Source: a virus. From it: DNA of 64,000 bases. Below, piece after piece: positions 1 to 64,000 of this stretch. The position numbers and the translations under genes were made by a program. The notes under the pieces are model-generated. The model was not told where the DNA came from, ran no database searches, and saw only the letters and a program-made list of their open reading frames with translations. Every line of letters begins with the position of its first letter. The stretch's first letter is position 1. The stretch is from the IMG/VR virus record IMGVR_UViG_3300020477_001012, positions 1-64,000 of that record; one strand, 5' to 3'.

Positions 1-1571
1 GAATTGTTAATAGCTATAGAGTTGGTATTAGAAATTCCAGATATAATCACACCGCTGGCCGAATTCGCTCGCACTTCAGTGGTGTTAGCAGTTATTTGAT
101 TTGTTAATGTGGTAGAGATGTTTGCGTCGTCGTTAATCGCGGCGGCTATTTCATTTAATGTGTCAAGTGTGGCTGGGGCGCTATCTATAAGGGCGGCCAC
201 CTTCATGTCGGCATAATCTTCAGCGTAGCCAGAAATACCAACACCACTCGCGGAGTTAGCGCGAATCTCTACTAGGTTACTAGCTATATTGGTAACATTT
301 GTAGCTATATTAGTTTTGTTGGCGTTAGCTATACCAGATATCACCACACCGCTAGCTGAGTTCGCAAGAATGTCCGCAGAACTACCGCCTCCACCCCCAG
401 CGGCAGCAATGCCAGATATAACTACGCCGGAAGCCGAATTAGCCCTAATTTCATTAAGCCAATATGTTCCAGAATTATTAATGGCTATAGAGTTGGTGTT
501 TGCTATACCAGATATAACAGCTCCACTCGCAGAGTTGGCCAAAATATCCGCAGAGCTGCCGTCACCCCCGCCACCTCCACCTCCACCGCTGTGGTCTTGG
601 CTATCTACATACGCCCTTGCCCATCCAGAAACAGCAACTTCCTGATTGGTGTAGGCAGTAGACTGCTCAGTGCCGTCAAGGAAGAGAACGGATGTAAATC
701 TACCACTACCCTTAACATCCAACTGGTAAGATGCGCTAGATTGATTGAGGGCGAGTTTACCGTCTTTATCCATCGCGGACAGAATGGTACCGGCAGAAGT
801 GGTCCATCTTTGTATGTCAGAAGCTAAGGAAACACCACCATTAACAGTAAGTGCAGGGTGCGCATTAGCAGTAGCGTTGATATGAATACCAGTACTACTG
901 GTGGCTTTGAAGATTGCATCGCCTTTGTTTGTAACCACAAAGCCCGGACCATGTTGCAAATCCACCCTGTTTAATGAGTCCCCAACCAGACCAATGCTGG
1001 CATCTTCAGCATAAATATACGCATAGGTCGGGGCAGCAGTTGGATCTGAGGGGGATGACTTTAATCCTAGCTTCCACTCTGGAGACGTATCCGAATCTGA
1101 ATACAGTGTAATGGTTCTGTCGTTGGAATCGTCCACATACGCATGGAAGAAACTGCCGGAATCTGTACGTCTGAGTGTTAATAGTCCGCTAGACAGTATA
1201 TCAGTAGAGGAAACACTGCTGGCTTTAATGTTAGTAGAAGAGAGGTCTAAGTCATTACTGGCATCTTTGAAAACCGCCCTCTTGGCCGTCAGTGTACAAA
1301 ATACACGAGACACACCATTTAACGAAATCTTACTGCCGCTGTTTGAGCTGTCAAGGACTGTATCCCTAGACAAGGAGTTGCCAGAAGACGAATAGGTGCC
1401 AATACCAATTTCCCAGTTGGCCTCATTTTCTATACAATAATAGGTAGTATTGCTATCTCCAATACCATTAGAGAAAGTTTGAAAACCACCATAAGCTCCA
1501 GTCAGAACTACAGACCCTGTTCCGCTGGTGATGGTAGTTTCTTTTACTCTATCTGTTATAATGAGCGCCAT
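1..1571 (-). CDS. Tail-fibre/adhesin-like structural protein (3' end outside window)
   Basis: The reading frame starts at the ATG at 1571, with AAGGAG upstream, and stays open to the window edge (about 523 residues seen). The first ~110 residues form a compact N-terminal module (MALIITDRVKE...) of the kind used to attach modular fibre proteins to the virion. This is followed by beta-rich sequence, a Gly-rich linker, and at least five repeats of the core SASGVxISGIA. Low-complexity repeats in a protein beside other fibre genes fit a receptor-binding or fibre role, although no named family is certain. It is the most distal visible gene of the leftward structural operon. Confidence 0.75.
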   Translation of the reverse strand, partial: MALIITDRVKETTITSGTGSVVLTGAYGGFQTFSNGIGDSNTTYYCIENEANWEIGIGTYSSSGNSLSRDTVLDSSNSGSKISLNGVSRVFCTLTAKRAVFKDASNDLDLSSTNIKASSVSSTDILSSGLLTLRRTDSGSFFHAYVDDSNDRTITLYSDSDTSPEWKLGLKSSPSDPTAAPTYAYIYAEDASIGLVGDSLNRVDLQHGPGFVVTNKGDAIFKATSSTGIHINATANAHPALTVNGGVSLASDIQRWTTSAGTILSAMDKDGKLALNQSSASYQLDVKGSGRFTSVLFLDGTEQSTAYTNQEVAVSGWARAYVDSQDHSGGGGGGGGDGSSADILANSASGAVISGIANTNSIAINNSGTYWLNEIRANSASGVVISGIAAAGGGGGSSADILANSASGVVISGIANANKTNIATNVTNIASNLVEIRANSASGVGISGYAEDYADMKVAALIDSAPATLDTLNEIAAAINDDANISTTLTNQITANTTEVRANSASGVIISGISNTNSIAINN

Positions 1572-1586
1572 CGTTTAACTCCTTAG

Positions 1587-2732
1587 TTATGCCTTGCAGC
1601 ACTTCTTGCCCTTTTTTTTCAACTCAGAAAGCTGAGTCTGTAGAGCTTGTATCTGCTCCATTATCTGCTCGGGCTGAGCGGTGCTGGTCGATGTATTATA
1701 TATGTTGTTCACCTCGTTGATTAACTGGTCCCACTGCTCAACTGGGAAGCTGTGCTCATTAACGAAGTGCTCTTTAAGGGGGGTCATGTCTAACCCAACC
1801 TCAGTAAATCCTAATATATAGTTTCTCACCTTGTCTTCTATATTAAGGGGATATTTAACCCCATCCGGTCTGTCAAATCTATGTACCCACTTCAAAAATG
1901 GAAGGCACATGGTCTTTCTTCCGGCACGCCTGTATTTCTCGTGTATAACGCACTCCTCTCCCCCAAACGCTCTGGCGTGCTCATTAAATTTCAACCAAGC
2001 GTTCTTTCTTGTTAAAAATAAGCCTAACCCCTGTGCAAACACCTCAAATGGAGAATCGTAAGGATCAAAACCAAGTGTAGAGTAACCTTCTTTTCTAAGC
2101 TTCCCCTCGTGCCCCCCGTATCCCAGCTCTGGAAGAGAAGTCTCGCAGTATCCACAGGTGGTTATTCTCTCTTGACTCGCTAAATCAACATATCCGCACT
2201 CGTTGTCTTTATTTATTACAGAGAAGTTGTACGCCTCGCAAATACACCTCCAAGCCTGACCCCACTGCCCCCACATCTGCCCACCCCAAGTGTCATTATA
2301 GTGAGTAGATATATTCCCCATACTATCATACACTAATGGCCCACAATACAGATCATCTGAGGTTTTATTGCAGCCTATAAAGTGAAAAAGTTGCTCTATA
2401 ACCTTTACTGTGGGGCATAATAACACATGGCAATCCATAACCATAACAAAACTGCCCGTAGCTTCTTCTATAATTTTGTTCCTAGTTGCAGATGTTCCCT
2501 GAACAGAATCCATATTGATGACTCTTATAGGTGTCATTCCTCCATTTTTACTTAAATTCTGAACGGCCTGAGCATGTTGGCTCTTCTGGTCATTCTCTAT
2601 AATTACGAATTCAATATTGCGTAACAAATCCGCCCTGTTATTAAATAGTAACTCTTTTCTGATGTCTTGAATAGTAAAATAGGCCCCATTGAAATCATTG
2701 TGGTGGGCCATTCCAATCGTTAATTTTTCCAT
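1587..2732 (-). CDS. Family 2-type glycosyltransferase (GT-A fold)
   Basis: The 381-residue product opens with a GT2-like N-terminus (LTIGMAHHND) and has the nucleotide-sugar motif region VMVMDCHVLL near residue 100. It also has a GGEE-containing acceptor/catalytic region (FGGEECVIHEKYRRAG, about residue 255-270) typical of GalNAc-transferase-like enzymes. The C-terminus is a predicted coiled coil ending in Lys/Cys residues (KKKGKKCCKA). The start is supported by GGAG 7 nt upstream. It lies between a fibre gene and a Thr-rich, Cys-rich protein gene, so glycosylation of a virion protein is a reasonable guess. Donor and acceptor cannot be read from sequence. Confidence 0.85.
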   Translation of the reverse strand: MEKLTIGMAHHNDFNGAYFTIQDIRKELLFNNRADLLRNIEFVIIENDQKSQHAQAVQNLSKNGGMTPIRVINMDSVQGTSATRNKIIEEATGSFVMVMDCHVLLCPTVKVIEQLFHFIGCNKTSDDLYCGPLVYDSMGNISTHYNDTWGGQMWGQWGQAWRCICEAYNFSVINKDNECGYVDLASQERITTCGYCETSLPELGYGGHEGKLRKEGYSTLGFDPYDSPFEVFAQGLGLFLTRKNAWLKFNEHARAFGGEECVIHEKYRRAGRKTMCLPFLKWVHRFDRPDGVKYPLNIEDKVRNYILGFTEVGLDMTPLKEHFVNEHSFPVEQWDQLINEVNNIYNTSTSTAQPEQIMEQIQALQTQLSELKKKGKKCCKA

Positions 2733-2766
2733 CTTAAATCTCCTACATTAAATTCCGTGAATATAA

Positions 2767-5127
2767 TTATAGTGGCATTCCGGTGCTGGTCGTTGTTCCC
2801 GGCTCCGATGTTGTGGTTGTGGAAGTTGTCGTGGTTGTACACGTCTCACCATTGTAAACAGTCCCATACGGCGACGAACCATCTGAACCACAGCACGAAT
2901 TAGGGTACCAGAATCCATCATCGCAGCACGATATAACTGCAAGGCAACCGTCTCCACCGCCACCGCCCCCTTCATCAATACAGGGTATAGTGCAAAATAT
3001 GGTATCTATCCCCTCCGTGGAGTACACCCCGCCAGCAGACGTACATGCTGTCTCGCCATCAGATCCTTCCTCTGGAGGGTCGCCACATTCACAATCGCCA
3101 GAACAATCATCCCCACCAGACGACCACGGACCACCATCACCAACAGTCTTGAACCAAATACAGTCTCCACAATCCGGGCTACCAGTGGTGGTAGTAGTGG
3201 TAGATCCCCCCGGGCCGCCAGTGGTGGTAGTAGTGGTAGATCCCCCCGGGCCGCCAGTGGTGGTAGTAGTGGTAGATCCCCCCGGGCCGCCAGTGGTGGT
3301 AGAGGGTGATGACGTAGTAGGCTCACTAGTAGTAGTAGTGGTGCTTGTTGTACTCTGAGTAGTAGGCCCACTAGTGGTGGTTGTTGTCGTTGTGGTCGTA
3401 GTAGTAGTTGTGGTCGTAGTTGTTGAAGTTGTGCCGTCTGTGCAGTCTGTGTTGCAATTACTTAAAGTTTTAGTGTCCCCATGTGTACACTGATGGCTCG
3501 CACTATCATCACCTTCGCTTGGACAACAGCATTGCTCTCCCCCTCCGGGTGGAGTACCACAATTATTAGCAGAAACTTCCCACTGTAGGACGTAATAATC
3601 ATAAAATGGTACCCACTCGCACGAATAGGTGCAAGTGCCCGGACACTCTGGCCCTTCGGTGGTGGTTGTAGTGGTCCCCTCACAATCTACCTCACTGCAA
3701 ATTTTGTCCTCAGTCCAAGAAACAACACAGTAATTACCCGCCGGGGTGGCATCCACAGAGAGAGCGTCACATTTCAATTTAGTTTGGTTGTCGGCGCAAT
3801 CAACGTCCTCTGGATCATCAACACACGGCCCCGAATAAAAACAGCAAGCCCCTCTAGGCCCCTCTGTGGTTGTTGTGGTCGTTGTGGTTGTACAAAGATT
3901 ACAGTTGCCGTCTATGTCATACCACCCAGTAGATGGCCATGTAGGATGTTTAATGGCAACAATCTCACTACAAGTGTATAGCCCGGAGTATTCACAGGTT
4001 GTACTTGAAAAGCAATAGTCTCCAGATTCATGACAACAGGTAATGCCCGGGCAGATGCAATTATGTACGGCTATACCCTCCACAAAATAAACGTGATTGC
4101 CATCCAACCCTAAATCATATAATTTCGTATTAGGATCGTCCTCACGAACCTCGATACTATTAATCTCCACTTCTCCAGCGGGAGAAAGGATCGTGTCACC
4201 AATAGAGAGATCCCCGTTGAACTCTATGTGGGGGTATAGCTCTTCGGATAATTCCGAGTTAACAGATTTAAACCCATCCTGAGTATATATGGGGTGGTCA
4301 TAACTAACAAAGAATTTAGAGTCATTTATAGAGACTAACTTCCTACCACCCAATACTGTTCTCTCTAAATCCAGAACTGTATTATTGGAGTCTAGCGATT
4401 TAACCTCATCACCGATCTCCACGTTCTCGATAGTCTTGTAAGACCCGTCGCTCATTAGCACTTGAGAGCCTGCAATAAAGCATGTCCAAAGTCCTCCGGG
4501 GCAACAAGGCTCTACGTCATTGCAAGAGCAGGGCACGCCAGAGGTGAATATTGGCAGGCCGTCATTAACACCACCAAGCGAATACTTAACTATGGTAACT
4601 GGACCGCGATTATTTAAAGCCAAACACTCATCCTTGCCATTCTGGGGGCCTGACGTACACAGCTTGCAATTGCAATTGTTACAGCCATCACCCGCACAGC
4701 AAGATGAATCCTGATCTTTGGCCCCACCGTCAGGACATGTGGAGGCTAGGTAAGAATTAAAGTGAAAAGAATGGTTTTGCCTGCCATTAATAACTGCGTC
4801 TTTTTCGCATGTTCCTGATGGAACCGCATTTTGGCACGCCCTGTTAATATCCCCAAACGGTGGACTGAAATAGAAACAGCACGATCCTAGCAAGTCACAA
4901 GCCGGTTCGGGCCAGTCTGTTCTCTCTGTGGGATAGTTGTTCTCAACCCTTAATTGAGCGCACGTCTTATTGGGATGGTGAATGCCCATCTCTTTTAACA
5001 TGCAGTCGCTGTACTCCACGTTATCATCACAGCGGGTGTATATCTCACCTTCAACCTTAGAGCAGCAAGCTCCGGGGTCGGGTGGTGGCGGCGGGGTGAC
5101 ACCTGAACATTGACAACAGAGAGTCAT
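2767..5127 (-). CDS. Cys-rich/Thr-rich (mucin-like) virion or adhesin protein with embedded Hint domain
   Basis: The product has 786 residues. Residues 1-215 are extremely rich in cysteine (many CC and CxC pairs). Residues 216-356 form a complete Hint domain (see its own entry). The remainder alternates Cys-rich modules with long Thr tracts and GGPGGSTTTTTT repeats. SD AAGGATG precedes the ATG. The Thr tracts resemble O-glycosylated linkers, and the adjacent glycosyltransferase gene at 1587-2732 could act on them (inference). No signal peptide is evident. Position among fibre genes suggests a virion surface protein or an adhesin that processes itself through the Hint domain. Confidence 0.8.
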   Translation of the reverse strand: MTLCCQCSGVTPPPPPDPGACCSKVEGEIYTRCDDNVEYSDCMLKEMGIHHPNKTCAQLRVENNYPTERTDWPEPACDLLGSCCFYFSPPFGDINRACQNAVPSGTCEKDAVINGRQNHSFHFNSYLASTCPDGGAKDQDSSCCAGDGCNNCNCKLCTSGPQNGKDECLALNNRGPVTIVKYSLGGVNDGLPIFTSGVPCSCNDVEPCCPGGLWTCFIAGSQVLMSDGSYKTIENVEIGDEVKSLDSNNTVLDLERTVLGGRKLVSINDSKFFVSYDHPIYTQDGFKSVNSELSEELYPHIEFNGDLSIGDTILSPAGEVEINSIEVREDDPNTKLYDLGLDGNHVYFVEGIAVHNCICPGITCCHESGDYCFSSTTCEYSGLYTCSEIVAIKHPTWPSTGWYDIDGNCNLCTTTTTTTTTEGPRGACCFYSGPCVDDPEDVDCADNQTKLKCDALSVDATPAGNYCVVSWTEDKICSEVDCEGTTTTTTEGPECPGTCTYSCEWVPFYDYYVLQWEVSANNCGTPPGGGEQCCCPSEGDDSASHQCTHGDTKTLSNCNTDCTDGTTSTTTTTTTTTTTTTTTTTSGPTTQSTTSTTTTTSEPTTSSPSTTTGGPGGSTTTTTTGGPGGSTTTTTTGGPGGSTTTTTTGSPDCGDCIWFKTVGDGGPWSSGGDDCSGDCECGDPPEEGSDGETACTSAGGVYSTEGIDTIFCTIPCIDEGGGGGGDGCLAVISCCDDGFWYPNSCCGSDGSSPYGTVYNGETCTTTTTSTTTTSEPGTTTSTGMPL
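3182..3302 (-). repeat. 36-bp in-frame tandem repeat (3.3 units)
   Basis: Three nearly identical 36-bp units followed by a partial unit encode GGPGGSTTTTTT repeats within the Thr-rich protein. Because the unit is a multiple of three, copy-number change would alter linker length without a frameshift. Confidence 0.95.
4060..4482 (-). other. Hint/intein-like domain inside the 2767-5127 protein
   Basis: It spans residues 216-356 of the host protein. It starts with Cys (CFIAGSQVLMSDG, block A), continues with ENVEIGDEV, has the block B-like YDHPIYTQDGF, and ends VAVHN followed directly by Cys (block G: HN|C). At about 141 residues it has no room for a homing endonuclease. The features match mini-inteins or bacterial intein-like (BIL) domains. 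The terminal HN plus +1 Cys would allow true protein splicing as well as cleavage. Confidence 0.85.
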
Positions 5128-5138
5128 TTATTACATCC

Positions 5139-7808
5139 TTATGAGCTGCCGGAACAACTGACGTAAATAGGTCGATTCTCCCCATTGATTCTGGCGGTGA
5201 TAACGAAGGCGGTTCCACCAACCGCACCCGGGCCGTGTATGTTAACTGTAACATCTCTGTTGGTTACCCAGATTTTTTCAGCAGAAGCAAAGCTGCCGTT
5301 TTTAATAGTCATTAATCCGCTGGTTGGAGAGGTGTAACTAGATGGGGCATAAATATATTCATCCATAAAGCCCTCATGGTGACCGAACCAAGCCTCTGAT
5401 GCCGACCCATCCACAATACTAACAAAGTCCCCAGAACCATTAATATGGGCCAATCGGGAGTCATCGTCATGCCAAGTTTGCACCATGTTGGTGTTGCTAT
5501 GGTTAACATTGGTGTTGTCTTTCCTGACTGAAAGCGGAGCGTCGGGAGTAAGAACAGCATCACCAATGGATACCATTTTCGCATCTGTTCGACCAGCTAT
5601 GGTATTTTGTATGTTCAATCTAGACGAAAGGTTTCCAGATGCATACATCAGCCGCTGATTGTCAAGAAGTCCTGTAACTATTTCTATGTTTTTAGAGCCA
5701 CCCTCAGCAGCAGAAATCTCACCCCGCAACGCATGCTCGCCAATACCAATACAGTTAGCGTTAGAACTATTCAATCCTGCATTAGATCCAATGAATATAG
5801 AATCTGAAGAAGAGTCTGCATTCTTGCCAGCACTGGTTCCTAAGAAGATGGAGTTGTCAATATTATCAGAATCATATCCAGCTTGATAACCAATAAATGT
5901 ACAGGCAGTATCTGTAGCCAGACTAACATTGGGTGTGGTAGCATAAGCTCCAGCCTGTGTGCCGAGCATGATACTATGCTTCCATCCCGTAGCTCCCGGG
6001 GCTACGTCGCAACCAATAAAGATGCTGCCGGAGTTGAGCGTAGTGCTAACATCAGCCTCAGCGTTACTGAACAGATAATTGCAATTATTAGCAACGCTCG
6101 CAAAACCACTACCCACATAGTTAGAAAGCGATTGAATACTCATTTTGGATATAACATCCGAAGAGCCTGACGGAACCTGTATGGCTATATAACTGTCAGC
6201 ACTTGTGACGGATGGTGTAGCAGAGCTGGCAAGTTGCAGATCAGTGAAATCTAAGGTGAAGATAGTTTTATCACCAACCACTGTGGAGGCAACTCCAGAA
6301 TCAGAGCCAAACTGTATAGCGCTGGCGCCTCCTAGAGATGTGCCGTCAGCAAATCTTATCTTTCCAGCAACCCGAAGATCTCCACTGATGGCAACAAAAG
6401 GCACTCTGGGGTTAGCGGAGGTAAAAATGGGCGAAACGTTGAGTGTTCCGCTGGGGTCAAAATCGACCAGAGTTTGACTCGCATCGAACTTATTACTAAA
6501 CCTTAAAGACATTACCCCTCTTGACTGTAGAGAGGATAGCGTGTCTTTTAGATTTATTACGCCAACTTCGCGGGAATACTCTACTTTGTTACTAAGGCTA
6601 AACTGATACTCGGAACTGTCTAAAGAAAATTCTGCTGGGCTGGAGGAAGTGGATTTTAATGCAAACCTTTTCCCATCTGTTCCTCCCAAGGAGCCTTCGA
6701 CAAGGGGGTCGGAGCCAAACCCTACCGCAAAAGTATAGTCCTCTGCGTCGTCGGAATTATACAGTCCGGTACCAATAAGTATAGAGTTGCTCTGCGACTC
6801 CGTGGATACCGTAGACAGATCGGCGGGGCTTGAGTTTCTGAAGCCAACAATGATGTTGCCATTGCCATAATTGTGCGTATAATTTAAAGTACCCAAGATG
6901 GTGTTATAATCATTCGAGCCAACTCCGCTACCACTTAAGTAGCCAAGAATAGCATTTCCTACGGCACTGTCGCTTAAAGAGTACCCGGCGGCATAGCCCA
7001 GTAAAGTGTTGTTAGATCGTGTTGAAAGTGCCACTCTTGCGGACGACTGAGGAGATAACCACCCACCGTATGTGTTGCCGTACTGATCCCCGTACAGCAA
7101 TCCGTTTTGGGAGTCCAGCTCTGGTCGTGGGGTGAGGTTAAACTCATTGCCACCACCATCCAAAAAGAATAATCCGTGAGTTTGGCTAGCCTCAACCTGT
7201 GGTTTAACGTATATTTTACCAAAGCTAGATGAAGTCGAAGGTTTTAATGTTTGAGCTTTAAGGGCAATTGTTCCGCTGGCAGAATCATTGTGAAAAACCG
7301 TAAGCGGAGAAACTGGGGTGAAAATTCTATAGTCATTGTCTTTTGTAGAACCTAACCCAAGGAACCCGTCTTCCGTAACAGACAAGAATCCAATCTCCCT
7401 GCCCACTTCTCCACTGGGTCTAATAAGGGAGAAGTCCACAACTGATTTATCTACAGCTCCCGTGTTGACATCTCCGTATGGATTAGAATACGAAGTGTCA
7501 TCATTTGCAGGATTGTATGAAATATGCAGGCCCGACGCTTTAGAGTTTCCATTGCCTAAAAGCTCTATATTGCTACGATTTAATCCTGAGCTGGCAAGTC
7601 TAATGTTAGATTCACCCGCAGACTGAACGTTAAGTATTGTCTCAGGTAAAATAGGCGGGTCGCTTGCTGAATGTGTTAAATTCGTAATGCCTACCAGACC
7701 GGATTGTGATACAGTCCCGCCGTGGCGCAAAATTGTTACGGCCTCGTGCTCCTTGGAGCCTCCGTTGTGAATGTGTACTGAAAACCTATCTTTTTTCCCA
7801 TGCGCCAT
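5139..7808 (-). CDS. Large fibre/tail structural protein with trimeric-adhesin-like repeats
   Basis: The 889-residue product is rich in Ser, Gly, Asn and Ala. Two blocks (around residues 275-350 and 585-700) carry repeats such as FIGYQAGYDS, FLGTSAGKNA and FIGSNAGLNS. These resemble the left-handed roll of YadA-like heads and chaperone-dependent fibres. SD GGAGGA lies ahead, and the ATG overlaps the stop of the upstream gene (TAATG), so the two are translationally coupled. It probably forms part of a trimeric fibre; the exact place in the virion is unknown. Confidence 0.7.
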   Translation of the reverse strand: MAHGKKDRFSVHIHNGGSKEHEAVTILRHGGTVSQSGLVGITNLTHSASDPPILPETILNVQSAGESNIRLASSGLNRSNIELLGNGNSKASGLHISYNPANDDTSYSNPYGDVNTGAVDKSVVDFSLIRPSGEVGREIGFLSVTEDGFLGLGSTKDNDYRIFTPVSPLTVFHNDSASGTIALKAQTLKPSTSSSFGKIYVKPQVEASQTHGLFFLDGGGNEFNLTPRPELDSQNGLLYGDQYGNTYGGWLSPQSSARVALSTRSNNTLLGYAAGYSLSDSAVGNAILGYLSGSGVGSNDYNTILGTLNYTHNYGNGNIIVGFRNSSPADLSTVSTESQSNSILIGTGLYNSDDAEDYTFAVGFGSDPLVEGSLGGTDGKRFALKSTSSSPAEFSLDSSEYQFSLSNKVEYSREVGVINLKDTLSSLQSRGVMSLRFSNKFDASQTLVDFDPSGTLNVSPIFTSANPRVPFVAISGDLRVAGKIRFADGTSLGGASAIQFGSDSGVASTVVGDKTIFTLDFTDLQLASSATPSVTSADSYIAIQVPSGSSDVISKMSIQSLSNYVGSGFASVANNCNYLFSNAEADVSTTLNSGSIFIGCDVAPGATGWKHSIMLGTQAGAYATTPNVSLATDTACTFIGYQAGYDSDNIDNSIFLGTSAGKNADSSSDSIFIGSNAGLNSSNANCIGIGEHALRGEISAAEGGSKNIEIVTGLLDNQRLMYASGNLSSRLNIQNTIAGRTDAKMVSIGDAVLTPDAPLSVRKDNTNVNHSNTNMVQTWHDDDSRLAHINGSGDFVSIVDGSASEAWFGHHEGFMDEYIYAPSSYTSPTSGLMTIKNGSFASAEKIWVTNRDVTVNIHGPGAVGGTAFVITARINGENRPIYVSCSGSS

Positions 7809-9397
7809 TACTTGTCCTCCTCGTCATGGTACTGTATACTGAAGCCGCGTAGAGAAGTTTTTAGTCGGGAACCAAGCATAACAGAAATTTTAACTCCAGA
7901 ATCTACAGAGCCATATAATGTAGAAAAGTCAACGCCGCTAGATGGGTGTAACCCAGATCTTGATATAAAGTTAACGTCTTGTATGTCACTATAATTGGCG
8001 TTTGCGTGAGCTTGGTCGCCAACAAAGAGTCTATTCTTGTGCGGGTGAGTAACTGTCGTGGGTTGATAGTTTCTCATGAATAAGCCAAAGCACCCACTTT
8101 GTGTTACTAGGGCTAATTTTTCTTTACCTAGCACCCTGTCTGTTTGTAAGTGTTTACCGGACTCTATGTGTAACGATATATTAGAATGCCACCTAGAGCG
8201 AGCGAAATGGCTGTCCTCTTCTAGGCAAGTAATGTTGGGGTCTGGAAATTTATATATGAACCTATAGTCTCTTCGGTAGTCATAGCCGCTAGAGTGGACC
8301 TCAAACCCAGCGCCGTCTAACGCTTCGTCGCTTAAGTAGCCACACACCGAGGAATTATGAAAACCTAGCCCTTCTGTGTCGCAGAAGCCACTGGTTGCTA
8401 AATGAAGAGTCTTGCAGTCATACAGACATTCATTAATGTGATTGTAATTTACATCGTTAGCATGCAGCATACCACTAACAACTAAATCATTGAAGTAACC
8501 ATCCCATAACAGCTTCTTTCCAGCAACCGTTCCGTCAGAATACCCCAAGGCGTATATGCCATTTTCTTCAGGAACTATATGTCCCTTAACGGTGACTAGC
8601 CCTTGGTCGCCAGAAGGAGTGCTGGTCCCAAAGCCAACCTTTCCGCCTGAAAAATAAATAACCTCGTTAACAGATTTCCAAGAATACGAAGATCTGCCCA
8701 CATGTCCAAGGCCACTACTATATGGGGCTATGTCTCCAGATACTTGCAACTCCCCAAAGTTATGAAGGGTCTTTACGCCCACTCCCAACTTCCGGTTCTT
8801 TAAGTCCCCGAAAAGCAGCGGTGGGTCACCTGAGCCTGCCTGTATATCGCAAAGGCTATCTGCATCCAAGCCGTCAAACGCAGCGACATAAAAATTGTGA
8901 CTGCTGTCTTCTCCAATGTAATGCCCGGCCCCGTGGCCTATAGCTATGTTAAAGCTACCTTTTTTGCTAGTCTGTAAAGAAAAGTTGCCAACACCAACGT
9001 TTCCAGAACCAGTCACATTGCCAGCTACAGCGTTATATCCAACCCCAACATTGTGGGTGCCCATTAGGTTACACCCAAGGGCGTGGGAACCTAGAGCAGT
9101 ATTCTCACTCCCTGTATAATTAGCGCCTAATGCGTAATAACCATAAGCAGAGTTGTCTACACTAGTTCTGCCAACTAGATCCATCTTTCCTAAAGCCAAG
9201 TCTCCACCCCTAGTCGTTCTGACATCGGGGGAAGAAAAGTTGTAGGTATTAATCTCCTTGTTGTCCAAGAAGTTGTGGACAGAGTCTACTAGGTCTATCA
9301 GGCTATTTCTTACATCTGCTGGAGATATCTCCTGAGTGGAGTTATCTTTCAGTAATACGTTGATAGAAGATATGTACTCTGACTTGGACAGAATCAT
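7808..9397 (-). CDS. Fibre/tail structural protein with YadA-like GSxALG repeats
   Basis: The 529-residue product begins with a short helical N-terminus (ILSKSEYISSINVLLKDNS), a plausible attachment module. Around residues 85-160 it carries repeats of the type YYALGANYTGSENTALGSHA and VGVGYNAVAGN that build trimeric beta-rolls. It shares repeat style with the next gene, so the two may form one composite fibre. The SD is weak (GGGGCC region) and the gene is separated by only ~20 bp from its upstream neighbour. Confidence 0.7.
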   Translation of the reverse strand: MILSKSEYISSINVLLKDNSTQEISPADVRNSLIDLVDSVHNFLDNKEINTYNFSSPDVRTTRGGDLALGKMDLVGRTSVDNSAYGYYALGANYTGSENTALGSHALGCNLMGTHNVGVGYNAVAGNVTGSGNVGVGNFSLQTSKKGSFNIAIGHGAGHYIGEDSSHNFYVAAFDGLDADSLCDIQAGSGDPPLLFGDLKNRKLGVGVKTLHNFGELQVSGDIAPYSSGLGHVGRSSYSWKSVNEVIYFSGGKVGFGTSTPSGDQGLVTVKGHIVPEENGIYALGYSDGTVAGKKLLWDGYFNDLVVSGMLHANDVNYNHINECLYDCKTLHLATSGFCDTEGLGFHNSSVCGYLSDEALDGAGFEVHSSGYDYRRDYRFIYKFPDPNITCLEEDSHFARSRWHSNISLHIESGKHLQTDRVLGKEKLALVTQSGCFGLFMRNYQPTTVTHPHKNRLFVGDQAHANANYSDIQDVNFISRSGLHPSSGVDFSTLYGSVDSGVKISVMLGSRLKTSLRGFSIQYHDEEDK

Positions 9398-9419
9398 AAC
9401 TCAGGCCCCTGCGTAATAT

Positions 9420-9899
9420 TTATTGAAAACTAATTTGCAGTGTCGACACGTCAAATTTAACTGTGTCTCCAGTATAGATAATGCGAGGGTTGTCCAAAGC
9501 TGCATGCATAAGGAGATTGCCAACTCCATACTCCCCAGAGTCAACAATCGCAATACCAGACACCCACCCCCAGTCTGTCAAAGCTGCCGTGCCCTCACCC
9601 TCGTCAAAAAGGAATGAAGACTTATTTTTGATCAGTCCACTTCCAGCGGCGTGATCTTCAGTAGTATAATCCCACTTGGTATTTCCTATAGTGGAGGGGT
9701 TGCCTAAGTCTAGCCTAGCGTATCCAGTTCTAGTTACACCGTCTCCAGAAGACATCTCTGGAATAGTTGCTCCGGTATCAGAATCCAGTGGGACTCCACT
9801 ACACAGCGCAATGGCGATATTGGCTGGCTTTGCAAAGGTTTCCCCCCTAAAAACATGATGGAGAAGCCCAGATTCTAAATAATCTGATAGAGCTGCCAT
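9420..9899 (-). CDS. Small phage structural protein
   Basis: The product is 159 residues. The start chosen is the ATG at 9899, because AAGGAG lies 8-9 nt upstream; an upstream in-frame ATG has no ribosome site. The sequence (LSDYLESGLLHHVFRGETF... WVSGIAIVDSGEYGVGNLLMHAAL) reads as a soluble beta-rich domain typical of small tail-associated phage proteins. The gene has its own -10-only promoter motif at 9947-9952 and sits between capsid and fibre genes. A precise function is not recognised. Confidence 0.65.
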   Translation of the reverse strand: MAALSDYLESGLLHHVFRGETFAKPANIAIALCSGVPLDSDTGATIPEMSSGDGVTRTGYARLDLGNPSTIGNTKWDYTTEDHAAGSGLIKNKSSFLFDEGEGTAALTDWGWVSGIAIVDSGEYGVGNLLMHAALDNPRIIYTGDTVKFDVSTLQISFQ

Positions 9900-9946
9900 A
9901 ATAAATTTCTCCTTAGAAAATCCTGTCAATAAACACTTTACAGTGT

Positions 9947-9952
9947 ATTATA
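9947..9952 (-). promoter_or_regulatory. Candidate late promoter (-10 only, TATAAT in TGTGTATAATAC)
   Basis: Read on the minus strand, TTTTGTGTATAATACACTG stands directly after a terminator T-run, 48 bp before the 9899 start. No -35 hexamer is visible. The same TGTGTATA core stands before the capsid-protease gene and the portal gene and, on the plus strand, at 58932. Confidence 0.6.
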
Positions 9953-9955
9953 CAC

Positions 9956-9991
9956 AAAAAAAGAGCCACCCCCAACAATAGAGAGTGGCTC
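9956..9991 (-). terminator. Rho-independent terminator after the major capsid gene
   Basis: On the minus strand, the stem GAGCCAC/GTGGCTC with a ~15-nt loop is followed directly by seven T residues, ending the capsid transcript before the late promoter of the next unit. Confidence 0.9.
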
Positions 9992-10040
9992 TTAGTGAAG
10001 CGTGAAAGTACTGCATCACCTTATATAAGGTATCCAAGCA

Positions 10041-11048
10041 CTAGAAAGAACCTAAAATAACCCTTCTGTTATCCAGAACGCCAAAGCCAAGCTCTGCGAA
10101 GCCGTAGAAACCAGCTCGCTGCTGTCTGTGGAGGGTAGGATCTTCAAACACTTCAAGTTGCTGCTTCATCGGCATGACGAAGCTGTCGTTAGCGGACTGA
10201 TCCAGACCAACCACCAACTCAACGTCGGAGGCTTGAACTGCACCGCCAAGACCCGTGGTGAAGAACGTCTGGTATTCTTGGCCTTCACCAAGCTCATCCA
10301 GATCGTGCAAGTTGACACCAAAGATCCGAGTGATGGGCGCGCCGCCTTCAGAGGCCGTGTAGATCTCCCGGCGAGTCACCTCGTCCACCTGATCCATGCC
10401 CCAGTTGCGCACGTCTTCCAGTGCTTCTGGAGAAACATAAAGATCAGTCAAGCGACCACGATTGGCTGAACCAGTGTTACCGCCAGCATTACGGCGCATA
10501 ACGGTCTGCATCAACGAAACCAATCGCTTGCTAAACATACCAGCAGTAGCGTCACCGTCGTAAACCAAAATGTTACGATCAACGCCAGCAGCAAGAATGG
10601 TGTGCCAACCATCGTCGTTCATCTTCTTGGTGAAGCCAGCCTCTAAGACTTGCATGGCACGACCAACAATATCCCATCGAGCCTCACGAGCATACCGGAG
10701 CAGATAATCAATACTGCTGGTAATGCTGTAAGTTGGGATCATCACATAGTCGCCTTCCACGGCTCGTTCGGGGATGCGACCGTGGCCGGGATTGGTGTAA
10801 GCAACATGCTCACCTTCAAGGCCCGGAGAAATCAAGTCGAGTGGGAACTCTGTAGAGGCACCCGGCTCAACATTGATGGTTTCAAAAATATCACCGAGAA
10901 TGTTACCAACCAAGACGCCCTTGCGGAGCGGCAATTCTAAAGCTTTGGCAAATTCGCGCTGAGCAGCATAAGCGACGTTTTGATCACTATCGCCAGATCG
11001 TTTAAGCAATGTAATGAATTCATCGCTAGGTCTATCTGTATATGACAT
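10041..11048 (-). CDS. Major capsid protein
   Basis: The 335-residue protein has the overall character of an HK97-fold major capsid protein: a charged N-terminus, a central helix (SIDYLLRYAREARWDIVGRAMQVLEAGFTKKMNDD), and a C-terminal domain with a predicted interface strand (AGFYGFAELGFGVLDNRRVILGSF). SD AAGGAG precedes the ATG by 7 nt. Gene order (portal, protease/scaffold, decoration, this gene, terminator) is the standard head-assembly order, and the strong terminator after it fits a very highly expressed gene. The assignment rests on context and fold-like features. Confidence 0.85.
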   Translation of the reverse strand: MSYTDRPSDEFITLLKRSGDSDQNVAYAAQREFAKALELPLRKGVLVGNILGDIFETINVEPGASTEFPLDLISPGLEGEHVAYTNPGHGRIPERAVEGDYVMIPTYSITSSIDYLLRYAREARWDIVGRAMQVLEAGFTKKMNDDGWHTILAAGVDRNILVYDGDATAGMFSKRLVSLMQTVMRRNAGGNTGSANRGRLTDLYVSPEALEDVRNWGMDQVDEVTRREIYTASEGGAPITRIFGVNLHDLDELGEGQEYQTFFTTGLGGAVQASDVELVVGLDQSANDSFVMPMKQQLEVFEDPTLHRQQRAGFYGFAELGFGVLDNRRVILGSF

Positions 11049-11076
11049 TGTTTATTCTCCTTTTATATTGGTGCTA

Positions 11077-11571
11077 CTAGGCCCCATGATTGGGAAGGTT
11101 AACGAAAACTTTGGCGTACCCATCCGCGTCTTTACGGGACATGAACCTGCCAATGGCATAATGACCAGAAGCAGCGGCTGTACCAGCCGTTGTCGAGATT
11201 TCTCCAGCGGTTTCTGAGGCATAAGCCACATCGCCAGCCACGGGGGTTCCGGTAACATTGCTGGTCACTACCCACCCACGAGTCAGGACAGTAACCTTAC
11301 CGCCCTTTTGAACTTCATCTTTGTGATGATTCAAATGGGTTCGAGTCAGATCTTTGTTGACAACATCGTTAAGAAGTATGCCAACCGGACGATCTGTTCC
11401 CGCAGCGGCGCATGCCGTATACGCAACAAGGTTTTCACCCTGATCCATGGCAGCACCTGAAGCTAATCCGAGATCAGCTAAACACACAACGCCACCACGG
11501 GTGGCAGTGCCTGCGTTATAGAAAAAACTAATGTCAGTTGTTTCTTCATGTCTATCTGCTTTAAGAGCCAT
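11077..11571 (-). CDS. Probable head decoration protein
   Basis: The 164-residue, Ala/Gly/Thr-rich protein has a beta-rich pattern (GGKVTVLTRGWVVTSNVTGTPVAGDVAYASETAGE, seen in parts). This is characteristic of small capsid-decoration proteins of the DUF2190/gpD type, which have a loose N-terminus followed by a beta-tulip. SD AGGAG lies before the ATG. It stands between the protease/scaffold and major capsid genes, the usual place for a decoration gene. The family name itself is not certain. Confidence 0.7.
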   Translation of the reverse strand: MALKADRHEETTDISFFYNAGTATRGGVVCLADLGLASGAAMDQGENLVAYTACAAAGTDRPVGILLNDVVNKDLTRTHLNHHKDEVQKGGKVTVLTRGWVVTSNVTGTPVAGDVAYASETAGEISTTAGTAAASGHYAIGRFMSRKDADGYAKVFVNLPNHGA

Positions 11572-11597
11572 TTTTATATCTCCTGTAGATAAGTTTT

Positions 11598-13064
11598 TTA
11601 CTTAGAAAGGACATTATTTGTCAACCAGTCAGCAATGCTGGCTCTGGTTGATTGAACTTCGTCAACTTCTTCCGACTCAATTAAAGTCGCTTCAGTGGAC
11701 TCCACTTCTTCAAATGCCTCAGCCGTGACCTCATCCTCAGTCTCTTCTGCTTCTTCAGCAGCTTCAACGGCTTCAACAGCTTCAGCATCTTTTTCTTCGT
11801 CCTTCTTCTTCTTGTCTTTCTTATCAAACCATTTAGCAACAATGGCTTCAAAAGATTCATCGTCTAAGGCGTCATAAAGAGGAAGGGATTCTTCAACTTC
11901 AGCTTCACTGAAGCCTGCGTTAACGAGAGCGGCCTTGCGAGCCTGTTTCTTTTCTTTGGCTTTCCAATCTGCAACCGTTTGAGTTGCTTCAACCAACTGG
12001 GTCTTAGACTGTTCCAGCTCATCTTCTAACTCCGCAACGCGAGCTTTAGTCGACTTGATAACTTCTTCAAGCTCACTGATAGCAGACTTGCTTTCTTCGG
12101 CGGCAGCTTCAAATGCAGCAACCGTGTCGGCAAACTCTCGATCCTTAGCGGATTCAATTTTAGCCTTGATGGCTTCGTTCTCAGTTTTGGCCTCGGCCAA
12201 CTCAGATCGAAGATCATCAACCTGTTTTTCGAGCAGATTAATATCTGTCATATCGATATCTCCCATGTTTAAATTAGAATTCGTGTCAGTCACATTGAAA
12301 GCAGCGACAGACTTAGATTGCAAAATAACGCTTCGCGGATTAGCAGGCTGAGATACCAGCCCTTTTCCAGAGAAAGAAATGTTGGCGAGAGCGCGACCAA
12401 CTTTATATCCTTCGTATTCGCCCGTTCCGCCATATGATCTTAAGTGCTTGGTTAAGAACGCTGATGACTCGTCTCTAGTAAGAATTTTAGGAGTGTCATC
12501 CGGCCCCATTAAAGCATAATCAAAACCGCTAAATAGGCACTCCATAGACACAAACCATTTGCCTTCGCTGATTTCAGCGACAATCTGTTCCATTCTCTCC
12601 TTATTTTCAGGGTCCATCCAACTGTTATATAGAACGGCTTGAGTTATAATGTCAAATTCGTCTGGTTTGGGACGATCTTCGTCTGCTACAACCAAACCGT
12701 CCTTGCTTAAGACATAACAGCCGGTAATGTGTCCGATGATGTCATTCTCATCGTGCATAAAATTGAATTGCTTGTCCTCGGGCGTCGAGCGTGCGTCCCA
12801 TGTTGCTTGAGATGTAAACACGTCGTCATTTTTATTCCAGCCAGTAGACACCAAAACTGACTCAATATAATGCAAGTCCTTCTGATCTTTATTCTCAGCT
12901 AATACCTTCGACAGTACTTCCTCGTTACTTGTACGCTCCATGAATGCGGAGACAGTACCCTCATGTACGGTCGCTGGTGAGCAATATGCTACAGACGCTT
13001 GGGCAGCAACCTGCTCGGCTACGCCGTCATTAATTTCGCTTTGGAAAATTTTTATTTTATTCAT
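11598..13064 (-). CDS. Prohead protease fused to scaffold
   Basis: The product is 488 residues. The N-terminal ~225 residues carry a protease-like domain (FNFMHDENDIIGHITGCYV around residue 90-110; WFVSMECLFSGFDYAL around 165-180) resembling prohead maturation proteases. From ~260 to ~370 there is a long charged coiled coil, followed by an acidic Glu/Ala tail. That is the design of protease-scaffold fusions, in which the protease cleaves its own scaffold domain. A Met (MGDIDMTDIN) near residue 265 could provide an internal start for free scaffold, as in lambda C/Nu3; this is inference. It is transcribed from the late motif at 13082. Confidence 0.75.
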   Translation of the reverse strand: MNKIKIFQSEINDGVAEQVAAQASVAYCSPATVHEGTVSAFMERTSNEEVLSKVLAENKDQKDLHYIESVLVSTGWNKNDDVFTSQATWDARSTPEDKQFNFMHDENDIIGHITGCYVLSKDGLVVADEDRPKPDEFDIITQAVLYNSWMDPENKERMEQIVAEISEGKWFVSMECLFSGFDYALMGPDDTPKILTRDESSAFLTKHLRSYGGTGEYEGYKVGRALANISFSGKGLVSQPANPRSVILQSKSVAAFNVTDTNSNLNMGDIDMTDINLLEKQVDDLRSELAEAKTENEAIKAKIESAKDREFADTVAAFEAAAEESKSAISELEEVIKSTKARVAELEDELEQSKTQLVEATQTVADWKAKEKKQARKAALVNAGFSEAEVEESLPLYDALDDESFEAIVAKWFDKKDKKKKDEEKDAEAVEAVEAAEEAEETEDEVTAEAFEEVESTEATLIESEEVDEVQSTRASIADWLTNNVLSK

Positions 13065-13081
13065 GATAAAGACCTCTAGGA

Positions 13082-13087
13082 ATTATA
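13082..13087 (-). promoter_or_regulatory. Candidate late promoter (-10 only, TTTTGTGTATAATTCC)
   Basis: On the minus strand it lies 18 bp ahead of the protease/scaffold start, with AT-rich DNA but no -35 hexamer upstream. It matches the motifs at 9947, 15170 and 58932. Confidence 0.6.
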
Positions 13088-13137
13088 CACAAAATGCTAA
13101 AAAAAATAAAAAAACCTGTGACAAATAGATGTTTTGG

Positions 13138-15129
13138 CTAAGTTGCAAACTCAACATACGCCCCAATAATGTGCTTCTTGTACTTTTCTATAGTCATATT
13201 AGAAGGAGAAATGTTCTGGTCTTCGACTATCTTTCTAAAGGAGGCGGGAGTCCTTGCTCCGGCAGACATAATACCTGTAATATGCTGCGCCGTGGCGGGC
13301 ACCATGACTGGCAGGTTTGTTAAAACATCTAGCTTAATCGTTTCTAAGTCTAACACTTCAGACTTGGTAAGCTGCCTCATATTGGTCTTTTTATTGATAG
13401 AAAGAAACGCTTTGTTTATATTCTTGGATATAGTATCAAACGTGTCGCTAGTCCACACGAGCATGTCTGCCACCCCCGGCTTAGACTTAGGAGTCTCAAC
13501 CCTCTTTTTTCTAGGGCCTTCGTCTTTCTTGAGTGGAGGTCTTCCGTTATTTTTCACTTCTTTTGAGTCATTTTCTTCTTTGTTGAGCTTGGATTGCCTG
13601 TCCATTTTTTCTATCTCTTGCTTATGATTAGCGTTATGGAATGGGCTAGCTTTATCTGGGTAAGCATCATTGCCTCTTTCTTTTTGCTCCCTCTTGAGGC
13701 GAACTTTCTCAACAGAAGGCACTTCTTTGAATCTCTCCAAAATGGTCTCCTGACTGATAATATCCCTATCCGCCAATTGGATGAGTAGATTTTTCTCTGC
13801 CGCCTCATCAGATAGGCTCATCTGATCAAAGACAATGTGCGCAGACTTTCTGAAGCCCATAGCCTTGCGGACAATCTCCAGCTCTCTTTCCCAAAACTTG
13901 ACAAGCTGGTCTCTACCATACTGTAGTCTCTCTACTAAAGTTTTGAGTGAGATAAAGTTATTAGTAAATCCTCCACCATTGCCAGCAATACCAGTCAGTG
14001 TAGGTGGAACACCAAGTCCAGCATAGATACTATTGAGAACAGACTGGTATTTCTCAGATCCCAAGAATTTATAAACTTGACTGTTAGACTCTGAATAAGT
14101 AAGCTCTGGACCCCAAACTAACTCCATTGTACCTCCACCAACATTGCTAGCAAGAATGTTTCTAAGCTTATTAATAGCATTTTTGTTGGGGAGAATCTTG
14201 TGGTCTAAATTACCAATGGTCCACAGTCTTATGTTGGAAATAGCCCCATCCAAGGCAGATAAATCAGCCAGCCTCATTTTCTCTAACATAATGATATCGT
14301 CTAGAATAGCATACGTCAGTGGGTGCGCCCATTTTTGCCAGTCATCTTTCTTGTAGTAGGCTACATGAAGACGGTCTGTATCTAAGGGGATTTTCTTCTC
14401 GCCCCTCTTGATGCTGTTCTTGAGTCCGGGCGGCAGAGTGTCTAGAACCTTGGCTGGAATTGAGCCGTCCTTAAAATTGTCAAAGAATGAGGTCGCTGTA
14501 ATTTCAAAGTTCTTCCTACCTAAGAAGAGGCTAATGTCTCCGTCTTTCATATCTATTGTCAAGGGGTTAAAGAAATTGTACCGCCAAGGAATCATGCTCT
14601 TCTCTATATCTGGAACCTCTACGGCAATATCTTGTCCCACGGATTTAATGTATTTTGTGATCTCTGGCGTGATGTTCGCATAACTACGGTATATAAAAAC
14701 CTGACCAGTTCTATATAAATTATTAAGGAATCTCTCTGATCTCTCCTTGCCTTCACACTTTTTAAACCATTGCTTGAAGAACTTTTCCACGCTTCTGTTC
14801 TCGTGGACAATATTAATACCCTGACTGCCAAAGTCTCCCATTAAATCAATAACATTTCTCACGATGCCAACTTTATCGTAAGCATCCATGCACATTTTGA
14901 TAACCCTCTTCTGCCTGAGAGGAACCTGCTCGTCCGATCTAAAGGCATAGTAATCCGAATAACCGAATCCGGGGCGTACAGACTTGTTAGATTCTATGTC
15001 TAAGAATTCTCTATGGCTAGCCTTGGAGACGCCCTCGTAAGAGTCAATTACCTCGGAAAATTGAGCAAAAGCCTTGCTTTTATCGTTTGGGTCAACGTCA
15101 TTCCATGTGATCATTTGATCGTCTTGCAT
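13138..15129 (-). CDS. Portal protein
   Basis: About 663 residues. It has the features of a large phage portal: an N-terminal region with QVPLRQKRVIKMCMDAYDKVGIVRNVIDLM, a wing/stem region (LDDIIMLEKMRLADLSALDGAI), a long helix before the crown (LKTLVERLQYGRDQLVKFWERELEIVRKAM), and a basic Lys-rich tail (about residues 490-560). The start at 15129 is preferred because GAGGAA lies 5-6 nt upstream; an ATG at 15141 lacks a ribosome site. It directly follows the terminase gene in the transcription direction, as is usual. Confidence 0.85.
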   Translation of the reverse strand: MQDDQMITWNDVDPNDKSKAFAQFSEVIDSYEGVSKASHREFLDIESNKSVRPGFGYSDYYAFRSDEQVPLRQKRVIKMCMDAYDKVGIVRNVIDLMGDFGSQGINIVHENRSVEKFFKQWFKKCEGKERSERFLNNLYRTGQVFIYRSYANITPEITKYIKSVGQDIAVEVPDIEKSMIPWRYNFFNPLTIDMKDGDISLFLGRKNFEITATSFFDNFKDGSIPAKVLDTLPPGLKNSIKRGEKKIPLDTDRLHVAYYKKDDWQKWAHPLTYAILDDIIMLEKMRLADLSALDGAISNIRLWTIGNLDHKILPNKNAINKLRNILASNVGGGTMELVWGPELTYSESNSQVYKFLGSEKYQSVLNSIYAGLGVPPTLTGIAGNGGGFTNNFISLKTLVERLQYGRDQLVKFWERELEIVRKAMGFRKSAHIVFDQMSLSDEAAEKNLLIQLADRDIISQETILERFKEVPSVEKVRLKREQKERGNDAYPDKASPFHNANHKQEIEKMDRQSKLNKEENDSKEVKNNGRPPLKKDEGPRKKRVETPKSKPGVADMLVWTSDTFDTISKNINKAFLSINKKTNMRQLTKSEVLDLETIKLDVLTNLPVMVPATAQHITGIMSAGARTPASFRKIVEDQNISPSNMTIEKYKKHIIGAYVEFAT

Positions 15130-15169
15130 TTTATTCCTCATAATTGAAATGTAATTGGATTACTAAGAG

Positions 15170-15175
15170 ACTATA
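15170..15175 (-). promoter_or_regulatory. Candidate late promoter (TTTGTGTATAGTCTC)
   Basis: It lies 41 bp ahead of the portal start on the minus strand and shares TGTGTATA with the other late motifs, with one mismatch to TATAAT. Confidence 0.5.
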
Positions 15176-15181
15176 CACAAA

Positions 15182-17173
15182 TCAATAAACATTTTCCATA
15201 TTCTCTGTAAACCAATTTGGTCCGCTATACATGTCTCCCCCTTTGTCTTTGCTTTTTGTTACGGTTGCAAAGCCGCCGTAAAATTCGTAAGCCTCTGGCG
15301 TGGGCATCCTTGATAAAATACGGGCTGCCATGTTCGCCATGATTAGTGAGGAGTACCTATCCTTCCTTTGTTTTCCTTTTTTACCCGCGCCTATAATTGT
15401 CTCTGGGGTGTCCCATTTATCACGTCCACTGGGCGTTTGTGTCATTTGGATCATGGTAAGCTCGTCCTTTAGGTCTTCTATTTCCATAACGCACTGCTCC
15501 AAAGTATCAAAAGTTCTACCCTTGAGACCGTCTTCAGCATTTGATACACCAATAGTAATAGCGTCAAATCTGGGAAAGATAGTAGCCTTATCCTCAAAGT
15601 CTTTCCGTAGTCCATGGTTCGCTTCTGCAAGCCATTCGTGCTTGGCAAATTGACACATCTCTAGAATGTGTAGACCCTTTTCGTCGTCAGTATCAGCCTC
15701 TTTGTCCTCATCTATCACTGGCCATATTGCCACCTCGCCCTCCTGTATCTTGTCTTTGTCGTGAAGTGACTCCATGACAGCAATACCTCCACCTTGGGCA
15801 TCCATCGCAATGTGTATACAGGGGAAGATTTTCATTAAATCTCTAATCTTGCGTGCGCAGTAGGAATAAAAGTCGGTTTCTGTAGAGTAACCCTTTTTAA
15901 CCTTTTCCTTGTGTTGTTCTCTATTTGTGGTCCAGCAGTGAACAATTCTTCTGTGGTCTGGATGTAACTCTAATACCACAATGCTAAAATTATCTACTTC
16001 AGAGGCGGGGTCCACACCAAAGATATATCTTTTCTGGGGGTCTCCCATTAACTTGGCCTCAAATATAATATCGTCCCCGTTGGAATCTTTAAGGGGAGTG
16101 TTATCATTAGTTCCATCGTTGGAAACGCAAGACTCAATCAGGGTGCGCTTAAAGAAGCCCTGAGAATCGCGTGTAAAGCACGCTCCGAATTCCATTTGAT
16201 ATATACCAGTATGTACCGTTGCCTTCGATCTGGCGACCTGTGCGGCGTCCATAAAGCCCTCTGGTAATAACTCGTAGGGTATCCTAATAACGGAGTATTG
16301 AGTCCAGTCAAAATTGTCGGGAACATCTTCTCCACCAAAGATATCTCGAAGCTGATTTTTCCTTCCTTTACTCTTTATTATTGCCTTCCATTTTTTCCAG
16401 TATTCGGCAAAGTGATTAAAATCATAGTATGCCGTTCCTGATAATATAATTTGGTTAGCTTGGTTTTCTATGGTATCTTTTGAGTCTTCGGTAAGGTCTA
16501 CCCCTAACGAGGCAGCTTTTTTCTCTGCTGCTAACCTCTTGACATTTTCTATGGGATCTGAACTAACAGCGGCAAAACCAGCAACCACGGTTTCAAATAT
16601 ATCTCGCGGAATGGAGGCAAATTCGTCACTTATAATATCATTGGCGCGTTGGCCTCTAATTTTTTGTCCATCACCGAGAGGTAGACAAGTAATCCTGCTC
16701 TTGTTGATCCTCATTACGCATCGATCTACATCTCTGCGTGGACCACTCTCAGTTGTGCATAAGTCTCTTAAGATGGGAGCGCCATTCCAGATCGTCTCCA
16801 TGTATTCAAAAAGAACTTTAGACTGTCTGAACGCAGCGCCAACGATAACCACTTTTCTCTCTGGCAGGAGTAACGCCCTAATCATCGCGTATAAAGACAA
16901 GATAAAAGACTTACCAAAACCACGACTAGCTATAAGCATTGGAAATTTACGCCTCCACATCTCACACAGCATCAGCGCTTGAGAGGGGAGTAATGTAATG
17001 TTGAAAACGTGTTTGCAGAGGAAGGAGAAGTACTCCGGGCGGCTCATTATCCATGTAAGCTTGAGGTGATAGTCGTCGTCGCTTGTTACAATCATGTCAA
17101 ACGGATTAAACAACTCCCTGTCTGACACTTCAAGGTTTAGCCAAGCGTCGTCTATTGTTTTTAATTGATTCAT
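15182..17173 (-). CDS. terL: Terminase large subunit (ATPase and nuclease)
   Basis: The 663-residue product drives DNA packaging. The Walker A motif ASRGFGKS is at residues 82-89, and the Walker B motif with catalytic Glu (ISDEF) at 181-185. A C-terminal RNase H-like nuclease has FGVDPASEVDNFSIVVLE (first metal Asp) and IAMDAQGGG (second Asp). The ATG overlaps the stop of the ClpP-like gene (ATGA), indicating coupling. Length is typical for phages with large genomes. Confidence 0.95.
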   Translation of the reverse strand: MNQLKTIDDAWLNLEVSDRELFNPFDMIVTSDDDYHLKLTWIMSRPEYFSFLCKHVFNITLLPSQALMLCEMWRRKFPMLIASRGFGKSFILSLYAMIRALLLPERKVVIVGAAFRQSKVLFEYMETIWNGAPILRDLCTTESGPRRDVDRCVMRINKSRITCLPLGDGQKIRGQRANDIISDEFASIPRDIFETVVAGFAAVSSDPIENVKRLAAEKKAASLGVDLTEDSKDTIENQANQIILSGTAYYDFNHFAEYWKKWKAIIKSKGRKNQLRDIFGGEDVPDNFDWTQYSVIRIPYELLPEGFMDAAQVARSKATVHTGIYQMEFGACFTRDSQGFFKRTLIESCVSNDGTNDNTPLKDSNGDDIIFEAKLMGDPQKRYIFGVDPASEVDNFSIVVLELHPDHRRIVHCWTTNREQHKEKVKKGYSTETDFYSYCARKIRDLMKIFPCIHIAMDAQGGGIAVMESLHDKDKIQEGEVAIWPVIDEDKEADTDDEKGLHILEMCQFAKHEWLAEANHGLRKDFEDKATIFPRFDAITIGVSNAEDGLKGRTFDTLEQCVMEIEDLKDELTMIQMTQTPSGRDKWDTPETIIGAGKKGKQRKDRYSSLIMANMAARILSRMPTPEAYEFYGGFATVTKSKDKGGDMYSGPNWFTENMENVY

Positions 17174-17823
17174 TTTAAGCTGTTAATATCAGGACACTTT
17201 TTTGTGGAAAGCACACAGTCTGCCAGTCCATAGTATACAGACTCGTGAGCGTTGAGATACCAATCTCCATCTTTAAGTTTTCTTCTTAAGAAGCTCTTAA
17301 CTTTTGTTTCGTCTAAGGGGTCATAGTGTTCTTTAAAAAATTTGCCATCCATACAAGACTCGGTATATATGTCCAACATTGTGTCAAGAACGATCATGTC
17401 GTATTTTGCTGCATTTTGTGCATCAAGGAAATTTCCAGAATACATACTGGAGCCAAAATGACTCATGAAATATGCATTGGGCATCATTACTCTGCTGTCC
17501 GCTGATTGCAAAAGAACGCTACTCATGGACTCGGCCTGTCCGTATACGATAATAGCCACATATGACTTAGCTAAGCTAATAGCATCATACATCGCCATGC
17601 CGTCATTCCACTCACCACCAATGCTATGCATATGTATAAATATTGGGTCGTTGTTGATGCTGTCGAGAATGCGAATATTTTTAATAAAATTAGATGCCAT
17701 CCTGTAGTCTACGCCGGGGTCTTCCTCGCAGTTAGCTACGTATCCATGTAGATAAATTTCTCTACTTTTGGTGTCCAAACCATAAGTGTGAACGTCAGAT
17801 ATCGTATCTACGTTAAGGGTCAT
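17170..17823 (-). CDS. ClpP-like serine protease
   Basis: The 217-residue product has the ClpP/crotonase-type protease core: IHMHSIGGEWNDGMAMYDAI (oxyanion region), GQAESMSS with catalytic Ser99, and SHFGSS with catalytic His122 at the usual spacing. Both catalytic residues are present, so it should be active. Phage ClpP-like enzymes often mature procapsids. Here a separate protease-scaffold fusion is also present, so this one could instead process another virion protein or act on host targets. It is translationally coupled to terL and to the ERCC4 nuclease gene. Confidence 0.88.
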   Translation of the reverse strand: MTLNVDTISDVHTYGLDTKSREIYLHGYVANCEEDPGVDYRMASNFIKNIRILDSINNDPIFIHMHSIGGEWNDGMAMYDAISLAKSYVAIIVYGQAESMSSVLLQSADSRVMMPNAYFMSHFGSSMYSGNFLDAQNAAKYDMIVLDTMLDIYTESCMDGKFFKEHYDPLDETKVKSFLRRKLKDGDWYLNAHESVYYGLADCVLSTKKCPDINSLK

Positions 17824-18332
17824 GTTTGTCTCCCGATGGAATATATTTCATTTACCCTCTTTAAAATACTGAGAACCGCCCATTTTGCATTTTTCTTCGA
17901 GTCACAGAAAATAACATGTATGTCATCAAATATTTGAAACTCCATTAAGGTTTTTAACATAAAGGTGTTGGTTACTTTCACCTTGCCCCAGTCTTTTTCT
18001 AGTATACTAGACCCCTCTGGGAACATCATTAAGTCTGATAGTGAGAACTCTAATATTATATATTTATGAGGGAACTCTTTCATCCTCTCGATTTCATTCA
18101 AGAATCTTTGTCTGTCATGTCCTACATTTCCGGCAAGCTCCACAACACTTGCTTTTCTCTCTATACAAAGCCTGTCTTCTAGCCCCTCTATGGAGTAGTC
18201 GCCTGTATCAAGCTTTCTGTCAATCATACCTTTACATGTGTGATAGCGTGTATTTGAAGGCTCGAACGTATAGCCTTCTTTTTCTCTAGTATCTCTAATA
18301 ATGGTAAACGGTGGTGACTTCTTACTCGGCAT
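17820..18332 (-). CDS. ERCC4/XPF-type nuclease
   Basis: The 170-residue protein carries the full nuclease signature: RDTREK (13-18), DTGDY (42-46) and IERK (57-60), corresponding to GDxnERKxxxD of the ERCC4 fold. It lacks the helicase or HhH domains of cellular XPF. SD GAGGAAG is well placed. It lies in a run of overlapping genes between an HNH nuclease gene and the head genes, so roles in DNA processing or branch resolution before packaging are plausible. Confidence 0.85.
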   Translation of the reverse strand: MPSKKSPPFTIIRDTREKEGYTFEPSNTRYHTCKGMIDRKLDTGDYSIEGLEDRLCIERKASVVELAGNVGHDRQRFLNEIERMKEFPHKYIILEFSLSDLMMFPEGSSILEKDWGKVKVTNTFMLKTLMEFQIFDDIHVIFCDSKKNAKWAVLSILKRVNEIYSIGRQT

Positions 18333-18591
18333 GTTTCTTCCTCACAATCTCCATGAATAAAGACTCGTAGTATTGCTCACTTCCGGTTACTTTCTTGTGG
18401 CAGTTCTTACATAAAGTAATGCCATTATGAACGTCATATCTCAGAATCGAGGCGGAAGACCATCTTTTAATATGGTGGGCTTGTAAATACTTTTTATATC
18501 CACAGGAAGGCATTTGACAAGTAAACTTGTCTCTCTTGTAGACTTTCATTCTCCAGTCTTTATAAACCGGGTCTTCATAGTTTCTTCTCAT
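18322..18591 (-). CDS. HNH endonuclease
   Basis: The 89-residue protein has a zinc-binding HNH fold: TCQMPSCG (CxxxxC), LQAHHIKRWS with the paired His, then NGITLCKNCHKKV (N plus CxxCH). Small HNH enzymes next to terminase genes can be needed for genome packaging, as in HK97 gp74; it could also be a homing enzyme. It overlaps both neighbours by a few bases. Confidence 0.9.
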   Translation of the reverse strand: MRRNYEDPVYKDWRMKVYKRDKFTCQMPSCGYKKYLQAHHIKRWSSASILRYDVHNGITLCKNCHKKVTGSEQYYESLFMEIVRKKHAE

Positions 18592-18839
18592 TGTGGCACA
18601 CTCAACCCTTTCACGGAGACATCAAATAGTATTTCTCTAACAAATAAAGCTGTCTCAGAGGATAAATCCTGTTTTAGTATTATTTCTGCTAACTGGTAAT
18701 ACGCAAGATGACAGGCGTCATCTGGGTTGTCTGCTTGTACAAAAATGGTAGGGTGAGCAGAGTTGTACTGCTGTAGGTTGTACTTCTTAAGCCTAGCGAT
18801 CACTAGGGATAAGTCTAGTTTCACCTTGTAGATTTTCAT
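18588..18839 (-). CDS. Hypothetical small protein
   Basis: The 83-residue product is not recognised. It is mixed alpha/beta (IYKVKLDLSLVIARLKKYNLQQ; DNPDDACHLAYYQLAEIILKQ) with no membrane segment. Overlaps of 4 bp with the HNH gene and with gmd show it is translated within the operon. Confidence 0.6.
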   Translation of the reverse strand: MKIYKVKLDLSLVIARLKKYNLQQYNSAHPTIFVQADNPDDACHLAYYQLAEIILKQDLSSETALFVREILFDVSVKGLSVPQ

Positions 18840-19921
18840 TCTAGATCAGCTTCCACCATAAGTGTCACCAATTCCGAAAAGGTAGTTTTGGGTTGCCACC
18901 CTAAGTTGGATTTCGCTTTAACATTATCTCCTCTGAGGTAGTCAACTTCGGCTGGTCTATAAAATTCGGGGTCTACCACTACAAAGTCCGACCATTCTTG
19001 TATTCCAACCTTGTTAAACGCCACGTCTAGGAACTCCCGAATAGTATGGGTCTCACCCGTGCAGATAACATAATCGTCAGGCTTCTCCTGTTGCAACATC
19101 ATCCACATGGCTTCCACATAATCTCCTGCATACCCCCAATCGCGGAATGCTTCAAGATTTCCTAGACGCAGCTTTGGAAACTGCAAATCTTGATCTGTAT
19201 TTGTACGACCGGGTATATATACTTCCGCATCCTTGTCCCAGTCTTCTTCCGTGTGTATCAAGTCGTCTATAGAAGAAACTTTGTGCAATTTCATCCACCT
19301 GTGAAAATCACCGATCCACTTGGTAATCTTTCTTGTAACAAAAGTCTCTCCTCGTCTTGGGCCTTCATGGTTAAACAGGATTCCAGCACTAGCATGCACG
19401 CCATACCCCTCTCTGAATAGTCTTGTTACATAATGAGCTGCGCATTTAGCTATGGCATACGGACTCTGGGGTAAAAACTTTGTGTCCTCGTTTTGGTATT
19501 TTTCTTGGTTTCTGTTTATGTCATAAGACGAACCAAACATTTCGCTAGAACTAGCTTGGTAGAATCTGGTATGCAAGTCAAGGTCTGCAATGCTTTGCAG
19601 TATATTTAGACATCCCTTGCCTGTGATGTCCCAAGTTAAAGCGGGCTGCTTAAAAGATACGGCTACATGAGACTGTGCTGCTAGATTGTAGATTTCATCT
19701 ACATCATCGTGTTCGGATAGTATATTTCTTACACTAAATGCATCTGTAATATCTCCTTGAACCAGATTGAATTTTTGATTCTCAAGGAGGTGCTTGATCC
19801 TAATAGTGTTGTCAATGCTACATCTTCTAGACACACCTATGACTTCATAGTCCTTCTCGACCAGTAAGTCTGATAAGTGGCTCCCGTCCTGCCCCGTCAC
19901 CCCAAAAACAATAGCTTTCAT
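18836..19921 (-). CDS. gmd: GDP-mannose 4,6-dehydratase
   Basis: The 361-residue protein belongs to the extended short-chain dehydrogenase family. It has the NAD(P)-binding GVTGQDG at 7-13, the catalytic YxxxK (Y155, K159 in SPYAIAKCAAH), the SSSEMFG motif (124-130), and NHEGPRRGETFVTRKI typical of Gmd. It converts GDP-mannose to GDP-4-keto-6-deoxymannose, the precursor of fucose, rhamnose and perosamine sugars. No reductase partner is visible here, so the product may feed host enzymes. With the glycosyltransferases in this window it suggests remodelling of surface or virion glycans. Confidence 0.95.
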   Translation of the reverse strand: MKAIVFGVTGQDGSHLSDLLVEKDYEVIGVSRRCSIDNTIRIKHLLENQKFNLVQGDITDAFSVRNILSEHDDVDEIYNLAAQSHVAVSFKQPALTWDITGKGCLNILQSIADLDLHTRFYQASSSEMFGSSYDINRNQEKYQNEDTKFLPQSPYAIAKCAAHYVTRLFREGYGVHASAGILFNHEGPRRGETFVTRKITKWIGDFHRWMKLHKVSSIDDLIHTEEDWDKDAEVYIPGRTNTDQDLQFPKLRLGNLEAFRDWGYAGDYVEAMWMMLQQEKPDDYVICTGETHTIREFLDVAFNKVGIQEWSDFVVVDPEFYRPAEVDYLRGDNVKAKSNLGWQPKTTFSELVTLMVEADLE

Positions 19922-19924
19922 TAG

Positions 19925-20554
19925 TTAATCCTTGTCTGGTAGTTTTGTTGGTGGTAGATCGTGGAACATAATGCCTCCATTACGACTGAGGCTTCCGCCC
20001 CCACGTCCACTCTGTCCTTTTCCCCCGTCTCCATCTCCCCCTTCGCCCTCTCCTTCTCCTTCACCTTCGCCTTCTCCCGAACCCTCTCCCTCTGTATCTC
20101 CTTTTCCTAGACCTCCGTTAGTTCCTCCGACTGCTCCACCGCCCATGATCGTATTCAAGGCTTTTTGTGACTGCTCGTGGAGTTCTCTGGTGTATGGTAA
20201 ACGATACGCTCTTGGTTCGGAATCGCCGTCATAGAATGAAAGCAAGTAATCATGCCAAGAATCATGTGTTCCTTCAGTTTCTAAATCTGGCTGTAACCAA
20301 ACGTATATATTGCCCCCATCGTCTCTCTTCGGATCTGGCTCATCTATGACTAGCCAATAAACTCGAAACTTCTCTGGGAGATCTTCATCAGTAGGCCACC
20401 CCATAAAATCACTAACAGAGAACCCCACTGATAAGCAAAAGTATAGAGACATTAAGATCATAGTAGCTTTGCTAACCCAGTGACCCTTAGATCCTATAAT
20501 AAACCACAGGGTCAAAGCAGCTATGAGAACAAATCCAAGAGCTATGCCTGTCAT
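19925..20554 (-). CDS. Membrane protein with Gly/Glu-rich tail (third gene of ExbB/ExbD-like cluster)
   Basis: The 209-residue product has two predicted N-terminal membrane helices (about 4-20 and 27-48), then a soluble domain, then a long EGEGEGEGE/GGDGDGG low-complexity tail ending in a short conserved-looking segment (MFHDLPPTKLPDKD). It is translationally coupled to the ExbD-like gene, so the two probably work together. No family is recognised. The tail could be a flexible tether in the periplasm or cytoplasm. Confidence 0.65.
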   Translation of the reverse strand: MTGIALGFVLIAALTLWFIIGSKGHWVSKATMILMSLYFCLSVGFSVSDFMGWPTDEDLPEKFRVYWLVIDEPDPKRDDGGNIYVWLQPDLETEGTHDSWHDYLLSFYDGDSEPRAYRLPYTRELHEQSQKALNTIMGGGAVGGTNGGLGKGDTEGEGSGEGEGEGEGEGEGGDGDGGKGQSGRGGGSLSRNGGIMFHDLPPTKLPDKD

Positions 20555-21156
20555 GGTAATCTCCTCGGAACACTCTTCGTGAGTTTGATTGGAAGCTCGT
20601 TGACCTCCACGACCTCTCCGTCCTTATCAAGCTTAAATCTAAATGCGGTCTTCTCGTCCCCACTCAAACCAAGACTAATTTTTTTGATCACAATAGTCTT
20701 AAACAAGGGGTTAACTTTATCAAGCTGCACTATAACCTCTGTTAAGGGTTTGCTGTCAGTTCTTCGATACATATGAACATTAACGATGTACTCTCCTTGC
20801 ACAAATCCTCTTAGAGTAACAATTTCTTTATTCTCTGGATGAGTCACGGGACCAAGAGGTGTTTGAATGGTATCATTCCTTTTACCAAGGTCATCTCTAT
20901 CTAGATGCATTAGCCCCTCTTCTCTCCTCATGAATGCCACTAGGTTTCCTTGCGGGTCTCTTACGTAGGTATCTACATCATTATCTACCTCGGCTGGCCA
21001 TGTAACAGTGATGATAAAATCTGCTTTAGATTTGACATTGTTCTCATTCTTGCTGGGATTAATCAGCATGAACGATAGCATGAACAATGCCGCAAAGCAC
21101 AATAAAGTATTGAACAGTAAATCTAGAAACGATAGGTGAGCGTGGTAGTGTCTCAT
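20551..21156 (-). CDS. ExbD/MotB-like membrane protein with DUF2135-like domain
   Basis: The 201-residue product has one N-terminal membrane helix (about 8-32) starting FLDLLFNTLLCF, which places an Asp at the start of the helix as in ExbD/TolR/MotB (ion-carrying Asp10-11). The periplasmic part holds a DUF2135/YfaP-like motif (VDNDVDTYVRDPQGNLV ... MHLDRDDLG, about 57-92), normally an Asp-rich beta domain. That pairing is unusual. The gene overlaps the ExbB-like gene by 1 bp, supporting a complex. Confidence 0.7.
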   Translation of the reverse strand: MRHYHAHLSFLDLLFNTLLCFAALFMLSFMLINPSKNENNVKSKADFIITVTWPAEVDNDVDTYVRDPQGNLVAFMRREEGLMHLDRDDLGKRNDTIQTPLGPVTHPENKEIVTLRGFVQGEYIVNVHMYRRTDSKPLTEVIVQLDKVNPLFKTIVIKKISLGLSGDEKTAFRFKLDKDGEVVEVNELPIKLTKSVPRRLP

Positions 21157-21671
21157 TATTTTCTTCTTATCTTGTCAACTGCTTGACTTAGATTGAAATA
21201 CTGAATCTTTAGCAAAGCGCTACATATCAACCCTGTTAGGGTGCTATATAAAGCCGTAGACATACCAATGCCAAGATTCTTGATTAGGCCCTGTACAGTA
21301 TTCACATCTGAAACATCAAGTTTAGTAAAACCCGATAGCATCATAATAAAACCAATAACGGTTCCAGCCATTCCTACAGTGAGGCACAAGTCGCTGGTGA
21401 ACCAGCCAGCCTCCATGGTGTTTTCTACTTTCTTTATCATGTGCTCATCTTCTTCTTGACCACCCCTGTCTATGAAGCGGCTCAATAGCCACGTTTTGTA
21501 TCCGCACCACTGGGACATCCCTAAAAATATGGCGGCTATAACAAAACTCAGCTTTGTAGCGTCATTCTGGTATAGTTCATTCCAGCCACCACCACTAGTA
21601 AAGACTGTTAAGCCTATTAAGATGGAAGCAAACGCTAGCCACCATCTCAGAAAGAGCTTGTGCTTGATCAT
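21156..21671 (-). CDS. ExbB/TolQ/MotA-like ion-channel subunit
   Basis: The 171-residue product has four predicted membrane segments. The signature is in the last two: LTVGMAGTVIGFIMMLSGF (about 96-114) and LGIGMSTALYSTLTGLICSALL (about 133-154). These match the conserved TM2/TM3 Gly-Thr-Ala pattern of the family that conducts protons and powers TonB, Tol or flagellar machines. It is coupled to the ExbD-like gene. The same two-subunit motor family powers Zorya anti-phage systems, but here it is phage-encoded inside the late operon. Confidence 0.8.
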   Translation of the reverse strand: MIKHKLFLRWWLAFASILIGLTVFTSGGGWNELYQNDATKLSFVIAAIFLGMSQWCGYKTWLLSRFIDRGGQEEDEHMIKKVENTMEAGWFTSDLCLTVGMAGTVIGFIMMLSGFTKLDVSDVNTVQGLIKNLGIGMSTALYSTLTGLICSALLKIQYFNLSQAVDKIRRK

Positions 21672-21673
21672 AA

Positions 21674-22501
21674 TTAATCCTTTACCGTTTGCGGCGTTAA
21701 AAATGGTTGATCTACAACATCATCTTGATATTTGTGGTAAGCAGCAAGTCTTTCCTTTTCCTTATCCATCGCTAATCGCATCTTTTCCATCTCTGTCCCG
21801 TATCCCTTTGCTACCTCTGGATTGCTTACCAAGTATGCCAACCAAGCAGTGAAGCTCTGCCTGCTATCCTCTAATCTTTTTACTCTTTGTTCCCGGGTTG
21901 CCTTCATTTCTTTGAGCATAGAATTCTTTTTAGTCTGAAGCTCACGATAGTCTTTGTTTAGAGATTCCTGTGACGCCTTCAGAGATGCCACCTGACGCTC
22001 TATATTAAAAAGTTCGTCCGATCTATCACTATCTGCTCCAACGGCCCGTATGGATTGAATCTCGGCCTCAAACAGGGATATCTGCTCAATGTTCTCCTTG
22101 TTGTGTTTGAGTGACCTGTTCATTAACAGCTCCAGCTTAATCAAATCGACAACCTGAAGCTCTTCAGTGGGTATAACATCGTCCTTAAATTGAGAAATAA
22201 TGCGTGCCCAGTGATACTGGAACAGCTTTAGCTCGTCATCGGTGAATTGTTGCTTCAATTCAGCCCAGTATGGACGAAAAGTCAAGTCAAACTGTGCCTG
22301 TTCCTCCGGTGTAGTCTGGTCATCCATCCAAATGGGAGTACTTAAATCCCCCTTCGCAACTTTTTTACGAATAAAACCGAGAACGCTATCTGGATCTCGG
22401 TCGAGTTCGGTTGCAAGCTCCACATAGCCGAGATTGATATTCTCTTTTATAAATCTTTCTTCCTCTTTTGAGATTCTACCCTTCTTCTTCATAAAATCCA
22501 T
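21674..22501 (-). CDS. HTH/coiled-coil protein; candidate small terminase
   Basis: The product is 275 residues. The N-terminal 50 residues read as a helix-turn-helix (EEERFIKENINLGYVELATELDRDPDSVLGFIRKK). The centre and C-terminus are long charged coiled coils (about 130-205). HTH plus helical oligomerisation region is the plan of small terminase subunits, and none other is visible near terL, but this is only inference. The start could be 22501 (SD too close) or the in-frame ATG at 22492 (GGGAG 10 nt upstream). It overlaps the sigma-like gene by 26 bp. Confidence 0.55.
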   Translation of the reverse strand: MDFMKKKGRISKEEERFIKENINLGYVELATELDRDPDSVLGFIRKKVAKGDLSTPIWMDDQTTPEEQAQFDLTFRPYWAELKQQFTDDELKLFQYHWARIISQFKDDVIPTEELQVVDLIKLELLMNRSLKHNKENIEQISLFEAEIQSIRAVGADSDRSDELFNIERQVASLKASQESLNKDYRELQTKKNSMLKEMKATREQRVKRLEDSRQSFTAWLAYLVSNPEVAKGYGTEMEKMRLAMDKEKERLAAYHKYQDDVVDQPFLTPQTVKD

Positions 22502-22994
22502 GCTCCCTTAAGATTCCCTCTATTGCTTCGAGTACTTCGTCCCGGCGTTGCTTAGTAATGTAAACATCGTTAATCATTCTTAAATAATCCATCCTGATCG
22601 AAGCTGGTAAATGCTCATTAATCATCTCAACCATAGTCTTCGTTTCAAGATCTTCATAAGACGTTGCAAATTTTTCATCATCATCGACAATTGTATTCTC
22701 ATACTCTAATTGTGCTGGATTTAAAACTTTGACTCGGTCTCCATTGTCATTCTTTATGAAGTGATGGTCTCTCACGAAGTTTTTTAGCCGATTAGATAAA
22801 TTTACGCTCAAAAAGTTCTCCAAGGGACGTTTTTCGTCGTACCTATTGAGGGCTTCCATGCAAATGATAAAAGCTTCCTGCTTTAAATCTTCAGCCGTGT
22901 ACCCATAAAAAGTATATTTGGGTGCAATTCGGTTGCAGACCACCTCAATTTGGTTGACGACTTCCTGTTCTGTCATTCCTTTTGGTATTTTCAT
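22476..22994 (-). CDS. Sigma-70 region 2-like transcription factor (late sigma candidate)
   Basis: The 172-residue product contains a clear sigma region 2: YTAEDLKQEAFIICMEALNRYDEKRPLENFLSV followed by LSNRLKNFVRDHH (about 28-80), the helices that bind the RNA polymerase clamp and the -10 element. There is no clear region 4, as in the T4 late factor gp55. The -10-only motifs before the capsid genes fit a factor without -35 contact. SD is not strong. A second sigma-like protein is encoded at 58463-58936. Confidence 0.75.
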   Translation of the reverse strand: MKIPKGMTEQEVVNQIEVVCNRIAPKYTFYGYTAEDLKQEAFIICMEALNRYDEKRPLENFLSVNLSNRLKNFVRDHHFIKNDNGDRVKVLNPAQLEYENTIVDDDEKFATSYEDLETKTMVEMINEHLPASIRMDYLRMINDVYITKQRRDEVLEAIEGILREHGFYEEEG

Positions 22995-23002
22995 AGTCTA
23001 CC

Positions 23003-23356
23003 TTATTGTTTCCTGAAAATTCTTTCCTGCTCCTCTAGCCTTGTGACTAAATCTCGGTTTGGACTCGGTGGCGGCTGAGGGGTATTGCACAGTGGACACA
23101 TTTGGATCTTCTGTCCCGACTTGTGAAGCCCGTGGACGTGTTCAAGACCAAGAATCCGCTGCATCAAAATCGATCTCTGTTGAATTCCTGTGGCGTTTAT
23201 CTGATTTAAGCTCTGTATGACGGCTTGGTCTAAGTTCCCCACCGCCTCCTTACCCTCGATTCTTTTCATAACCTTGTTGTTTTCAAGGTTAACAGCAAGG
23301 TCCGCACAAAGAAAACCTATTAGCCCAAAGACAAGTATCGCTTGTAATAATTTCAT
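23003..23356 (-). CDS. Exported/anchored small protein with CPLC motif
   Basis: The 117-residue product has an N-terminal hydrophobic segment (LLQAILVFGLIGFLCADLAV, about 3-22), a polar helical region, then MCPLCNTPQPPPSP and a short charged helix. The CxxC could be redox-active or bind metal. Its ATG overlaps the DUF1501 stop, so the two may be co-expressed at the envelope. Function is unknown. Confidence 0.6.
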   Translation of the reverse strand: MKLLQAILVFGLIGFLCADLAVNLENNKVMKRIEGKEAVGNLDQAVIQSLNQINATGIQQRSILMQRILGLEHVHGLHKSGQKIQMCPLCNTPQPPPSPNRDLVTRLEEQERIFRKQ

Positions 23357-24639
23357 TAGATTAATTCCTTTAATGGATTTCTGTGGTCCAGAAGATACTG
23401 AGGTCTTCCGGTTCTATCTAGTAGAGTTGTGGACATTGTATCAATGCCCAGAGCAGCGTACATCGTAGCGCAGATTTCCTGTATATGGACTGGTCTTGAC
23501 TCAGGAACTTCCCCAAGTCTGGTCGTTGAGCCAATAACCTGACCATGCTTAAAGCCACCACCGGCTAATAATGCGCATGATACTTGTGGCCAATGGTCTC
23601 TGCCAGCCCCCTTGTTAATCTTGGGTGTCCGTCCAAACTCACCCCATACAACTACCATGACATCATCCAACATTCCTCTTTCATCTAGATCTTCCACTAA
23701 AGCCGAAACACATTGATCCAGCTTACCCCCATGATCCCTCACAAGATCAAAATTGGCCCCATGACTGTCCCATCTCCCGTAGGATAATGAAACAGAGCGT
23801 GCTCCAGCCTCAACTAATCGTCGAGCCATGAGTACATGCTCATTAACGGTTGGTGCCCCATCATATTGGTACTTGAATGGCTTGCCATTTCCATATCGCT
23901 CTCTTACTTTCTCGTCCTCTTGGGATAAATCTAACGCATCTACTAAGGCACTTGATGTAAGAACTCCGAATGCCTCTTCGACGAATAGATCATCAACAAC
24001 CGCCCTGTCAATTCCATTCCTTACACTCGCAAATCCTGAAAGCAGTTCCTTTCTACTTCTAAATCTATCTACATCCAAGTTCAGCTTCAAATCCTTCATC
24101 ATTTCCCCATTTGGTTTAAATGGTTTATGAGTTTCGCCCAAGTAGCCAGCCCCACCAGCCTCAGACCAAGGCATATGACTGGTTGGCTCAGCAAGACCCA
24201 CCGCTACCGGGATAGACCTGTCAACTGGACCCAGAATCTTAGAGGCAGCCGCCCCAATCGCGGGATACGTCGTCCCAGAGACTACTTCCCTGCGACTCCA
24301 TCCTGTCATACACTGATGCCCATCGTGCCCTCCGTCTGAACCCACTACGGATCGAATCGCCGTAAACTTGTCAAACATAGATGCAATCTTGGGAAAAGCC
24401 TCCCCGATTTGGATTCCCGGTACTGGAGTGGCAATTGGTTGAAATGGACCCCGAATTTCCGAGGGCGCTTGTGTTTTTATGTCCCACATGTCTTGATGAG
24501 GTGGTCCACCACCTAAAAAGATGTTAATAATGGCTTTGTGACTCGTTTTGTTTTGATCTTGGGCGTACATAACCTGTGGCATCGTTAAAACACCGAAACC
24601 ACCGACCGATAAAAAGCTTCTACGAGATAAAGTTAGCAT
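23356..24639 (-). CDS. DUF1501 protein with Tat signal
   Basis: The 427-residue product starts with a twin-arginine signal (SRRSFLSVGG, RR at 6-7), so it should be exported folded. The body has the DUF1501 (sulfatase-like, alkaline-phosphatase-superfamily) marks: INIFLGGGPPHQDMWD, GSDGGHDGHQCMTG, WDSHGANFDLVRDHGGKLD, and VVVWGEFGRTPKINKGAGRDHWP. The metal-binding Asp/His residues look intact. DUF1501 proteins are abundant in Planctomycetota and normally sit next to DUF1549 genes; no such partner is visible. In a phage late operon it may be a host-derived enzyme acting on cell-surface sulfated polymers (inference). Confidence 0.9.
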   Translation of the reverse strand: MLTLSRRSFLSVGGFGVLTMPQVMYAQDQNKTSHKAIINIFLGGGPPHQDMWDIKTQAPSEIRGPFQPIATPVPGIQIGEAFPKIASMFDKFTAIRSVVGSDGGHDGHQCMTGWSRREVVSGTTYPAIGAAASKILGPVDRSIPVAVGLAEPTSHMPWSEAGGAGYLGETHKPFKPNGEMMKDLKLNLDVDRFRSRKELLSGFASVRNGIDRAVVDDLFVEEAFGVLTSSALVDALDLSQEDEKVRERYGNGKPFKYQYDGAPTVNEHVLMARRLVEAGARSVSLSYGRWDSHGANFDLVRDHGGKLDQCVSALVEDLDERGMLDDVMVVVWGEFGRTPKINKGAGRDHWPQVSCALLAGGGFKHGQVIGSTTRLGEVPESRPVHIQEICATMYAALGIDTMSTTLLDRTGRPQYLLDHRNPLKELI

Positions 24640-24683
24640 TATGGGGTTCCTTATAAGGGAATTTTGTAAAAATTAGTGTTAAA

Positions 24684-25472
24684 TTACTCATCTGCCCATT
24701 TCAGGGGCCTCCATTTGGTCCCATCGAATCCTTCAAACCGATTTTCCTTGTCGTTGAAGATGATACTACCCCGTTCTTTATTACGAGGGCGTCTTGAGAG
24801 GGGCTTGCAGACAAATTGGTCGGAAGAAATAATGGAATTCTTGCCTAAAAGCTCGAAATAAGCAGAGCCAACCAGAATTGGGGCTGTGGTTTTAGCAAGA
24901 GAGCCAACCAAGTGCTCGTGACCCAGTATCAAACCGAGTTCTTCTCGGTTTATTGACTGAATGTCATCATCCGTTCGGCCTAGAAGAGAATTTGGCTCAA
25001 TTTGAACGGGTTCTGGTCTGCTGGGATTGGTTGTGCAGACTACTGAGTGGGTCAGAGGGCAATATTCTATAAAGTCAGAGGGCAAATAGGTGCCAATAAT
25101 GAGATGAGTATCATCTTCGTAGATCGTAAACCCGTCTTTTGTCTTACCAAGGCAGGGTCTATGGTCTATTCTTTGTTCAAAAGAGATTAATCTGGTTAAG
25201 TAGGGCTTGTTTTTAGTCCCATCAAGGCGTCCAACGCCTCTTTCATAAGAAATTAAGTCTCTGTCTAGCTTGCAACTCTTAAATTCTTCTATTGTATAGT
25301 AAAAATTAGTGCCTATGGCGATTTGGGGAGGAATTGTGTCCTCTTCTTTCCAGAATCTGTGCAAAATACTACAGGCGGCTTCCATGTGTGCCAATGGAAG
25401 CACCCAGATTCGGTCAATTTCCTTTTCATACCGTGCAGGGCTAACTGCAAAGTAGTTATTTTTGATCTTCAT
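24684..25472 (-). CDS. Hypothetical protein, possible virion component
   Basis: The 262-residue soluble protein is not recognised. Its last ~30 residues (GSIIFNDKENRFEGFDGTKW) look like the short beta motif found at ends of phage fibre or baseplate domains. It overlaps the upstream small gene by 17 bp and lies upstream of the DUF1501 gene in the leftward operon. Confidence 0.6.
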   Translation of the reverse strand: MKIKNNYFAVSPARYEKEIDRIWVLPLAHMEAACSILHRFWKEEDTIPPQIAIGTNFYYTIEEFKSCKLDRDLISYERGVGRLDGTKNKPYLTRLISFEQRIDHRPCLGKTKDGFTIYEDDTHLIIGTYLPSDFIEYCPLTHSVVCTTNPSRPEPVQIEPNSLLGRTDDDIQSINREELGLILGHEHLVGSLAKTTAPILVGSAYFELLGKNSIISSDQFVCKPLSRRPRNKERGSIIFNDKENRFEGFDGTKWRPLKWADE

Positions 25473-25608
25473 CTGCCAAAAGTTCCTTTAAGGGTTTGTC
25501 CTCTTCCTCTAGTTCCGCCTTTACAGCCGCATTAAGGGCGGCAGTGGCTTTGCAGTGCAGGATCGACTCGCATTGAGCTGGTTTGTCTTTGTTATCTTTG
25601 GTTCCCAT
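25456..25608 (-). CDS. Small acidic protein, first gene of leftward operon
   Basis: A 50-residue frame starts at the ATG at 25608 and reads MGTKDNKDKPAQCES ... ELLADEDQK, ending inside the next gene, so translation would be coupled. A GGAAAAAT stretch precedes it, but the SD is weak. Function is unknown. Confidence 0.5.
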   Translation of the reverse strand: MGTKDNKDKPAQCESILHCKATAALNAAVKAELEEEDKPLKELLADEDQK

Positions 25609-25761
25609 GGGATTTTTCCATAATTTTGTAATAAGTAGAAGTAAGTGCCTCTATATAATACACTGGAGGGCGATATTTTCCAAAATGAATCTGGGAAATA
25701 CAGTCAGAATGACTATAATACAACGGACAATGGCTGCAAAGTGTCCAAAAATCAGTAAATA
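25609..25761. other. Divergent intergenic region with late-like motif
   Basis: This stretch separates the two arms. Around 25648-25660 it holds CTATATAATACACTGG (minus strand CCAGTGTATTATATAG), which resembles the late -10 motif in both directions and could start the leftward operon or the adjacent RNA. Nothing else is evident. Confidence 0.35.
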
Positions 25762-26012
25762 TTTGTACAAAGTGAATAATTGGGCTGAAGTCTCACCTTA
25801 GTCCATCTGGTTTAGTGAGTGACTGGCGAGCTTACAAGGGTTCCAAGGTCAGGCAAAGAAAAAATCTAGGCGCTGGTGACAACCAACCTAGACCTGTGAA
25901 GCATTGAGTGGCTGATAGCATTGAGAGACTGAGAGCATTAAAGACCTGACTGCTCACTACCGCAGCTTGTTACCTGTATCTTATCTTCACAGGTATAAAT
26001 GGTCTTGGTGCG
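25762..26012 (+). ncRNA. Structured RNA, family X, copy 1
   Basis: It is homologous to 45573-45842. Shared blocks include TTTGTACAAAG, TGACYGGCGAG, TCCAAGGT and CCTAGACCTGTRAAG. Paired regions change together between copies: ACCTGTGAAG (25892-25901) pairs with CTTCACAGGT (25985-25994), where copy 2 has A-T for G-C. The CTAGG/CCTAG hairpin (25866-25891) has inner TGGT/ACCA where copy 2 has TGCT/AGCA. No open frame is shared. Strand is inferred from copy 2, which lies in a plus-strand tRNA/RNA region. Confidence 0.7.
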
Positions 26013-26172
26013 CCCCGAGGAGGATCAAGAGGATGATTACATATGGGGCCTTACCTACGTAGTTTAGCTAAGACACCCCTGAGAAGTGTCCGTGTTGTGA
26101 GACAACCACCCTTGCTATTTTCATGCCAAAACGGCAAAAAAACCGTGAAGATAAAACTCCCCCCTCTTATTT

Positions 26173-26260
26173 ACGTAAGTTATTGACCTATAACGACTTA
26201 CGACATGGCATTCCCGCCCCGCGCGACGTAAACCCTTATGTGTAAACGACTTATGTCAAT
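26173..26260. repeat. GACTTA-type intergenic repeat, copy 1
   Basis: It contains ACGTAAGTTATT, TAACGACTTACGAC, a GC-rich core, GCGACGTAAACCCTTATG and AACGACTTATGTCAAT. It lies 45 bp upstream of the first early promoter. See finding on this family. Confidence 0.8.
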
Positions 26261-26304
26261 CTAGAATTATTTCTGATTTCTTTTTGTTTTTTGGTCTAAA
26301 GAAC

Positions 26305-26333
26305 TTGACAGGTGAATGCCGATAATATATAAT
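26305..26333 (+). promoter_or_regulatory. Early promoter (TTGACA-17-TATAAT with GCCGATA box)
   Basis: TTGACA at 26305-26310, GCCGATA in the spacer, TATAAT at 26328-26333, followed by a leader with CACACACAAGGAACAAG. It drives the 26371 gene. Confidence 0.9.
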
Positions 26334-26370
26334 GGAAGCATAAGAAGTTACCACACACAAGGAACAAGAC

Positions 26371-26586
26371 ATGAAGAAGATCGACGCAACGGTTTGGGTA
26401 GGCGATGAACATGATGCCAACATGGTAGGTGATCGCACATGGATTACCATCCGCATTGGTGATCATGAGATTCTGGTGAACGTTGACCGATGGGAAATTG
26501 ACGATGCGCTGGAAGATCTGGAAGACGAAAAAGAATCCCAATTAATTCTAGAAAGAATGCGAGCGAGTGACCAGACTAGTCACTAG
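26371..26586 (+). CDS. Small acidic protein
   Basis: The 71-residue protein (about 30% Asp/Glu; DRWEIDDALEDLEDEKES) is not recognised. SD AAGGA lies 8 nt ahead. As the first gene behind a strong early promoter it may be a host-takeover factor, a common role for tiny acidic phage proteins (inference). Confidence 0.75.
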   Translation: MKKIDATVWVGDEHDANMVGDRTWITIRIGDHEILVNVDRWEIDDALEDLEDEKESQLILERMRASDQTSH

Positions 26587-26593
26587 GGTATAG

Positions 26594-26599
26594 TACAAT
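26594..26599 (+). promoter_or_regulatory. Weak promoter -10 (TACAAT)
   Basis: GTATAGTACAATACAAGC precedes the 26636 gene and is followed by the shared leader ACACACTAAGGAAAAC. The -35 is poor. Confidence 0.4.
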
Positions 26600-26635
26600 A
26601 CAAGCATACAAGTAACACACACTAAGGAAAACAGA

Positions 26636-26893
26636 ATGAACATCACAACCAACAAGATCAACCGAGAGTACAAGGGCCACACAATTGCCATCGACATGAT
26701 CGACGAGATCGACCCCGATGGTACGATTGTGGTTCGCAAGATGGTATGCTATGTGGTCGCACCTAACGGTGACGCTGGACCGTTGCGAGTGTCGCCATAC
26801 ATTCCCCTTGATGAGATCCACGCCCACGCTATTGATTGGGTGGATGAGGGTTGCCCCGGAATTGGTAACCCATTCGCCCCGGCTTGGGCTTGA
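26636..26893 (+). CDS. Small hypothetical protein
   Basis: The 85-residue acidic protein (MNITTNKINREYKGHTIAIDM ... AHAIDWVDEGCPGIGNPF, in parts) reads as a beta-rich domain. SD AAGGAAAA is in the same leader sequence, CACACTAAGGAAAACR, as the 26952 gene. Function is unknown. Confidence 0.7.
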   Translation: MNITTNKINREYKGHTIAIDMIDEIDPDGTIVVRKMVCYVVAPNGDAGPLRVSPYIPLDEIHAHAIDWVDEGCPGIGNPFAPAWA

Positions 26894-26917
26894 CATACAC
26901 GTTCAGTATGGTACAAT
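26890..26917 (+). promoter_or_regulatory. Early promoter (TTGACA-16-TACAAT)
   Basis: TTGACA overlaps the last codons of the preceding gene. It lacks the GCCGATA box and is followed by CACACACTAAGGAAAACGAC. Confidence 0.7.
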
Positions 26918-26951
26918 TACAGAGTAACATTCACACACTAAGGAAAACGAC

Positions 26952-27194
26952 ATGACTTCATTTGACTTGCAGATTCACCCCGAAGAAACAGCCGCCGCCC
27001 GTGACTATGATGCATGGCAGGATCTAGCCCGAGAGATTGAAGAGGCTGAGCTTTCCGATATCAACGCAGAGTTGCAGCTTGCGTCTGAGGATGAGGACAA
27101 CTATGACGATGGCTGGCAGGATGAATATGAAGAGTATATTCTGAACCAAACACGATACGATGATGATAGGGATCTAGATTACTACGCATCGTGA
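26952..27194 (+). CDS. Small very acidic protein
   Basis: The 80-residue helical protein is about one third Asp/Glu (EIEEAELSDINAELQLASED; DEYEEYILNQTRYDDDRDLD). Such charge suggests DNA mimicry or binding to basic host proteins, but this is inference only. SD AAGGA is well placed, and its stop overlaps the next start. Confidence 0.7.
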   Translation: MTSFDLQIHPEETAAARDYDAWQDLAREIEEAELSDINAELQLASEDEDNYDDGWQDEYEEYILNQTRYDDDRDLDYYAS

Positions 27195-27541
27195 GCGTAG
27201 TGTATCACCCCACCCACACGCCTAGAGCACAGAGGAGAGAGTACATGCGACAGATAGTCAACGCACACGGAACAAAGGCCAACGTGGTTGAGCACTTCAT
27301 GCTGGCCAACCATTGGGAATACTACATCATAGAAGCAGCGGATGAGGATGGGTATGCATTCGCCCTAGTAGTAGGTGATGCTACTGAGATGGGTAGCGTA
27401 TGGATGCCCGAGCTTGAGCCGTACATCCTACACCGTACCAATGACCTGAGTGATCTGCTTCCCCCTCCACAGTGGGGATGGGCTGATGAGATAGATGAAG
27501 AGTGGGCACCGGATGCGCTGGTGTGCAAGTGGCCGTATTAG
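27191..27541 (+). CDS. Hypothetical protein (GTG start)
   Basis: The 116-residue product starts at a GTG overlapping the previous stop; an ATG at 27245 is an alternative. The central part (ANHWEYYIIEAADEDGYAFALVVGD) suggests a small alpha/beta domain, and the C-terminus is acidic and Trp-rich (WGWADEIDEEWAPDALVCKW). No family is recognised. Confidence 0.6.
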   Translation: MSVVYHPTHTPRAQRREYMRQIVNAHGTKANVVEHFMLANHWEYYIIEAADEDGYAFALVVGDATEMGSVWMPELEPYILHRTNDLSDLLPPPQWGWADEIDEEWAPDALVCKWPY

Positions 27542-27576
27542 CCTAACCATCCGCCTAGCGGCCCACTACACCAATG

Positions 27577-27677
27577 GCGTAAGCTGTTGATATAGAAGGA
27601 CTTAGGGCGACAGGGGGGCGGCGGCGTCGTCGTAAACCCTTGCCACATAACGACTTAGAGAGATTTCAAAAAACTTT
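27577..27677. repeat. GACTTA-type intergenic repeat, copy 2
   Basis: GGACTTAGGGCGAC, GC core, GTCGTCGTAAACCCTTG, then ATAACGACTTAG and AAAAAACTTT. It lies 22 bp before the next promoter. Confidence 0.85.
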
Positions 27678-27698
27678 CTTTTTTTCTCAAGATGGGGG

Positions 27699-27726
27699 TT
27701 GACAAATGCCGATAATATACTATAAT
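27699..27726 (+). promoter_or_regulatory. Early promoter (TTGACA-16-TATAAT, GCCGATA)
   Basis: It has all three boxes and drives the two-gene mini-operon at 27763. Confidence 0.9.
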
Positions 27727-27762
27727 GGGAGACAGACAGAACGAAACTGAAGGAGACAAAAA

Positions 27763-27828
27763 ATGTCCGAATTTGCACTGGTCGCACTGATCGCAATTAT
27801 TTACGAAGGTCTTTTGGGGAATCTGTAA
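27763..27828 (+). CDS. 21-residue membrane peptide
   Basis: MSEFALVALIAIIYEGLLGNL: one short hydrophobic helix. SD AAGGAGA is strong and the stop overlaps the next ATG (TAATG). The strong SD and coupling support translation despite the tiny size. Confidence 0.6.
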   Translation: MSEFALVALIAIIYEGLLGNL

Positions 27829-27926
27829 TGTTAGATGTTATTGCCTTTTCAATGTTGTCCGCTGTTATTGTTCCCATCATTGTGCTTGGGGTCTCGGATG
27901 CCATGCAACATCCTTGGGGAAAATAA
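27828..27926 (+). CDS. 32-residue membrane peptide
   Basis: It starts MLDVIAFSMLSAVIVPIIVLG and ends SDAMQHPWGK, a single predicted membrane helix. It is coupled to the 27763 gene. The pair may be a two-peptide membrane factor; role unknown. Confidence 0.6.
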   Translation: MLDVIAFSMLSAVIVPIIVLGVSDAMQHPWGK

Positions 27927-27949
27927 TCCAAAATAATTCAAGTTCCCGC

Positions 27950-27977
27950 TTGACAACGCCGATGATTATAGTATAAT
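27950..27977 (+). promoter_or_regulatory. Early promoter (TTGACA-16-TATAAT, GCCGATG)
   Basis: All elements are present, with one change in the spacer box. The predicted start point falls near 27984. Confidence 0.85.
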
Positions 27978-28019
27978 AAGATCATGACAAGTCACAACCA
28001 CGAACGCGAAGGAAACGAA

Positions 28020-28229
28020 ATGAGCATCGAACGCAGCAAGCCTTTCATGGACGATTACCTCCCCGAGCAGGAAGAACCCGCCGATCCAGAACTGACAATG
28101 CTGAACGGCGACGATTGGCCCCTCGACCTGCATGAGGATGACGGGCAACCGTCCGAGTATGATGAATGGCAGGATTACATGGGTGGAGACGACTGGGACC
28201 ACGGGCAATACGACTCGTGCGACTGGTAG
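28020..28229 (+). CDS. Small acidic protein
   Basis: The start at 28020 is chosen because AAGGAAAC is 4-11 nt upstream; an ATG at 27984 coincides with the predicted transcript start. The ~69-residue product (MSIERSKPFMDDYLPEQEEP ...) is dominated by Asp, Glu and Trp with no hydrophobic core. Function unknown. Confidence 0.65.
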   Translation: MSIERSKPFMDDYLPEQEEPADPELTMLNGDDWPLDLHEDDGQPSEYDEWQDYMGGDDWDHGQYDSCDW

Positions 28230-28359
28230 GGCATGACCCGCAAGCCCAGCCCAAGTCGCTGGCATAGTTGGCGGTCTATTCAAAACCGCCCCAAACACAC
28301 GGGTGACAAGCTCCCCAAGATCCGGGGCCGACCCAAACTTTTTAGATGAGAGAAAAAAC

Positions 28360-28692
28360 ATGACGATGCGAATTACTGAGGGTAAGGGTTTTCACATGGA
28401 TCTGCCGAACGGCGTGACGGTTTCCATTCAGTTTGGTCCGGGCAATTACTGTGACCGACGCTTTGCCCCGCTCAACGCACCCACTGAGGCAGCAGCAAAC
28501 CACGAGCACTGGGAGGCTGATCAGGCCGAGTGTGCCGCCTACGCGACTGACAGCAGTTGCAACTGGGTCGCCGTGCCGGGCTTCACTGGCGAGTATGACG
28601 ACGTGTGCGGCTGGCTCGACGCTCAGGGCGTGCTTGATTTTATCAACGCAGCAAGCAAGGTCGTCGTAAGTCCTGACGTGGCAAGCACTTAG
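28360..28692 (+). CDS. Hypothetical protein
   Basis: The start at 28360 follows a GAGA-rich leader; an upstream in-frame start at 28303 has no ribosome site. The 110-residue product (MTMRITEGKGFHMDLPNGVT ...) is beta-rich with four cysteines. The 3' end overlaps the next intergenic repeat. Not recognised. Confidence 0.65.
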   Translation: MTMRITEGKGFHMDLPNGVTVSIQFGPGNYCDRRFAPLNAPTEAAANHEHWEADQAECAAYATDSSCNWVAVPGFTGEYDDVCGWLDAQGVLDFINAASKVVVSPDVAST

Positions 28693-28750
28693 GGCGAGCG
28701 GGGGGCGCCCCCGGCGACGTAACCCCTTTCATGCCAAGTACTTACAACTA
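28662..28750. repeat. GACTTA-type intergenic repeat, copy 3
   Basis: CGTCGTAAGTCCTGACG, CACTTAGGGCGAGCG, a GGGGGCGCCCCC palindrome, GACGTAACCCCTT, AAGTACTTAC. It overlaps the last codons of the preceding gene. Confidence 0.85.
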
Positions 28751-28794
28751 TTTCATTATTTTCGGGAATCTTTTGGATTTTGTGTGGATTTCAC

Positions 28795-28822
28795 TTGACA
28801 TTTGTGCCGATAAATGTATAAT
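28795..28822 (+). promoter_or_regulatory. Early promoter (TTGACA-16-TATAAT, GCCGATA)
   Basis: All boxes are present, followed by a CACAAAGGGAAGAAC leader for the 28854 gene. Confidence 0.9.
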
Positions 28823-28853
28823 AGAGACAACAACATAACACAAAGGGAAGAAC

Positions 28854-29039
28854 ATGAAACAGACAGCCGACGAAATCGTAATCCCCAGCCCCGGCGACAA
28901 TGACCCACGGACAAGCATCGTAATCACAATCGATGGCAAAGTGGTCGCCCATGTTTTTGTGGGTCAGTTTTCCACCAGCGTATCCAAGGCGTACTGTACG
29001 CAAGGCGTTGAGATGGAAGCCAAAGAAGTTACAATTTAG
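28854..29039 (+). CDS. Small hypothetical protein
   Basis: The 61-residue protein is beta-rich (SIVITIDGKVVAHVFVGQF) and has no recognised family. SD AAAGGGAAG. The promoter of the next unit begins 3 bp after its stop. Confidence 0.65.
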   Translation: MKQTADEIVIPSPGDNDPRTSIVITIDGKVVAHVFVGQFSTSVSKAYCTQGVEMEAKEVTI

Positions 29040-29042
29040 TGC

Positions 29043-29071
29043 TTGACATATGATTGACCATATGGTAAAAT
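29043..29071 (+). promoter_or_regulatory. Early promoter (TTGACA-17-TAAAAT)
   Basis: It lacks the GCCGATA box and leads a five-gene unit, 29104-29989. Confidence 0.7.
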
Positions 29072-29103
29072 CAGGTATACGAAACACACACGAGAGGAAA
29101 ATT

Positions 29104-29469
29104 ATGAGCTACAAATTTGAAAACACGGTTGGCGGTCGATTGGTCAAAGAGTTGGAAACAGCAATCAAAGAATGCTTGGTTGTTCCGAATGGCTGGTTGC
29201 CTGAAGAGTTGCATGACAACGTTCGTGGTGGTCGCACTCTTGCACGTCTTGAAAAGATGTGTGACAAGCGTGACGGCTTGACTGAACACCGCAAGCTGAA
29301 GGCGTTGAAAGCTGAGAACATTGAAAACTATCGAAAGCAATTCGAGGAAAGTGGTTCGTTTGAGTATGACGGACACCGTAACGAATTGCAATTGTATAAA
29401 AATGAAATGGCTTTCTGTTCGGCTTGTCCCGACATTGAAATTGACGAAGACGATTTGCTGGAGCAATAA
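29104..29469 (+). CDS. Hypothetical helical protein
   Basis: The 121-residue product begins MSYKFENTVGGRLVKELE, using GAGAGGAAAA as SD; the upstream in-frame ATG at 29050 lies inside the promoter. It is charged and mostly helical, ending in an acidic tail with CSACPDIEIDEDDL. Not recognised. Confidence 0.7.
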   Translation: MSYKFENTVGGRLVKELETAIKECLVVPNGWLPEELHDNVRGGRTLARLEKMCDKRDGLTEHRKLKALKAENIENYRKQFEESGSFEYDGHRNELQLYKNEMAFCSACPDIEIDEDDLLEQ

Positions 29470-29470
29470 A

Positions 29471-29686
29471 ATGAACGATTATCAAGATTTGCCCGAAGGT
29501 CTTAACATGCTGTGCAGGTGCGAGCGAACCCTAACCAATTCAGTTTTGGTTCTAAGAGTTCCCAAGCATGTAACACCTAACGAGTTTCCTGATTGGTGTG
29601 TTGAGAATGTCCCGTTTGGGTTTCATCCGGCTGACGTTGCAATGGCAACTGATGAACAATGTGAAGCAATGGAGTACTACGAATGA
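29471..29686 (+). CDS. Small hypothetical protein
   Basis: The 71-residue product (MNDYQDLPEGLNMLCRCERT ...) begins 1 bp after the preceding stop. It is acidic with scattered Cys. Coupled translation supports expression; function unknown. Confidence 0.6.
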   Translation: MNDYQDLPEGLNMLCRCERTLTNSVLVLRVPKHVTPNEFPDWCVENVPFGFHPADVAMATDEQCEAMEYYE

Positions 29687-29826
29687 AAACGCTGCGAAAA
29701 GGTAAAGAGTTTAAGCGAGTCAAAGATTCCACAGCGGCTGACCGCAAGGCCCTTAGAAAATTGGTCGATAGTGGTTGGTCCTACTGTGATAAAGCTACAT
29801 GGAAAAAAGAAGAGAGGGATAAATAA
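29683..29826 (+). CDS. Small basic protein
   Basis: The 47-residue Lys/Arg-rich protein (MKTLRKGKEFKRVKDSTAAD ...) overlaps the previous gene by 4 bp. It may bind nucleic acid; no family can be assigned. Confidence 0.6.
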   Translation: MKTLRKGKEFKRVKDSTAADRKALRKLVDSGWSYCDKATWKKEERDK

Positions 29827-29906
29827 TGTCGCCATGGTGGTTATTGTTATCGGTTGCGGGAATTTGTTATATTGTATACGTAGCAAGAAGGGAACCACAA
29901 TGGTAA
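29826..29906 (+). CDS. 26-residue membrane peptide
   Basis: MSPWWLLLSVAGICYIVYVA plus a short basic end gives one membrane helix with a positive C-terminus. It overlaps both neighbours (TAATG and ATGGTAA), so it is part of the same coupled chain. Confidence 0.5.
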   Translation: MSPWWLLLSVAGICYIVYVARREPQW

Positions 29907-29989
29907 TTAAAAGTGAAGAAATTAAAGCGGGGCTGTGTTGTATCGTGGCGCTGATCCTTGGGGTTATCGTAAGCGGGCTGATGATGTAA
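29900..29989 (+). CDS. 29-residue membrane peptide
   Basis: MVIKSEEIKAGLCCIVALIL followed by GVIVSGLMM: one predicted membrane helix. It overlaps the end of the previous peptide gene. The following intergenic repeat starts at its stop codon. Confidence 0.5.
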   Translation: MVIKSEEIKAGLCCIVALILGVIVSGLMM

Positions 29990-30083
29990 GTCCTGTGGTG
30001 ATATAGACTTAGGGCGACGGGGGCGGGGCGGCATCGCCGTAACCCCTTTGATACCAACGACTTAGGGCAATTATAAAAACTTT
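29985..30083. repeat. GACTTA-type intergenic repeat, copy 4
   Basis: GTAAGTCCTGTGG, GACTTAGGGCGACG, GC core, CGCCGTAACCCCTTTG, AACGACTTAGGGCAATTATAA. A promoter follows 23 bp later. Confidence 0.9.
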
Positions 30084-30105
30084 CAGAAAAGCTAAAGATC
30101 ACCCC

Positions 30106-30133
30106 TTGACATTGCCGATATATATAGTAGAAT
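30106..30133 (+). promoter_or_regulatory. Early promoter with no gene directly behind it
   Basis: TTGACA, GCCGATA and TAGAAT are spaced as in the others. The next start codon is 190 bp away behind its own promoter, so this one should make a non-coding RNA. Confidence 0.8.
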
Positions 30134-30138
30134 GGAAG

Positions 30139-30265
30139 AGCACAGCAGCCCAGTCAAAGCCTCCTAGAGTGAAGGGTGAAAAGATGGTCATGGCTTCCCA
30201 TCCTGCTGTCTCTCCTGATCCAGCCGGATAAGCCCATAGCGAAACAGCCAGCGGTCAGCGAAAAA
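30139..30265 (+). ncRNA. Candidate small structured RNA
   Basis: Behind the promoter, CAGCAG (30144-30149 region) can pair with CTGCTG about 55 nt downstream, enclosing a GATGG/CCATC hairpin. A second Gly/Cys-rich (GC-rich) arm follows with AGCC/GGCT pairing potential. No open frame with an SD exists. The 3' end is unclear; purine-rich GCGAAAAAAGCCG follows. Confidence 0.5.
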
Positions 30266-30290
30266 AGCCGAAATTAATTAAAGAATCCCC

Positions 30291-30318
30291 TTGACAAAGC
30301 CGATAAATAGAGTATAAT
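30291..30318 (+). promoter_or_regulatory. Early promoter (TTGACA-16-TATAAT, GCCGATA)
   Basis: All boxes are present; the ATG at 30325 sits about 7 nt after the -10, at the expected transcript start. Confidence 0.9.
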
Positions 30319-30324
30319 AGAAGC

Positions 30325-30477
30325 ATGAGCACAAGCCAATGGGAATGGGAAGAGATGTGGAAGGCAATCAGAGAGTACGACGAGAGGATGAGAGATGGGG
30401 CGAAAAAAAGAGACGATCACCCTCACGATCAAAGTGGGGAAGGTGAGGAAGGGACACACCCCACACACAACGGGTAG
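30325..30477 (+). CDS. Small charged protein, probably leaderless
   Basis: The 50-residue product is MSTSQWEWEEMWKAIREYDE and a charged, His-rich tail. There is no room for an SD because the ATG lies at the predicted transcript start; initiation would be leaderless. Not recognised. Confidence 0.5.
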   Translation: MSTSQWEWEEMWKAIREYDERMRDGAKKRDDHPHDQSGEGEEGTHPTHNG

Positions 30478-30555
30478 TGGGGCACACGACAACCGGCCCA
30501 AACGGAAACGTACACGCCAAGCACAGCGTAGTGCATGGCAAGAGGAAGTTTAATT

Positions 30556-30738
30556 ATGAAGGATGAGAAAATGAGCGTTACATTCGCTAAGGACAAAGAG
30601 ACAAAGAACACAATCCGATTCACGTCACCCATCGGCAACGATATCAGTGGCAGCATCTACGTCCAGAAGGATAGTGATCTGGCCAAGGAAACGGAAATTG
30701 TTTTGGAAATCGCAGAAAAAGCTGAAGTTTCCGCTTGA
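30556..30738 (+). CDS. Small beta-rich protein
   Basis: The 60-residue product begins MKDEKMSVTFAKDKETKNTI, with GAGGAA 8 nt ahead; an upstream ATG at 30535 is in frame but has no SD. The sequence (IRFTSPIGNDISGSIYVQKD) suggests a small beta-sheet protein. It lies in the same unit as the 30325 gene. Confidence 0.6.
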   Translation: MKDEKMSVTFAKDKETKNTIRFTSPIGNDISGSIYVQKDSDLAKETEIVLEIAEKAEVSA

Positions 30739-30762
30739 CAATGCCGATAAATATAGTATAAT
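30735..30762 (+). promoter_or_regulatory. Early promoter (TTGACA-16-TATAAT, GCCGATA)
   Basis: TTGACA overlaps the preceding stop codon. The promoter drives a 117-nt leader before the 30886 gene. Confidence 0.9.
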
Positions 30763-30767
30763 GGTAG

Positions 30768-30885
30768 TATAAGACAAACCGAGACCAGCGGATAAACTGG
30801 TCATCTTACACGACACGGGTACTGGAGCCAACGGGCTAGGGTTAAGAGCCACTGAATCCCGCACAACATTTTTTAGGAGAGCGAA
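30768..30885 (+). promoter_or_regulatory. Long structured 5' leader
   Basis: TAAGA/TCTTA encloses the hairpin GACCAG/CTGGTC (about 30790-30810). Further on, CGGGCTAGGGTTAAGAGCC can fold, and CATTTTTTAGGAGAGCG supplies the SD. Most other early genes have 30-40 nt leaders, so this one may carry regulation. Confidence 0.4.
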
Positions 30886-31095
30886 ATGAAAGTTTCACAA
30901 CAAGTAGATGCTGGACGGTTGAGCGGTTCTTGGGTTAAATATGATGGAACCATCGACTTGGAGTTTGGCAAGGACGAAGTGACGTTTCAGGCAGACGAGA
31001 CTCAACTGCGAAGTCTTGTGACCCGATTGAGCAAAAGGATCGCAGAAATTGAGGAGGAACGGGCTAAAGCCCAGATGGAAAATGAAGACGAGTAA
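30886..31095 (+). CDS. Small protein with C-terminal coiled coil
   Basis: The 69-residue product has a beta-rich first half (GSWVKYDGTIDLEFGKDEVT) and a charged helix (LVTRLSKRIAEIEEERAKAQ). SD AGGAGA. Not recognised. Confidence 0.65.
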   Translation: MKVSQQVDAGRLSGSWVKYDGTIDLEFGKDEVTFQADETQLRSLVTRLSKRIAEIEEERAKAQMENEDE

Positions 31096-31243
31096 ATCAC
31101 AAGAGCCAATTATCCGCGTTGGCACAGAACTTTCGTGCGGAACAGTTGTCGCCATCCTGACTGATGGTGTTAAAGTAAGAACGCCAGAAGGCGTACACAC
31201 AATTCCTTTTTCTAAAGCAGAGGAGCTAATTTATGTTGACTAG
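31082..31243 (+). CDS. Small beta-rich protein
   Basis: The 53-residue product (MKTSKSQEPIIRVGTELSCG ...) reads like a short SH3-like barrel. The ATG is 14 bp inside the previous gene, implying coupling. It overlaps the next gene by 11 bp. Confidence 0.55.
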   Translation: MKTSKSQEPIIRVGTELSCGTVVAILTDGVKVRTPEGVHTIPFSKAEELIYVD

Positions 31244-31436
31244 TCTTTATCAAAAGCGTAACGGGCGTCGTATTCATACGCTTTACCCCACTGGGGGAAA
31301 CAAGAATGTCCTGCGGAACGTTGATGGTGTCAAACTGGCATCGTTCACAGGGCCAAGTGGGCGGGGTATTACCGTCCAAGAGGACAGCGGACAGATTCGC
31401 TCACTGTCCCTGTCGAAGTGTGTCGCGTCACTGTAG
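31233..31436 (+). CDS. Small hypothetical protein
   Basis: The 67-residue basic protein (MLTSLYQKRNGRRIHTLYPT ...) has a SD AGAGGAG overlapping the previous gene. Its function is unknown. A strong terminator follows. Confidence 0.6.
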   Translation: MLTSLYQKRNGRRIHTLYPTGGNKNVLRNVDGVKLASFTGPSGRGITVQEDSGQIRSLSLSKCVASL

Positions 31437-31456
31437 CGACCCTTTCGTGTTGTGTG

Positions 31457-31497
31457 GGGGGAGGGGGGTCCGTTCGCCTCCCTCCCTTTTTATTTTT
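31457..31497 (+). terminator. Rho-independent terminator before tRNA-Asp
   Basis: A G-rich arm (GGGGGGAGGGG) pairs with CCTCCCTCCC and is followed by TTTTTATTTTT. It directly abuts the tRNA, so read-through or processing must supply the tRNA. Confidence 0.7.
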
Positions 31498-31570
31498 GGG
31501 GCTGTAGCTCAATTGGCAGAGTACCGGATTGTCTATCCGGTGGTTGTGGGTTCAAATCCCATCAGCCTCG
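31498..31570 (+). tRNA. tRNA-Asp (GUC)
   Basis: A full cloverleaf: acceptor GGGGCTG/CAGCCTC, D arm GCTC/GAGT, anticodon loop TTGTCTA (GTC), T arm GTGGG-TTCAAAT-CCCAT, discriminator G. CCA is not encoded. Confidence 0.95.
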
Positions 31571-31576
31571 CTTATC

Positions 31577-31670
31577 ATAACTCCTTGCTGGGTAACGACT
31601 TAGGACGACGCCGCCGGGGCTTTGTCGCCGTAAGTCCTTATCTACCAACATGTTATGCCAATTATAAAAT
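31577..31670. repeat. GACTTA-type intergenic repeat, copy 5
   Basis: ATAACTCCTTGC, AACGACTTAGGACGACG, GC core, GTCGCCGTAAGTCCTT, then a diverged last arm (ACATGTTATGCCAATTATAA). Confidence 0.8.
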
Positions 31671-31696
31671 AATCGTTATTTGCTAAAGTTTTATGC

Positions 31697-31724
31697 TTGA
31701 CTTTGACGATATATAATGTAGAAT
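31697..31724 (+). promoter_or_regulatory. Early promoter (TTGACT-16-TAGAAT, GACGATA)
   Basis: A variant box GACGATA replaces GCCGATA. The predicted start is near 31731. Confidence 0.7.
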
Positions 31725-31761
31725 CAAGTATATGACACAACACCCACACAAGGATGCGAGC

Positions 31762-32217
31762 ATGAGCAAGCCGAGAGTCGAGAAGAGCCATGAAGTATTG
31801 GAGCACATTGACCCGACCAAAAAGGTTCGTGTGTACAGAAATCTCAACAACAAATGTGTGAGCGTAAAACAAGGGAATAAAGTAAAATGTCACGCCACAA
31901 ATGTGGTGCTAAAGGATTGTAAATTCATCGTTTCAGAAGCAGGACAACGGAGGGTCCGAAATGAAAAGAAAAAAAACGTACATGCGTTTATTGAGGGCTA
32001 TGTGGTTAGTGCTCGTAGGTCGCTTGAGCTTCTCGACTTTGGTTGGGACAAAGTACACTACAACCCCTATGAGACAGACCACTGGCTATTGTCATCACTG
32101 CCATACGACCAATACGTTGACGAAGCCCAATGGGTAGATGTGTGGTGTGATGAGGTATGCGGGGATGTACTCGCATTTAATTTGTCTTACAAAAAGATGG
32201 AGAGTGAAGAGGAATGA
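31762..32217 (+). CDS. Hypothetical protein
   Basis: The start at 31762 (SD AAGGATG) is preferred to an ATG at 31732 on the transcript start. The 151-residue product is soluble: a basic N-terminal half (VRVYRNLNNKCVSVKQGNKV) and an acidic C-terminal half with a Trp-rich region. Not recognised. Confidence 0.7.
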   Translation: MSKPRVEKSHEVLEHIDPTKKVRVYRNLNNKCVSVKQGNKVKCHATNVVLKDCKFIVSEAGQRRVRNEKKKNVHAFIEGYVVSARRSLELLDFGWDKVHYNPYETDHWLLSSLPYDQYVDEAQWVDVWCDEVCGDVLAFNLSYKKMESEEE

Positions 32218-32288
32218 GTATTATTATGGAAAGAGTTGCCTTGTGGGCATGGATTGTTGTTTCAGTATTTTTCACGGGATGGACATAA
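32214..32288 (+). CDS. 24-residue membrane peptide
   Basis: It starts MSIIMERVALWAWIVVSVFF and ends TGWT, one hydrophobic helix. SD GAGGA lies in the end of the previous gene, which it overlaps by 4 bp. Confidence 0.5.
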   Translation: MSIIMERVALWAWIVVSVFFTGWT

Positions 32289-32374
32289 TGTACGAGACGA
32301 ATTTGTATTTTGCGTGTAGTGTAGCGGTGATGACCTTGAGCCTTATGGGTTTGGATGCTTTTCGTAAGCCCTGA
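32288..32374 (+). CDS. 28-residue membrane peptide
   Basis: It starts MYETNLYFACSVAVMTLSLM; one hydrophobic helix. It overlaps the preceding stop (TAATG). Third chain of paired tiny membrane peptides in this arm. Confidence 0.5.
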   Translation: MYETNLYFACSVAVMTLSLMGLDAFRKP

Positions 32375-32462
32375 CCCCGTAAGGGTTTAGGACGACGGAA
32401 CCCCCGCCCCGTCGCTGTAACTCCTTACCACCAAACGACTTACGACAATCATAAAAAACTTC
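32364..32462. repeat. GACTTA-type intergenic repeat, copy 6
   Basis: GTAAGCCCTGACCCCG, GGGTTTAGGACGACG, GC core, GTCGCTGTAACTCCTTACC, AACGACTTACGACAATCATAA. It begins inside the last codons of the peptide gene. Confidence 0.9.
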
Positions 32463-32483
32463 TAGAATTATCTCAAGAACCCC

Positions 32484-32511
32484 TTGACAAATAGCCGATA
32501 TAATATATAAT
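32484..32511 (+). promoter_or_regulatory. Early promoter for structured RNA
   Basis: TTGACA-16-TATAAT with GCCGATA. No gene follows until its own promoter at 32875, so the product should be an RNA. Confidence 0.85.
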
Positions 32512-32517
32512 AGGGTT

Positions 32518-32870
32518 AATGAACAGCAGGGATGGAGAGAACCTTGCTGATGACTCCCAAAACAAAGCCGCTCCCCTTTGATGAAGTGAAAGCCTAACGT
32601 CCATCATTGGGGTATAAATGCGGCACAACACATATGGCTCGGTGTAGATTACGCCGGTTGATAAGCCACTGATTTGAAGTAGAAACGAAGTCGAGGACAA
32701 GGCGGTTAACCTAATCGACGGACACAACGGAACAGCTTAGTTCCTCCATATTCAGTGCAATCGGTCGAGGGTGCGACACCCTTGCGAGTCGCCACACAAC
32801 AGTTCGGCGTATCACCTAATCCAAAAGGATTGGGCGGCATGGGCTGAGTCAGCGAAAAAGATTAAAGTTT
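32518..32870 (+). ncRNA. ~350-nt structured RNA of unknown class
   Basis: It has its own promoter and many local helices: AGCAGGG/CCTTGCT near 32524; GCCGC/GCGGC (32569 and ~32620) enclosing TCCCC/GGGG and TGATG/CATCA; GGCT/AGCC enclosing CGGTGTA/TACGCCG near 32640-32665; GGAAC/GTTCC near 32730; AGGGTG/CACCCT near 32767; and CCTAATCC/GGATTGGG near 32816. No open reading frame with a ribosome site spans it. Folding is by eye; it does not match RNase P, SRP or 6S signatures I know. Confidence 0.6.
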
Positions 32871-32874
32871 AGGG

Positions 32875-32902
32875 TTGACAACGCCGATAAATATAGTATA
32901 AT
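32875..32902 (+). promoter_or_regulatory. Early promoter (TTGACA-16-TATAAT, GCCGATA)
   Basis: All boxes are present; it drives the Gp88-like gene. Confidence 0.9.
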
Positions 32903-32935
32903 GAGAGAGTATCACACACACAACGGAGCGAGCAA

Positions 32936-33733
32936 ATGTTGAAGTTCTCAAAAGCAAACGCGAAAATTGAAGCCCTGAAAAACGTCGAAGAATTGCAGCC
33001 ATATCTTGATGGTGGCAGGCGTAAAATCTATTCACTGGATCTTCTAAGCGGCCACTCTTGCCCATTCGCCCACGATTGCCTATCCAAAGCCGTGGCCGAT
33101 GAAAACGGCAAGCGAACAATCAAGGACGGGCCACACACACAATTCAGGTGTTTTTCGGCCAGTCAGGAAGTCCAGTATACTAACGTGTACAATCTTCGCC
33201 AGCATAATTATGATGCCTTGAAAGCCCACAAGGATGATGCTGATATGATGTACTTCCGTCTCTATGAGTCGATTCCAAGTGATACCGGTATTGTTCGGAT
33301 TCACGTTGCTGGCGACTTTTTCAACGAAAACTATTTTAAGGCTTGGATTCGTCTGGCAAATAAATATGCCGGAATCCTATTCTACGCCTACACCAAGAGC
33401 CTACGCTATTGGGCCAACAACCGGGACGATGTTCCCGATAATCTTGTTTTGACTGCAAGCTATGGTGGTCGTGACGATAATATGATCGACACGCATAGCC
33501 TACGATCCGCAAAGGTAATTTTTAGCGAAGCGGACGCTAACGGTTTAGAAATTGATCACGATGATTCTCATGCTGCAAGACCTAGCCTAGCACATAAAGA
33601 CTTTGCGTTGCTGATTCATGGCACACAGCCAAAAGGAACAGAAGCAGCACAAGCATTGAAAACCCTGAAAGGCAAAGGCAGCTACAGCAGAAAGAAAAAA
33701 CCTGAGTTGACTTACGGAGAAATTATGGTATAA
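32936..33733 (+). CDS. Gene product 88-like protein
   Basis: The 265-residue protein resembles the Gp88 family of phage and plasmid proteins: SCPFAHDCLSKAV (Cys cluster near 42-54), FRCFSASQEVQYTNVYNLR, IVRIHVAGDFFNENYFKAW and ILFYAYTKSLRYW. The conserved Cys residues suggest metal or Fe-S binding; the biochemical role is not known to me. SD GGAG lies 8 nt upstream. Confidence 0.75.
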   Translation: MLKFSKANAKIEALKNVEELQPYLDGGRRKIYSLDLLSGHSCPFAHDCLSKAVADENGKRTIKDGPHTQFRCFSASQEVQYTNVYNLRQHNYDALKAHKDDADMMYFRLYESIPSDTGIVRIHVAGDFFNENYFKAWIRLANKYAGILFYAYTKSLRYWANNRDDVPDNLVLTASYGGRDDNMIDTHSLRSAKVIFSEADANGLEIDHDDSHAARPSLAHKDFALLIHGTQPKGTEAAQALKTLKGKGSYSRKKKPELTYGEIMV

Positions 33734-33734
33734 T
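33707..33734 (+). promoter_or_regulatory. Promoter inside end of Gp88 gene (TTGACT-16-TATAAT)
   Basis: Both hexamers fit, without GCCGATA. The -10 overlaps the stop codon. Confidence 0.65.
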
Positions 33735-33760
33735 AGATGAAAACCAACCCCGGAGAGGAA

Positions 33761-33838
33761 ATGATTCAACTGATAATCTACTCAATCCTATTTGCTACGC
33801 TACACACATTTATTGACAAGAACACTAAAGGTTACTAA
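33761..33838 (+). CDS. 25-residue membrane peptide
   Basis: It starts MIQLIIYSILFATLHTFIDK with SD GGAGAGGAA, one short hydrophobic helix. The next gene's ATG follows 1 bp after the stop. Confidence 0.55.
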   Translation: MIQLIIYSILFATLHTFIDKNTKGY

Positions 33839-33839
33839 A

Positions 33840-34112
33840 ATGAAAAGTCTGATTTTGATGAACTACAAACAGCCTGTCGACGGTGGGAAATTCCGCTGGG
33901 GCGTTGTAGAATCTGTGCGGAACACCAAGAAAGACCCCGTTTCGCTTCCGAGCGGATACCGGATCGACGATCTTTGGAATGGTATTTTTGACCGTTCCAA
34001 GAATCTCGCCACGGTGAAAACCCGCAAGGGTACACGGGCGTTCTACTTGGAGCGTGCAAAATGGAAGGTAAAAATTCCGTTTGTGGGTTCCTTGGTGGCT
34101 CCGTTCATCTAG
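33840..34112 (+). CDS. Small basic beta-rich protein
   Basis: The 90-residue product (MKSLILMNYKQPVDGGKFRW ...) has the look of a WYL- or SH3-like fold with many Arg/Lys (TVKTRKGTRAFYLERAKWKV). It could bind nucleic acid. No family is recognised. Confidence 0.6.
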   Translation: MKSLILMNYKQPVDGGKFRWGVVESVRNTKKDPVSLPSGYRIDDLWNGIFDRSKNLATVKTRKGTRAFYLERAKWKVKIPFVGSLVAPFI

Positions 34113-34128
34113 GCACGGTCCCTTTTCC

Positions 34129-34226
34129 TAAGTCCTTTCCCCGCAAGGGGTTAGGGCGACGGTGCCCCGGCCGCGTCGTCGTAAGTCTTTTAGGGACAAC
34201 GACTTACGCCAATCATAAAAACTTTG
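34129..34226. repeat. GACTTA-type intergenic repeat, copy 7
   Basis: CTAAGTCCTTTCC, GGGGTTAGGGCGACG, GC core, CGTCGTCGTAAGTC, AACGACTTACGCCAATCATAA. A promoter follows after 22 bp. Confidence 0.9.
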
Positions 34227-34247
34227 GGAATTATTAAAGCTCAGGGG

Positions 34248-34275
34248 TTGACAATGCCGATATATACTATATAAT
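34248..34275 (+). promoter_or_regulatory. Early promoter (TTGACA-16-TATAAT, GCCGATA)
   Basis: All boxes are present; the leader CACAACGAAAGGATGAAAAG leads to the 34307 start. Confidence 0.9.
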
Positions 34276-34306
34276 GGGGGAGTAATCACAACGAAAGGAT
34301 GAAAAG

Positions 34307-34519
34307 ATGATACCAGAAACGACTACAATTTCCACCGCTTGTCGCCACTGTGGAACGCTCCACGATATCGACGCCCCAACAAGAGGCTGGATTGATTGGC
34401 AAGAGGGCGAGCTGATTCAGGTGGCATTGCCCACACTGACAGAGGGCGAACGCGAGCTGCTCATTTCGGGCACTTGCGATACCTGTTGGGATAGAATGTT
34501 TCCGCCAGAAAATGATTGA
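34307..34519 (+). CDS. Small zinc-ribbon protein
   Basis: The 70-residue protein has CRHCGTLHD near the N-terminus and CDTCWDRMF near the C-terminus, forming a four-cysteine zinc site. SD AAAGGATG. May modulate transcription or bind nucleic acid (inference). Confidence 0.7.
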   Translation: MIPETTTISTACRHCGTLHDIDAPTRGWIDWQEGELIQVALPTLTEGERELLISGTCDTCWDRMFPPEND

Positions 34520-34543
34520 CATTGGCCATCGATATGGTACAAT
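34516..34543 (+). promoter_or_regulatory. Early promoter (TTGACA-16-TACAAT)
   Basis: It overlaps the previous stop; its spacer has GCCATCGATA, a variant of the box. It drives the DUF932 gene. Confidence 0.75.
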
Positions 34544-34583
34544 GAAGATGTTGCAAGAGTTTACTTTTTGAAAGGGTTTAGAA

Positions 34584-35474
34584 ATGCAAGTTGCAAGTAA
34601 GAATGTCACTGAGAAAATTCAAGAGGCGTTCAATTTTACGGTTGATAAATTCCCACTGAGTGGGCCTGATGGGATGCGTACTCCGTGGTATGCAATGTTC
34701 AGGTCCGACACTGAGGACGTTGTAGGCAAAGGGTCTGTAACTTCTCGTTATGTTCCTCACCAAACTGATGACGTTGTCGCATTGTGTGACGCTGCATCGG
34801 AAGCGTTTGATGGTGAGATCGATGTCAATTGCCATTTTCGTGATGGTCATTATGTGTCGATCCAACCAACCAAGCACGACCGATTAGCAGTGTTTGGTCA
34901 ACGCGATAACGTTTGGCCTCGCGTGATTGTCAACGCTGGCTATGATGGGCGGGCTTTTGCCGCTACGATGGGTTACTATCGTGATGCGTGTCAGAATCTC
35001 GCTATGATGCGACAGGTAAGCGGTACAACCGTTTCCATCCGTCATACGTCTGGCTTGCGTGGATACATGGACGAACTGATTTCCACCTTCAACACCCTGA
35101 AGGATTCTTGGAATGGTTTGTCTGATGTAATCATGCACTTGGAATCCTCAACGGTGCAGATGGTAGATTTCCTCAATGAAATTTATCCTCAGCCTGAAGC
35201 GGATGCAAGCAAGCGAGCCGTGACGGTTCACCGTGATCGCACTGAAGCTATCTTCAAGCGATTGCAAAGTGAGCGTTTTCGCACGGGTCGTGATCGCATG
35301 ACAGACACGTTTGAGGTTTCAGCTTGGGAGGCATTCAACGCTGTGCAGGGATATGTGCAGCATGATGCTCAGTCGAAGAAGGGTTTTAAATCTGACTTCG
35401 ATAGAATCCTGAGAGCTTCACGAGATGCCAACGTCCGCAAAGCGGAGAGCATGGTTCTCGAACTCGTAGCGTAA
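34584..35474 (+). CDS. DUF932 family protein
   Basis: The 296-residue product matches the DUF932 (phage/plasmid-like) plan: SRYVPHQTDDVVALCDAASE early, DNVWPRVIVNAGYDGRAFAA in the centre, ISIRHT-type region (VSIRHTSGLRGYMDEL), and a C-terminal YVQHDAQSKKGFKSDFDRIL. The family is common in early regions of phages and plasmids and has been linked to DNA metabolism or defence evasion; the exact role is unknown. SD AAAGGG. Confidence 0.8.
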   Translation: MQVASKNVTEKIQEAFNFTVDKFPLSGPDGMRTPWYAMFRSDTEDVVGKGSVTSRYVPHQTDDVVALCDAASEAFDGEIDVNCHFRDGHYVSIQPTKHDRLAVFGQRDNVWPRVIVNAGYDGRAFAATMGYYRDACQNLAMMRQVSGTTVSIRHTSGLRGYMDELISTFNTLKDSWNGLSDVIMHLESSTVQMVDFLNEIYPQPEADASKRAVTVHRDRTEAIFKRLQSERFRTGRDRMTDTFEVSAWEAFNAVQGYVQHDAQSKKGFKSDFDRILRASRDANVRKAESMVLELVA

Positions 35475-35491
35475 ACCCTTTCGTTGTGTGG

Positions 35492-35541
35492 GCGGGGGCG
35501 GTTGGGATATTTTTATCCTAATCGTCCTCGTTTTTATATAT
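35492..35541 (+). terminator. Rho-independent terminator
   Basis: GGTTGGGATA/TATCCTAATC hairpin with a TTTT loop, continued by G-rich/C-rich arms, then TTTTTATATATAG. Confidence 0.8.
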
Positions 35542-35619
35542 AGGGCTTGACATGATACAATTATTATGCTTATGCGGATTGTTTGTTATATCGTACTGGC
35601 TTATAAATGATCCAGATTG

Positions 35620-35710
35620 ACGTAAACCCTTGTGGCGTAACGACTTAGGGCGACGCGCCCCCGGCGCCATCGTCGTAACTCCTTTCATACCAACAACTTA
35701 TGTCAATTTC
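35620..35710. repeat. GACTTA-type intergenic repeat, copy 8
   Basis: CGTAAACCCTTGTGG, AACGACTTAGGGCGACG, a GC core (GCCCCCGGCGCC), CGTCGTAACTCCTTTC, AACAACTTATGTCAAT. A 13-codon frame at ~35565 just upstream is too short to call. Confidence 0.9.
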
Positions 35711-35751
35711 CCAGTGCAAATATTGTGCCAAATAAAAATTAAAGATTCTGG

Positions 35752-35780
35752 TTGACATGTGCCGATACATATGGTATAAT
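35752..35780 (+). promoter_or_regulatory. Early promoter for small RNA (35787-35880)
   Basis: TTGACA-17-TATAAT with GCCGATA and no gene behind it. Confidence 0.85.
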
Positions 35781-35784
35781 GAAT

Positions 35785-35882
35785 GGTGGACGCCCATGTT
35801 AAGATAGGATGACCAGACTGGTGTGTCCCACCCCATCCTTGCCTGTCGTCCAATGTCGTACAGCCAGCCAAATTCCGATTTT
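35785..35882 (+). ncRNA. Candidate ~95-nt structured RNA
   Basis: TGGACG pairs with CGTCCA at the ends (about 35787 and 35847). Inside, AGGATG pairs with CATCCT around the perfect hairpin ACCA/TGGT. CCAAATTCCGATTTTTTTC follows, giving a T-run. No SD or start codon is usable. Confidence 0.6.
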
Positions 35883-35907
35883 TTTCAGAAACAGTGAAGA
35901 TTCGCCC

Positions 35908-35935
35908 TTGACAATGACGATACATAGAGTATAAT
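35908..35935 (+). promoter_or_regulatory. Early promoter for tandem pseudoknot RNA
   Basis: TTGACA-16-TATAAT, GACGATA box. The predicted start is close to the first helix of element A. Confidence 0.85.
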
Positions 35936-35941
35936 AAGTAG

Positions 35942-36004
35942 ACTGCCTCAATAAAGTTGGGTTCTAACGCTCCCCACACGAGTAGGCAGTACTCTCAAAG
36001 CGTT
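35942..36004 (+). ncRNA. Pseudoknot element, copy A
   Basis: P1 ACTGCCT/AGGCAGT (35942-35990), P2 TGGG/CCCA, and the loop sequence AACGCT (35966-35971) pairs with AGCGTT (35999-36004) beyond P1. Core AAAGTTG and CACGAG are conserved. Confidence 0.8.
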
Positions 36005-36010
36005 ATTTTC

Positions 36011-36073
36011 TGATCCAATAAAGTTGAGTTTCTAACGGTTCTCACACGAGTGATCAGGCGATTCAAGACCGTT
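36011..36073 (+). ncRNA. Pseudoknot element, copy B
   Basis: P1 TGATC/GATCA, P2 TGAG/CTCA, and pseudoknot AACGGT (36034-36039) with ACCGTT (36068-36073), ending in a TTTTTTT run that may terminate the A-B transcript. All three helices differ in sequence from copy A but keep pairing. Confidence 0.8.
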
Positions 36074-36145
36074 TTTTTGTATTACTCTATCTACCAACAT
36101 CGCCACGATAGCCACAGTCAGCCAAAATAGGAGAATAATTAAATA

Positions 36146-36565
36146 ATGAAAGCAAGGCCCGGTCAGAAGATATGTAGTAGTTGTGATGAGATAAATGGTG
36201 TACGCGCATTCGAGTGTAAGAATTGTGGCACAGCTTTTAAAATGAAGAAGGCTAGGCGCGGCCCTAAAAAGAAACAAGTAGAAGATTTTACGACACTAAA
36301 AAAGGGCGATTTGATTCGTGTAGTTGGTGGGAGTGGTACTTACTATATTAGTGAGAGCGGCGATAAACATTATTTCACAGACAGGGGAAAATATATAGTT
36401 TCGTCAATAGATAAAAATGGCATTGTAGCAAACGGACCATGTGGTATGTGTTATCTTTATATGGGCAAAAAGAAACGCTCGAAGCTATTGGACACTATGT
36501 GGAACGCGCCGCACAAAATCATACTACTACAAAATGATGCCGACGAGCGATCACGTCTCAGCTAA
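36146..36565 (+). CDS. Zinc-ribbon protein
   Basis: The 139-residue product begins with a four-Cys ribbon (KICSSCDEINGVRAFECKNC, about 9-28), then a Lys/Arg-rich linker, then a beta-rich domain (KGDLIRVVGGSGTYYISESG) like SH3/KOW barrels. Zinc ribbon plus barrel suggests nucleic-acid or ribosome binding (inference). SD AGGAG lies ~13 nt ahead. Confidence 0.7.
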   Translation: MKARPGQKICSSCDEINGVRAFECKNCGTAFKMKKARRGPKKKQVEDFTTLKKGDLIRVVGGSGTYYISESGDKHYFTDRGKYIVSSIDKNGIVANGPCGMCYLYMGKKKRSKLLDTMWNAPHKIILLQNDADERSRLS

Positions 36566-36997
36566 CCCACGTCTCACCCTATCCTCTTATATCGCTCAGA
36601 TGTCTACAGTCAGTCAATTTGGGCAATCATAGTTTAGCTAGTACGCTATATTCAATACTAGGAGGCATTATATAGAGGCTCAATAATGACGCTTTTTGTA
36701 TCGAAAACACGCTAAAATACCTAATAAACAAGGGATTATGACCATTATGTAATGCTTATTGCGCCAGCACGACTTTTAAACAGAAAATAACATCTCCCCA
36801 AAATTCTGTTTTGATTACATAGTGTTGTGTACTATTATAGTTTAATATAAGGGAAATATTAGACTGGATAGTCCCTAGACATGGTGTATAATACAGTGGG
36901 AAGCGAACCCACATAGTCTGGCTCTATTTTGTGTAATTGGGAAGAAAACCCACATTAAATAGAAACCGCTATAATAAAATTTAGAAAAGGGGAGAAA
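36566..36997 (+). other. Long intergenic region with late-like promoter and twin hairpins
   Basis: 36887-36892 holds TATAAT in ATGGTGTATAATACAGTG, matching the late motif. Behind it are two similar hairpins: GTGGGAAGCGAACCCAC (about 36895-36911) and TTGGGAAGAAAACCCA (about 36939-36954), within the leader of the 36998 gene. The first 280 bp are AT-rich with nothing I recognise. Confidence 0.5.
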
Positions 36998-37264
36998 ATG
37001 TCAGACCCAGTAAACAACAATCAGCAAATACAACAAGATATGGACCCAGTGATCCACGAGTTAGAGAAACAAGGAATATCTTTTAATACCAGAGAGGGCG
37101 ATTTTACTGGACTGGGGGATGTTCTGGAATCCACGCTACAAACATTTGGTGTAACAGAAGAGCGTTTCAAGAACTGGTTCAACCTTAGAGAATGTAATTG
37201 CAACAAAAGAAAGAAGTGGCTCAATAATCTGTTTTCTTGGAAAAAACGTAAAGATGAGGGTTGA
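36998..37264 (+). CDS. Small hypothetical protein
   Basis: The 88-residue product (MSDPVNNNQQIQQDMDPVIH ...) is acidic at first and strongly basic at the end (CNCNKRKKWLNNLFSWKKRK). SD GGGGAG. It may sit behind a late-type promoter. Unknown function. Confidence 0.65.
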   Translation: MSDPVNNNQQIQQDMDPVIHELEKQGISFNTREGDFTGLGDVLESTLQTFGVTEERFKNWFNLRECNCNKRKKWLNNLFSWKKRKDEG

Positions 37265-37288
37265 CATTGACGATAACTAGTGTATAAT
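37261..37288 (+). promoter_or_regulatory. Early promoter (TTGACA-16-TATAAT, GACGATA)
   Basis: It starts 3 bp before the end of the preceding gene and drives the 37322-38085 unit. Confidence 0.85.
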
Positions 37289-37321
37289 GGGGTTATCGAA
37301 ACCAACCATAGGAGATTGAAA

Positions 37322-37516
37322 ATGATTGCGAATAAGGCTTTATTTCTACACTTAGAACCACACATGTTAGACGCTGATTCTGGCGTTACTATTGAGATTA
37401 AATTACAGGATGAAGGTGTCGTTGTTGATGCTTGGAGTTTAGATGACTGTATAGAATCTACTTGGGAAACTTACAGTGACCTTGGTGTTGAAGTAAGGGA
37501 GATTGAAGATGAATGA
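37322..37516 (+). CDS. Small acidic protein
   Basis: The 64-residue protein (MIANKALFLHLEPHMLDADS ...) is beta-rich and acidic. SD AGGAG. Overlaps the next gene. Confidence 0.65.
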   Translation: MIANKALFLHLEPHMLDADSGVTIEIKLQDEGVVVDAWSLDDCIESTWETYSDLGVEVREIEDE

Positions 37517-37697
37517 TGAACTACAGTATAAACGAGCCTATGATAGATTGAAGATGAGCAAGAGCCTAGCTACTTATATTGCAGATGACATCAATGAAAG
37601 ACTAGTATACCGTAACGAGGATAGTGGGACTGACTACCACATTTACGCAAATTTGATACTAGACGCTGTTGACGCATACTATGAAATTGGACATTAG
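37509..37697 (+). CDS. Small hypothetical protein
   Basis: The 62-residue product (MNDELQYKRAYDRLKMSKSL ...) is helical and charged; a TTG two codons earlier is a possible start. SD GGGAG in the preceding gene. Confidence 0.6.
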   Translation: MNDELQYKRAYDRLKMSKSLATYIADDINERLVYRNEDSGTDYHIYANLILDAVDAYYEIGH

Positions 37698-37709
37698 AGG
37701 AAGTTGAAG

Positions 37710-37853
37710 ATGAGTAAACCATTTAAGGAAACCGTAGAAGAGCGCGCAAAGCGTGATCCTGAGTTCAGGAAAGAATTAGAACTTGAAATGCAGGAGTGGG
37801 AACAGGAAGAAATTAACGAGATGCTAGGATCTGATGACAACCTCCCGTGGTAA
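37710..37853 (+). CDS. Small helical protein
   Basis: The 47-residue product (MSKPFKETVEERAKRDPEFR ...) is a charged helix with an acidic C-terminus. The segment RDPEFRKELELE resembles antitoxin or phage transcription-regulator helices, but no partner toxin is visible. SD GAGGAAG. Confidence 0.6.
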   Translation: MSKPFKETVEERAKRDPEFRKELELEMQEWEQEEINEMLGSDDNLPW

Positions 37854-37947
37854 TAACTGGTGACTGGGGTATTTACCATTCAAGGTTGAATGTGAGTGCA
37901 ATAAAAGGAAATTCAGGGATCACCCTATAGTCAAGGAATATAATCTA

Positions 37948-38085
37948 GTGACAATATTAAACGATGCTGAAGTAATTTGTCAAGACTGTTTAAAAGTTGT
38001 TAGCGTTAAATATAAGTGTTACGACGAGGGCGAAGTGGTGTATAAATGTTACGAGTGTGCATTTGAAAATAGCCATCTTGCCTAG
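37948..38085 (+). CDS. Small zinc-ribbon protein (GTG start)
   Basis: A 45-residue frame from GTG (SD AAGGA ~10 nt ahead) encodes a CQDC ... CYEC four-cysteine ribbon (starts MTILNDAEVICQDCLKVVSV). The same frame continues upstream without an ATG. Confidence is limited by the non-ATG start. Confidence 0.45.
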   Translation: MTILNDAEVICQDCLKVVSVKYKCYDEGEVVYKCYECAFENSHLA

Positions 38086-38150
38086 TGGTGTGAGTCTGCA
38101 TACCCGAAAGGGAGGACTGGTGTGACGAGCCAGCTAGGTGAGTTTTTAAA
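38081..38150 (+). terminator. Three-helix structure after zinc-ribbon gene, possible terminator
   Basis: CCTAG/CTAGG closes a junction that holds AGTC/GACT with CCCGAAAGGG on top, and CTGG/CCAG. GAGTTTTTAAAAAATC follows. It may be a terminator or a small RNA end. Confidence 0.4.
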
Positions 38151-38167
38151 AAATCTAAAGTTCTCTA

Positions 38168-38195
38168 TTGACAATGAGCGATAACACTGTATAAT
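38168..38195 (+). promoter_or_regulatory. Early promoter (TTGACA-16-TATAAT)
   Basis: The spacer has GAGCGATA, a variant of the box; it drives the 38224-38644 unit. Confidence 0.8.
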
Positions 38196-38223
38196 AGAGG
38201 CACAACACACAAAGGGGCAAAAA

Positions 38224-38388
38224 ATGTGGAAGACAATCTTATCCTACAGTATTAGAGCGTTGTGTTACTTAGGGTGGCATTTATGGGAATATGTATATAA
38301 GAGCAATGGCTCGCACTCCCATAGAAAATGCAAAAGATGCGGGGTCACTCATGTCAAAGAAAACTATAGCAATTGGAAGAAGGCTTAG
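38224..38388 (+). CDS. Small protein with CxxC
   Basis: The 54-residue product (MWKTILSYSIRALCYLGWHL ...) has an amphipathic or hydrophobic N-terminal helix and a basic C-terminal part with CKRCG. SD AAAGGGG. Not recognised. Confidence 0.6.
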   Translation: MWKTILSYSIRALCYLGWHLWEYVYKSNGSHSHRKCKRCGVTHVKENYSNWKKA

Positions 38389-38390
38389 CA

Positions 38391-38567
38391 ATGAAGAAAC
38401 AGGTTACGCTGACCGTTGTTCAACAAGGACCAAAAAATCACTGTAGATACAGAGTCAAAAAGATTGTGAACTCTGTTGCATGGAGTATTGGTTCTTATCT
38501 TTCTAAGGAGCAAATGGAACAAATTGTAGCAGATAAATTCGATCCTGTAACAATTGTTGTTCAATAA
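38391..38567 (+). CDS. Small hypothetical protein
   Basis: The 58-residue product (MKKQVTLTVVQQGPKNHCRY ...) is beta-alpha. It begins 2 bp after the previous stop and overlaps the next start. Confidence 0.6.
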   Translation: MKKQVTLTVVQQGPKNHCRYRVKKIVNSVAWSIGSYLSKEQMEQIVADKFDPVTIVVQ

Positions 38568-38644
38568 TGAGCGAACTGTTATACAGATTTGTGCAGTATG
38601 TATGGATCAAAGGATTATTTGGGAGAATTTTTGAAAAAAATTGA
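38567..38644 (+). CDS. 25-residue peptide
   Basis: MSELLYRFVQYVWIKGLFGR plus IFEKN: an amphipathic aromatic helix. It overlaps the preceding stop (TAATG), so translation is likely coupled. Confidence 0.45.
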   Translation: MSELLYRFVQYVWIKGLFGRIFEKN

Positions 38645-38653
38645 AGTATGACC

Positions 38654-38681
38654 TTGACAACGCCGATAACTATGGTATAAT
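38654..38681 (+). promoter_or_regulatory. Early promoter (TTGACA-16-TATAAT, GCCGATA)
   Basis: All boxes are present. It drives a ~110-nt leader and rIIA. Confidence 0.9.
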
Positions 38682-38687
38682 CGAGTC

Positions 38688-38798
38688 ATACCCGGCAGGA
38701 TACCCACATCAGTAATGATTAAGGCAAACAGATCCTAGTAGCAGAGGCTTGAGGCTACTATCCTGTCTTTTGTTTAACCAACCACAAGGAAATTAGGA
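38688..38798 (+). promoter_or_regulatory. rIIA leader with alternative hairpins
   Basis: TAGTAGC/GCTACTA forms a hairpin followed by ATCCTGTCTTTTG, which resembles an attenuator. An upstream GGCAGGATA can pair with TATCCTGTC instead, giving mutually exclusive folds. The SD CAAGGAAATTAGG follows. Confidence 0.45.
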
Positions 38799-40706
38799 AT
38801 GAAACTGGACACTACCCCCCAAGACGTTGCCGTCGCTGGTGATTTTGAAACTTCTGCTTTTGGCATGGAAGCATCAGCACATGCCTTCGACATTATTGCA
38901 GACAAGATTTACACCTACAAAGAGCGTGCGGTAATCCGTGAAATCTCTTGTAATGCACACGATGCCCATGTGGAGGCTGGTAATCCACAGCCCTTCGACG
39001 TGCATCTCCCGACCCAGCTAGAGCCGCATTTTTGCGTCCGTGACTATGGAGTCGGTCTGTCAGATGAAGATGTGCGATTTGTTTTCTGCAACACATTCAA
39101 GTCCACTAAGCAAAATACCAATGAGCAAATTGGGTGCTTAGGGCTAGGCAGCAAATCACCCTTCTGTCTGACTGATAGCTTCACGGTCAGGAGCTGGCAC
39201 GGTGGAATGTGCCGTACATACTCGTGCTACCGTGACGAGCAGCGTAAACCTAACGTGGCTCTGCTCACTGAGGTCCAGAGCGACGAACCTAACGGTCTGG
39301 AAGTCTCTTTCACCATTGAAGATAAGTGGTATGAATTTGAGAAAGAAGCAGTAAATGTTTTTCGCTACTGGAGTTACACTCCTAATATTAACAATCAGAA
39401 TGTTATTGATCGAGTGGAAGCATGCCGTAATGAATATAAGTTTACTGGGTCAGACTTTGGCCTGTCCTCCAGTTGGGGGAGTATGGTCGCTATCATGGGT
39501 AATGTCGCCTACTCAATCCCTGATGAGTTGGATGAATTCGATGTGGATGGTTATCTCAGGTTTGACTTGGGAGAGATCAGCTTCGATGCGGGGCGTGAGT
39601 CCCTGAGTCTGGACGACCGAACCAAAGCGGCCATCAAGGCTAAGTTTGAGTCAGTCAAAAATAAACTGGCAGATGAGGCGGCCCAGCAAATTGATGCCCT
39701 GCCTACAGCATGGGATAGGGCTAACCTCGCGTACCAGTTGAAGTTGGGTAGTCTTGGTAGATTTATTAAAGCCGACATGACTAAGTATGAACTTCCAGAA
39801 CCATCTGAGGAGATCATGTACTTTGCAAGAAGTTATCGTTCAACCGACAAGAGCGAAACAAAACGTCTGCCACTCGGAGATAATATCACATACTACGAGT
39901 TTAAGCCGAGAATGCAATCTCGTATCCGTAGTCACATCAAGGACTTCAATAGGCACACGATGGTTCTGCTCACTAAAAAGCAGATCACTGAGCTTGGAAT
40001 CCCTAGTGACCTCCTCCACGATCTGGATGATCTACCTAAAGTATACCGATCTACCGGGTCAGCAGGATCTACAGTCAAGACATTTACTTTTGACAAGCAA
40101 AATGAGGGTTGGCGTAGGGATCGGGATTTCTGGGACGAGAACACTACAGAAGTAGACGGTAGCGAGATGGTCTACGTTGAGATTAATCGCTTCAACCCCT
40201 GTGGAAATAGCGTTGGTAGAGTTTTTGATCTATGTAGTAATCGTGGGATTAAGAGGGCTATAGAAAGCATGGAAAAGGCAGGAATAACTGTCCCCACTAT
40301 TCATGGACTGAAAAGCGCACACCTCTCCACAAAGGCATTTAAAAACGGCAACTATACGACCCTCAGTGAGTTCATGATTAGAGAGGTTAAAAAGATTGCC
40401 CTTAAGACTAAGCCAGTCTACAGTGACTGTGACTACGAACTGGTGCAGGCTCTTGCTAAGTGCTATGAGCATGAAGACTTGACGCTGTGGAGTGAGCTTA
40501 ATGCTCTCAAGCCAGACAGGAATCTGCTCAGTTTGTGCAGGATGTGTGACTTGGAGATGGAAGAAGATACGTTGATCCAAGAACTGCATGAACAATTCTT
40601 CAAGCAGTATCCAATGATCAAACTGCTTAGCTACTATGATGTTACGAATAGAGACAACAAAGAAACTATCGCCCAGTATATCAATGGAGCAATTAAAAAT
40701 GATTAA
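38799..40706 (+). CDS. rIIA: rIIA-like protein
   Basis: The 635-residue product has an N-terminal GHKL ATPase-like domain: REISCNAHDAH (N box, ~46-56), VRDYGVGLSDEDV (G1, ~80-92) and GCLGLGSKSPF (G2, ~110-120). This matches T4 rIIA and relatives, which associate with the membrane and protect against RexAB-type exclusion. The rIIB-like gene lies nearby. Confidence 0.88.
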   Translation: MKLDTTPQDVAVAGDFETSAFGMEASAHAFDIIADKIYTYKERAVIREISCNAHDAHVEAGNPQPFDVHLPTQLEPHFCVRDYGVGLSDEDVRFVFCNTFKSTKQNTNEQIGCLGLGSKSPFCLTDSFTVRSWHGGMCRTYSCYRDEQRKPNVALLTEVQSDEPNGLEVSFTIEDKWYEFEKEAVNVFRYWSYTPNINNQNVIDRVEACRNEYKFTGSDFGLSSSWGSMVAIMGNVAYSIPDELDEFDVDGYLRFDLGEISFDAGRESLSLDDRTKAAIKAKFESVKNKLADEAAQQIDALPTAWDRANLAYQLKLGSLGRFIKADMTKYELPEPSEEIMYFARSYRSTDKSETKRLPLGDNITYYEFKPRMQSRIRSHIKDFNRHTMVLLTKKQITELGIPSDLLHDLDDLPKVYRSTGSAGSTVKTFTFDKQNEGWRRDRDFWDENTTEVDGSEMVYVEINRFNPCGNSVGRVFDLCSNRGIKRAIESMEKAGITVPTIHGLKSAHLSTKAFKNGNYTTLSEFMIREVKKIALKTKPVYSDCDYELVQALAKCYEHEDLTLWSELNALKPDRNLLSLCRMCDLEMEEDTLIQELHEQFFKQYPMIKLLSYYDVTNRDNKETIAQYINGAIKND

Positions 40707-41022
40707 AGACCCAGTACAAAAGGGACCGACCTCTAAGAAATTAGACAAGGACAAGAAGGTAATGAAGCCTAAAGAGGAATTAACTATCCCTGATGATAAA
40801 CTAAAAGAATTTGTTGGGCATGTTAAAAACTTATTTCAAATAGATGCTAACAAATTATGGGAGAACAGATTTAGAATAAATGTTTGGACAGAAACATATA
40901 GTGAGGAAAATAACGTAGTTCCTAAGTATAATATCGTTAAATCCTTCTTTGTCCATTATCACAATGGTGTTATTATCGACAAGACTATTCAACCAAAACC
41001 AAAAGAAGAGAAAATTTTCTAA
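40699..41022 (+). CDS. Hypothetical protein between rIIA and rIIB
   Basis: The 107-residue Lys-rich protein (MIKDPVQKGPTSKKLDKDKK ...) has a basic N-terminus and a beta-rich C-terminal part (FFVHYHNGVIIDKTIQPKPK). It overlaps rIIA by 8 bp. No family is recognised. Confidence 0.65.
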   Translation: MIKDPVQKGPTSKKLDKDKKVMKPKEELTIPDDKLKEFVGHVKNLFQIDANKLWENRFRINVWTETYSEENNVVPKYNIVKSFFVHYHNGVIIDKTIQPKPKEEKIF

Positions 41023-41031
41023 AGATTTACC

Positions 41032-41059
41032 TTGACATCGACGATGTATAGGATATAAT
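41032..41059 (+). promoter_or_regulatory. Early promoter (TTGACA-16-TATAAT, GACGATG)
   Basis: Variant spacer box; drives the rIIB-like gene. Confidence 0.85.
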
Positions 41060-41112
41060 AGAGAGAGTAAAGAAGCCAATCACTTTTATTTTAAGCAGAG
41101 GAAAAGATTAAG

Positions 41113-41940
41113 ATGCTTACTCACATTAAGGATGCGAAGAATCACTGGACGGTTGTTATTGGAAGTCAGTCTTACCAGTTCGATCATACCCATTGCGAAT
41201 ACGAGGGGCTAGTCGAATGTGTTAAGGTTGGGGACGAGGATGAGTTTCTGGAATTGCTGGAGACTGGGACAGTCATTGAGAATTGGAGTGAGGGCGACTT
41301 CGAGTTCCGAGACGGCTTTCTCTATTACGAGGATGAGCAGGTGGCTAGCCAGCCAACTAATCGAATCCTCCAACTTATTAAAAATGGGTGGGACCACAAG
41401 CCTATGTTGGCTTATCTGGACCGTCTGTATCAGAACGTCAGCAATCGCGCTGTAATGGAGTCATACGACTGGTGCGCCCATAAAGGTCTGCCAATCACTC
41501 CTGATGGATGTCTGGTTGGTTATAAGGGAGTCTCTGTGTATAGTGGTGCGGATACCACTGATAAGATGGGGCGACCTCTTCAGGATGGGGATTTGGTAGA
41601 TAAGTACACGGGAAATTCTTTCCGTAACAACGTCGCTGATGAGTGTAATATGAATCGACGTAAGGTTAGCGATGACTGCACTCAGGGGTGTGCTGCTGGC
41701 CTACACGTAGGCACTTACGAGTATGCTTCTGACTGGGCTGGTAATGGAGGAAAGGTCGTCCTTGTTAAGTTCGATCCTGCCGACATCGTTAGCGTTCCAA
41801 CTGACTCTGACTTCCAGAAGATGCGGGTCAGTGGATATACTGTCATCGGGGTTGCTCGTGACATAATCGAAGAAGAAGTGTATGAAGATGAGTACGATGA
41901 GTACTCAGATGAAATCGAGAATACATACGATACTTTCTAA
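41113..41940 (+). CDS. rIIB: rIIB-like protein
   Basis: The 275-residue product matches the rIIB plan: LAYLDRLYQNVSNRAVMESY, GLPITPDGCLVGYKGVSVYS, SDDCTQGCAAGLHVGTYEYA, and VVLVKFDPADIVSVPTDSDF, then an acidic tail. rIIB acts with rIIA at the membrane. SD AGAGGAAAAG. Confidence 0.85.
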   Translation: MLTHIKDAKNHWTVVIGSQSYQFDHTHCEYEGLVECVKVGDEDEFLELLETGTVIENWSEGDFEFRDGFLYYEDEQVASQPTNRILQLIKNGWDHKPMLAYLDRLYQNVSNRAVMESYDWCAHKGLPITPDGCLVGYKGVSVYSGADTTDKMGRPLQDGDLVDKYTGNSFRNNVADECNMNRRKVSDDCTQGCAAGLHVGTYEYASDWAGNGGKVVLVKFDPADIVSVPTDSDFQKMRVSGYTVIGVARDIIEEEVYEDEYDEYSDEIENTYDTF

Positions 41941-41961
41941 TCGTGGTTGGTTAGATGTGGG

Positions 41962-42004
41962 AGGGGAGAGGGGTTAACCCCCCTCTCCTTCATCCCCTTT
42001 TTAG
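41962..42004 (+). terminator. Terminator after rIIB
   Basis: GGAGAGGGG/CCCCTCTCC with a short TTAAC loop, then TTCATCCCCTTTTTAGG. Confidence 0.7.
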
Positions 42005-42015
42005 GAGTGACAGAC

Positions 42016-42204
42016 ATGGACACGGATCGTCAGAATGATAAGAGAGATGTAGACTGGATGATAACACAGGTTGCGGTTGCTATAGACTACTACGAGAGAG
42101 CAATTGATTCTGCCTTCTCTATTAAAGAGGTAGAGGAGTATGAGGATAATATCCATAAATTGATGTCTCAAATGAAAGAACTGGAGCGAGGACGTGACAA
42201 ATAG
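42016..42204 (+). CDS. Small helical protein
   Basis: The 62-residue product (MDTDRQNDKRDVDWMITQVA ...) is one long charged helix. SD TAGGAGTG just after the terminator. Unknown function. Confidence 0.65.
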   Translation: MDTDRQNDKRDVDWMITQVAVAIDYYERAIDSAFSIKEVEEYEDNIHKLMSQMKELERGRDK

Positions 42205-42340
42205 CCCAAACTTACAAGAAATAACTTGCGACAATAAGGACGAAGATAAATATAACCCACATGACCATATTTATTTGTGGTTAGAAACGGGTGAGTTGGA
42301 TGGAGTACCTGAAGAAAACAATGACTGGGAAGGCGCATAA
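42194..42340 (+). CDS. Small acidic protein (GTG start)
   Basis: A 48-residue acidic frame (MTNSPNLQEITCDNKDEDKY ...) begins at a GTG inside the previous gene with GGAG upstream, and ends just before the membrane-protein gene. Not recognised. Confidence 0.5.
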   Translation: MTNSPNLQEITCDNKDEDKYNPHDHIYLWLETGELDGVPEENNDWEGA

Positions 42341-42354
42341 GGTGCAACTATTTG

Positions 42355-42750
42355 ATGTCTTCTGTAAAAAACCAACCACAAAACAACTGGATCTTCTTCT
42401 TGATGATATTTTTGTCCGGGTTGGTTGCTGTTTATGATACGGTTTTAACTATCGTATTTGCGCAGTTTCTACCAGAGATGGAACAGAATCCAGTAGCGTC
42501 AGCGGTAATAAACTACGGAGGAGTTCCCCTGTTAGTTCAAATCAAAGCCGCAGGAACGATACTTGCTGCCGCAATTATGTGTAGGTTAGTCTATACAAAA
42601 TATAGAGTAACTATTTTACCAGTATTTATTATTCAGCTACTCCTTTTTGGATACCTAACATTTTACACTCAGGACAGTTTAATATCTGATGACGCATGGA
42701 GGACAGTTGAAAAGTTTGTTGAGTTTTATCGAGGAAGTTTATTTTTTTGA
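42355..42750 (+). CDS. Membrane protein, DUF5658-like
   Basis: The ~131-residue product has three to four membrane segments. VYDTVLTIVFAQFLPEMEQN (about 25-45) followed by PVASAVINYGGVPLLVQIKA resembles DUF5658 (DxxLT ... ExNP ... K). A second similar protein is at 50470-50754. SD is weak. Confidence 0.6.
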   Translation: MSSVKNQPQNNWIFFLMIFLSGLVAVYDTVLTIVFAQFLPEMEQNPVASAVINYGGVPLLVQIKAAGTILAAAIMCRLVYTKYRVTILPVFIIQLLLFGYLTFYTQDSLISDDAWRTVEKFVEFYRGSLFF

Positions 42751-42752
42751 CA

Positions 42753-43064
42753 ATGTGGGGGGCTTATAAAATGGCGAGGCATTTATTGGGGATTGTTAAT
42801 ATCTTTTTGTTGCTACTGGTTGGAATGGTGGCAGGCACATATATGGGCGTTACGCCACAAACCCTAGAGCCAGCCGCTAACGCTGGATTATCTAAACCAG
42901 CCCTATCGCTCGAAATCCCACCGCCAGATAAAAAGCCATACGCGCCGCCATTACCGATTGAAGAAACTGAAGAAAAATGCACTATTGCAAAGGGGAAAAA
43001 GACGTGTAAAATAATAAAGCGTAGACCGTCTAGTCGTTTTAGGAAGCTGTTTCGATCTCGTTAA
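42753..43064 (+). CDS. Membrane-anchored Pro/Lys-rich protein
   Basis: The ~103-residue product has one N-terminal membrane segment (LLGIVNIFLLLLVGMVAGTY), a Pro-rich stretch (IPPPDKKPYAPPLP), two Cys near KCTIAKGKKTCK, and a basic end. It could span the periplasm like a spanin or adapter, but this is speculative. Start could be the ATG at 42771. Confidence 0.55.
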   Translation: MWGAYKMARHLLGIVNIFLLLLVGMVAGTYMGVTPQTLEPAANAGLSKPALSLEIPPPDKKPYAPPLPIEETEEKCTIAKGKKTCKIIKRRPSSRFRKLFRSR

Positions 43065-43078
43065 TCTAAGGAGGAAAG

Positions 43079-43492
43079 ATGAAAGGTTTAATTTTGTCTG
43101 TTGCAGTTTTGTTGTTTGCTGGCAATCTGTCGGCAGCAGAGAAGTGTGACAAGCCGAGGCGTGAGGTTACATTGAGATGTGTTTCTCCATGTGATATTGT
43201 TCTCGGGGTTGGATGTTATACGTTGGATGTTGGGAAGCGTGTTGTTAAGGGAACCGGGCAGATTCTTACTGCCCCATTCAGGGCTAACCTGTGCTTGCCT
43301 AAGCCACGAGTATTTAAGTGGCGTCCGGGTTTTTGGACTCCCGGTAAGGTTTATCGAGTTCCCGAAGCACCAGTCGAAGATACTAATCTTGAGATTGAGA
43401 TGAAGGAGATTAAGTATCAACGGCACTACCACCCCTTGTATTACACTCCACGACCAAATAATTTCGTGGTGCTGTATTCTAAGAGTTTCTAA
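43079..43492 (+). CDS. Exported protein with signal peptide
   Basis: The 137-residue product has a clear signal peptide (MKGLILSVAVLLFAGNLSA, cleavage near 19-21), then a domain with four Cys (EKCDKPRREVTLRCVSPCDI) and a basic, Tyr/Pro-rich C-terminal region. It probably goes to the periplasm. SD AAGGAGG is strong. Not recognised. Confidence 0.7.
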   Translation: MKGLILSVAVLLFAGNLSAAEKCDKPRREVTLRCVSPCDIVLGVGCYTLDVGKRVVKGTGQILTAPFRANLCLPKPRVFKWRPGFWTPGKVYRVPEAPVEDTNLEIEMKEIKYQRHYHPLYYTPRPNNFVVLYSKSF

Positions 43493-43529
43493 GGTGGGAA
43501 TTTATTCATAAAATTTTATAATCCCATCG

Positions 43530-43563
43530 GCTAGGGTTGATTCGTTCGCCCTAGCTTTTTTTT
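43530..43563 (+). terminator. Rho-independent terminator
   Basis: GCTAGGG/CCCTAGC with a 12-nt loop, then eight T residues. Confidence 0.92.
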
Positions 43564-43575
43564 AAACTTTCGGTC

Positions 43576-43603
43576 TTGACTTTGACGATACACAGACTAT
43601 AAT
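43576..43603 (+). promoter_or_regulatory. Early promoter (TTGACT-16-TATAAT, GACGATA)
   Basis: It leads a unit with a small gene, two pseudoknot elements, tRNA-Ile and probably the TnpB-like gene. Confidence 0.85.
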
Positions 43604-43610
43604 AGATAGC

Positions 43611-43796
43611 ATGGAAATTGGAGATGAGGTTCTTACACATCAAGAGGAACGTGGGGTTATCTTGAAACCTTGGGATCGAGATGACGACCAGTACAATTGG
43701 TGGGTAGAGATTCACTTCACCGCTGATGGAAAAGAATACACGTCTGTTATCCCGTATAAGGAGTCAGAATTAAAGGTTGAAAACTTCCACCGATAA
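43611..43796 (+). CDS. Small beta-rich protein, probably leaderless
   Basis: The 61-residue product (MEIGDEVLTHQEERGVILKP ...) resembles a small SH3-like barrel. The only ATG is 8 nt after the -10, so there is no room for an SD. Its last codons lie inside P1 of pseudoknot element C. Confidence 0.6.
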   Translation: MEIGDEVLTHQEERGVILKPWDRDDDQYNWWVEIHFTADGKEYTSVIPYKESELKVENFHR

Positions 43797-43842
43797 AGTT
43801 GAGTTACGGTTCTCATGCGAGGTGGAAGGACGAGCAAAACCG
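43784..43842 (+). ncRNA. Pseudoknot element, copy C (upstream of tRNA-Ile)
   Basis: P1 CTTCCACC/GGTGGAAG, P2 TGAG/CTCA, pseudoknot CGGTT (43807-43811) with AACCG (43838-43842). It ends 5 nt before the tRNA. P1 overlaps the end of the preceding gene. Confidence 0.85.
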
Positions 43843-43847
43843 AGCAT

Positions 43848-43920
43848 GGGGTTGTAGCTCAGTGGTTAGAGCGCCGTTCTTATAAAGCGGTAGTCGCGGG
43901 TTCGATTCCCGCCAACCCTA
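43848..43920 (+). tRNA. tRNA-Ile (UAU)
   Basis: Acceptor GGGGTTG/CAACCCT, D arm GCTC/GAGC, anticodon stem CCGTT/AGCGG with loop CTTATAA (TAT), T arm GCGGG-TTCGATT-CCCGC, discriminator A. No CCA is encoded. It is flanked on both sides by pseudoknot elements. Confidence 0.95.
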
Positions 43921-43922
43921 CT

Positions 43923-43988
43923 CTGTCGCCGGTAAAGTTGAGTTTTATTCGGTTCTCAAGCGAGGTCACAGTCGTTCCAAAACCGAAT
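43923..43988 (+). ncRNA. Pseudoknot element, copy D (downstream of tRNA-Ile)
   Basis: P1 CTGTCGCC/GGTCACAG (one mismatch), P2 TGAG/CTCA, pseudoknot ATTCGGTT with AACCGAAT (8 bp). It begins 2 nt after the tRNA discriminator base. Confidence 0.85.
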
Positions 43989-44086
43989 CTTTTAATTTTC
44001 ATTTTATTTACTACGCCAATAAAGGTGAGCTGGCGCCTCAACCGTAGGCGTCAGAATAGACAAGCGCCATTTTTTTAAAGGGATTT

Positions 44087-45355
44087 ATGATGAGGATAAA
44101 GGTTAAGCGTAATGCGAAGTTAATCGGATTAGATACACGAGAGATTGATGAAGACCACAAAAGGACGATCCAGTTGTGTAGACGTGTCTCAAAGTATATT
44201 AGAAAAGAAATAGTGGATGGGAATATTGTTGAGATCAATAAGCGGGTTATCTACAAAGATGGAACATCCTTAGACAATACCGCATTTAAAAACAAAGTCA
44301 GTCACCTGTTTGACGACGATGCTCATGCAGAGTCTCTTAGGAGAAATTCTGTAATCTATGTCATGGAGAGATATGCCGGATATATCAGTCGGAACGGACT
44401 GGATAGATTTCTAAAAATCAAATCACCCATCTCTATCAAGGATACCTCTTTTTATTTTAAAGACAACTTCAATAAGATAGATAAAGAGAATAAAATCCTG
44501 TACGTAAAAACAATGTTCACGGGGGACAGGGAATACAGGAAGGTTCCTTATAAGTATGTGCTTAAAGGAGATAAAATTTCAGAGGATAAGAAACATGGTG
44601 GCAATTTAACTTTTCCTCGCAAAAAGAACAAGGCAAAAACATATGTGATCGCTGTTGACTACGAGAGGGAACCTGCATACGAACCTGAAAAATTGATTGG
44701 GTTTGATCTTAATAAAGATAAGAAATCTTGGATAGTTCTTGACGATGGGCAAAGAATCACTCCAAATCAACAAATACAAGACTCCACAGAGAACATCCGT
44801 GTTTTAAATACAACTCTGGACAAGGATAAGAAGGCTCCTATTGATAAGAGAAGCCTTAGAAGCAAGGATAGGAGACCTATTAGGTTGAAGTGGAAGAAAG
44901 CTCATAGTAAACTAAAAGCTGAGATAAGCAAGGTGGCTGAGACTGTCGTGAATAAGGCTAGAGATGAGAAAGCACTGCTGTGTATTGACAGTGTTACAAC
45001 TGGGCAGAAAAATGGCACATTTGGTCAAGATCATTTAATCGAGACGCTTCAAGTAATGTGTGAGAACCAAGGTGTTCCATTCTATGTCGTACCATGCAAA
45101 AATACATCTCGTAGATGTTCATCTTGCGGGTATATCGCTAAGGGTAACAGGGTAAACACAGACGAATTCCATTGTGAAGATTGTGGTCATAAGTGTGACG
45201 CACAAAATAATGGTGCAAAAAATATTGTCTTTCAAGGTCAGAGAATGTATAATGCGGGTGTCCCCTATGGGAATTATAGAAGACGCGCAGTAGACACTCT
45301 GGTAAAAGAATACTCTCAACAAGAAAGTTCAGTTGATACCTCTGAGGCGAGTTGA
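44087..45355 (+). CDS. TnpB-like RuvC/zinc-finger protein
   Basis: The 422-residue product has the TnpB/Cas12 core: RuvC-I GFDLNKD (D207), RuvC-II region LLCIDSVTTG (D301, where TnpB usually has Glu), a zinc finger CSSCG...CEDCG (C344, C347, C363, C366), and RuvC-III CDAQNNGAKNI (D371). There is no TnpA and no transposon ends are visible, so it looks domesticated. The Glu-to-Asp change may reduce or alter cleavage. SD AAAGGGA. It sits between pseudoknot elements D and E, followed by tRNA-Leu and structured RNA copy 2. Confidence 0.85.
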   Translation: MMRIKVKRNAKLIGLDTREIDEDHKRTIQLCRRVSKYIRKEIVDGNIVEINKRVIYKDGTSLDNTAFKNKVSHLFDDDAHAESLRRNSVIYVMERYAGYISRNGLDRFLKIKSPISIKDTSFYFKDNFNKIDKENKILYVKTMFTGDREYRKVPYKYVLKGDKISEDKKHGGNLTFPRKKNKAKTYVIAVDYEREPAYEPEKLIGFDLNKDKKSWIVLDDGQRITPNQQIQDSTENIRVLNTTLDKDKKAPIDKRSLRSKDRRPIRLKWKKAHSKLKAEISKVAETVVNKARDEKALLCIDSVTTGQKNGTFGQDHLIETLQVMCENQGVPFYVVPCKNTSRRCSSCGYIAKGNRVNTDEFHCEDCGHKCDAQNNGAKNIVFQGQRMYNAGVPYGNYRRRAVDTLVKEYSQQESSVDTSEAS

Positions 45356-45374
45356 GAGAGTACACAAAGGTATA

Positions 45375-45436
45375 CTGCCACTAATTAAGCTGAGTTACAG
45401 GGTTCTTACGCGAGGTGGCAGAAAGGCCAAAACCCT
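45375..45436 (+). ncRNA. Pseudoknot element, copy E (upstream of tRNA-Leu)
   Basis: P1 CTGCCAC/GTGGCAG, P2 TGAG/CTTA (G-T wobble), pseudoknot AGGGTT with AACCCT. It ends 4 nt before the tRNA; core is AAGCTG instead of AAGTTG. Confidence 0.85.
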
Positions 45437-45440
45437 AAAT

Positions 45441-45525
45441 GCCGGAGTGGTGGAATAGGCAGACACAACGGACTTAAAATCCGTTGCTCATAATGGGCGT
45501 GTGGGTTCGAGTCCCACCTTCGGTA
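45441..45525 (+). tRNA. tRNA-Leu (UAA)
   Basis: Acceptor GCCGGAG/CTTCGGT, anticodon stem ACGGA/TCCGT with loop CTTAAAA (TAA), long variable arm, T arm GTGGG-TTCGAGT-CCCAC, discriminator A. Confidence 0.95.
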
Positions 45526-45572
45526 CTATTCGTAAGATGATAATGGTAGTATAGTATCATCGACTCACTAAA

Positions 45573-45842
45573 TTTGTACAAAGACGTAATTGGGTACAGT
45601 CTTGCGTTCCTGACCCATGTGAGACAGTAAGTGACCGGCGAGTTTACGACGACTCCAAGGTATGGCAACCAAAAAAACTAGGCTCTGCTGGCGAGCACCC
45701 TAGACCTGTAAAGAGCAAATTGCAAAAATTATTAAGCCACTGAGAATCTACTAGCGTTAAAGTCCATACTGCTTACTAACACTACCTTGTTCCTGCGAAG
45801 GCTTTTATAGTTCTTTACAGGTACAAACGCTGTCGGTCCAGC
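45573..45842 (+). ncRNA. Structured RNA, family X, copy 2
   Basis: It shares sequence blocks and helices with 25762-26012 (see that entry): ACCTGTAAAG (45704-45713) with CTTTACAGGT (45813-45822), the CTAGG/CCTAG hairpin at 45678-45703, and the GTAA-TGACCGGCGAG-TTAC arm. No frame with SD spans it. A TATAGTATCAT-type -10 lies near 45550. It stands directly after tRNA-Leu. Confidence 0.7.
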
Positions 45843-45884
45843 CAGAGTATGAGTAAAATATTTTGTGAAACACTGAATTTTCAT

Positions 45885-45913
45885 TTGACATTTACGCCTC
45901 GGTACACTATTAT
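45885..45913 (+). promoter_or_regulatory. Promoter (TTGACA-17-TATTAT)
   Basis: TTGACA with a weaker -10 and no clear GCCGATA box. It leads the metabolic operon. Confidence 0.7.
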
Positions 45914-45945
45914 ATATGAGTCAGCAATCTGTGAGAGGAAACTCA

Positions 45946-46467
45946 ATGAGAAGTTATATCAGAAAATTTTGCCAGTTGTGTGAAAAATATCCCTTGACTG
46001 CATTCATGGGAGTCATGGGGTTCTGCATGCTGTGTACCTGCTATAGCGTTATGATCTTGAGAGAGGAAAGAGATGAACATAAAAACAAACAAACTAAAAA
46101 TATAGCTAAAGTTCTCATTGCTAACACGGCGATATACAAGGAGAATGAGACCCTGTTTCGTCGCATTAGGAAGAACTCAGACACTATCATGCGGTATTCC
46201 CACTATATGAACCATCACAACCCTGACGTAAAAAGAGTCCCGTTTTGCCCAGAGTGTGGCGAGGGTGCGTCAGAAGAACTAGTAAAGAATACCATCACAG
46301 ACCACGAGGAAACGACTGAAGAAGTACCAGAAACCTTTAAGCAATTACTTAAAGATTCTGAAGAGTTAAGGATTAGCGTCAGTAGCGCGTCCTCCAGTAT
46401 GTTTGGCCAGTCAATCGCACTGGAAGCTCACTTAGACAGACTTAGAACTACCAAACCACGGCAATGA
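45946..46467 (+). CDS. Membrane protein with CxxC
   Basis: The start at 45946 has SD GAGAGGAAAC; an in-frame ATG at 45916 lies on the -10 edge. The 173-residue product has one membrane segment (AFMGVMGFCMLCTCYSVMIL, about 19-38), a charged stalk, and CPECGEGA followed by helical sequence. Unknown function. Confidence 0.65.
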   Translation: MRSYIRKFCQLCEKYPLTAFMGVMGFCMLCTCYSVMILREERDEHKNKQTKNIAKVLIANTAIYKENETLFRRIRKNSDTIMRYSHYMNHHNPDVKRVPFCPECGEGASEELVKNTITDHEETTEEVPETFKQLLKDSEELRISVSSASSSMFGQSIALEAHLDRLRTTKPRQ

Positions 46468-46478
46468 AGGAGACAGAG

Positions 46479-46919
46479 ATGGGAGACCCACTTAAAAAAA
46501 TCGTAGTTGATTGTGACGGCGTGATTGCCGGAAAAGAACATGGAGGAGATTATTCCAAGGCTCCCCCCTTAAAGTATGGCATTGAACAGGTTAATAAGCT
46601 ACATGATATGGGCTATGAAATTATTCTCTTCACGGCCAGATATGGCGAGAGGAGAAAGGGTAATATCAACCTGATGTACGAGGCGGGCTTTAGAGAATGG
46701 ACAGATTGGCTCGAAGAGAATGGTGTTAAGTATCACCATGCCTACATGGGCAAGCCAGCGGGTGTACTCTACATTGACGACAAGGCCGCCAGAGTAAACG
46801 GTAACGACCAAGGGGGGTGGGCTGATGTTTGGAAAGAGGTTAAGAACTTAGAAGGCAAAGATAAGTACGGCAACTTCACTGATGAGCAAAGAGCCTACTG
46901 GGATAGTTTTGTAGAATGA
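46479..46919 (+). CDS. HAD-superfamily hydrolase
   Basis: The 146-residue product has VVDCDGVI (nucleophile DxD), EIILFTAR (motif II Thr) and the late GVLYIDDKA (motif IV Asp pair). It resembles small phage/bacterial HAD phosphatases often found near sugar-nucleotide genes. The start at 46479 has AAGGAGA 6 nt ahead; the ATG at 46464 overlaps the previous stop but lacks spacing. Confidence 0.85.
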   Translation: MGDPLKKIVVDCDGVIAGKEHGGDYSKAPPLKYGIEQVNKLHDMGYEIILFTARYGERRKGNINLMYEAGFREWTDWLEENGVKYHHAYMGKPAGVLYIDDKAARVNGNDQGGWADVWKEVKNLEGKDKYGNFTDEQRAYWDSFVE

Positions 46920-47422
46920 AATTAGATCATATAGCTTTCAGGGTTCAGGACAGGCACAGCACGGTAAGTTTCCTTAAAAGCACACTGGGGTATGAAGTTG
47001 ATACCGAATTTGACCTCAAGTTTAATGATGGATCAACGGCAGATTGTTTTGCTTTAGTTGGCCCAATTATACCCGAGGTTTTGGTTAGGCAGGGGCCAGA
47101 GATTTTTGTTTCAGATGGGAGTCCAGATTCCATAGTTGGAAGATGGGTAGAAGAAAATAATGGCGGCGGTGTTCACCACTTTGCTTATAAGGTTAAAGAT
47201 ATTGACAGTGTTTATCAGGACTGGTTAAGTAAAGGGGTAGAGTTCTTATCTGATGAGGTGATAGACTGCCCGGAGGACGACTTAAGACAAATCTTTACCA
47301 AGCCATTACCTGAACTCGGTGGGGCTATTGTTGAGTTAATCCAACGAGGACACAAAGGCTTCTGCCAACATTCAGTTAAAAAGCTAATGGAATCTACAGA
47401 TGACAACCGACCCAAGGGCTAG
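46916..47422 (+). CDS. VOC (glyoxalase/dioxygenase-fold) protein
   Basis: The 168-residue product has a vicinal-oxygen-chelate pattern: LDHIAFRVQDRHSTVSFLKS at the start, and GGGVHHFAYKVKDIDSVYQD followed by ELGGAIVELIQR. His3-type and Glu ligands seem present (H5, H~85, E~141). The closest flavour is 4-hydroxyphenylpyruvate dioxygenase or methylmalonyl-CoA epimerase-like. Substrate unknown. Overlaps the HAD gene by 4 bp. Confidence 0.8.
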   Translation: MKLDHIAFRVQDRHSTVSFLKSTLGYEVDTEFDLKFNDGSTADCFALVGPIIPEVLVRQGPEIFVSDGSPDSIVGRWVEENNGGGVHHFAYKVKDIDSVYQDWLSKGVEFLSDEVIDCPEDDLRQIFTKPLPELGGAIVELIQRGHKGFCQHSVKKLMESTDDNRPKG

Positions 47423-47561
47423 TCAAATTTTATGTGCTTTCTTTGCGGCGAGCAATTTATTCTTTTACCTACTAAATGATGACGTAATTAATTTGGTTAT
47501 CTCTGTTGCTATGGTCTTAACAGTGGCCATACTAGAACTTACAAGGCGCGATTATGAATAA
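47400..47561 (+). CDS. Small two-helix membrane protein
   Basis: A 53-residue frame (MTTDPRASQILCAFFAASNL ...) overlaps both neighbours, with two hydrophobic stretches and a basic end. Coupled start and stop support it; function is unknown. Confidence 0.5.
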   Translation: MTTDPRASQILCAFFAASNLFFYLLNDDVINLVISVAMVLTVAILELTRRDYE

Positions 47562-48567
47562 AGCACGAGTTGGAGTTGTGGGATATGGCACTATAGGAAA
47601 AAGAGTTGCCGATGCAGTCATGTTACAAAGCGACATGGAATTAATGGGGGTGACTGCTAATAGCTACAACTATAAGATTAAGGCGGCACACAAGAAGGGT
47701 ATCAGGGTATTCCCCATGAAACCCTACGGTGAGTCAGACCACCTTAGCTATGGTATAGCTAGTATAGCAGGAACTGCAAACGACTTAGTTAATCAGTGTG
47801 ATATTATAGTTGACTGCACCCCGAAAGGCGTGGGAGCAGAAAACCGAGAGTGGTATAAAAGACAAAAGGTTAAAGCTATATTTCAGGGAGGCGAAAAAGC
47901 TGACGTGGGAACTAGCTTTGTGTCTCAGTGTAACTATGGGAATGGCTGGGGTGCTGAATTCATTAGAGTGGTTAGTTGTAACACAACTGGATTATGCAGG
48001 ACGTTACAAGCAGTAGACTTTGAGTTCGGTATTAAACAGGCTCACGCAACCCTTATAAGGCGAGCCTCTGATCCTTGGGATATCTATCATGGCCCAGTCA
48101 ACGCCCTCGTTCCACATTTGGTAGTACCATCACACCACGGGCCAGACGTTCAAACCATTCTACCCCATGTTCAACTCTTTACAACTTCGGTATCGGTTCC
48201 CACAACCCTCATGCACATGCACAGCATATCCGTGGATCTAGACAGCCCGGCGACCAGTACTGACGAAGTGGCGGATATCTTTAAAGATACAGCAAGAGTG
48301 CGAATGGTATATAACTCTGACGGTATTAGGTCTACCGCTGAGATTTTGGAATATGCTAAAGACCTTGGAAGAAGCAGGGGGGATATGCCAGAAGTATGTG
48401 TTTGGAAAGAAACTATGGGTATCCAAAAAAACAAGCTGTTTTATTTGCAGGCTATACATCAGGAGAGCGACGTTGTACCAGAAAATATTGATGCAATCAG
48501 AGCTGCGTGCAGAATGTGCAGCTCTACAGAGAGTATGAAAAGGACCAATGAAAGTTTAAATATATAA
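47554..48567 (+). CDS. Archaeal-type (type II) glyceraldehyde-3-phosphate dehydrogenase
   Basis: The 337-residue protein resembles archaeal GAPDH along its length: VGVVGYGTIGKRVADAV (NAD(P) site), DIIVDCTPKGVG, KAIFQGGEKADV, VVSCNTTGLCRTL with catalytic Cys142, IRRASDPWD, VPSHHGPDVQT, and FYLQAIHQESDVVPENIDAI at the end. Length is normal for the type II enzyme, with no breaks. It would oxidise glyceraldehyde-3-phosphate with NAD(P). Finding this family in a phage is highly unusual; the reason may be NADPH supply or sugar-phosphate metabolism (inference). Confidence 0.93.
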   Translation: MNKARVGVVGYGTIGKRVADAVMLQSDMELMGVTANSYNYKIKAAHKKGIRVFPMKPYGESDHLSYGIASIAGTANDLVNQCDIIVDCTPKGVGAENREWYKRQKVKAIFQGGEKADVGTSFVSQCNYGNGWGAEFIRVVSCNTTGLCRTLQAVDFEFGIKQAHATLIRRASDPWDIYHGPVNALVPHLVVPSHHGPDVQTILPHVQLFTTSVSVPTTLMHMHSISVDLDSPATSTDEVADIFKDTARVRMVYNSDGIRSTAEILEYAKDLGRSRGDMPEVCVWKETMGIQKNKLFYLQAIHQESDVVPENIDAIRAACRMCSSTESMKRTNESLNI

Positions 48568-48575
48568 TTTATCTA

Positions 48576-48603
48576 TTGACAAATTGAAACCATAAGCTAT
48601 AAT
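48576..48603 (+). promoter_or_regulatory. Promoter (TTGACA-16-TATAAT)
   Basis: Good hexamers without a GCCGATA box. The ATG at 48613 lies about 10 nt after the -10. Confidence 0.75.
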
Positions 48604-48612
48604 AAAAGGACA

Positions 48613-48810
48613 ATGTTTGTGTTTAAAGATCTAAAAGATGCTTGGGGTAAAATGCAACAGAATTTTACTATGATTGCCGACACTGATGGTGTTCATATAT
48701 CCTTTCCCCATAAATTATTTAAGCAGTTCGAGAGAGAGTTTAATATTTGTTTTGTGGAAGAAGAAGATGACTTAGAATTTCAGCAGTGGAAGGATAGCTA
48801 TAAAGAATGA
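48613..48810 (+). CDS. Small hypothetical protein
   Basis: The 65-residue product (MFVFKDLKDAWGKMQQNFTM ...) is acidic at its C-terminus. AAAGGA precedes the ATG but would fall at the transcript start, so initiation may be leaderless. Confidence 0.6.
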   Translation: MFVFKDLKDAWGKMQQNFTMIADTDGVHISFPHKLFKQFEREFNICFVEEEDDLEFQQWKDSYKE

Positions 48811-48848
48811 GTGGGCAGGATTAAATAAGTATTAACATTAGGAATATT

Positions 48849-49421
48849 ATGACACATAGGCTTTCTGGATCAATGTTTTACCTCGCTGGACCAATGGATG
48901 ATGTGGCAGATCGCGGGGTAGGATGGAGGATGGATATTAAGCAATATCTGTGGGGACTGAATATAGGTGTTCTATGCCCATGCGATAAACCACTGTTAGA
49001 TTCTGTGAATGAAGATGATGCCTACTTCAATGAAATCAGTGAATTAAAAGAACAGGGAGACTGGCAAGCGGTGCATGACAAAATGCGCCCAGTTGCCGCC
49101 GATGATTATCGAATGGTAGATAAGGCAGATGCGTTGATCTTATACATAGACAAAGACGCCCACATGTGCGGTAGCTACCATGAAAATTGCATGGCAGCCT
49201 ATCAGCGTAAGCCAGTTATTGTATGTTGCAAACAAGGTGTTGCAGAGATACCAAATTGGGTCTTCAGTGTATCTTGTTGCGAAATGTTTTTTGATAATTG
49301 GAAAGATGTTAAACGGTATATTAACGACGTATGTTTTGCCGAAACAGTGGAAACACATAACCGCTGGAGATTCTTTGATCAGGCAAAGATTTTTGGGGTC
49401 CACTCCCGCAGGTGTTGTTAA
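48849..49421 (+). CDS. Nucleoside 2-deoxyribosyltransferase-like protein
   Basis: The 190-residue product begins with MFYLAGPMD (a start motif of this fold) and has MVDKADALILYIDKDAHMCG SYHE-type region (acid residues in ADALILYIDK and SYHEN). The fold transfers deoxyribose between bases or hydrolyses nucleotides. It fits the nearby thyX and dCMP deaminase genes. SD TAGGAA. Confidence 0.7.
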   Translation: MTHRLSGSMFYLAGPMDDVADRGVGWRMDIKQYLWGLNIGVLCPCDKPLLDSVNEDDAYFNEISELKEQGDWQAVHDKMRPVAADDYRMVDKADALILYIDKDAHMCGSYHENCMAAYQRKPVIVCCKQGVAEIPNWVFSVSCCEMFFDNWKDVKRYINDVCFAETVETHNRWRFFDQAKIFGVHSRRCC

Positions 49422-49422
49422 C

Positions 49423-49869
49423 ATGATTAGAGAAATTAGCCGTTACGATATAGATGAACACTACCAAATCCTATTACGCCAGTTGAGTGGAGACGAGGAC
49501 GGGTGGAAACACCGTGATTTTTTCGCTGCTTATAAGGAGTGGTGGGATCATTACCGTAACAATGAAAACTTTATAGTATTTGTCTACGAAAAAGATCATG
49601 AGATAGTTGGAACCGCTAGTGTTTTAATTGAACACAAGTTGCTTCATTATGGATCTAAGGTGGGGCATATAGAGGACGTTGTAATAGATAGTGAAGCAAG
49701 AGGATTGGGAATCGGGAAACAATTAATTCAGTCCTGTATAGGGTGGTCTATGTTACACAATTGTTATAAAGTAATTCTTGACTGTTCAAAAGACAACATA
49801 CCTTTCTATGAGGCGTGTGGATTTTATTCCGCCGAACATTGCATGAGGATGGACCTTAAATATGAATAG
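49423..49869 (+). CDS. GNA1-like GNAT acetyltransferase
   Basis: The 148-residue product matches glucosamine-6-phosphate N-acetyltransferase more than other GNATs: EIVGTASVLIEHKLLHYGSK, VGHIEDVVIDSEARGLGIGK (acetyl-CoA loop RGLGIGK), CYKVILDCSKDNIPFYEACGF. GNA1 is typical of eukaryotes and makes GlcNAc-6-P for UDP-GlcNAc. In a phage it may supply sugar for glycans. The start at 49423 is the first plausible ATG after the preceding stop. Confidence 0.85.
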   Translation: MIREISRYDIDEHYQILLRQLSGDEDGWKHRDFFAAYKEWWDHYRNNENFIVFVYEKDHEIVGTASVLIEHKLLHYGSKVGHIEDVVIDSEARGLGIGKQLIQSCIGWSMLHNCYKVILDCSKDNIPFYEACGFYSAEHCMRMDLKYE

Positions 49870-50485
49870 CGTTGAACTGCTAGGTTATTACGGATCAGAT
49901 GAAGTTATTGCGTGTTCAGCTTGGACATCAACGTCCCGTGAACTGACAGAGGGAAAGCGGGCCAGAATAGATAAATTAATTCATATGCTATGGAGTAACG
50001 GACATGAGACGCCTTTTGAAAAAGGGGTTGTTCACTTTTTAGTTGATACCGACATTGCTAGTCACATTCATTTACTCAAACATCGAATCAGTAGCCTCAA
50101 CGCTGAGTCTGCTAGGTACAAAGAATTGAAAGAGGATAAATACTATATACCTGATGATTGGCCTGAAAAATGGCAAGATATACTGACAGACTACACAGAC
50201 GCAGGTAATGAACTTTACCATCAATGTGTAGAAGAACTTGAGCCAACATTAGGACGTAAAAGAACAAAGGAGTCAGCTCGGTTCTTTAAAACATACAACT
50301 CACAAATCCAAGCGGATATTATGTTTAACATACGCAGCTTCGCCAACTTTATCAAACTGCGTAATAGTGAGCACGCCCAAAAAGAAATACGAGAGATTGC
50401 ACAAAAGATGCTTGACTTAGTGCAGAACATAGAGTATAATCCATTTAAACACACGCTAGAGGCAATTAAATGCCGGTTAGAATAA
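49862..50485 (+). CDS. thyX: Flavin-dependent thymidylate synthase
   Basis: The 207-residue product has the ThyX signature in LKHRISSLNAESARYKEL (KHR at 73-75 in place of RHR, then S83, R85, Y86), plus GHETPFEKGVVHFLVDT upstream. It methylates dUMP to dTMP using FAD and folate and complements the dCMP deaminase in dTTP supply. Overlaps the GNA1-like gene by 8 bp. Confidence 0.93.
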   Translation: MNSVELLGYYGSDEVIACSAWTSTSRELTEGKRARIDKLIHMLWSNGHETPFEKGVVHFLVDTDIASHIHLLKHRISSLNAESARYKELKEDKYYIPDDWPEKWQDILTDYTDAGNELYHQCVEELEPTLGRKRTKESARFFKTYNSQIQADIMFNIRSFANFIKLRNSEHAQKEIREIAQKMLDLVQNIEYNPFKHTLEAIKCRLE

Positions 50486-50754
50486 TACTAGCAGTCTTAT
50501 TTGTTTTCTTATGTGTAGTAGATAATATATTTACATACGAAATAACAAGGTGGCCCATATATCAAGAGGTCGGGCCGGTAGCAGTTCTCATGCTTTTAGT
50601 ACCATATGGACTTTGGATTCAAAAAATAGCTGTTTGTTTAGCTTTGTATTATTTTAGAGAGAAGATAACTAATGAATTTTTATGTATCCTAAACATAGCT
50701 ATGATGCTTGTAGTTTGTAGCAACGGATACTTATATTGCAGGATAATGTTTTAA
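50470..50754 (+). CDS. Membrane protein, DUF5658-like
   Basis: The 94-residue product has three predicted membrane segments with VVDNIFTYEITRWPIYQEVG, similar to the 42355-42750 protein. The pair may be paralogous phage membrane factors of unknown role. Overlaps thyX by 16 bp. Confidence 0.65.
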   Translation: MPVRIILAVLFVFLCVVDNIFTYEITRWPIYQEVGPVAVLMLLVPYGLWIQKIAVCLALYYFREKITNEFLCILNIAMMLVVCSNGYLYCRIMF

Positions 50755-51068
50755 TGTACGAATACAAAGCAATAGTTGATAGAGTGGTCGACGGAGATAC
50801 AGTTGATTTCTATGTTGATCTTGGATTTAGCGTAGGGATGAAAATACGTGGAAGGCTTTCTGGGGTAGACACTCCAGAACGAGGACATAGAGACTTCGTG
50901 GTGGCGACCAAGAAATGCAGGGAGCTTCTTAATAAAGCAGCAGCATCTTTCCCATATGAGGGGAAGCTAATAATAAGGACTCATAAGACAGGAAAATATG
51001 GACGATGGATTGTAGAGATACCCGGAGTTACGGACGAACTCGCCAAGATTTGGCCATATGAAAGGTAA
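50754..51068 (+). CDS. Thermonuclease-like (SNase) protein
   Basis: The 104-residue product has an SNase OB core: AIVDRVVDGDTVDFYVDLG, RGRLSGVDTPERGH (active Arg and Asp/Glu), and IIRTHKTGKYGRWIVEI (second Arg). Possibly degrades host DNA or RNA, or is a single-domain nuclease. The start at 50754 overlaps the preceding stop. Confidence 0.85.
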   Translation: MYEYKAIVDRVVDGDTVDFYVDLGFSVGMKIRGRLSGVDTPERGHRDFVVATKKCRELLNKAAASFPYEGKLIIRTHKTGKYGRWIVEIPGVTDELAKIWPYER

Positions 51069-51073
51069 AACAC

Positions 51074-51688
51074 ATGCATAAATTCACACTTAGTACGTTG
51101 TTAGAAACAGTACCCGAAGAGCTAGTGAAGTCTTTTGACAACCTTCCAAGCACAGAGCACAAAGATGGGAAGTTTAGACTGAGGCGGTATTCTGTTTTTA
51201 CATGCCGAGGAGACCAGCTAGATACAACAGAGTTTAATCAATCGTCAGAGTATAACAAATATCAAGGAGATGTAGCCAGAACGTTTCAGCCCATCGAAAA
51301 AGAAATCGCCACACATGAAGCATTCCTTAGCTTACTCACTCAATTCCGAGAAATTGCAGAGTTAAACCATGAGGATATTGACGTACACCAAATGAGAATC
51401 ATTACTGATGGCTCAGATGCTTCCGAGATAAGCCCAGAAGGGGCGCATCAAGATGGGTACGACGTAATCGCCATTGTTGGTATTAATCGGAAAAACATTA
51501 CCGGAGGAAATTTATTACTGTACCATGAAAATGGAGGGAACGAGATTTTATCTTATGCCGTGCAGTCTGGAGAGGCAGTGGTATTAAATGACAGAGAGAT
51601 GTGGCATAATGGGCAGGCTATTAATGCCGTCAACCCTGATGAACCCGGATTTATGGACGCTTTTATTTTACTTTCAAATAGGGAATAG
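51074..51688 (+). CDS. 2-oxoglutarate/Fe(II) dioxygenase family protein
   Basis: The 204-residue product has the 2OG-Fe dioxygenase (PF10014-like) pattern: EGAHQDGYDVIAIVGINRKN (HxD), ITGGNLLLY, then GEAVVLNDREMWHNGQAI (distal His). Related enzymes hydroxylate amino acids. In phages they may modify proteins or nucleotides. SD AAGGTAAAACAC. Confidence 0.8.
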   Translation: MHKFTLSTLLETVPEELVKSFDNLPSTEHKDGKFRLRRYSVFTCRGDQLDTTEFNQSSEYNKYQGDVARTFQPIEKEIATHEAFLSLLTQFREIAELNHEDIDVHQMRIITDGSDASEISPEGAHQDGYDVIAIVGINRKNITGGNLLLYHENGGNEILSYAVQSGEAVVLNDREMWHNGQAINAVNPDEPGFMDAFILLSNRE

Positions 51689-51696
51689 TACACAAG

Positions 51697-51912
51697 ATGA
51701 GTGATTTTAAACAGTTGGCAGTGAAATCATTGAGAAACAAGGCTTTAGCAGACAAACATTCAGCTTTAGCCAGCTTGGAAATTATGCTTGAACACCCCGC
51801 TGGGATTGGAGATCACAGCACAGATGATCTCCACAATAATCTCAACGAGGCGTTATCTAATTTAGCTGACGCCGATGACAGATTAGAAGCACTAGACAAG
51901 TATCTTATATAA
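51697..51912 (+). CDS. Small helical protein
   Basis: The 71-residue product (MSDFKQLAVKSLRNKALADK ...) is entirely helical, with two heptad-like segments. Its stop overlaps the next ATG. Unknown function. Confidence 0.6.
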   Translation: MSDFKQLAVKSLRNKALADKHSALASLEIMLEHPAGIGDHSTDDLHNNLNEALSNLADADDRLEALDKYLI

Positions 51913-52070
51913 TGAATATCATAGAACCATTTCCGCCCATGATCGACGCTTGTGATTGGTGCGGAGTCTTCAAATGTGTATCATATGTTGATGAACATTA
52001 CATTTGTTACGATTGTACAAGTAGCTTAGAGGATAACAATGAAACTCTATGCAATAATTTGGATAACTAA
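51912..52070 (+). CDS. Small zinc-finger protein
   Basis: A 52-residue frame (MNIIEPFPPMIDACDWCGVF ...) carries CDWC ... CYDC, a four-Cys zinc site. It overlaps both neighbours (TAATG start). A single-domain phage zinc finger of unknown target. Confidence 0.6.
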   Translation: MNIIEPFPPMIDACDWCGVFKCVSYVDEHYICYDCTSSLEDNNETLCNNLDN

Positions 52071-52455
52071 GTTTGGCAAACTTTATGCTATGGAGCCAGT
52101 AGCGATCTACAAGGATATGGAAACCGCCCTAGAGTACGTGCTGAAACTAGAGCAAGCATGGAATAAGCTAGGAAACGATAAATACGAAGAAGCAACATTT
52201 GATATTATTGACTTTCAAATGGACGAGGAACCTTATCTCTTGACTTACTTTACCAAGATGGAAGAAAAAATTAATGACACCAGAGACCACCACCTATCCA
52301 AACTAATGAAAGACGGAATGGTGGAGCAGCTCGTAGGAGATGATGGTTATTTTTATTACGAACTAACAGAGAAGGGCGAGAAATTAGCAAAGAAGAAAGC
52401 GTTATTTCCGCAGCATGTCAAAGATTGGAAAAGATTCTTTGGCAAGGGTAAATAA
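52039..52455 (+). CDS. Hypothetical protein with winged-helix-like C-terminus
   Basis: The 138-residue product has a beta-alpha N-terminus (MKLYAIIWITKFGKLYAMEP) and a C-terminal part (KLMKDGMVEQLVGDDGYFYYELTEKGEK, in parts) with the look of a winged helix (L.eKGe). Not recognised. tRNA-Arg follows 5 bp later. Confidence 0.6.
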   Translation: MKLYAIIWITKFGKLYAMEPVAIYKDMETALEYVLKLEQAWNKLGNDKYEEATFDIIDFQMDEEPYLLTYFTKMEEKINDTRDHHLSKLMKDGMVEQLVGDDGYFYYELTEKGEKLAKKKALFPQHVKDWKRFFGKGK

Positions 52456-52460
52456 TACTT

Positions 52461-52532
52461 GGCCCTGTAGTTAAACGGATATAACAAGGGTCTTCTAAAC
52501 CCTAATTCGGGGTTCGATTCCTCGCGGGGCTA
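52461..52532 (+). tRNA. tRNA-Arg (UCU)
   Basis: Acceptor GGCCCTG/CGGGGCT, anticodon stem AGGGT/ACCCT with loop CTTCTAA (TCT), T arm CGGGG-TTCGATT-CCTCG, discriminator A. No CCA encoded. It lies between two genes with almost no spacers. Confidence 0.93.
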
Positions 52533-52535
52533 CTA

Positions 52536-52736
52536 ATGGTAGATAAAGTCAAATGTCCTTGTGGCAAAGAAATCTCGTACAAGGATAGTTATAGATGTAG
52601 AATATGTTTTACTCATTATTGCTCCGAGTGTTCGTTAGATCATTTCGGTCTGTATGAAAAAAATGGACACGTCCAATATAAGAATATTTTTAAAACTATG
52701 TACTGGCTTTTTAGAAAAAGGATTTTTGGAAGATGA
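52536..52736 (+). CDS. Zinc-finger (RING/ribbon-like) protein
   Basis: The 66-residue product has seven Cys in CPCGKEISYKDSYRCRICF and HYCSECSLDH. The ATG is 3 nt after the tRNA and no SD precedes it except the tRNA acceptor arm, so translation control is odd. Overlaps the next gene. Confidence 0.65.
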   Translation: MVDKVKCPCGKEISYKDSYRCRICFTHYCSECSLDHFGLYEKNGHVQYKNIFKTMYWLFRKRIFGR

Positions 52737-53203
52737 GAATAGGAATTGTATCTGGTTATTTTAACCCATTACACACAGGACACCTAGACTACATCGAGGA
52801 AGCTAAGGCACATTGTGAATATTTATATGTTATTGTAAACAGTGACCTCCAAGTCAAACTGAAGCAGAGCAGGGAGTTCTTAGATGAGGCGTCTCGCGTT
52901 AGAATTATTGACGCATTACGCGATGTCTACAAGGCTGTCCTATCCGTAGACAAAGATGGGACGGTTGTTAAAACGATTAAGAGTATCTACGAAGAGAATT
53001 ACAACGACCCATTTGTTTCCGGTTTCTGTTTTATGAATGGAGGAGACAGAAAGGCTGGCAATACGCCGGAGTCAGATTTTTGCGAGAAGAACCAAATCAG
53101 ACTAATATATAATGTAGGGGGAGTTAAGACACAGTCGTCAAGTTCCCTTTTAGAGAAGACGAGGATTAATGAGGGGATTAATTGGATAGCGCCTGCGAGT
53201 TAG
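52733..53203 (+). CDS. Cytidylyltransferase-like nucleotidyltransferase
   Basis: The 156-residue product has the HxGH motif in GYFNPLHTGHLDYIEEAKAH (HTGH ~ 15-18), VIVNSDLQVKLKQS, and a late VGGVKTQSSSSLL (similar to the ISSS-type motif). Family: RfaE/TagD-like. It activates a sugar- or polyol-phosphate. Fits the sugar genes in this window. Confidence 0.85.
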   Translation: MRIGIVSGYFNPLHTGHLDYIEEAKAHCEYLYVIVNSDLQVKLKQSREFLDEASRVRIIDALRDVYKAVLSVDKDGTVVKTIKSIYEENYNDPFVSGFCFMNGGDRKAGNTPESDFCEKNQIRLIYNVGGVKTQSSSSLLEKTRINEGINWIAPAS

Positions 53204-53206
53204 ACA

Positions 53207-53284
53207 TGGCAGTTTGTCTGCCTAAACATGTAGATGTTGTTGTGGATACATCACTGGACGGGGGTTCGATTCCCCCCACCTCCA
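53207..53284 (+). ncRNA. ssrA: Permuted tmRNA, acceptor piece (3' half)
   Basis: CTAAACATGTAGATG matches the conserved 3' part of tmRNA; GACGGGGGTTCGATTCCCCC is its T arm, and CACCTCCA the acceptor strand, ending at A53284 (no CCA). CACCTCC pairs with GGGGGTG at 53412-53418 downstream. A GGCAG/CTGCC hairpin opens the piece. ACATGTA and GTTGT can pair with TGCATGT and ACAAC in the coding piece (helix P2). Confidence 0.9.
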
Positions 53285-53286
53285 CT

Positions 53287-53344
53287 CTGTGTCAAGAAAG
53301 TTGGGTCAGGGTTCCCAGACGAGAACACAGGCGTCTCAAAACCC
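53287..53344 (+). ncRNA. Pseudoknot element, copy F
   Basis: P1 CTGTG/CACAG, P2 TGGG/CCCA, pseudoknot GGGTT (53309-53313) with AACCC (53340-53344). It starts 2 nt after the mature 3' end of the acceptor piece. Confidence 0.85.
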
Positions 53345-53350
53345 ATTACT

Positions 53351-53407
53351 TCGCCCGATAAAGTTGGGTCAGGGTTCCCAAACGAGGGTGATGCCGTGAC
53401 AAAACCC
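53351..53407 (+). ncRNA. Pseudoknot element, copy G
   Basis: P1 TCGCCC/GGGTGA, P2 TGGG/CCCA, pseudoknot GGGTT with AACCC (53403-53407). It ends 4 nt before G1 of the tmRNA coding piece. Confidence 0.85.
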
Positions 53408-53411
53408 AAAT

Positions 53412-53576
53412 GGGGGTGAACGGATTCGACAGGTTGTAAGAAGTGACAACTGCATGTGGTAGTTGGTCTATGGCTACCTAAAAATAGACCGAACAATAAG
53501 TGCAAAACCTAGTTTTGCTTTAGCCGCTTAATCGCGTCTACGGGGGGTTGCCCGCCCTTGTTACCCAAACGGGCTT
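53412..53576 (+). ncRNA. ssrA: Permuted tmRNA, coding piece (5' half)
   Basis: The start GGGGGTGAACGGATTCGACA is the hallmark tmRNA 5' end. PK1 follows (GGTAG/CTACC and GGTCTAT/ATAGACC). The tag frame at 53502-53531 encodes AKPSFALAA then TAA; ALAA is the typical degradation signal. A second pseudoknot (GGGT/ACCC, GCCCG/CGGGC) closes the piece. Ribosome rescue by this RNA would work in the infected cell with host SmpB. Confidence 0.93.
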
Positions 53577-53604
53577 TTAATTTAACTTAACACATGAGAA
53601 TGGA

Positions 53605-53805
53605 ATGAAATTCACGCAGCAGAGAATCAACAGTATTAACTATGGGATCAGGAGGCGGCAGCGAGGGTTGGCAGTATGGCACCGAGGGGGAAACAAACTC
53701 ACCCTAGCACAATATCACGCAATCAAGGAAATCAATGCACTCAAGGATGAATTGGAGGAACTGACTGGGTCGAGGGTTGTAACAGACCCGAAGTGGCCTA
53801 TTTAA
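53605..53805 (+). CDS. Small basic protein
   Basis: The 66-residue product (MKFTQQRINSINYGIRRRQR ...) has an Arg-rich N-terminus and a helical C-terminus. It follows the tmRNA piece by 28 bp. RNA binding is plausible from charge alone; not recognised. Confidence 0.6.
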   Translation: MKFTQQRINSINYGIRRRQRGLAVWHRGGNKLTLAQYHAIKEINALKDELEELTGSRVVTDPKWPI

Positions 53806-53817
53806 AGGATCATGAAG

Positions 53818-54351
53818 ATGTACCAGCTAATCTATCAGCTTCAATCAAAACCTTCCCATTGGGATAACATGTTTTTGTTGGACGCAACATTTTGGGCCAC
53901 AAGAAGCCATGACACAGAAACTCAATGCGGCTGTGTTATAGTAAAAAATAAAACACCTCTTTCCGAGGGGTACAATGGGTTTGTTAGAGATATTGATGAC
54001 AATGCGTTACCACGAGTAAGACCCGCTAAGTATCCCTTTATGATCCATGCAGAAGCCAATGCAATCTACAATTGCGCAAGACAAGGCAAATCCACTTTAG
54101 GTGCAACAGCATATATTACAGCCTTGCCATGTTGCAACTGCTTACAGATGCTTTACCAATGTGGCGTGAGTAGTATTATTTTCTCCGATGTCTCTAACCC
54201 AAAGATGAGCACATGGAGGGATGACTACGAACAAATCATGGACCTTATCAAAGACAAGATCAACTTGAGATACATTCCGAAAGGAGATCTCGACCCAACC
54301 CCATTATTCAAGGCGTTTGATGAGGTTAGGAAAAAACCGAAAAATGAATGA
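53818..54351 (+). CDS. dCMP deaminase
   Basis: The ~177-residue zinc deaminase has HAEANAI (H78, catalytic E80) and PCCNC (C105, C108). It makes dUMP from dCMP, feeding ThyX. The start at 53818 gives 8 nt to AAAGGA; an ATG at 53812 is too close to it. Confidence 0.92.
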   Translation: MYQLIYQLQSKPSHWDNMFLLDATFWATRSHDTETQCGCVIVKNKTPLSEGYNGFVRDIDDNALPRVRPAKYPFMIHAEANAIYNCARQGKSTLGATAYITALPCCNCLQMLYQCGVSSIIFSDVSNPKMSTWRDDYEQIMDLIKDKINLRYIPKGDLDPTPLFKAFDEVRKKPKNE

Positions 54352-54359
54352 ATTTCGGT

Positions 54360-54387
54360 TTGCATTTTGCCACCTATCGGATATAAT
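54360..54387 (+). promoter_or_regulatory. Promoter (TTGCAT-16-TATAAT)
   Basis: A good -10 with a poor -35. The spacer includes CTATCGGATA, which overlaps the GCCGATA theme only weakly. Confidence 0.5.
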
Positions 54388-54425
54388 ATATCAAAGAGCG
54401 CCACGACAAACCAGAGGAGTAGATT

Positions 54426-54662
54426 ATGAGTAGAGTCACGGAAATGGCAGAAGCACACTTACTGAATGTGCAGCGGGAAATTCAAAACCTGACAGAAAGA
54501 AAGGCCCAGATAGAACAAGAAATTGAAAACCTTACAGCTTACCTGAATGATGGCGCTAGGGAGCTTCAAGAAGCTCAGTCAAATGCGGAAGCGGAACAAG
54601 CTCAAGCTCCCGAAGTGCCTCTTTCAGGTGACACAGACCATGTTACCACTTTTACAGAATAG
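54426..54662 (+). CDS. Coiled-coil protein
   Basis: The 78-residue product has a heptad-rich helix (LLNVQREIQNLTERKAQIEQ, about 10-60) and an acidic Ala-rich tail. SD AGAGGAG. Perhaps a structural or regulatory adapter. Confidence 0.65.
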   Translation: MSRVTEMAEAHLLNVQREIQNLTERKAQIEQEIENLTAYLNDGARELQEAQSNAEAEQAQAPEVPLSGDTDHVTTFTE

Positions 54663-54679
54663 AATAGCGAGGAAAGTTA

Positions 54680-55003
54680 ATGATGGAAACTAGTGAATTT
54701 TACCAGAGCCTTACCACCCTGCCGGTGTCCTATAGTTGGACCGTTGGGGATAACAAAAGCATTACTGCCACAAAGACCCGGGGCAAGGATCGAGGGTCAT
54801 CTGTTAATCCAGTCACGGCAGTGGCCCAGTCTAAGGGGTTGGGGACTTATGGAACCAACAAGCGAGAAACCCTGAAAGCTGGCAAGGCCCTTGGACTCTC
54901 TCGTACTTTTGCTAGTACGGCATACGACGCCGCCACTAGTGTTTCAAACCGTGGAAATGCACAAGTAGTGCGTGGAAAAATTCGATCAGCATTGGAGATT
55001 TAG
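54680..55003 (+). CDS. Hypothetical protein
   Basis: The 107-residue product (MMETSEFYQSLTTLPVSYSW ...) is basic with an Ala/Gly-rich middle. It precedes ssb, so a link to DNA metabolism is possible. SD GAGGAAAG. Not recognised. Confidence 0.6.
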   Translation: MMETSEFYQSLTTLPVSYSWTVGDNKSITATKTRGKDRGSSVNPVTAVAQSKGLGTYGTNKRETLKAGKALGLSRTFASTAYDAATSVSNRGNAQVVRGKIRSALEI

Positions 55004-55004
55004 T

Positions 55005-55334
55005 ATGGACAGCAATTGTTGGAATGGGGTTGGAAGATTGACTAAGGATGCGGAGTTCTCTCAAACCAAAAAGGGAACCCCAATGTCTAAGTTTCGCATG
55101 GCTGTTAACGACCGTCGAAACGACAAGACCCTCTTTATCAATGTTTTATGTTTTGGCAAGATGGCAGAAAATCTTCAGCCTAAGTTAGTCAAGGGCCGAG
55201 AAGCTTCGATTCAAGGCAAGCTTAATATTGACGACTATGAAGATGAGAATAACAACAAGAGGAGTTCGGTTTGCATTATGGCAGATGAGATCTCTCTTGG
55301 GTATGACCCCACTTCAATAGCGAGTGGTGCATAA
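55005..55334 (+). CDS. ssb: Single-stranded DNA-binding protein
   Basis: The 109-residue OB-fold product has the SSB pattern: WNGVGRLTKDAEF, TPMSKFRMAVNDR, TLFINVLCFGKMAENL, LVKGREASIQGKL, and SSVCIMADEISL. The usual acidic C-terminal tip is missing, so host protein recruitment by the tail may be absent. The ATG at 55005 is chosen over 54972. Confidence 0.88.
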   Translation: MDSNCWNGVGRLTKDAEFSQTKKGTPMSKFRMAVNDRRNDKTLFINVLCFGKMAENLQPKLVKGREASIQGKLNIDDYEDENNNKRSSVCIMADEISLGYDPTSIASGA

Positions 55335-55356
55335 CTTTTATCTGCACTCTGATTCA

Positions 55357-55389
55357 GGGGGGTGGTTCTTAGAGAATCGCCCCCCTTTT
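55357..55389 (+). terminator. Rho-independent terminator after ssb
   Basis: GGGGGG/CCCCCC with inner GGTTCT/AGAATC pairing, then TTTTCT. Confidence 0.85.
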
Positions 55390-55448
55390 CTATAGGGCAC
55401 GCTGCGATTACACGTTATGCCTAATAGGGTAACAAAAGGAGGTTTATT

Positions 55449-55859
55449 ATGACAAACTCAACTTTAGTTCAAGACTTTTTAAATCGCAGTGTTGGGTGGG
55501 ACAATTTATTTAACTCTATCGCCTGTTCAAGGGATAGGTCAAATTTCCCTCCGTACAATATCGTTCAGGACGAAGGGGGTGGAGCAGAGATACAATTGGC
55601 CTTAGCCGGATACGGCAAGGATGATATTTCTGTGACGCTTCAGGAAAGAATTTTGACAATCTCCTCAAGCGGGGTTGACAAAGACGACGATATACAGTAT
55701 AATTACAAGGGAGTCGCCAAGAGGGCTTTTACAATGAAGTTTTCTCTTGGGCAATATCTTGAGGTTAATGATGTGTCCATGAAGGACGGCATGCTATATG
55801 TCTCCTTCTCGACAGTCTTGCCTGAAGAGAAGCAACCTAAGACTTTCGCTATTAACTAG
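55449..55859 (+). CDS. Small heat-shock protein (Hsp20)
   Basis: The 136-residue product has an alpha-crystallin domain: PPYNIVQDEGGGAEIQLALAGYG start, ITLQERILTIS-type region (ISVTLQERILTISSS), AKRAFTMKFSLGQYLEV (Phe-x-Leu-type motif) and DGMLYVSFS. Hsp20 homologues are known in marine T4-like phages, and are thought to help virion assembly. SD AAAGGAGG is the strongest in the window. Confidence 0.9.
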   Translation: MTNSTLVQDFLNRSVGWDNLFNSIACSRDRSNFPPYNIVQDEGGGAEIQLALAGYGKDDISVTLQERILTISSSGVDKDDDIQYNYKGVAKRAFTMKFSLGQYLEVNDVSMKDGMLYVSFSTVLPEEKQPKTFAIN

Positions 55860-55884
55860 TTTACAATATCGCAGCGTGCCTTTT

Positions 55885-56370
55885 ATGTATGAACCAGAGC
55901 TTGTTAATTATCTGACTATGATTTGCACAGTTTTCCTAGCAGTATTCTGGGCTACGTGCTTTATTCATGGCTTGATCAATGAAAAGATAGAGCCACTTCA
56001 GTTCTCTGACAAATTTGACATAGGATACATTGAGTCAGATGAGCCAGTGGTAGTTATTGAACAACCCAAAAAGAAAAAGAAGAAGAAGAACAAAAAGGCT
56101 AAGCCCAAATCACAGGCCAAACCTAAACCAAAGGCCAAACCTAAACCAAAGGCCAAACCTAAACCAAAGGCTAGATCTAAGCCAAAGCCTAAACCTGAGC
56201 CAGTCAAGCCTACTGTAGATGACGCATTAATGAGAGATTGTTGCTCCGCTCTGGTTAGCTTGGGAACATCGAGATCTGAATCAAAGAGGGCGGCAAAAGA
56301 GTTTCTCTTAAGCAATCCAGATATCACAACGGTCGAGCAATTTATTGAGGGAATATTTAAAAAGGGATGA
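55885..56370 (+). CDS. Membrane protein with Lys/Pro repeats and UBA-like domain
   Basis: The 161-residue product has an N-terminal membrane helix (about 8-30), then a Lys-rich and KPKPKA repeat linker (about 65-115), then DDALMRDCCSALVSLGTSRS, a UBA/RuvA-C-like three-helix domain. The basic linker may bind DNA; membrane anchoring of DNA is a possible role (inference). Confidence 0.65.
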   Translation: MYEPELVNYLTMICTVFLAVFWATCFIHGLINEKIEPLQFSDKFDIGYIESDEPVVVIEQPKKKKKKKNKKAKPKSQAKPKPKAKPKPKAKPKPKARSKPKPKPEPVKPTVDDALMRDCCSALVSLGTSRSESKRAAKEFLLSNPDITTVEQFIEGIFKKG

Positions 56371-56373
56371 CAA

Positions 56374-56610
56374 ATGACTAGAGAGGAATTAAAAACAGTT
56401 TTAAAGTTAGCACGAGTTGGCTTGGAAGTTGAAAATGAAAAATTGGACACAGAAGCTCGCAAGATAGAAAACATAACCAAACGCATCGGAACTGATTTAC
56501 TTGAACAATGGATAAAAGATGGATACAGTAGATCGCAAGAGCTAAAAGATAGTGAACGCATTTTAAAAAACTTCTATCAACAAAAGGTATTGAGATACTC
56601 AGATGATTAA
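56374..56610 (+). CDS. Coiled-coil protein
   Basis: The 78-residue product (MTREELKTVLKLARVGLEVE ...) is a long charged helix. It overlaps the glycosyltransferase gene by 8 bp. Not recognised. Confidence 0.6.
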   Translation: MTREELKTVLKLARVGLEVENEKLDTEARKIENITKRIGTDLLEQWIKDGYSRSQELKDSERILKNFYQQKVLRYSDD

Positions 56611-57640
56611 CCTAATGGCCCCGATTAACCAGCTAGGGTATGGCGTTGCTGGCCTTAATATACTAAAATCCCTACAGAAGCAATGTGAGGTGTCTCTGTT
56701 TCCCATTGGACAACCGCAAGTCACCAATCAGGCGGACGCAGATGCCGTGACGAAGGGGATAGAGGCTTCCAAGTTGTTTGATAGCCAAGCCCCATGCGTC
56801 AAGATCTGGCATCAAAACCAGATGGCAGAACGCATAGGGTCGGGCAAGTTCATTGGCTTTCCCATATTTGAGTTAGATACATTCACTGATTTAGAGAAAC
56901 ATCACCTTTCTGCGTGTGATGAGTGGATGGTGTGCTCTAACTGGGCTAGAGATATTATCCAGTCGTCAGTAAGTTTTAAGCCCACGCACGTCGTTCCCCT
57001 TGGTGTAGACGCAGAACTATTTTCCCCAGCACCAGTAAGAGAAGACGATAAAACAATCTTTTTTAATTGTGGTAAATGGGAGGTTCGCAAGGGGCACGAT
57101 ATTCTGATAGAGGCGTTCAAAAAGGTGTCCGACAACAACAAGAACATCGAGTTGTGGATGATGTGTACAAATCCATTTAACTCCCCAGAAGAAGAGGCTC
57201 AATGGCACCAACTATATAGTCATCCCCAAGTGAGAATTATTCCCAGAGCTGAGACACAGCAAGAAGTGTATAATATTATGAGTAAGGTGGACTGTGGAGT
57301 ATTTCCATCCAGAGGAGAGGGTTGGAACCTAGAACTTCTAGAGCTTATGTCCTGTGGAAAGCACGTAATCGCCACAAATTATTCCGCACATACTGAATTT
57401 TGCACTCAAGAAAACTCTTCATTAGTGTCGATAAGAGACGTAGAGCCAGCGTTTGACAATAAGTGGTTCTTTGGTCAGGGAAACTGGGCCAATCTTGATG
57501 ATACAGCTATCAATGAGCTGCAAGCGCAGATGGAGAAGTTTATACAAAACCACGACGGAGGATTAAACCTAGAAGGTATAGAAACAGCCAGACAGTTTAG
57601 CTGGGATAACACCGCCAATGGGATTTTAAGCAATGTTTAA
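56603..57640 (+). CDS. Family 4-like glycosyltransferase (GT-B fold)
   Basis: The 345-residue product shows the GT-B plan: NLMAPINQLGYGVAGLNILK (acceptor loop), VVPLGVDAELFSP (linker), IFFNCGKWEVRKGHDILIEA (start of nucleotide domain), and GVFPSRGEGWNLELLELMSC (EGWNLE, the ExxxxxE donor motif). Probably adds a hexose to a glycan or a protein. Confidence 0.9.
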   Translation: MINLMAPINQLGYGVAGLNILKSLQKQCEVSLFPIGQPQVTNQADADAVTKGIEASKLFDSQAPCVKIWHQNQMAERIGSGKFIGFPIFELDTFTDLEKHHLSACDEWMVCSNWARDIIQSSVSFKPTHVVPLGVDAELFSPAPVREDDKTIFFNCGKWEVRKGHDILIEAFKKVSDNNKNIELWMMCTNPFNSPEEEAQWHQLYSHPQVRIIPRAETQQEVYNIMSKVDCGVFPSRGEGWNLELLELMSCGKHVIATNYSAHTEFCTQENSSLVSIRDVEPAFDNKWFFGQGNWANLDDTAINELQAQMEKFIQNHDGGLNLEGIETARQFSWDNTANGILSNV

Positions 57641-57989
57641 TTTTTTTAAAAATAAACAAGAAGAGAGAGTGGAGGGCGAGTCCTCCCTTACCTACTACAT
57701 CAAAGAAGACGGTGAGATATTTTGCGATATAAGTCTGGTTGACTATGAGGAAGACACAATAAAGAATTTTGCCAAACTTATAGTTGGGGTCTCATCCTTG
57801 AGGTTCCAAGTGCAAACCATAGAAATGGTTCAAAATGGCTTCATGGAGGAAGACAGGGCAGAAGAGTATGAAAAACTACTGAGATACGTAGTACTAATGA
57901 CCCAACAAGATACGTTAAGCTTGGAAGAAACACACAAAAGACAGAAATCGGAGGAAGAACCTTGCATTAAACCCTCAGATATGTTATAA
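57633..57989 (+). CDS. Hypothetical protein
   Basis: The 118-residue acidic product (MFNFFKNKQEERVEGESSLT ...) has an alpha/beta core (YYIKEDGEIFCDISLVDYEE) seen in phage 'virion or regulatory' unknowns. It overlaps the glycosyltransferase gene. Not recognised. Confidence 0.6.
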   Translation: MFNFFKNKQEERVEGESSLTYYIKEDGEIFCDISLVDYEEDTIKNFAKLIVGVSSLRFQVQTIEMVQNGFMEEDRAEEYEKLLRYVVLMTQQDTLSLEETHKRQKSEEEPCIKPSDML

Positions 57990-57999
57990 AGAGGTTCCA

Positions 58000-58446
58000 A
58001 TGAAACAGACACATAAGATAGGCTGGCAAAAGTACGAAGATGTACTAGAAACAAGACTTCAGTCCCCCCTAATGGGGCAGCTATACAGGTCTTTAGCCAA
58101 TGTGATTACACAAGATTCCGATTTAGATTTGCCAGAAGATATGGATACATTTGCTTTTGAAGAGGAGGGTGAGGCACCAGTAGATCCAATAATGATCAAT
58201 ATAGATCAACAGGAGTTAGCCAATGATATAACTCTAGTTTCTAATTTTGATTGTTGGCTCGGACATACAAACTTTAATCTGACTCACGAAATCAAAACCA
58301 TATTAAATACAATTGACGGAGTAGAGGTATTAAAGATTTGTAGTAGATACAGATTTTTTATAGGCGTAGGAAAAATGTTTGACTTCTCTGAGGTCAGGAA
58401 AAATATTGAAAAAGAACTTACTAATAAAGGAAAAAACATTGAGTGA
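58000..58446 (+). CDS. Hypothetical protein
   Basis: The 148-residue product (MKQTHKIGWQKYEDVLETRL ...) has a C-terminal ferredoxin-like pattern (TNFNLTHEIKTILNTIDGVEVLKICSRYRFFIGVG, in parts). SD AAAGAGG. It overlaps the sigma-like gene region and may be coupled to it. Confidence 0.6.
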   Translation: MKQTHKIGWQKYEDVLETRLQSPLMGQLYRSLANVITQDSDLDLPEDMDTFAFEEEGEAPVDPIMINIDQQELANDITLVSNFDCWLGHTNFNLTHEIKTILNTIDGVEVLKICSRYRFFIGVGKMFDFSEVRKNIEKELTNKGKNIE

Positions 58447-58462
58447 AACACAGGAAATTCAT

Positions 58463-58936
58463 ATGGAACAGATAGAACAACAGCTTAAGGACAAGGATAT
58501 CATGGGGGTCGTATCAAAGGCGGCTTCAACTTTTACTTCCACATTATCTCACGATGAGATACAGACTTGCATTTTAAATGCACTATGGAAAGCGACCACC
58601 AAATACAGGTTAGATGGCGGAACCAAGTTCACCACCTACCTATATAGAGGGGTTGTGATGGAGTGCTTAACTCAGCAAAAATTTAATCTTAACCATTATT
58701 CTCCACATTCTACTCATCACAATATACCTGACCGTAAAAACTCTTATGATCGCATAGATATACTGGATGAGATTAATACTAAATGCGAAGATCCTGATCT
58801 TGTGTATGACAGGTTCTACAAGAACATGACAATAAAAGAGTTAGCCAAGCAGCGGGGTGTTTGTGGGGAAACGATTAGGATTAAACTCAAAAAAAATCTA
58901 AAAAATCTTAGAAATTCTATGGTAGAAGGTGTATAA
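58463..58936 (+). CDS. Sigma-70-like factor
   Basis: The ~157-residue product has a region 2-like part (EIQTCILNALWKATTKYRLDGGTKFTTYLYRGVV, in parts; about 28-66) and a C-terminal helix-turn-helix like region 4 (YKNMTIKELAKQRGVCGETIRIKLKKNLKN, in parts). Both parts of a minimal sigma are present. An alternative TTG start at 58439 overlaps the previous stop with AAAGGA ahead. Together with 22476-22994 the phage encodes two polymerase-steering proteins. Confidence 0.75.
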   Translation: MEQIEQQLKDKDIMGVVSKAASTFTSTLSHDEIQTCILNALWKATTKYRLDGGTKFTTYLYRGVVMECLTQQKFNLNHYSPHSTHHNIPDRKNSYDRIDILDEINTKCEDPDLVYDRFYKNMTIKELAKQRGVCGETIRIKLKKNLKNLRNSMVEGV

Positions 58937-58937
58937 T
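58932..58937 (+). promoter_or_regulatory. Late promoter motif (GGTGTATAATACTTC)
   Basis: It is a plus-strand copy of the -10-only late motif, at the end of the sigma-like gene and 77 bp ahead of a probable virion protein gene. Confidence 0.65.
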
Positions 58938-59013
58938 ACTTCAGGAAAACAGGACTTACTGTAGGACATAGGGACCATACATTTTTACGTTTTTTTATTC
59001 GAGGAGATTTCCT

Positions 59014-59673
59014 ATGGCTACTGTACGTCCTTCTGGAGCTGGAGATGAGGCTGTTGGTGCTGGTGAGGTAGTGAATGGTGGCGCGATTGTCATGGCTGGC
59101 AACAAAGCCTCTGATAGCCCCGTTACTAAAGACATGGGTCTCAACACCCTTGCAGATGACCGTGGCGGTGTTATTGGTTCTATCGTTGTTACCAATGATG
59201 GTACCGGGGCTGCCACTACTGACCGCGCCGGTGTTGGCAAAGCGGTTTCCGGTGGCACACTTGCCTTTAATCCCAACGCTCTCGATAAACGAGATGATCG
59301 CTCTGAAACGTGGGTCATGCGAGGAGTGACAACTAAGTTGAGCGACGTTGCTAACACAGTCCTCTTAGGGGGCAATGTTGGCGATGGAACCTATGATAAT
59401 ATTCATGGCACCATTGCTGATAGAAAGCTTGGTTCTGACGATGATCGTGCGCACGACATATTGGCTGTGCCTAGCACTCAAATCGTTCCGGGTAGAACTA
59501 AAGGTACAGGCGCTGGCACCGCAAATACCATGGTTAATCCTGCCGATGGAAGTGCTGCTGTCGCGGACGAAATCTTCCCCAGCCGTTCAGTGCCGGGTGA
59601 GTTGACCTACCACTTTGGTGGCCTCGGTAGGCCCACCACAGATGAGTACAAGGCCAAAGATAGCAATGAGTAG
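59014..59673 (+). CDS. Probable virion protein
   Basis: The 219-residue product (MATVRPSGAGDEAVGAGEVV ...) is Gly/Ala/Asp/Thr-rich with a beta-pattern, no membrane segment and no known enzyme motif. Features that suggest high expression: late-type promoter, AGGAG SD, own terminator. It may be a decoration or surface protein coded away from the main block. Confidence 0.6.
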   Translation: MATVRPSGAGDEAVGAGEVVNGGAIVMAGNKASDSPVTKDMGLNTLADDRGGVIGSIVVTNDGTGAATTDRAGVGKAVSGGTLAFNPNALDKRDDRSETWVMRGVTTKLSDVANTVLLGGNVGDGTYDNIHGTIADRKLGSDDDRAHDILAVPSTQIVPGRTKGTGAGTANTMVNPADGSAAVADEIFPSRSVPGELTYHFGGLGRPTTDEYKAKDSNE

Positions 59674-59703
59674 GTTTCTTTAAGTAACTGTACCTTCTTT
59701 TAG

Positions 59704-59736
59704 CCCCCGCCCGCATCAGCGGGCCGGGGGTTTTTT
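59704..59736 (+). terminator. Rho-independent terminator
   Basis: CCCCCGCCCGC/GCGGGCCGGGGG with an ATCA loop, then TTTTTT. Confidence 0.92.
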
Positions 59737-59750
59737 AAAGGGGAGCAAGT

Positions 59751-60332
59751 ATGCAATGGCTTTCACACGACAACCTATTATTTTTGTTCACATTAATTAG
59801 CGGACTAACTGGATTCACCCTTTTCACTTGGAAGCGACTGGTTAAGCCCACCCAGCAGTTCATGGCAGATCAAGAGGATATTAAATCTTCCATAGAAACT
59901 ATCAGAAAAGAAGTGGTGACCAACGGCGGCCTGTCAATCAAGGATGTAGTGAATTCTTTAAAGGGGACGTGCGAAAGGATCGAGGATCGACAAAAGGTTC
60001 TGGATCAAAGATCAAAGGCATCTTTGCATTATCATGATCGGGCTTTATTTGAAACCAACATGAAAGGACATTTGACTTGGAGTAACGATAAATTTCAAAA
60101 GGCTATAGGTGAGAGCCTTCAAATCACGGAAGGTTATGATTGGGTTACTTTTATAGATGAGCCAGAGCGTGAAGCGTTCTTAAAGGAGTTCAGCTCTTGT
60201 TTATCAATGTCAAGAAGGTTGGATATGGAGACCACATCTATAAATGGAGAACCCATAAGATTGGTAGGATATCCATACAAAGTTACAGAAAACACTCACC
60301 TTGGGTTCTTAATTAATTTATCTTTTAACTAA
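59751..60332 (+). CDS. Membrane-anchored PAS-domain protein
   Basis: The 193-residue product has one N-terminal membrane helix (about 8-27), a coiled-coil stalk (about 40-90), and a PAS-like C-terminal domain (FETNMKGHLTWSNDKFQKAI, ITEGYDWVTFIDEPEREAFL, TTSINGEPIRLVGYPYKVTE). There is no kinase or effector domain. It is directly upstream of the holin-like gene and could sense or anchor at the membrane. SD GGGGAG. Confidence 0.8.
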   Translation: MQWLSHDNLLFLFTLISGLTGFTLFTWKRLVKPTQQFMADQEDIKSSIETIRKEVVTNGGLSIKDVVNSLKGTCERIEDRQKVLDQRSKASLHYHDRALFETNMKGHLTWSNDKFQKAIGESLQITEGYDWVTFIDEPEREAFLKEFSSCLSMSRRLDMETTSINGEPIRLVGYPYKVTENTHLGFLINLSFN

Positions 60333-60349
60333 AGTGAAAGGGGTTTAAC

Positions 60350-60577
60350 ATGGATTCCAAAAGATTCTCGTTGAACATGGCTGACTTGTCCGTTCTCGGT
60401 AGAAATGCTTTGCTAGTTGGTAGCGCCGCTGCCCTTACTTACGTTGCTGGCAATTTGGGAGACTTGGACTTTGGTAATTTGGGTGCGCTGATTGTGCCCA
60501 TCGTTGCTGTTGCATTAGATTCGGCTATTAAATGGCTGAAGGACAACACCAACAAGCCTGTCGATCCACCTGCATAA
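60350..60577 (+). CDS. Holin-like small membrane protein
   Basis: The 75-residue product has two hydrophobic segments (ALLVGSAAALTYVAGNLG, about 19-36; LGALIVPIVAVALDSAIKW, about 44-62) and a charged C-terminus. This size and topology fit a class II-type holin, and the next gene encodes a peptidase. No lab-proven family motif is seen. Confidence 0.6.
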   Translation: MDSKRFSLNMADLSVLGRNALLVGSAAALTYVAGNLGDLDFGNLGALIVPIVAVALDSAIKWLKDNTNKPVDPPA

Positions 60578-60587
60578 GGCGATAGAC

Positions 60588-61517
60588 ATGCAACCAGACT
60601 TCAGCACGCCAAGGCGTATCTGGCAACTGTATCGAGACGGATTTGTCGGAAGCGTTTGCGACGAAGAAGATGTAGCTAAGTTGCTCGGGGAACTAAAAAC
60701 CCCGCTGTTTGGCGCTGCTGCACATAGACTTTATGGTAGCGGAGAGCGTAAGCTCTCCCTACCATTTAAGTCCCTTCTTAAATTCGACCCCGGCTTTGGC
60801 CCATCTGAACGGCAAACTACAGGGGACTGTGTATCCCATTCTACCAGAAATGCCGTAGATATAACAAGGGCTGTTGAAATAGACATAAAGGGTGAAGCAG
60901 AGTCTTTTGAAGCTCGCGGAGCCACAGAGGCTATTTACCAGTCTAGAGGCCATAAGGGGCAAGGGATGTCGTGCTCTGTAGCAGCGCGATACGTCCATCA
61001 AAATGGTGGTATTCTACTCAGAAGAGACTATGGAGACATAGATCTATCCAAGTACAACTCATCGCTTGGTGCGAACCACAGAATACCGTCGTCGGTATAC
61101 ACAGCCGAAGCAAAAAAACATCAGGTTAAAACCATCTCGCTCATCACTACGGTAGATGAAGCTAGAGACGCATTAAACAACGGCTATGCCATATCTGTAT
61201 GCAGTGGATATGGGTTCTCCAGTAAGCGCGACAAAAACGGTATAGCAAAAAGGTCGAGCGGCTGGAGCCACGCGATGGCATGGATCGGTTGCGATGACAC
61301 AAGAGAAGTACATAGAGAGACCTTATTCTTAGTGCAAAACTCTTGGGGCAAATGGAACTCTGGACCTAAAAGGCATGACCAGCCAGATGGTAGCTTTTGG
61401 GTGAGAGAAAAAGACGCCCGGGCAATGCTTAGTGGAAAAGGCTCTTGGGTGTTTAGTGACGTGGATGGCTTCCCGGCTAGGGAGCTTCCCGATTACGGTA
61501 CATCCTCTTACCTATAG
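60588..61517 (+). CDS. Papain-like cysteine peptidase (candidate lysin)
   Basis: The 309-residue product has a papain-family triad: QTTGDCVSH with C81, GWSHAMAWIG with H228, and LVQNSWGKW with N251. An N-terminal ~70-residue extension precedes the catalytic domain; there is no signal peptide. Next to a holin-like gene it may cleave peptide cross-links or host envelope proteins, as planctomycetes have protein-rich envelopes (inference). It might also be a virion protease. Confidence 0.85.
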   Translation: MQPDFSTPRRIWQLYRDGFVGSVCDEEDVAKLLGELKTPLFGAAAHRLYGSGERKLSLPFKSLLKFDPGFGPSERQTTGDCVSHSTRNAVDITRAVEIDIKGEAESFEARGATEAIYQSRGHKGQGMSCSVAARYVHQNGGILLRRDYGDIDLSKYNSSLGANHRIPSSVYTAEAKKHQVKTISLITTVDEARDALNNGYAISVCSGYGFSSKRDKNGIAKRSSGWSHAMAWIGCDDTREVHRETLFLVQNSWGKWNSGPKRHDQPDGSFWVREKDARAMLSGKGSWVFSDVDGFPARELPDYGTSSYL

Positions 61518-61555
61518 GAGAAATTACAATCTAATTGGTTTTTGGAGTAGAAACA

Positions 61556-61840
61556 ATGAGTGTTCCTTGGCAAGACGGTATAATAACTGAAGATGAATTT
61601 ATTATGATTCTCAAGACGCCAGAACTTAAAGAATGCTTTATGGATTTGGAAGAAGAGGATCAACATGAAATACTTAAAAGATCTGCTCCTAAAAAATCAA
61701 AAATAGCAAAGACACTTAACAAGCTAGCTAAGTATTTGAAATCGTCATGGTTTAGAAAGACGGCCTTAAGAAGGGCGGCGGCGTTCGGTCTTAACGAGGA
61801 CGAGGCGGATCACTTTGCGAGAATATGGAAAAACGAATGA
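61556..61840 (+). CDS. Small basic helical protein
   Basis: The 94-residue product (MSVPWQDGIITEDEFIMILK ...) has an acidic first half and a Lys/Arg-rich second half. Its ATG follows GGAG by ~9 nt; an ATG at 61535 lacks SD. Not recognised. Confidence 0.6.
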   Translation: MSVPWQDGIITEDEFIMILKTPELKECFMDLEEEDQHEILKRSAPKKSKIAKTLNKLAKYLKSSWFRKTALRRAAAFGLNEDEADHFARIWKNE

Positions 61841-61855
61841 GAGGGGGTGATTTGA

Positions 61856-62266
61856 ATGCCTGCAAACAAATTACTGGTTGCTATGGGGGTGCTGGCTATC
61901 GCCCTAACGGGAGCTATGTATATACCAGTTAGCACTCCAACAACAAATTACAGACCCTACATATCAACCACTTTAGCTAAGATTATATTACAAACAGATA
62001 ATACAGTACCAGATGATGTAAAGCCAGACGAGAAGGAGTTATGCGATGGGTCTGGCTGGATCACACACGGGGATGGCCACAAAACAGAATGCCCGGGGTG
62101 TAAAGCGTGTAAAAACAAAGTGAGACCAGAAAAGACTTGCAAGTGCAACACCAAGTCTACATATTGCGATTGTGTAAACCAGTACGGCAAGTGCAATTGT
62201 GAAGCTAGGACTGTGGGAAGTGTCAGGATGGGCTTTATCATGCGCCTCTTAAGTAGGCTTAAGTGA
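61856..62266 (+). CDS. Exported Cys-rich protein
   Basis: The 136-residue product has a signal peptide or N-terminal anchor (about 4-22) and then CDGSGWITHGDGHKTECPGC, a DnaJ-type zinc knuckle, followed by CKCNTKSTYCDCVNQYGKCN. It carries 12 cysteines. SD GAGGGGGTG. It suggests a secreted zinc-binding or disulfide-rich factor. Confidence 0.7.
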   Translation: MPANKLLVAMGVLAIALTGAMYIPVSTPTTNYRPYISTTLAKIILQTDNTVPDDVKPDEKELCDGSGWITHGDGHKTECPGCKACKNKVRPEKTCKCNTKSTYCDCVNQYGKCNCEARTVGSVRMGFIMRLLSRLK

Positions 62267-62270
62267 TGGC

Positions 62271-62408
62271 ATGTTTAATGATATCATTACCGCAATATCA
62301 ATGATTTTGGGGTTTTTATGCTTTTCCTTCATTATGGCTGTGGGTATTCCCGTATCCATTTATGTTTGTTATAAAAGACGCATTACGGAGCAAGAACAAA
62401 ATGATTAG
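62271..62408 (+). CDS. 45-residue membrane protein
   Basis: MFNDIITAISMILGFLCFSF followed by IMAVGIPVSIYVCYK and a basic-acidic end: a single long or double short hydrophobic span. It overlaps the next gene by 8 bp. Confidence 0.55.
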   Translation: MFNDIITAISMILGFLCFSFIMAVGIPVSIYVCYKRRITEQEQND

Positions 62409-62790
62409 AGCCACCGAGAGCAATTACCACCTACTGGACGACAACGTACAAGCTATCGCAGACAGCGTGTTAACCAAGGTGTCTGAAAAAAATGAGAACT
62501 TTTCGATAGATCCCATCACAATTATAGCAATAATCAATTGCATTATCGGGGTGATCAGACTATTATATGCATGCCGTTCTAAGCGCGGAGATGTGGCGTT
62601 ACAAGATCTACGTGACCCCAATATGTTTCAACGCTTCATAATAAAGAGACAGATTCGCAAGCACGTAGATAAGGAATACGAGGCAGACGTATATGACTCC
62701 ATGAGGGAGCATTCTCACCAGATGGATGAAACAGATGTATTGAACATAATTAATCTTTATGATTCAAAAGAGTTGTTTAAGGAGGCGTAA
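62401..62790 (+). CDS. Hypothetical protein with one membrane segment
   Basis: The 129-residue product has a central hydrophobic segment (ITIIAIINCIIGVIRLLYAC, about 39-58) and a charged helical C-terminus. Coupled to neighbours by overlaps on both sides. Unknown function. Confidence 0.6.
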   Translation: MIRATESNYHLLDDNVQAIADSVLTKVSEKNENFSIDPITIIAIINCIIGVIRLLYACRSKRGDVALQDLRDPNMFQRFIIKRQIRKHVDKEYEADVYDSMREHSHQMDETDVLNIINLYDSKELFKEA

Positions 62791-63068
62791 TGGAGACTTA
62801 TCAAATAGTGTTAGTTGGTATTGCTGGGTTAATAGGGCTATCTATGGTGTGGCCTAAAATTACTAACGTGGTTAAGAATGTTAGTCACACACCCCAACCA
62901 GAAGAAGAGTTTATGCAAATTATTGCTGGCTGGAATTCCTTTAAGGGGCAATGCGAGGATGCGGGGTTAGATACCGTATGTGAAAAGCTGTGTGAGATAT
63001 TCCCATTGTTAATCAAGGCGGACGAGGTACACACCCCTCAAGACGATAAGGAACCTAACGATGAGTAA
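62790..63068 (+). CDS. Membrane-anchored small protein
   Basis: The 92-residue product has one N-terminal membrane helix (about 6-22) and an acidic soluble part with four cysteines. Overlaps both neighbours. Could be part of an envelope complex with the flanking membrane genes. Confidence 0.6.
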   Translation: METYQIVLVGIAGLIGLSMVWPKITNVVKNVSHTPQPEEEFMQIIAGWNSFKGQCEDAGLDTVCEKLCEIFPLLIKADEVHTPQDDKEPNDE

Positions 63069-63531
63069 TTCGGTAAAGCTTTTTCTTATTGCGGTTTTAC
63101 TGATAGGTGGGCTGTGGGGGGAGAACATACGGGAGCTTGTCAAAGATAATATAGATGTGATTGACGAATCCCACAAGACAACCATACCAGAACCATCCAC
63201 CGGATACAGGTCGTTAGTTCAACCTTTACGCGAGATGGAAATTGACAGCAGGGACGCTTCTCAGATTAGAGATTTCTTTTGGCAGCTATCTCAAATTGTA
63301 CAAAATGAGCCAAACATTATTAAAACGACTGGTCAGTTCAGGGAATTTAACAAAGTCTCAGGCGGGTTAAATTTTGCTGGGCTAGAGATGAAAAATAAAT
63401 ACCCAGACTTAGGAGAAGCTATAGATGATATTATCATGGACGCACTTGGCAAAGAGGATGTTCCACTAGACAGCAAGAAGAGGGAGGCATTATATAACGT
63501 ACTACACGCAATAGCATGGAGCATGCAATGA
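63061..63531 (+). CDS. Exported or anchored protein
   Basis: The 156-residue product has a short N-terminal hydrophobic segment (SVKLFLIAVLLIGGLWG, about 4-20) followed by a soluble helical domain (residues ~50-150). It overlaps both neighbours. No family is recognised. Confidence 0.6.
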   Translation: MSNSVKLFLIAVLLIGGLWGENIRELVKDNIDVIDESHKTTIPEPSTGYRSLVQPLREMEIDSRDASQIRDFFWQLSQIVQNEPNIIKTTGQFREFNKVSGGLNFAGLEMKNKYPDLGEAIDDIIMDALGKEDVPLDSKKREALYNVLHAIAWSMQ

Positions 63532-63728
63532 ACCAACGAGACGACAAGAAGTTCGGTGGATTATCTGACAAGATTATTGCTGGGATATTAGATGCGGTGG
63601 GTCTGGACCAATCACACATAGACAAAGCCCGAGATATACTAGATATGATTGAGACAACCGTGATTGAAGGCGAAGAGGTAATCATGGTGAGGATCGGCAG
63701 GAATATCGAGATAAAAATAAAAAAATGA
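63528..63728 (+). CDS. Small hypothetical protein
   Basis: The 66-residue product (MNQRDDKKFGGLSDKIIAGI ...) is a helical protein with a beta-strand C-terminus (VIMVRIGRNIEIKIKK). The ATG at 63528 has GGAG 9 nt ahead; it is the last gene before a terminator. Confidence 0.6.
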   Translation: MNQRDDKKFGGLSDKIIAGILDAVGLDQSHIDKARDILDMIETTVIEGEEVIMVRIGRNIEIKIKK

Positions 63729-63735
63729 TCGACAG

Positions 63736-63770
63736 CCCTCATTTCGCGCTTGCGTTTTGAGGGTTTTTGT
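63736..63770 (+). terminator. Rho-independent terminator
   Basis: CCCTCA/TGAGGG with inner CGC/GCG pairing, followed by TTTTTGTTG. Confidence 0.88.
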
Positions 63771-63778
63771 TGTATAAT
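63750..63778 (+). promoter_or_regulatory. Candidate promoter for nrdA (TTGCGT-17-TATAAT)
   Basis: A consensus -10 (63773-63778, in TTGTATAATCACC) with a weak -35 overlapping the terminator. Confidence 0.5.
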
Positions 63779-63828
63779 CACCTGTACCACGATCACCGAA
63801 TGCACAAATTGAAACCAAAAGGGAAGAA

Positions 63829-64000
63829 ATGCAAGTTACAAAACGGAATGGAGACAAAGAAGATTACGATGTCGAGAAAATTCACAAAGTGGTGCAGTGG
63901 GCGACTCAAGAAATCAACGGGGTTTCTTTTTCAGATATAGAAATGAATGCCAACCTATCTGTTTATGATGGCATCTCTAGCTCTGAAATTCACCAGATAT
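63829..64000 (+). CDS. nrdA: Ribonucleotide reductase large subunit, N-terminal part (partial)
   Basis: The first 57 residues (MQVTKRNGDKEDYDVEKIHK ...) are the ATP-cone of class I/II ribonucleotide reductases: VxKRdG ... ydveKIhk. SD AAAAGGGAAG. The rest lies beyond the window. It would feed dNTP supply with ThyX and the deaminase. Confidence 0.88.
   Translation, partial: MQVTKRNGDKEDYDVEKIHKVVQWATQEINGVSFSDIEMNANLSVYDGISSSEIHQI

Follow-up and report, generated by a model that had tools for sequence, protein, structure and literature searches.

Organization of the locus

The window, a stretch of 64,000 nucleotides, is part of a 173,842-base IMG/VR record (IMGVR_UViG_3300020477_001012) that carries genes for terminase, portal, RIIA, ThyX, and dCMP deaminase as well as tRNAs. 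The terminase, portal, and RIIA genes bear out the phage origin proposed in a first-pass annotation made from the letters alone. At the locus studied here, the sequence specifies a tmRNA, an RNA that releases stalled ribosomes and attaches a tag to the incomplete proteins made on them. Its parts stand in permuted order: the 3' (acceptor) piece (about 53208-53284) comes first and is followed by an intervening segment (IVS) of 127 nt and by the coding piece (53412 to about 53578). The features of the locus and its surroundings are as follows.

52039-52455, plus strand: 138-amino acid ORF of a family of unknown function, conserved upstream neighbor (tblastn; no Pfam match)
52461-52533, plus strand: tRNA-Arg (TCT) (ARAGORN, Rfam)
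52733-53203, plus strand: cytidylyltransferase-like protein (Pfam PF01467, E = 1e-12), stop codon abutting the tmRNA 3' piece
53208-53222, plus strand: border hairpin GGCAG-UUUGU-CUGCC on the 5' side of the acceptor piece
53226-53276, plus strand: 3' (acceptor) piece with the P2 strands, then the T arm GGGGG-UUCGAUU-CCCCC (53260-53276)
53277-53284, plus strand: 3' acceptor strand CACCUCC (53277-53283) and discriminator A (53284)
53285-53411, plus strand: IVS of 127 nt, which processing of the precursor should remove
53297-53345, plus strand: IVS repeat unit, copy 1, 63-nt spacing
53360-53408, plus strand: IVS repeat unit, copy 2, 80% identical
53412-53418, plus strand: 5' acceptor strand GGGGGUG, with which the coding piece begins
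53450-53457, plus strand: P2 strand CUGCAUGU, partner of ACAUGUAG at 53226-53233 in the other piece
53458-53490, plus strand: pseudoknot PK1, stem a GGUAG/CUACC and stem b GGUCUA/UAGACC, perfect
53502-53531, plus strand: tag frame AKPSFALAA-stop, resume codon GCA (ARAGORN; similar tags in relatives)
53550-53578, plus strand: terminal hairpin GCCCG...CGGGC (53550-53574), loop CCUUGUUACCCAAA, then UUUU
53812-54351, plus strand: dCMP deaminase (Pfam PF00383), conserved downstream neighbor

The acceptor strands at 53412-53418 and 53277-53283 (GGGGGUG/CACCUCC) form seven of seven pairs, in which G3:U70 is the only wobble, and CCA is not encoded after the discriminator A at 53284. The hairpin with loop CCUUGUUACCCAAA aligns to the terminal hairpin of beta_tmRNA and is kept in relatives. 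Together with the UUUU it is likely the 3' end of the coding piece (~53578), near position 53576 given in the first-pass annotation.

Identification as a permuted tmRNA

ARAGORN called one permuted tmRNA (tmRNA*) with the tag AKPSFALAA* at 53193-53622. In an Rfam scan of the whole window, 53226-53531 (+) matched RF04321 (tmRNA_permuted) with 91 bits (E = 3.3e-16) against a gathering score of 47. The model was covered completely (positions 1-213) by one alignment spanning both pieces in permuted order. Neither ARAGORN nor Rfam found a standard one-piece tmRNA at this locus. Thus, the reading first put forward for this DNA is upheld in its structural details: the 3' half ending at 53284 ahead of a 5' half starting at 53412 (ARAGORN and RF04321 agree), the acceptor pairing of 7/7 with one G-U, the match of the P2 strands across the pieces (reinforced by covariation in relatives), a PK1 with both stems fully paired, and the tag, for which ARAGORN chose the same frame. 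Chance or misassembly was ruled out because independent contigs show the same arrangement.

The best-scoring model of the clan, for the window and for most relatives scanned, was beta_tmRNA (RF01850), which at 70.1 bits stayed below its gathering score of 84 in the window. The alpha_tmRNA model (RF01849) likewise remained below threshold in the window (46.1 bits versus 50); the relative L226 passed it with 60.9 bits. The threshold of cyano_tmRNA (RF01851) was not reached, and the scan at gathering thresholds listed no clan member at the locus. As the tmRNA of the window falls below the alpha and beta subtype cut-offs, it was not assigned to a bacterial lineage.

Genome setting and host

Homologs of the 138-amino acid ORF (35-43% identity in tblastn) lie upstream of the tmRNA in L133, L134, L136, L137, L138, L223, L236, L240, and other relatives, and a dCMP deaminase of 54-65% identity lies downstream; most relatives have their tmRNA between these two genes. 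SmpB (PF01668) was found neither in the 173,842-base record nor in 20 records of relatives; these records may be incomplete. Host SmpB is therefore presumed, and so, as judged from the records searched, the function of the tmRNA depends on the host. A promoter scan gave no match just upstream, and its matches were no commoner than in shuffles; read-through out of the upstream genes could supply expression.

The terminase has hundreds of relatives in IMG/VR, the best 80 at 75-89% identity. No close isolate was found with the terminase (best match 25% identity) or with the tmRNA. A scan of bacterial genomes with the terminase was rejected as a route to the host: it yielded one contig each from a SAR202 MAG and a Flavobacteriales MAG and nothing else, and both may be mis-binned phage. 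The SAR202 MAG and IMG/VR record G030 share the same tmRNA sequence across the stretch compared.

Relatives of the tmRNA in uncultivated phages

Seventeen distinct relatives from uncultivated IMG/VR phages were assembled from loci of dCMP deaminase relatives, from a terminase relative, and with a pattern for the acceptor piece, giving 18 sequences with the window. Closest to the window are L226 and its near-copies, which carry the same tag and are 77% identical to it across the two pieces. The tags of the window and its relatives comprise AKPSFALAA, AEPCFALAA, AEPCLALAA, ADESLALAA, ANESLALAA, VEKNFALAA, VEENFALAA, and GVENYAMAA; most keep a length of nine residues and end in ALAA or AMAA.

Several peculiarities of single relatives were recorded as well. 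The T loops GGCAGUA and GGCAGUU replace the usual UUCGAUU in L136 (5619-5701) and L138 (4292-4376), respectively, in tmRNAs that are otherwise intact and permuted. In L133 (3735-3995), the coding piece contains an additional long hairpin of ~20 bp close to PK1. A manA RNA motif (RF01745; 59.5 bits, above the gathering score) lies downstream of the tmRNA in L137 (3154-3331, +), and L133 holds a weaker copy at 5498-5674.

Covariation and conservation

The two pieces of all 18 sequences were concatenated without the IVS and aligned. RNAalifold, which had no knowledge of the family, joined the two pieces through pairing of their acceptor strands and of their P2 strands. Paired cells amounted to 96.0% versus 85.8% in shuffles, pairs changed on both sides to 20 versus 10.2, and doubly changed cells to 71 versus 20.9. 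The covariation score was 0.352, compared with 0.168 in shuffles and at most 0.107 for slid structures, and none of 500 shuffles reached any of the observed covariation measures. These counts use the RNAalifold structure derived from the same alignment of related sequences, and the controls thus lean somewhat in its favor.

The changes in P2 include pairs 25-135 (CG to AU), 26-134 (AU to UA), and 49-114 (CG to UA), among others. In L133 and L138, the P2 strands are swapped for GAUUGUAG/CUGCAAUC. The acceptor of L133 is rewritten to GGGCCAU/AUGGUCC with retention of 7/7 pairing and of G3:U70. Such single rewritten cases stand apart from the bias of the controls and are clear evidence regardless of it. 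PK1 stem b was checked sequence by sequence, and in several relatives different sequences redraw the same stem. G3:U70 and A73, which confer alanine identity, are invariant (18/18). The border hairpin occurs in nearly all of the 18 with varying sequence (mean -5.8 kcal/mol versus -2.4 for shuffles). Taken at the level of sequence, these data are strong evidence that selection acts on a working tmRNA, and the gene looks like one that is maintained and functional.

The intervening segment

The IVS measures mostly 12-20 nt in the relatives, with extremes of 5 nt in L136 and 588 nt in L138. ARAGORN called 97 permuted tmRNAs in phage loci, some of which overlap; the spacers range from 4 to 237 nt, and the length found in the window is therefore unexceptional. 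The IVS of the window consists mainly of two units at a spacing of 63 nt with 49-nt cores that are 80% identical. No further copy occurs in the record and the exact core is absent from IMG/VR contigs; a dispersed element was accordingly rejected. A riboswitch or other known RNA was rejected too, as no Rfam match appeared at E values up to 1. L226 has a different insert of 123 nt, unrelated to that of the window, whose ends are complementary (folding z -3.8).

In the second repeat of the window, CCCAAACGAGGGTGA (53377-53391) is 87% identical to CCCAAATGGGGGTGA at the junction of IVS and coding piece (53405-53419). Both repeats may have arisen by partial duplication of the tmRNA start followed by decay.

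Variation in gene order

In L138 (IMGVR_UViG_3300007960_004090), the IVS contains an endonuclease-like ORF of 178 amino acids (4441-4977, +), whose TAG stop codon extends into the beginning of the coding piece. It matches phrog_3322 (E = 7e-23), phrog_1035 (endonuclease VII), and HNH families and has no Pfam match. L230 (IMGVR_UViG_3300009481_003440) has a one-piece tmRNA (4786-5123, -; RF00023, 114 bits) that is clearly similar to the permuted family and has a family-like tag, AEPSLALAA. In an unrooted tree of 18 tmRNAs, L230 falls among permuted members with a support of about 0.83-0.85. As the tree is unrooted, a reversal in L230 is not proven. We tentatively consider that gene order and IVS are evolutionarily fluid in this lineage, with the IVS as an insertion site (63-nt units, folded inserts, and the endonuclease-like gene of L138) and L230 as a possible reversal of the permutation inside phages; the odds of this are below even.

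Proposed function

In our view, the locus holds a real permuted tmRNA (ssrA) gene that a tailed phage maintains and that would act via host processing, charging, and tagging, with a probability of about 0.88. The sequence, structure, conservation, and synteny described above are the basis on which transcription, processing, charging, tagging, and benefit are predicted in what follows. A single transcript would run from the acceptor piece through the IVS into the coding piece. If it is processed like the two-piece tmRNA of bacteria (PMC11915505, PMC9004378), host RNase P would cut at 53412, 3' trimming and CCA addition would follow after 53284, and the IVS would be removed, leaving two RNAs joined through the acceptor and P2 helices. 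Charging with alanine by AlaRS is expected because G3:U70 and A73 are present. With host SmpB and EF-Tu, the tmRNA would then enter stalled ribosomes and append AKPSFALAA. The tagged product would go to ClpXP-type proteases, an expectation founded on the ALAA end of the tag. As the tag has no AND-type start, adaptor-dependent recognition may differ. The putative benefit is that ribosomes are kept free while host and phage mRNAs break, independently of the host tmRNA supply. Ribosome rescue and tagging under phage control is thus a plausible role.

Instead of tagging for the benefit of the phage, the tmRNA might act as a decoy that competes with or inhibits trans-translation of the host. Such an effect is on record for the tag-less tmRNA of mycobacteriophage DS6A, which inhibits the endogenous tmRNA when expressed in Escherichia coli (PMC11915505), and with a tag starting with A[KE]P rather than AND, recognition by an SspB-type adaptor may be lost. 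DS6A, however, has no tag frame, whereas the gene of the window has an intact frame, a resume region, and an ALAA end, all needless for a decoy. We consider this explanation improbable.

A regulatory role for the IVS would be compatible with a working tmRNA. The two 63-nt units, with their near-identical 49-nt cores found nowhere else in the record, might form an RNA element controlling maturation or expression, and the glutamine riboswitch of the Melnitz tmRNA provides a precedent (PMC9004378). However, the IVS as a whole folds no better than shuffles (z -0.74) and a single unit only weakly better (z about -1.6), Rfam offers no match, the exact core does not recur among IMG/VR contigs, and the nearest relatives, which share the tag, carry an unrelated IVS. 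There is accordingly little likelihood of such a layer.

That the locus is a decaying, nonfunctional remnant of a host tmRNA, left by imprecise-excision capture or as an attachment-site copy, would fit with ssrA being often targeted by integrating phages (discussed in PMC9004378) and with an IVS exceeding the 12-20 nt of most relatives, but is very improbable because of the covariation, with compensatory changes in both pieces, and is further opposed by the invariant G3:U70, tags recognizable across the family, stable synteny with the dCMP deaminase, and the completeness of both pieces, where an attachment remnant would be a fragment.

Relation to known permuted tmRNAs

The first-pass annotation was mistaken in supposing that no permuted phage tmRNA had been described: Buchholz et al. 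2022 (PMC9004378) reported one in phage Melnitz together with a survey, in which two-piece forms made up 53 of 133 unique phage tmRNA structures out of 402 phage genomes, 50 of the 53 being marine or aquatic. A tmRNA database of 2025 holds 79 phage sequences (PMC11915505). Furthermore, ARAGORN calls as permuted the GenBank-annotated tmRNA of Stenotrophomonas phage Marzo and the tmRNAs of cyanophages S-CAM1 and S-SSM7. The permuted phage tmRNA is therefore a known kind, to which the window adds a phage family without an isolate.

The tmRNA of the window resembles that of Melnitz, an OM43 phage, as a permuted gene of a large marine tailed phage for which a role in host takeover has been proposed. 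The Melnitz tmRNA groups with alphaproteobacteria/SAR11 and is accompanied by a glutamine riboswitch, whereas in the window the best subtype model is beta_tmRNA (below its cut-off), no Rfam riboswitch is present, and the tmRNA adjoins a dCMP deaminase. With the betaproteobacterial permuted tmRNA (RF01850), its best clan model, it shares a terminal hairpin with a CCUUGUUACC loop, but it scores under the gathering score of 84 and differs in its tag and P2 sequences. Marzo, S-CAM1, and S-SSM7 also have a permuted tmRNA in a phage; all three are isolates, and their tags and neighbors are different. S-CAM1 and S-SSM7 resemble the window in nucleotide sequence only within the T arm, and a comparison with the tmRNA of family member L134 found no nucleotide similarity in isolates. 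The two-piece tmRNA of Caulobacter (Keiler et al. 2000, cited in PMC9004378) is alike in gene order, processing logic, and the small/hydrophobic end of the tag; it is a cellular gene with a cognate SmpB, whereas the gene of the window is phage-borne.

Hence, a conserved family of uncultivated phages joins the known phage two-piece tmRNAs. Its covariation points to selection that keeps the RNA working, which lends support to the view that carrying a means of ribosome rescue pays off for some large phages. The other members provide natural material on spacer insertions in a permuted RNA gene and on a possible return to the one-piece order.

Other genes in the window

Three further genes of the window, all on the plus strand, were noted. 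At 44087-45355 lies the gene of a 422-amino acid protein whose nuclease domain is Cas12f1-like/TnpB (PF07282); its PHROG match is a transposase. The product of 47554-48567 (337 amino acids) matches the C-terminal domain of glyceraldehyde-3-phosphate dehydrogenase (PF02800, E = 3.5e-26), which is unusual for a phage. Positions 51074-51688 encode a 2OG-Fe dioxygenase of 204 amino acids (PF10014, E = 2e-48).
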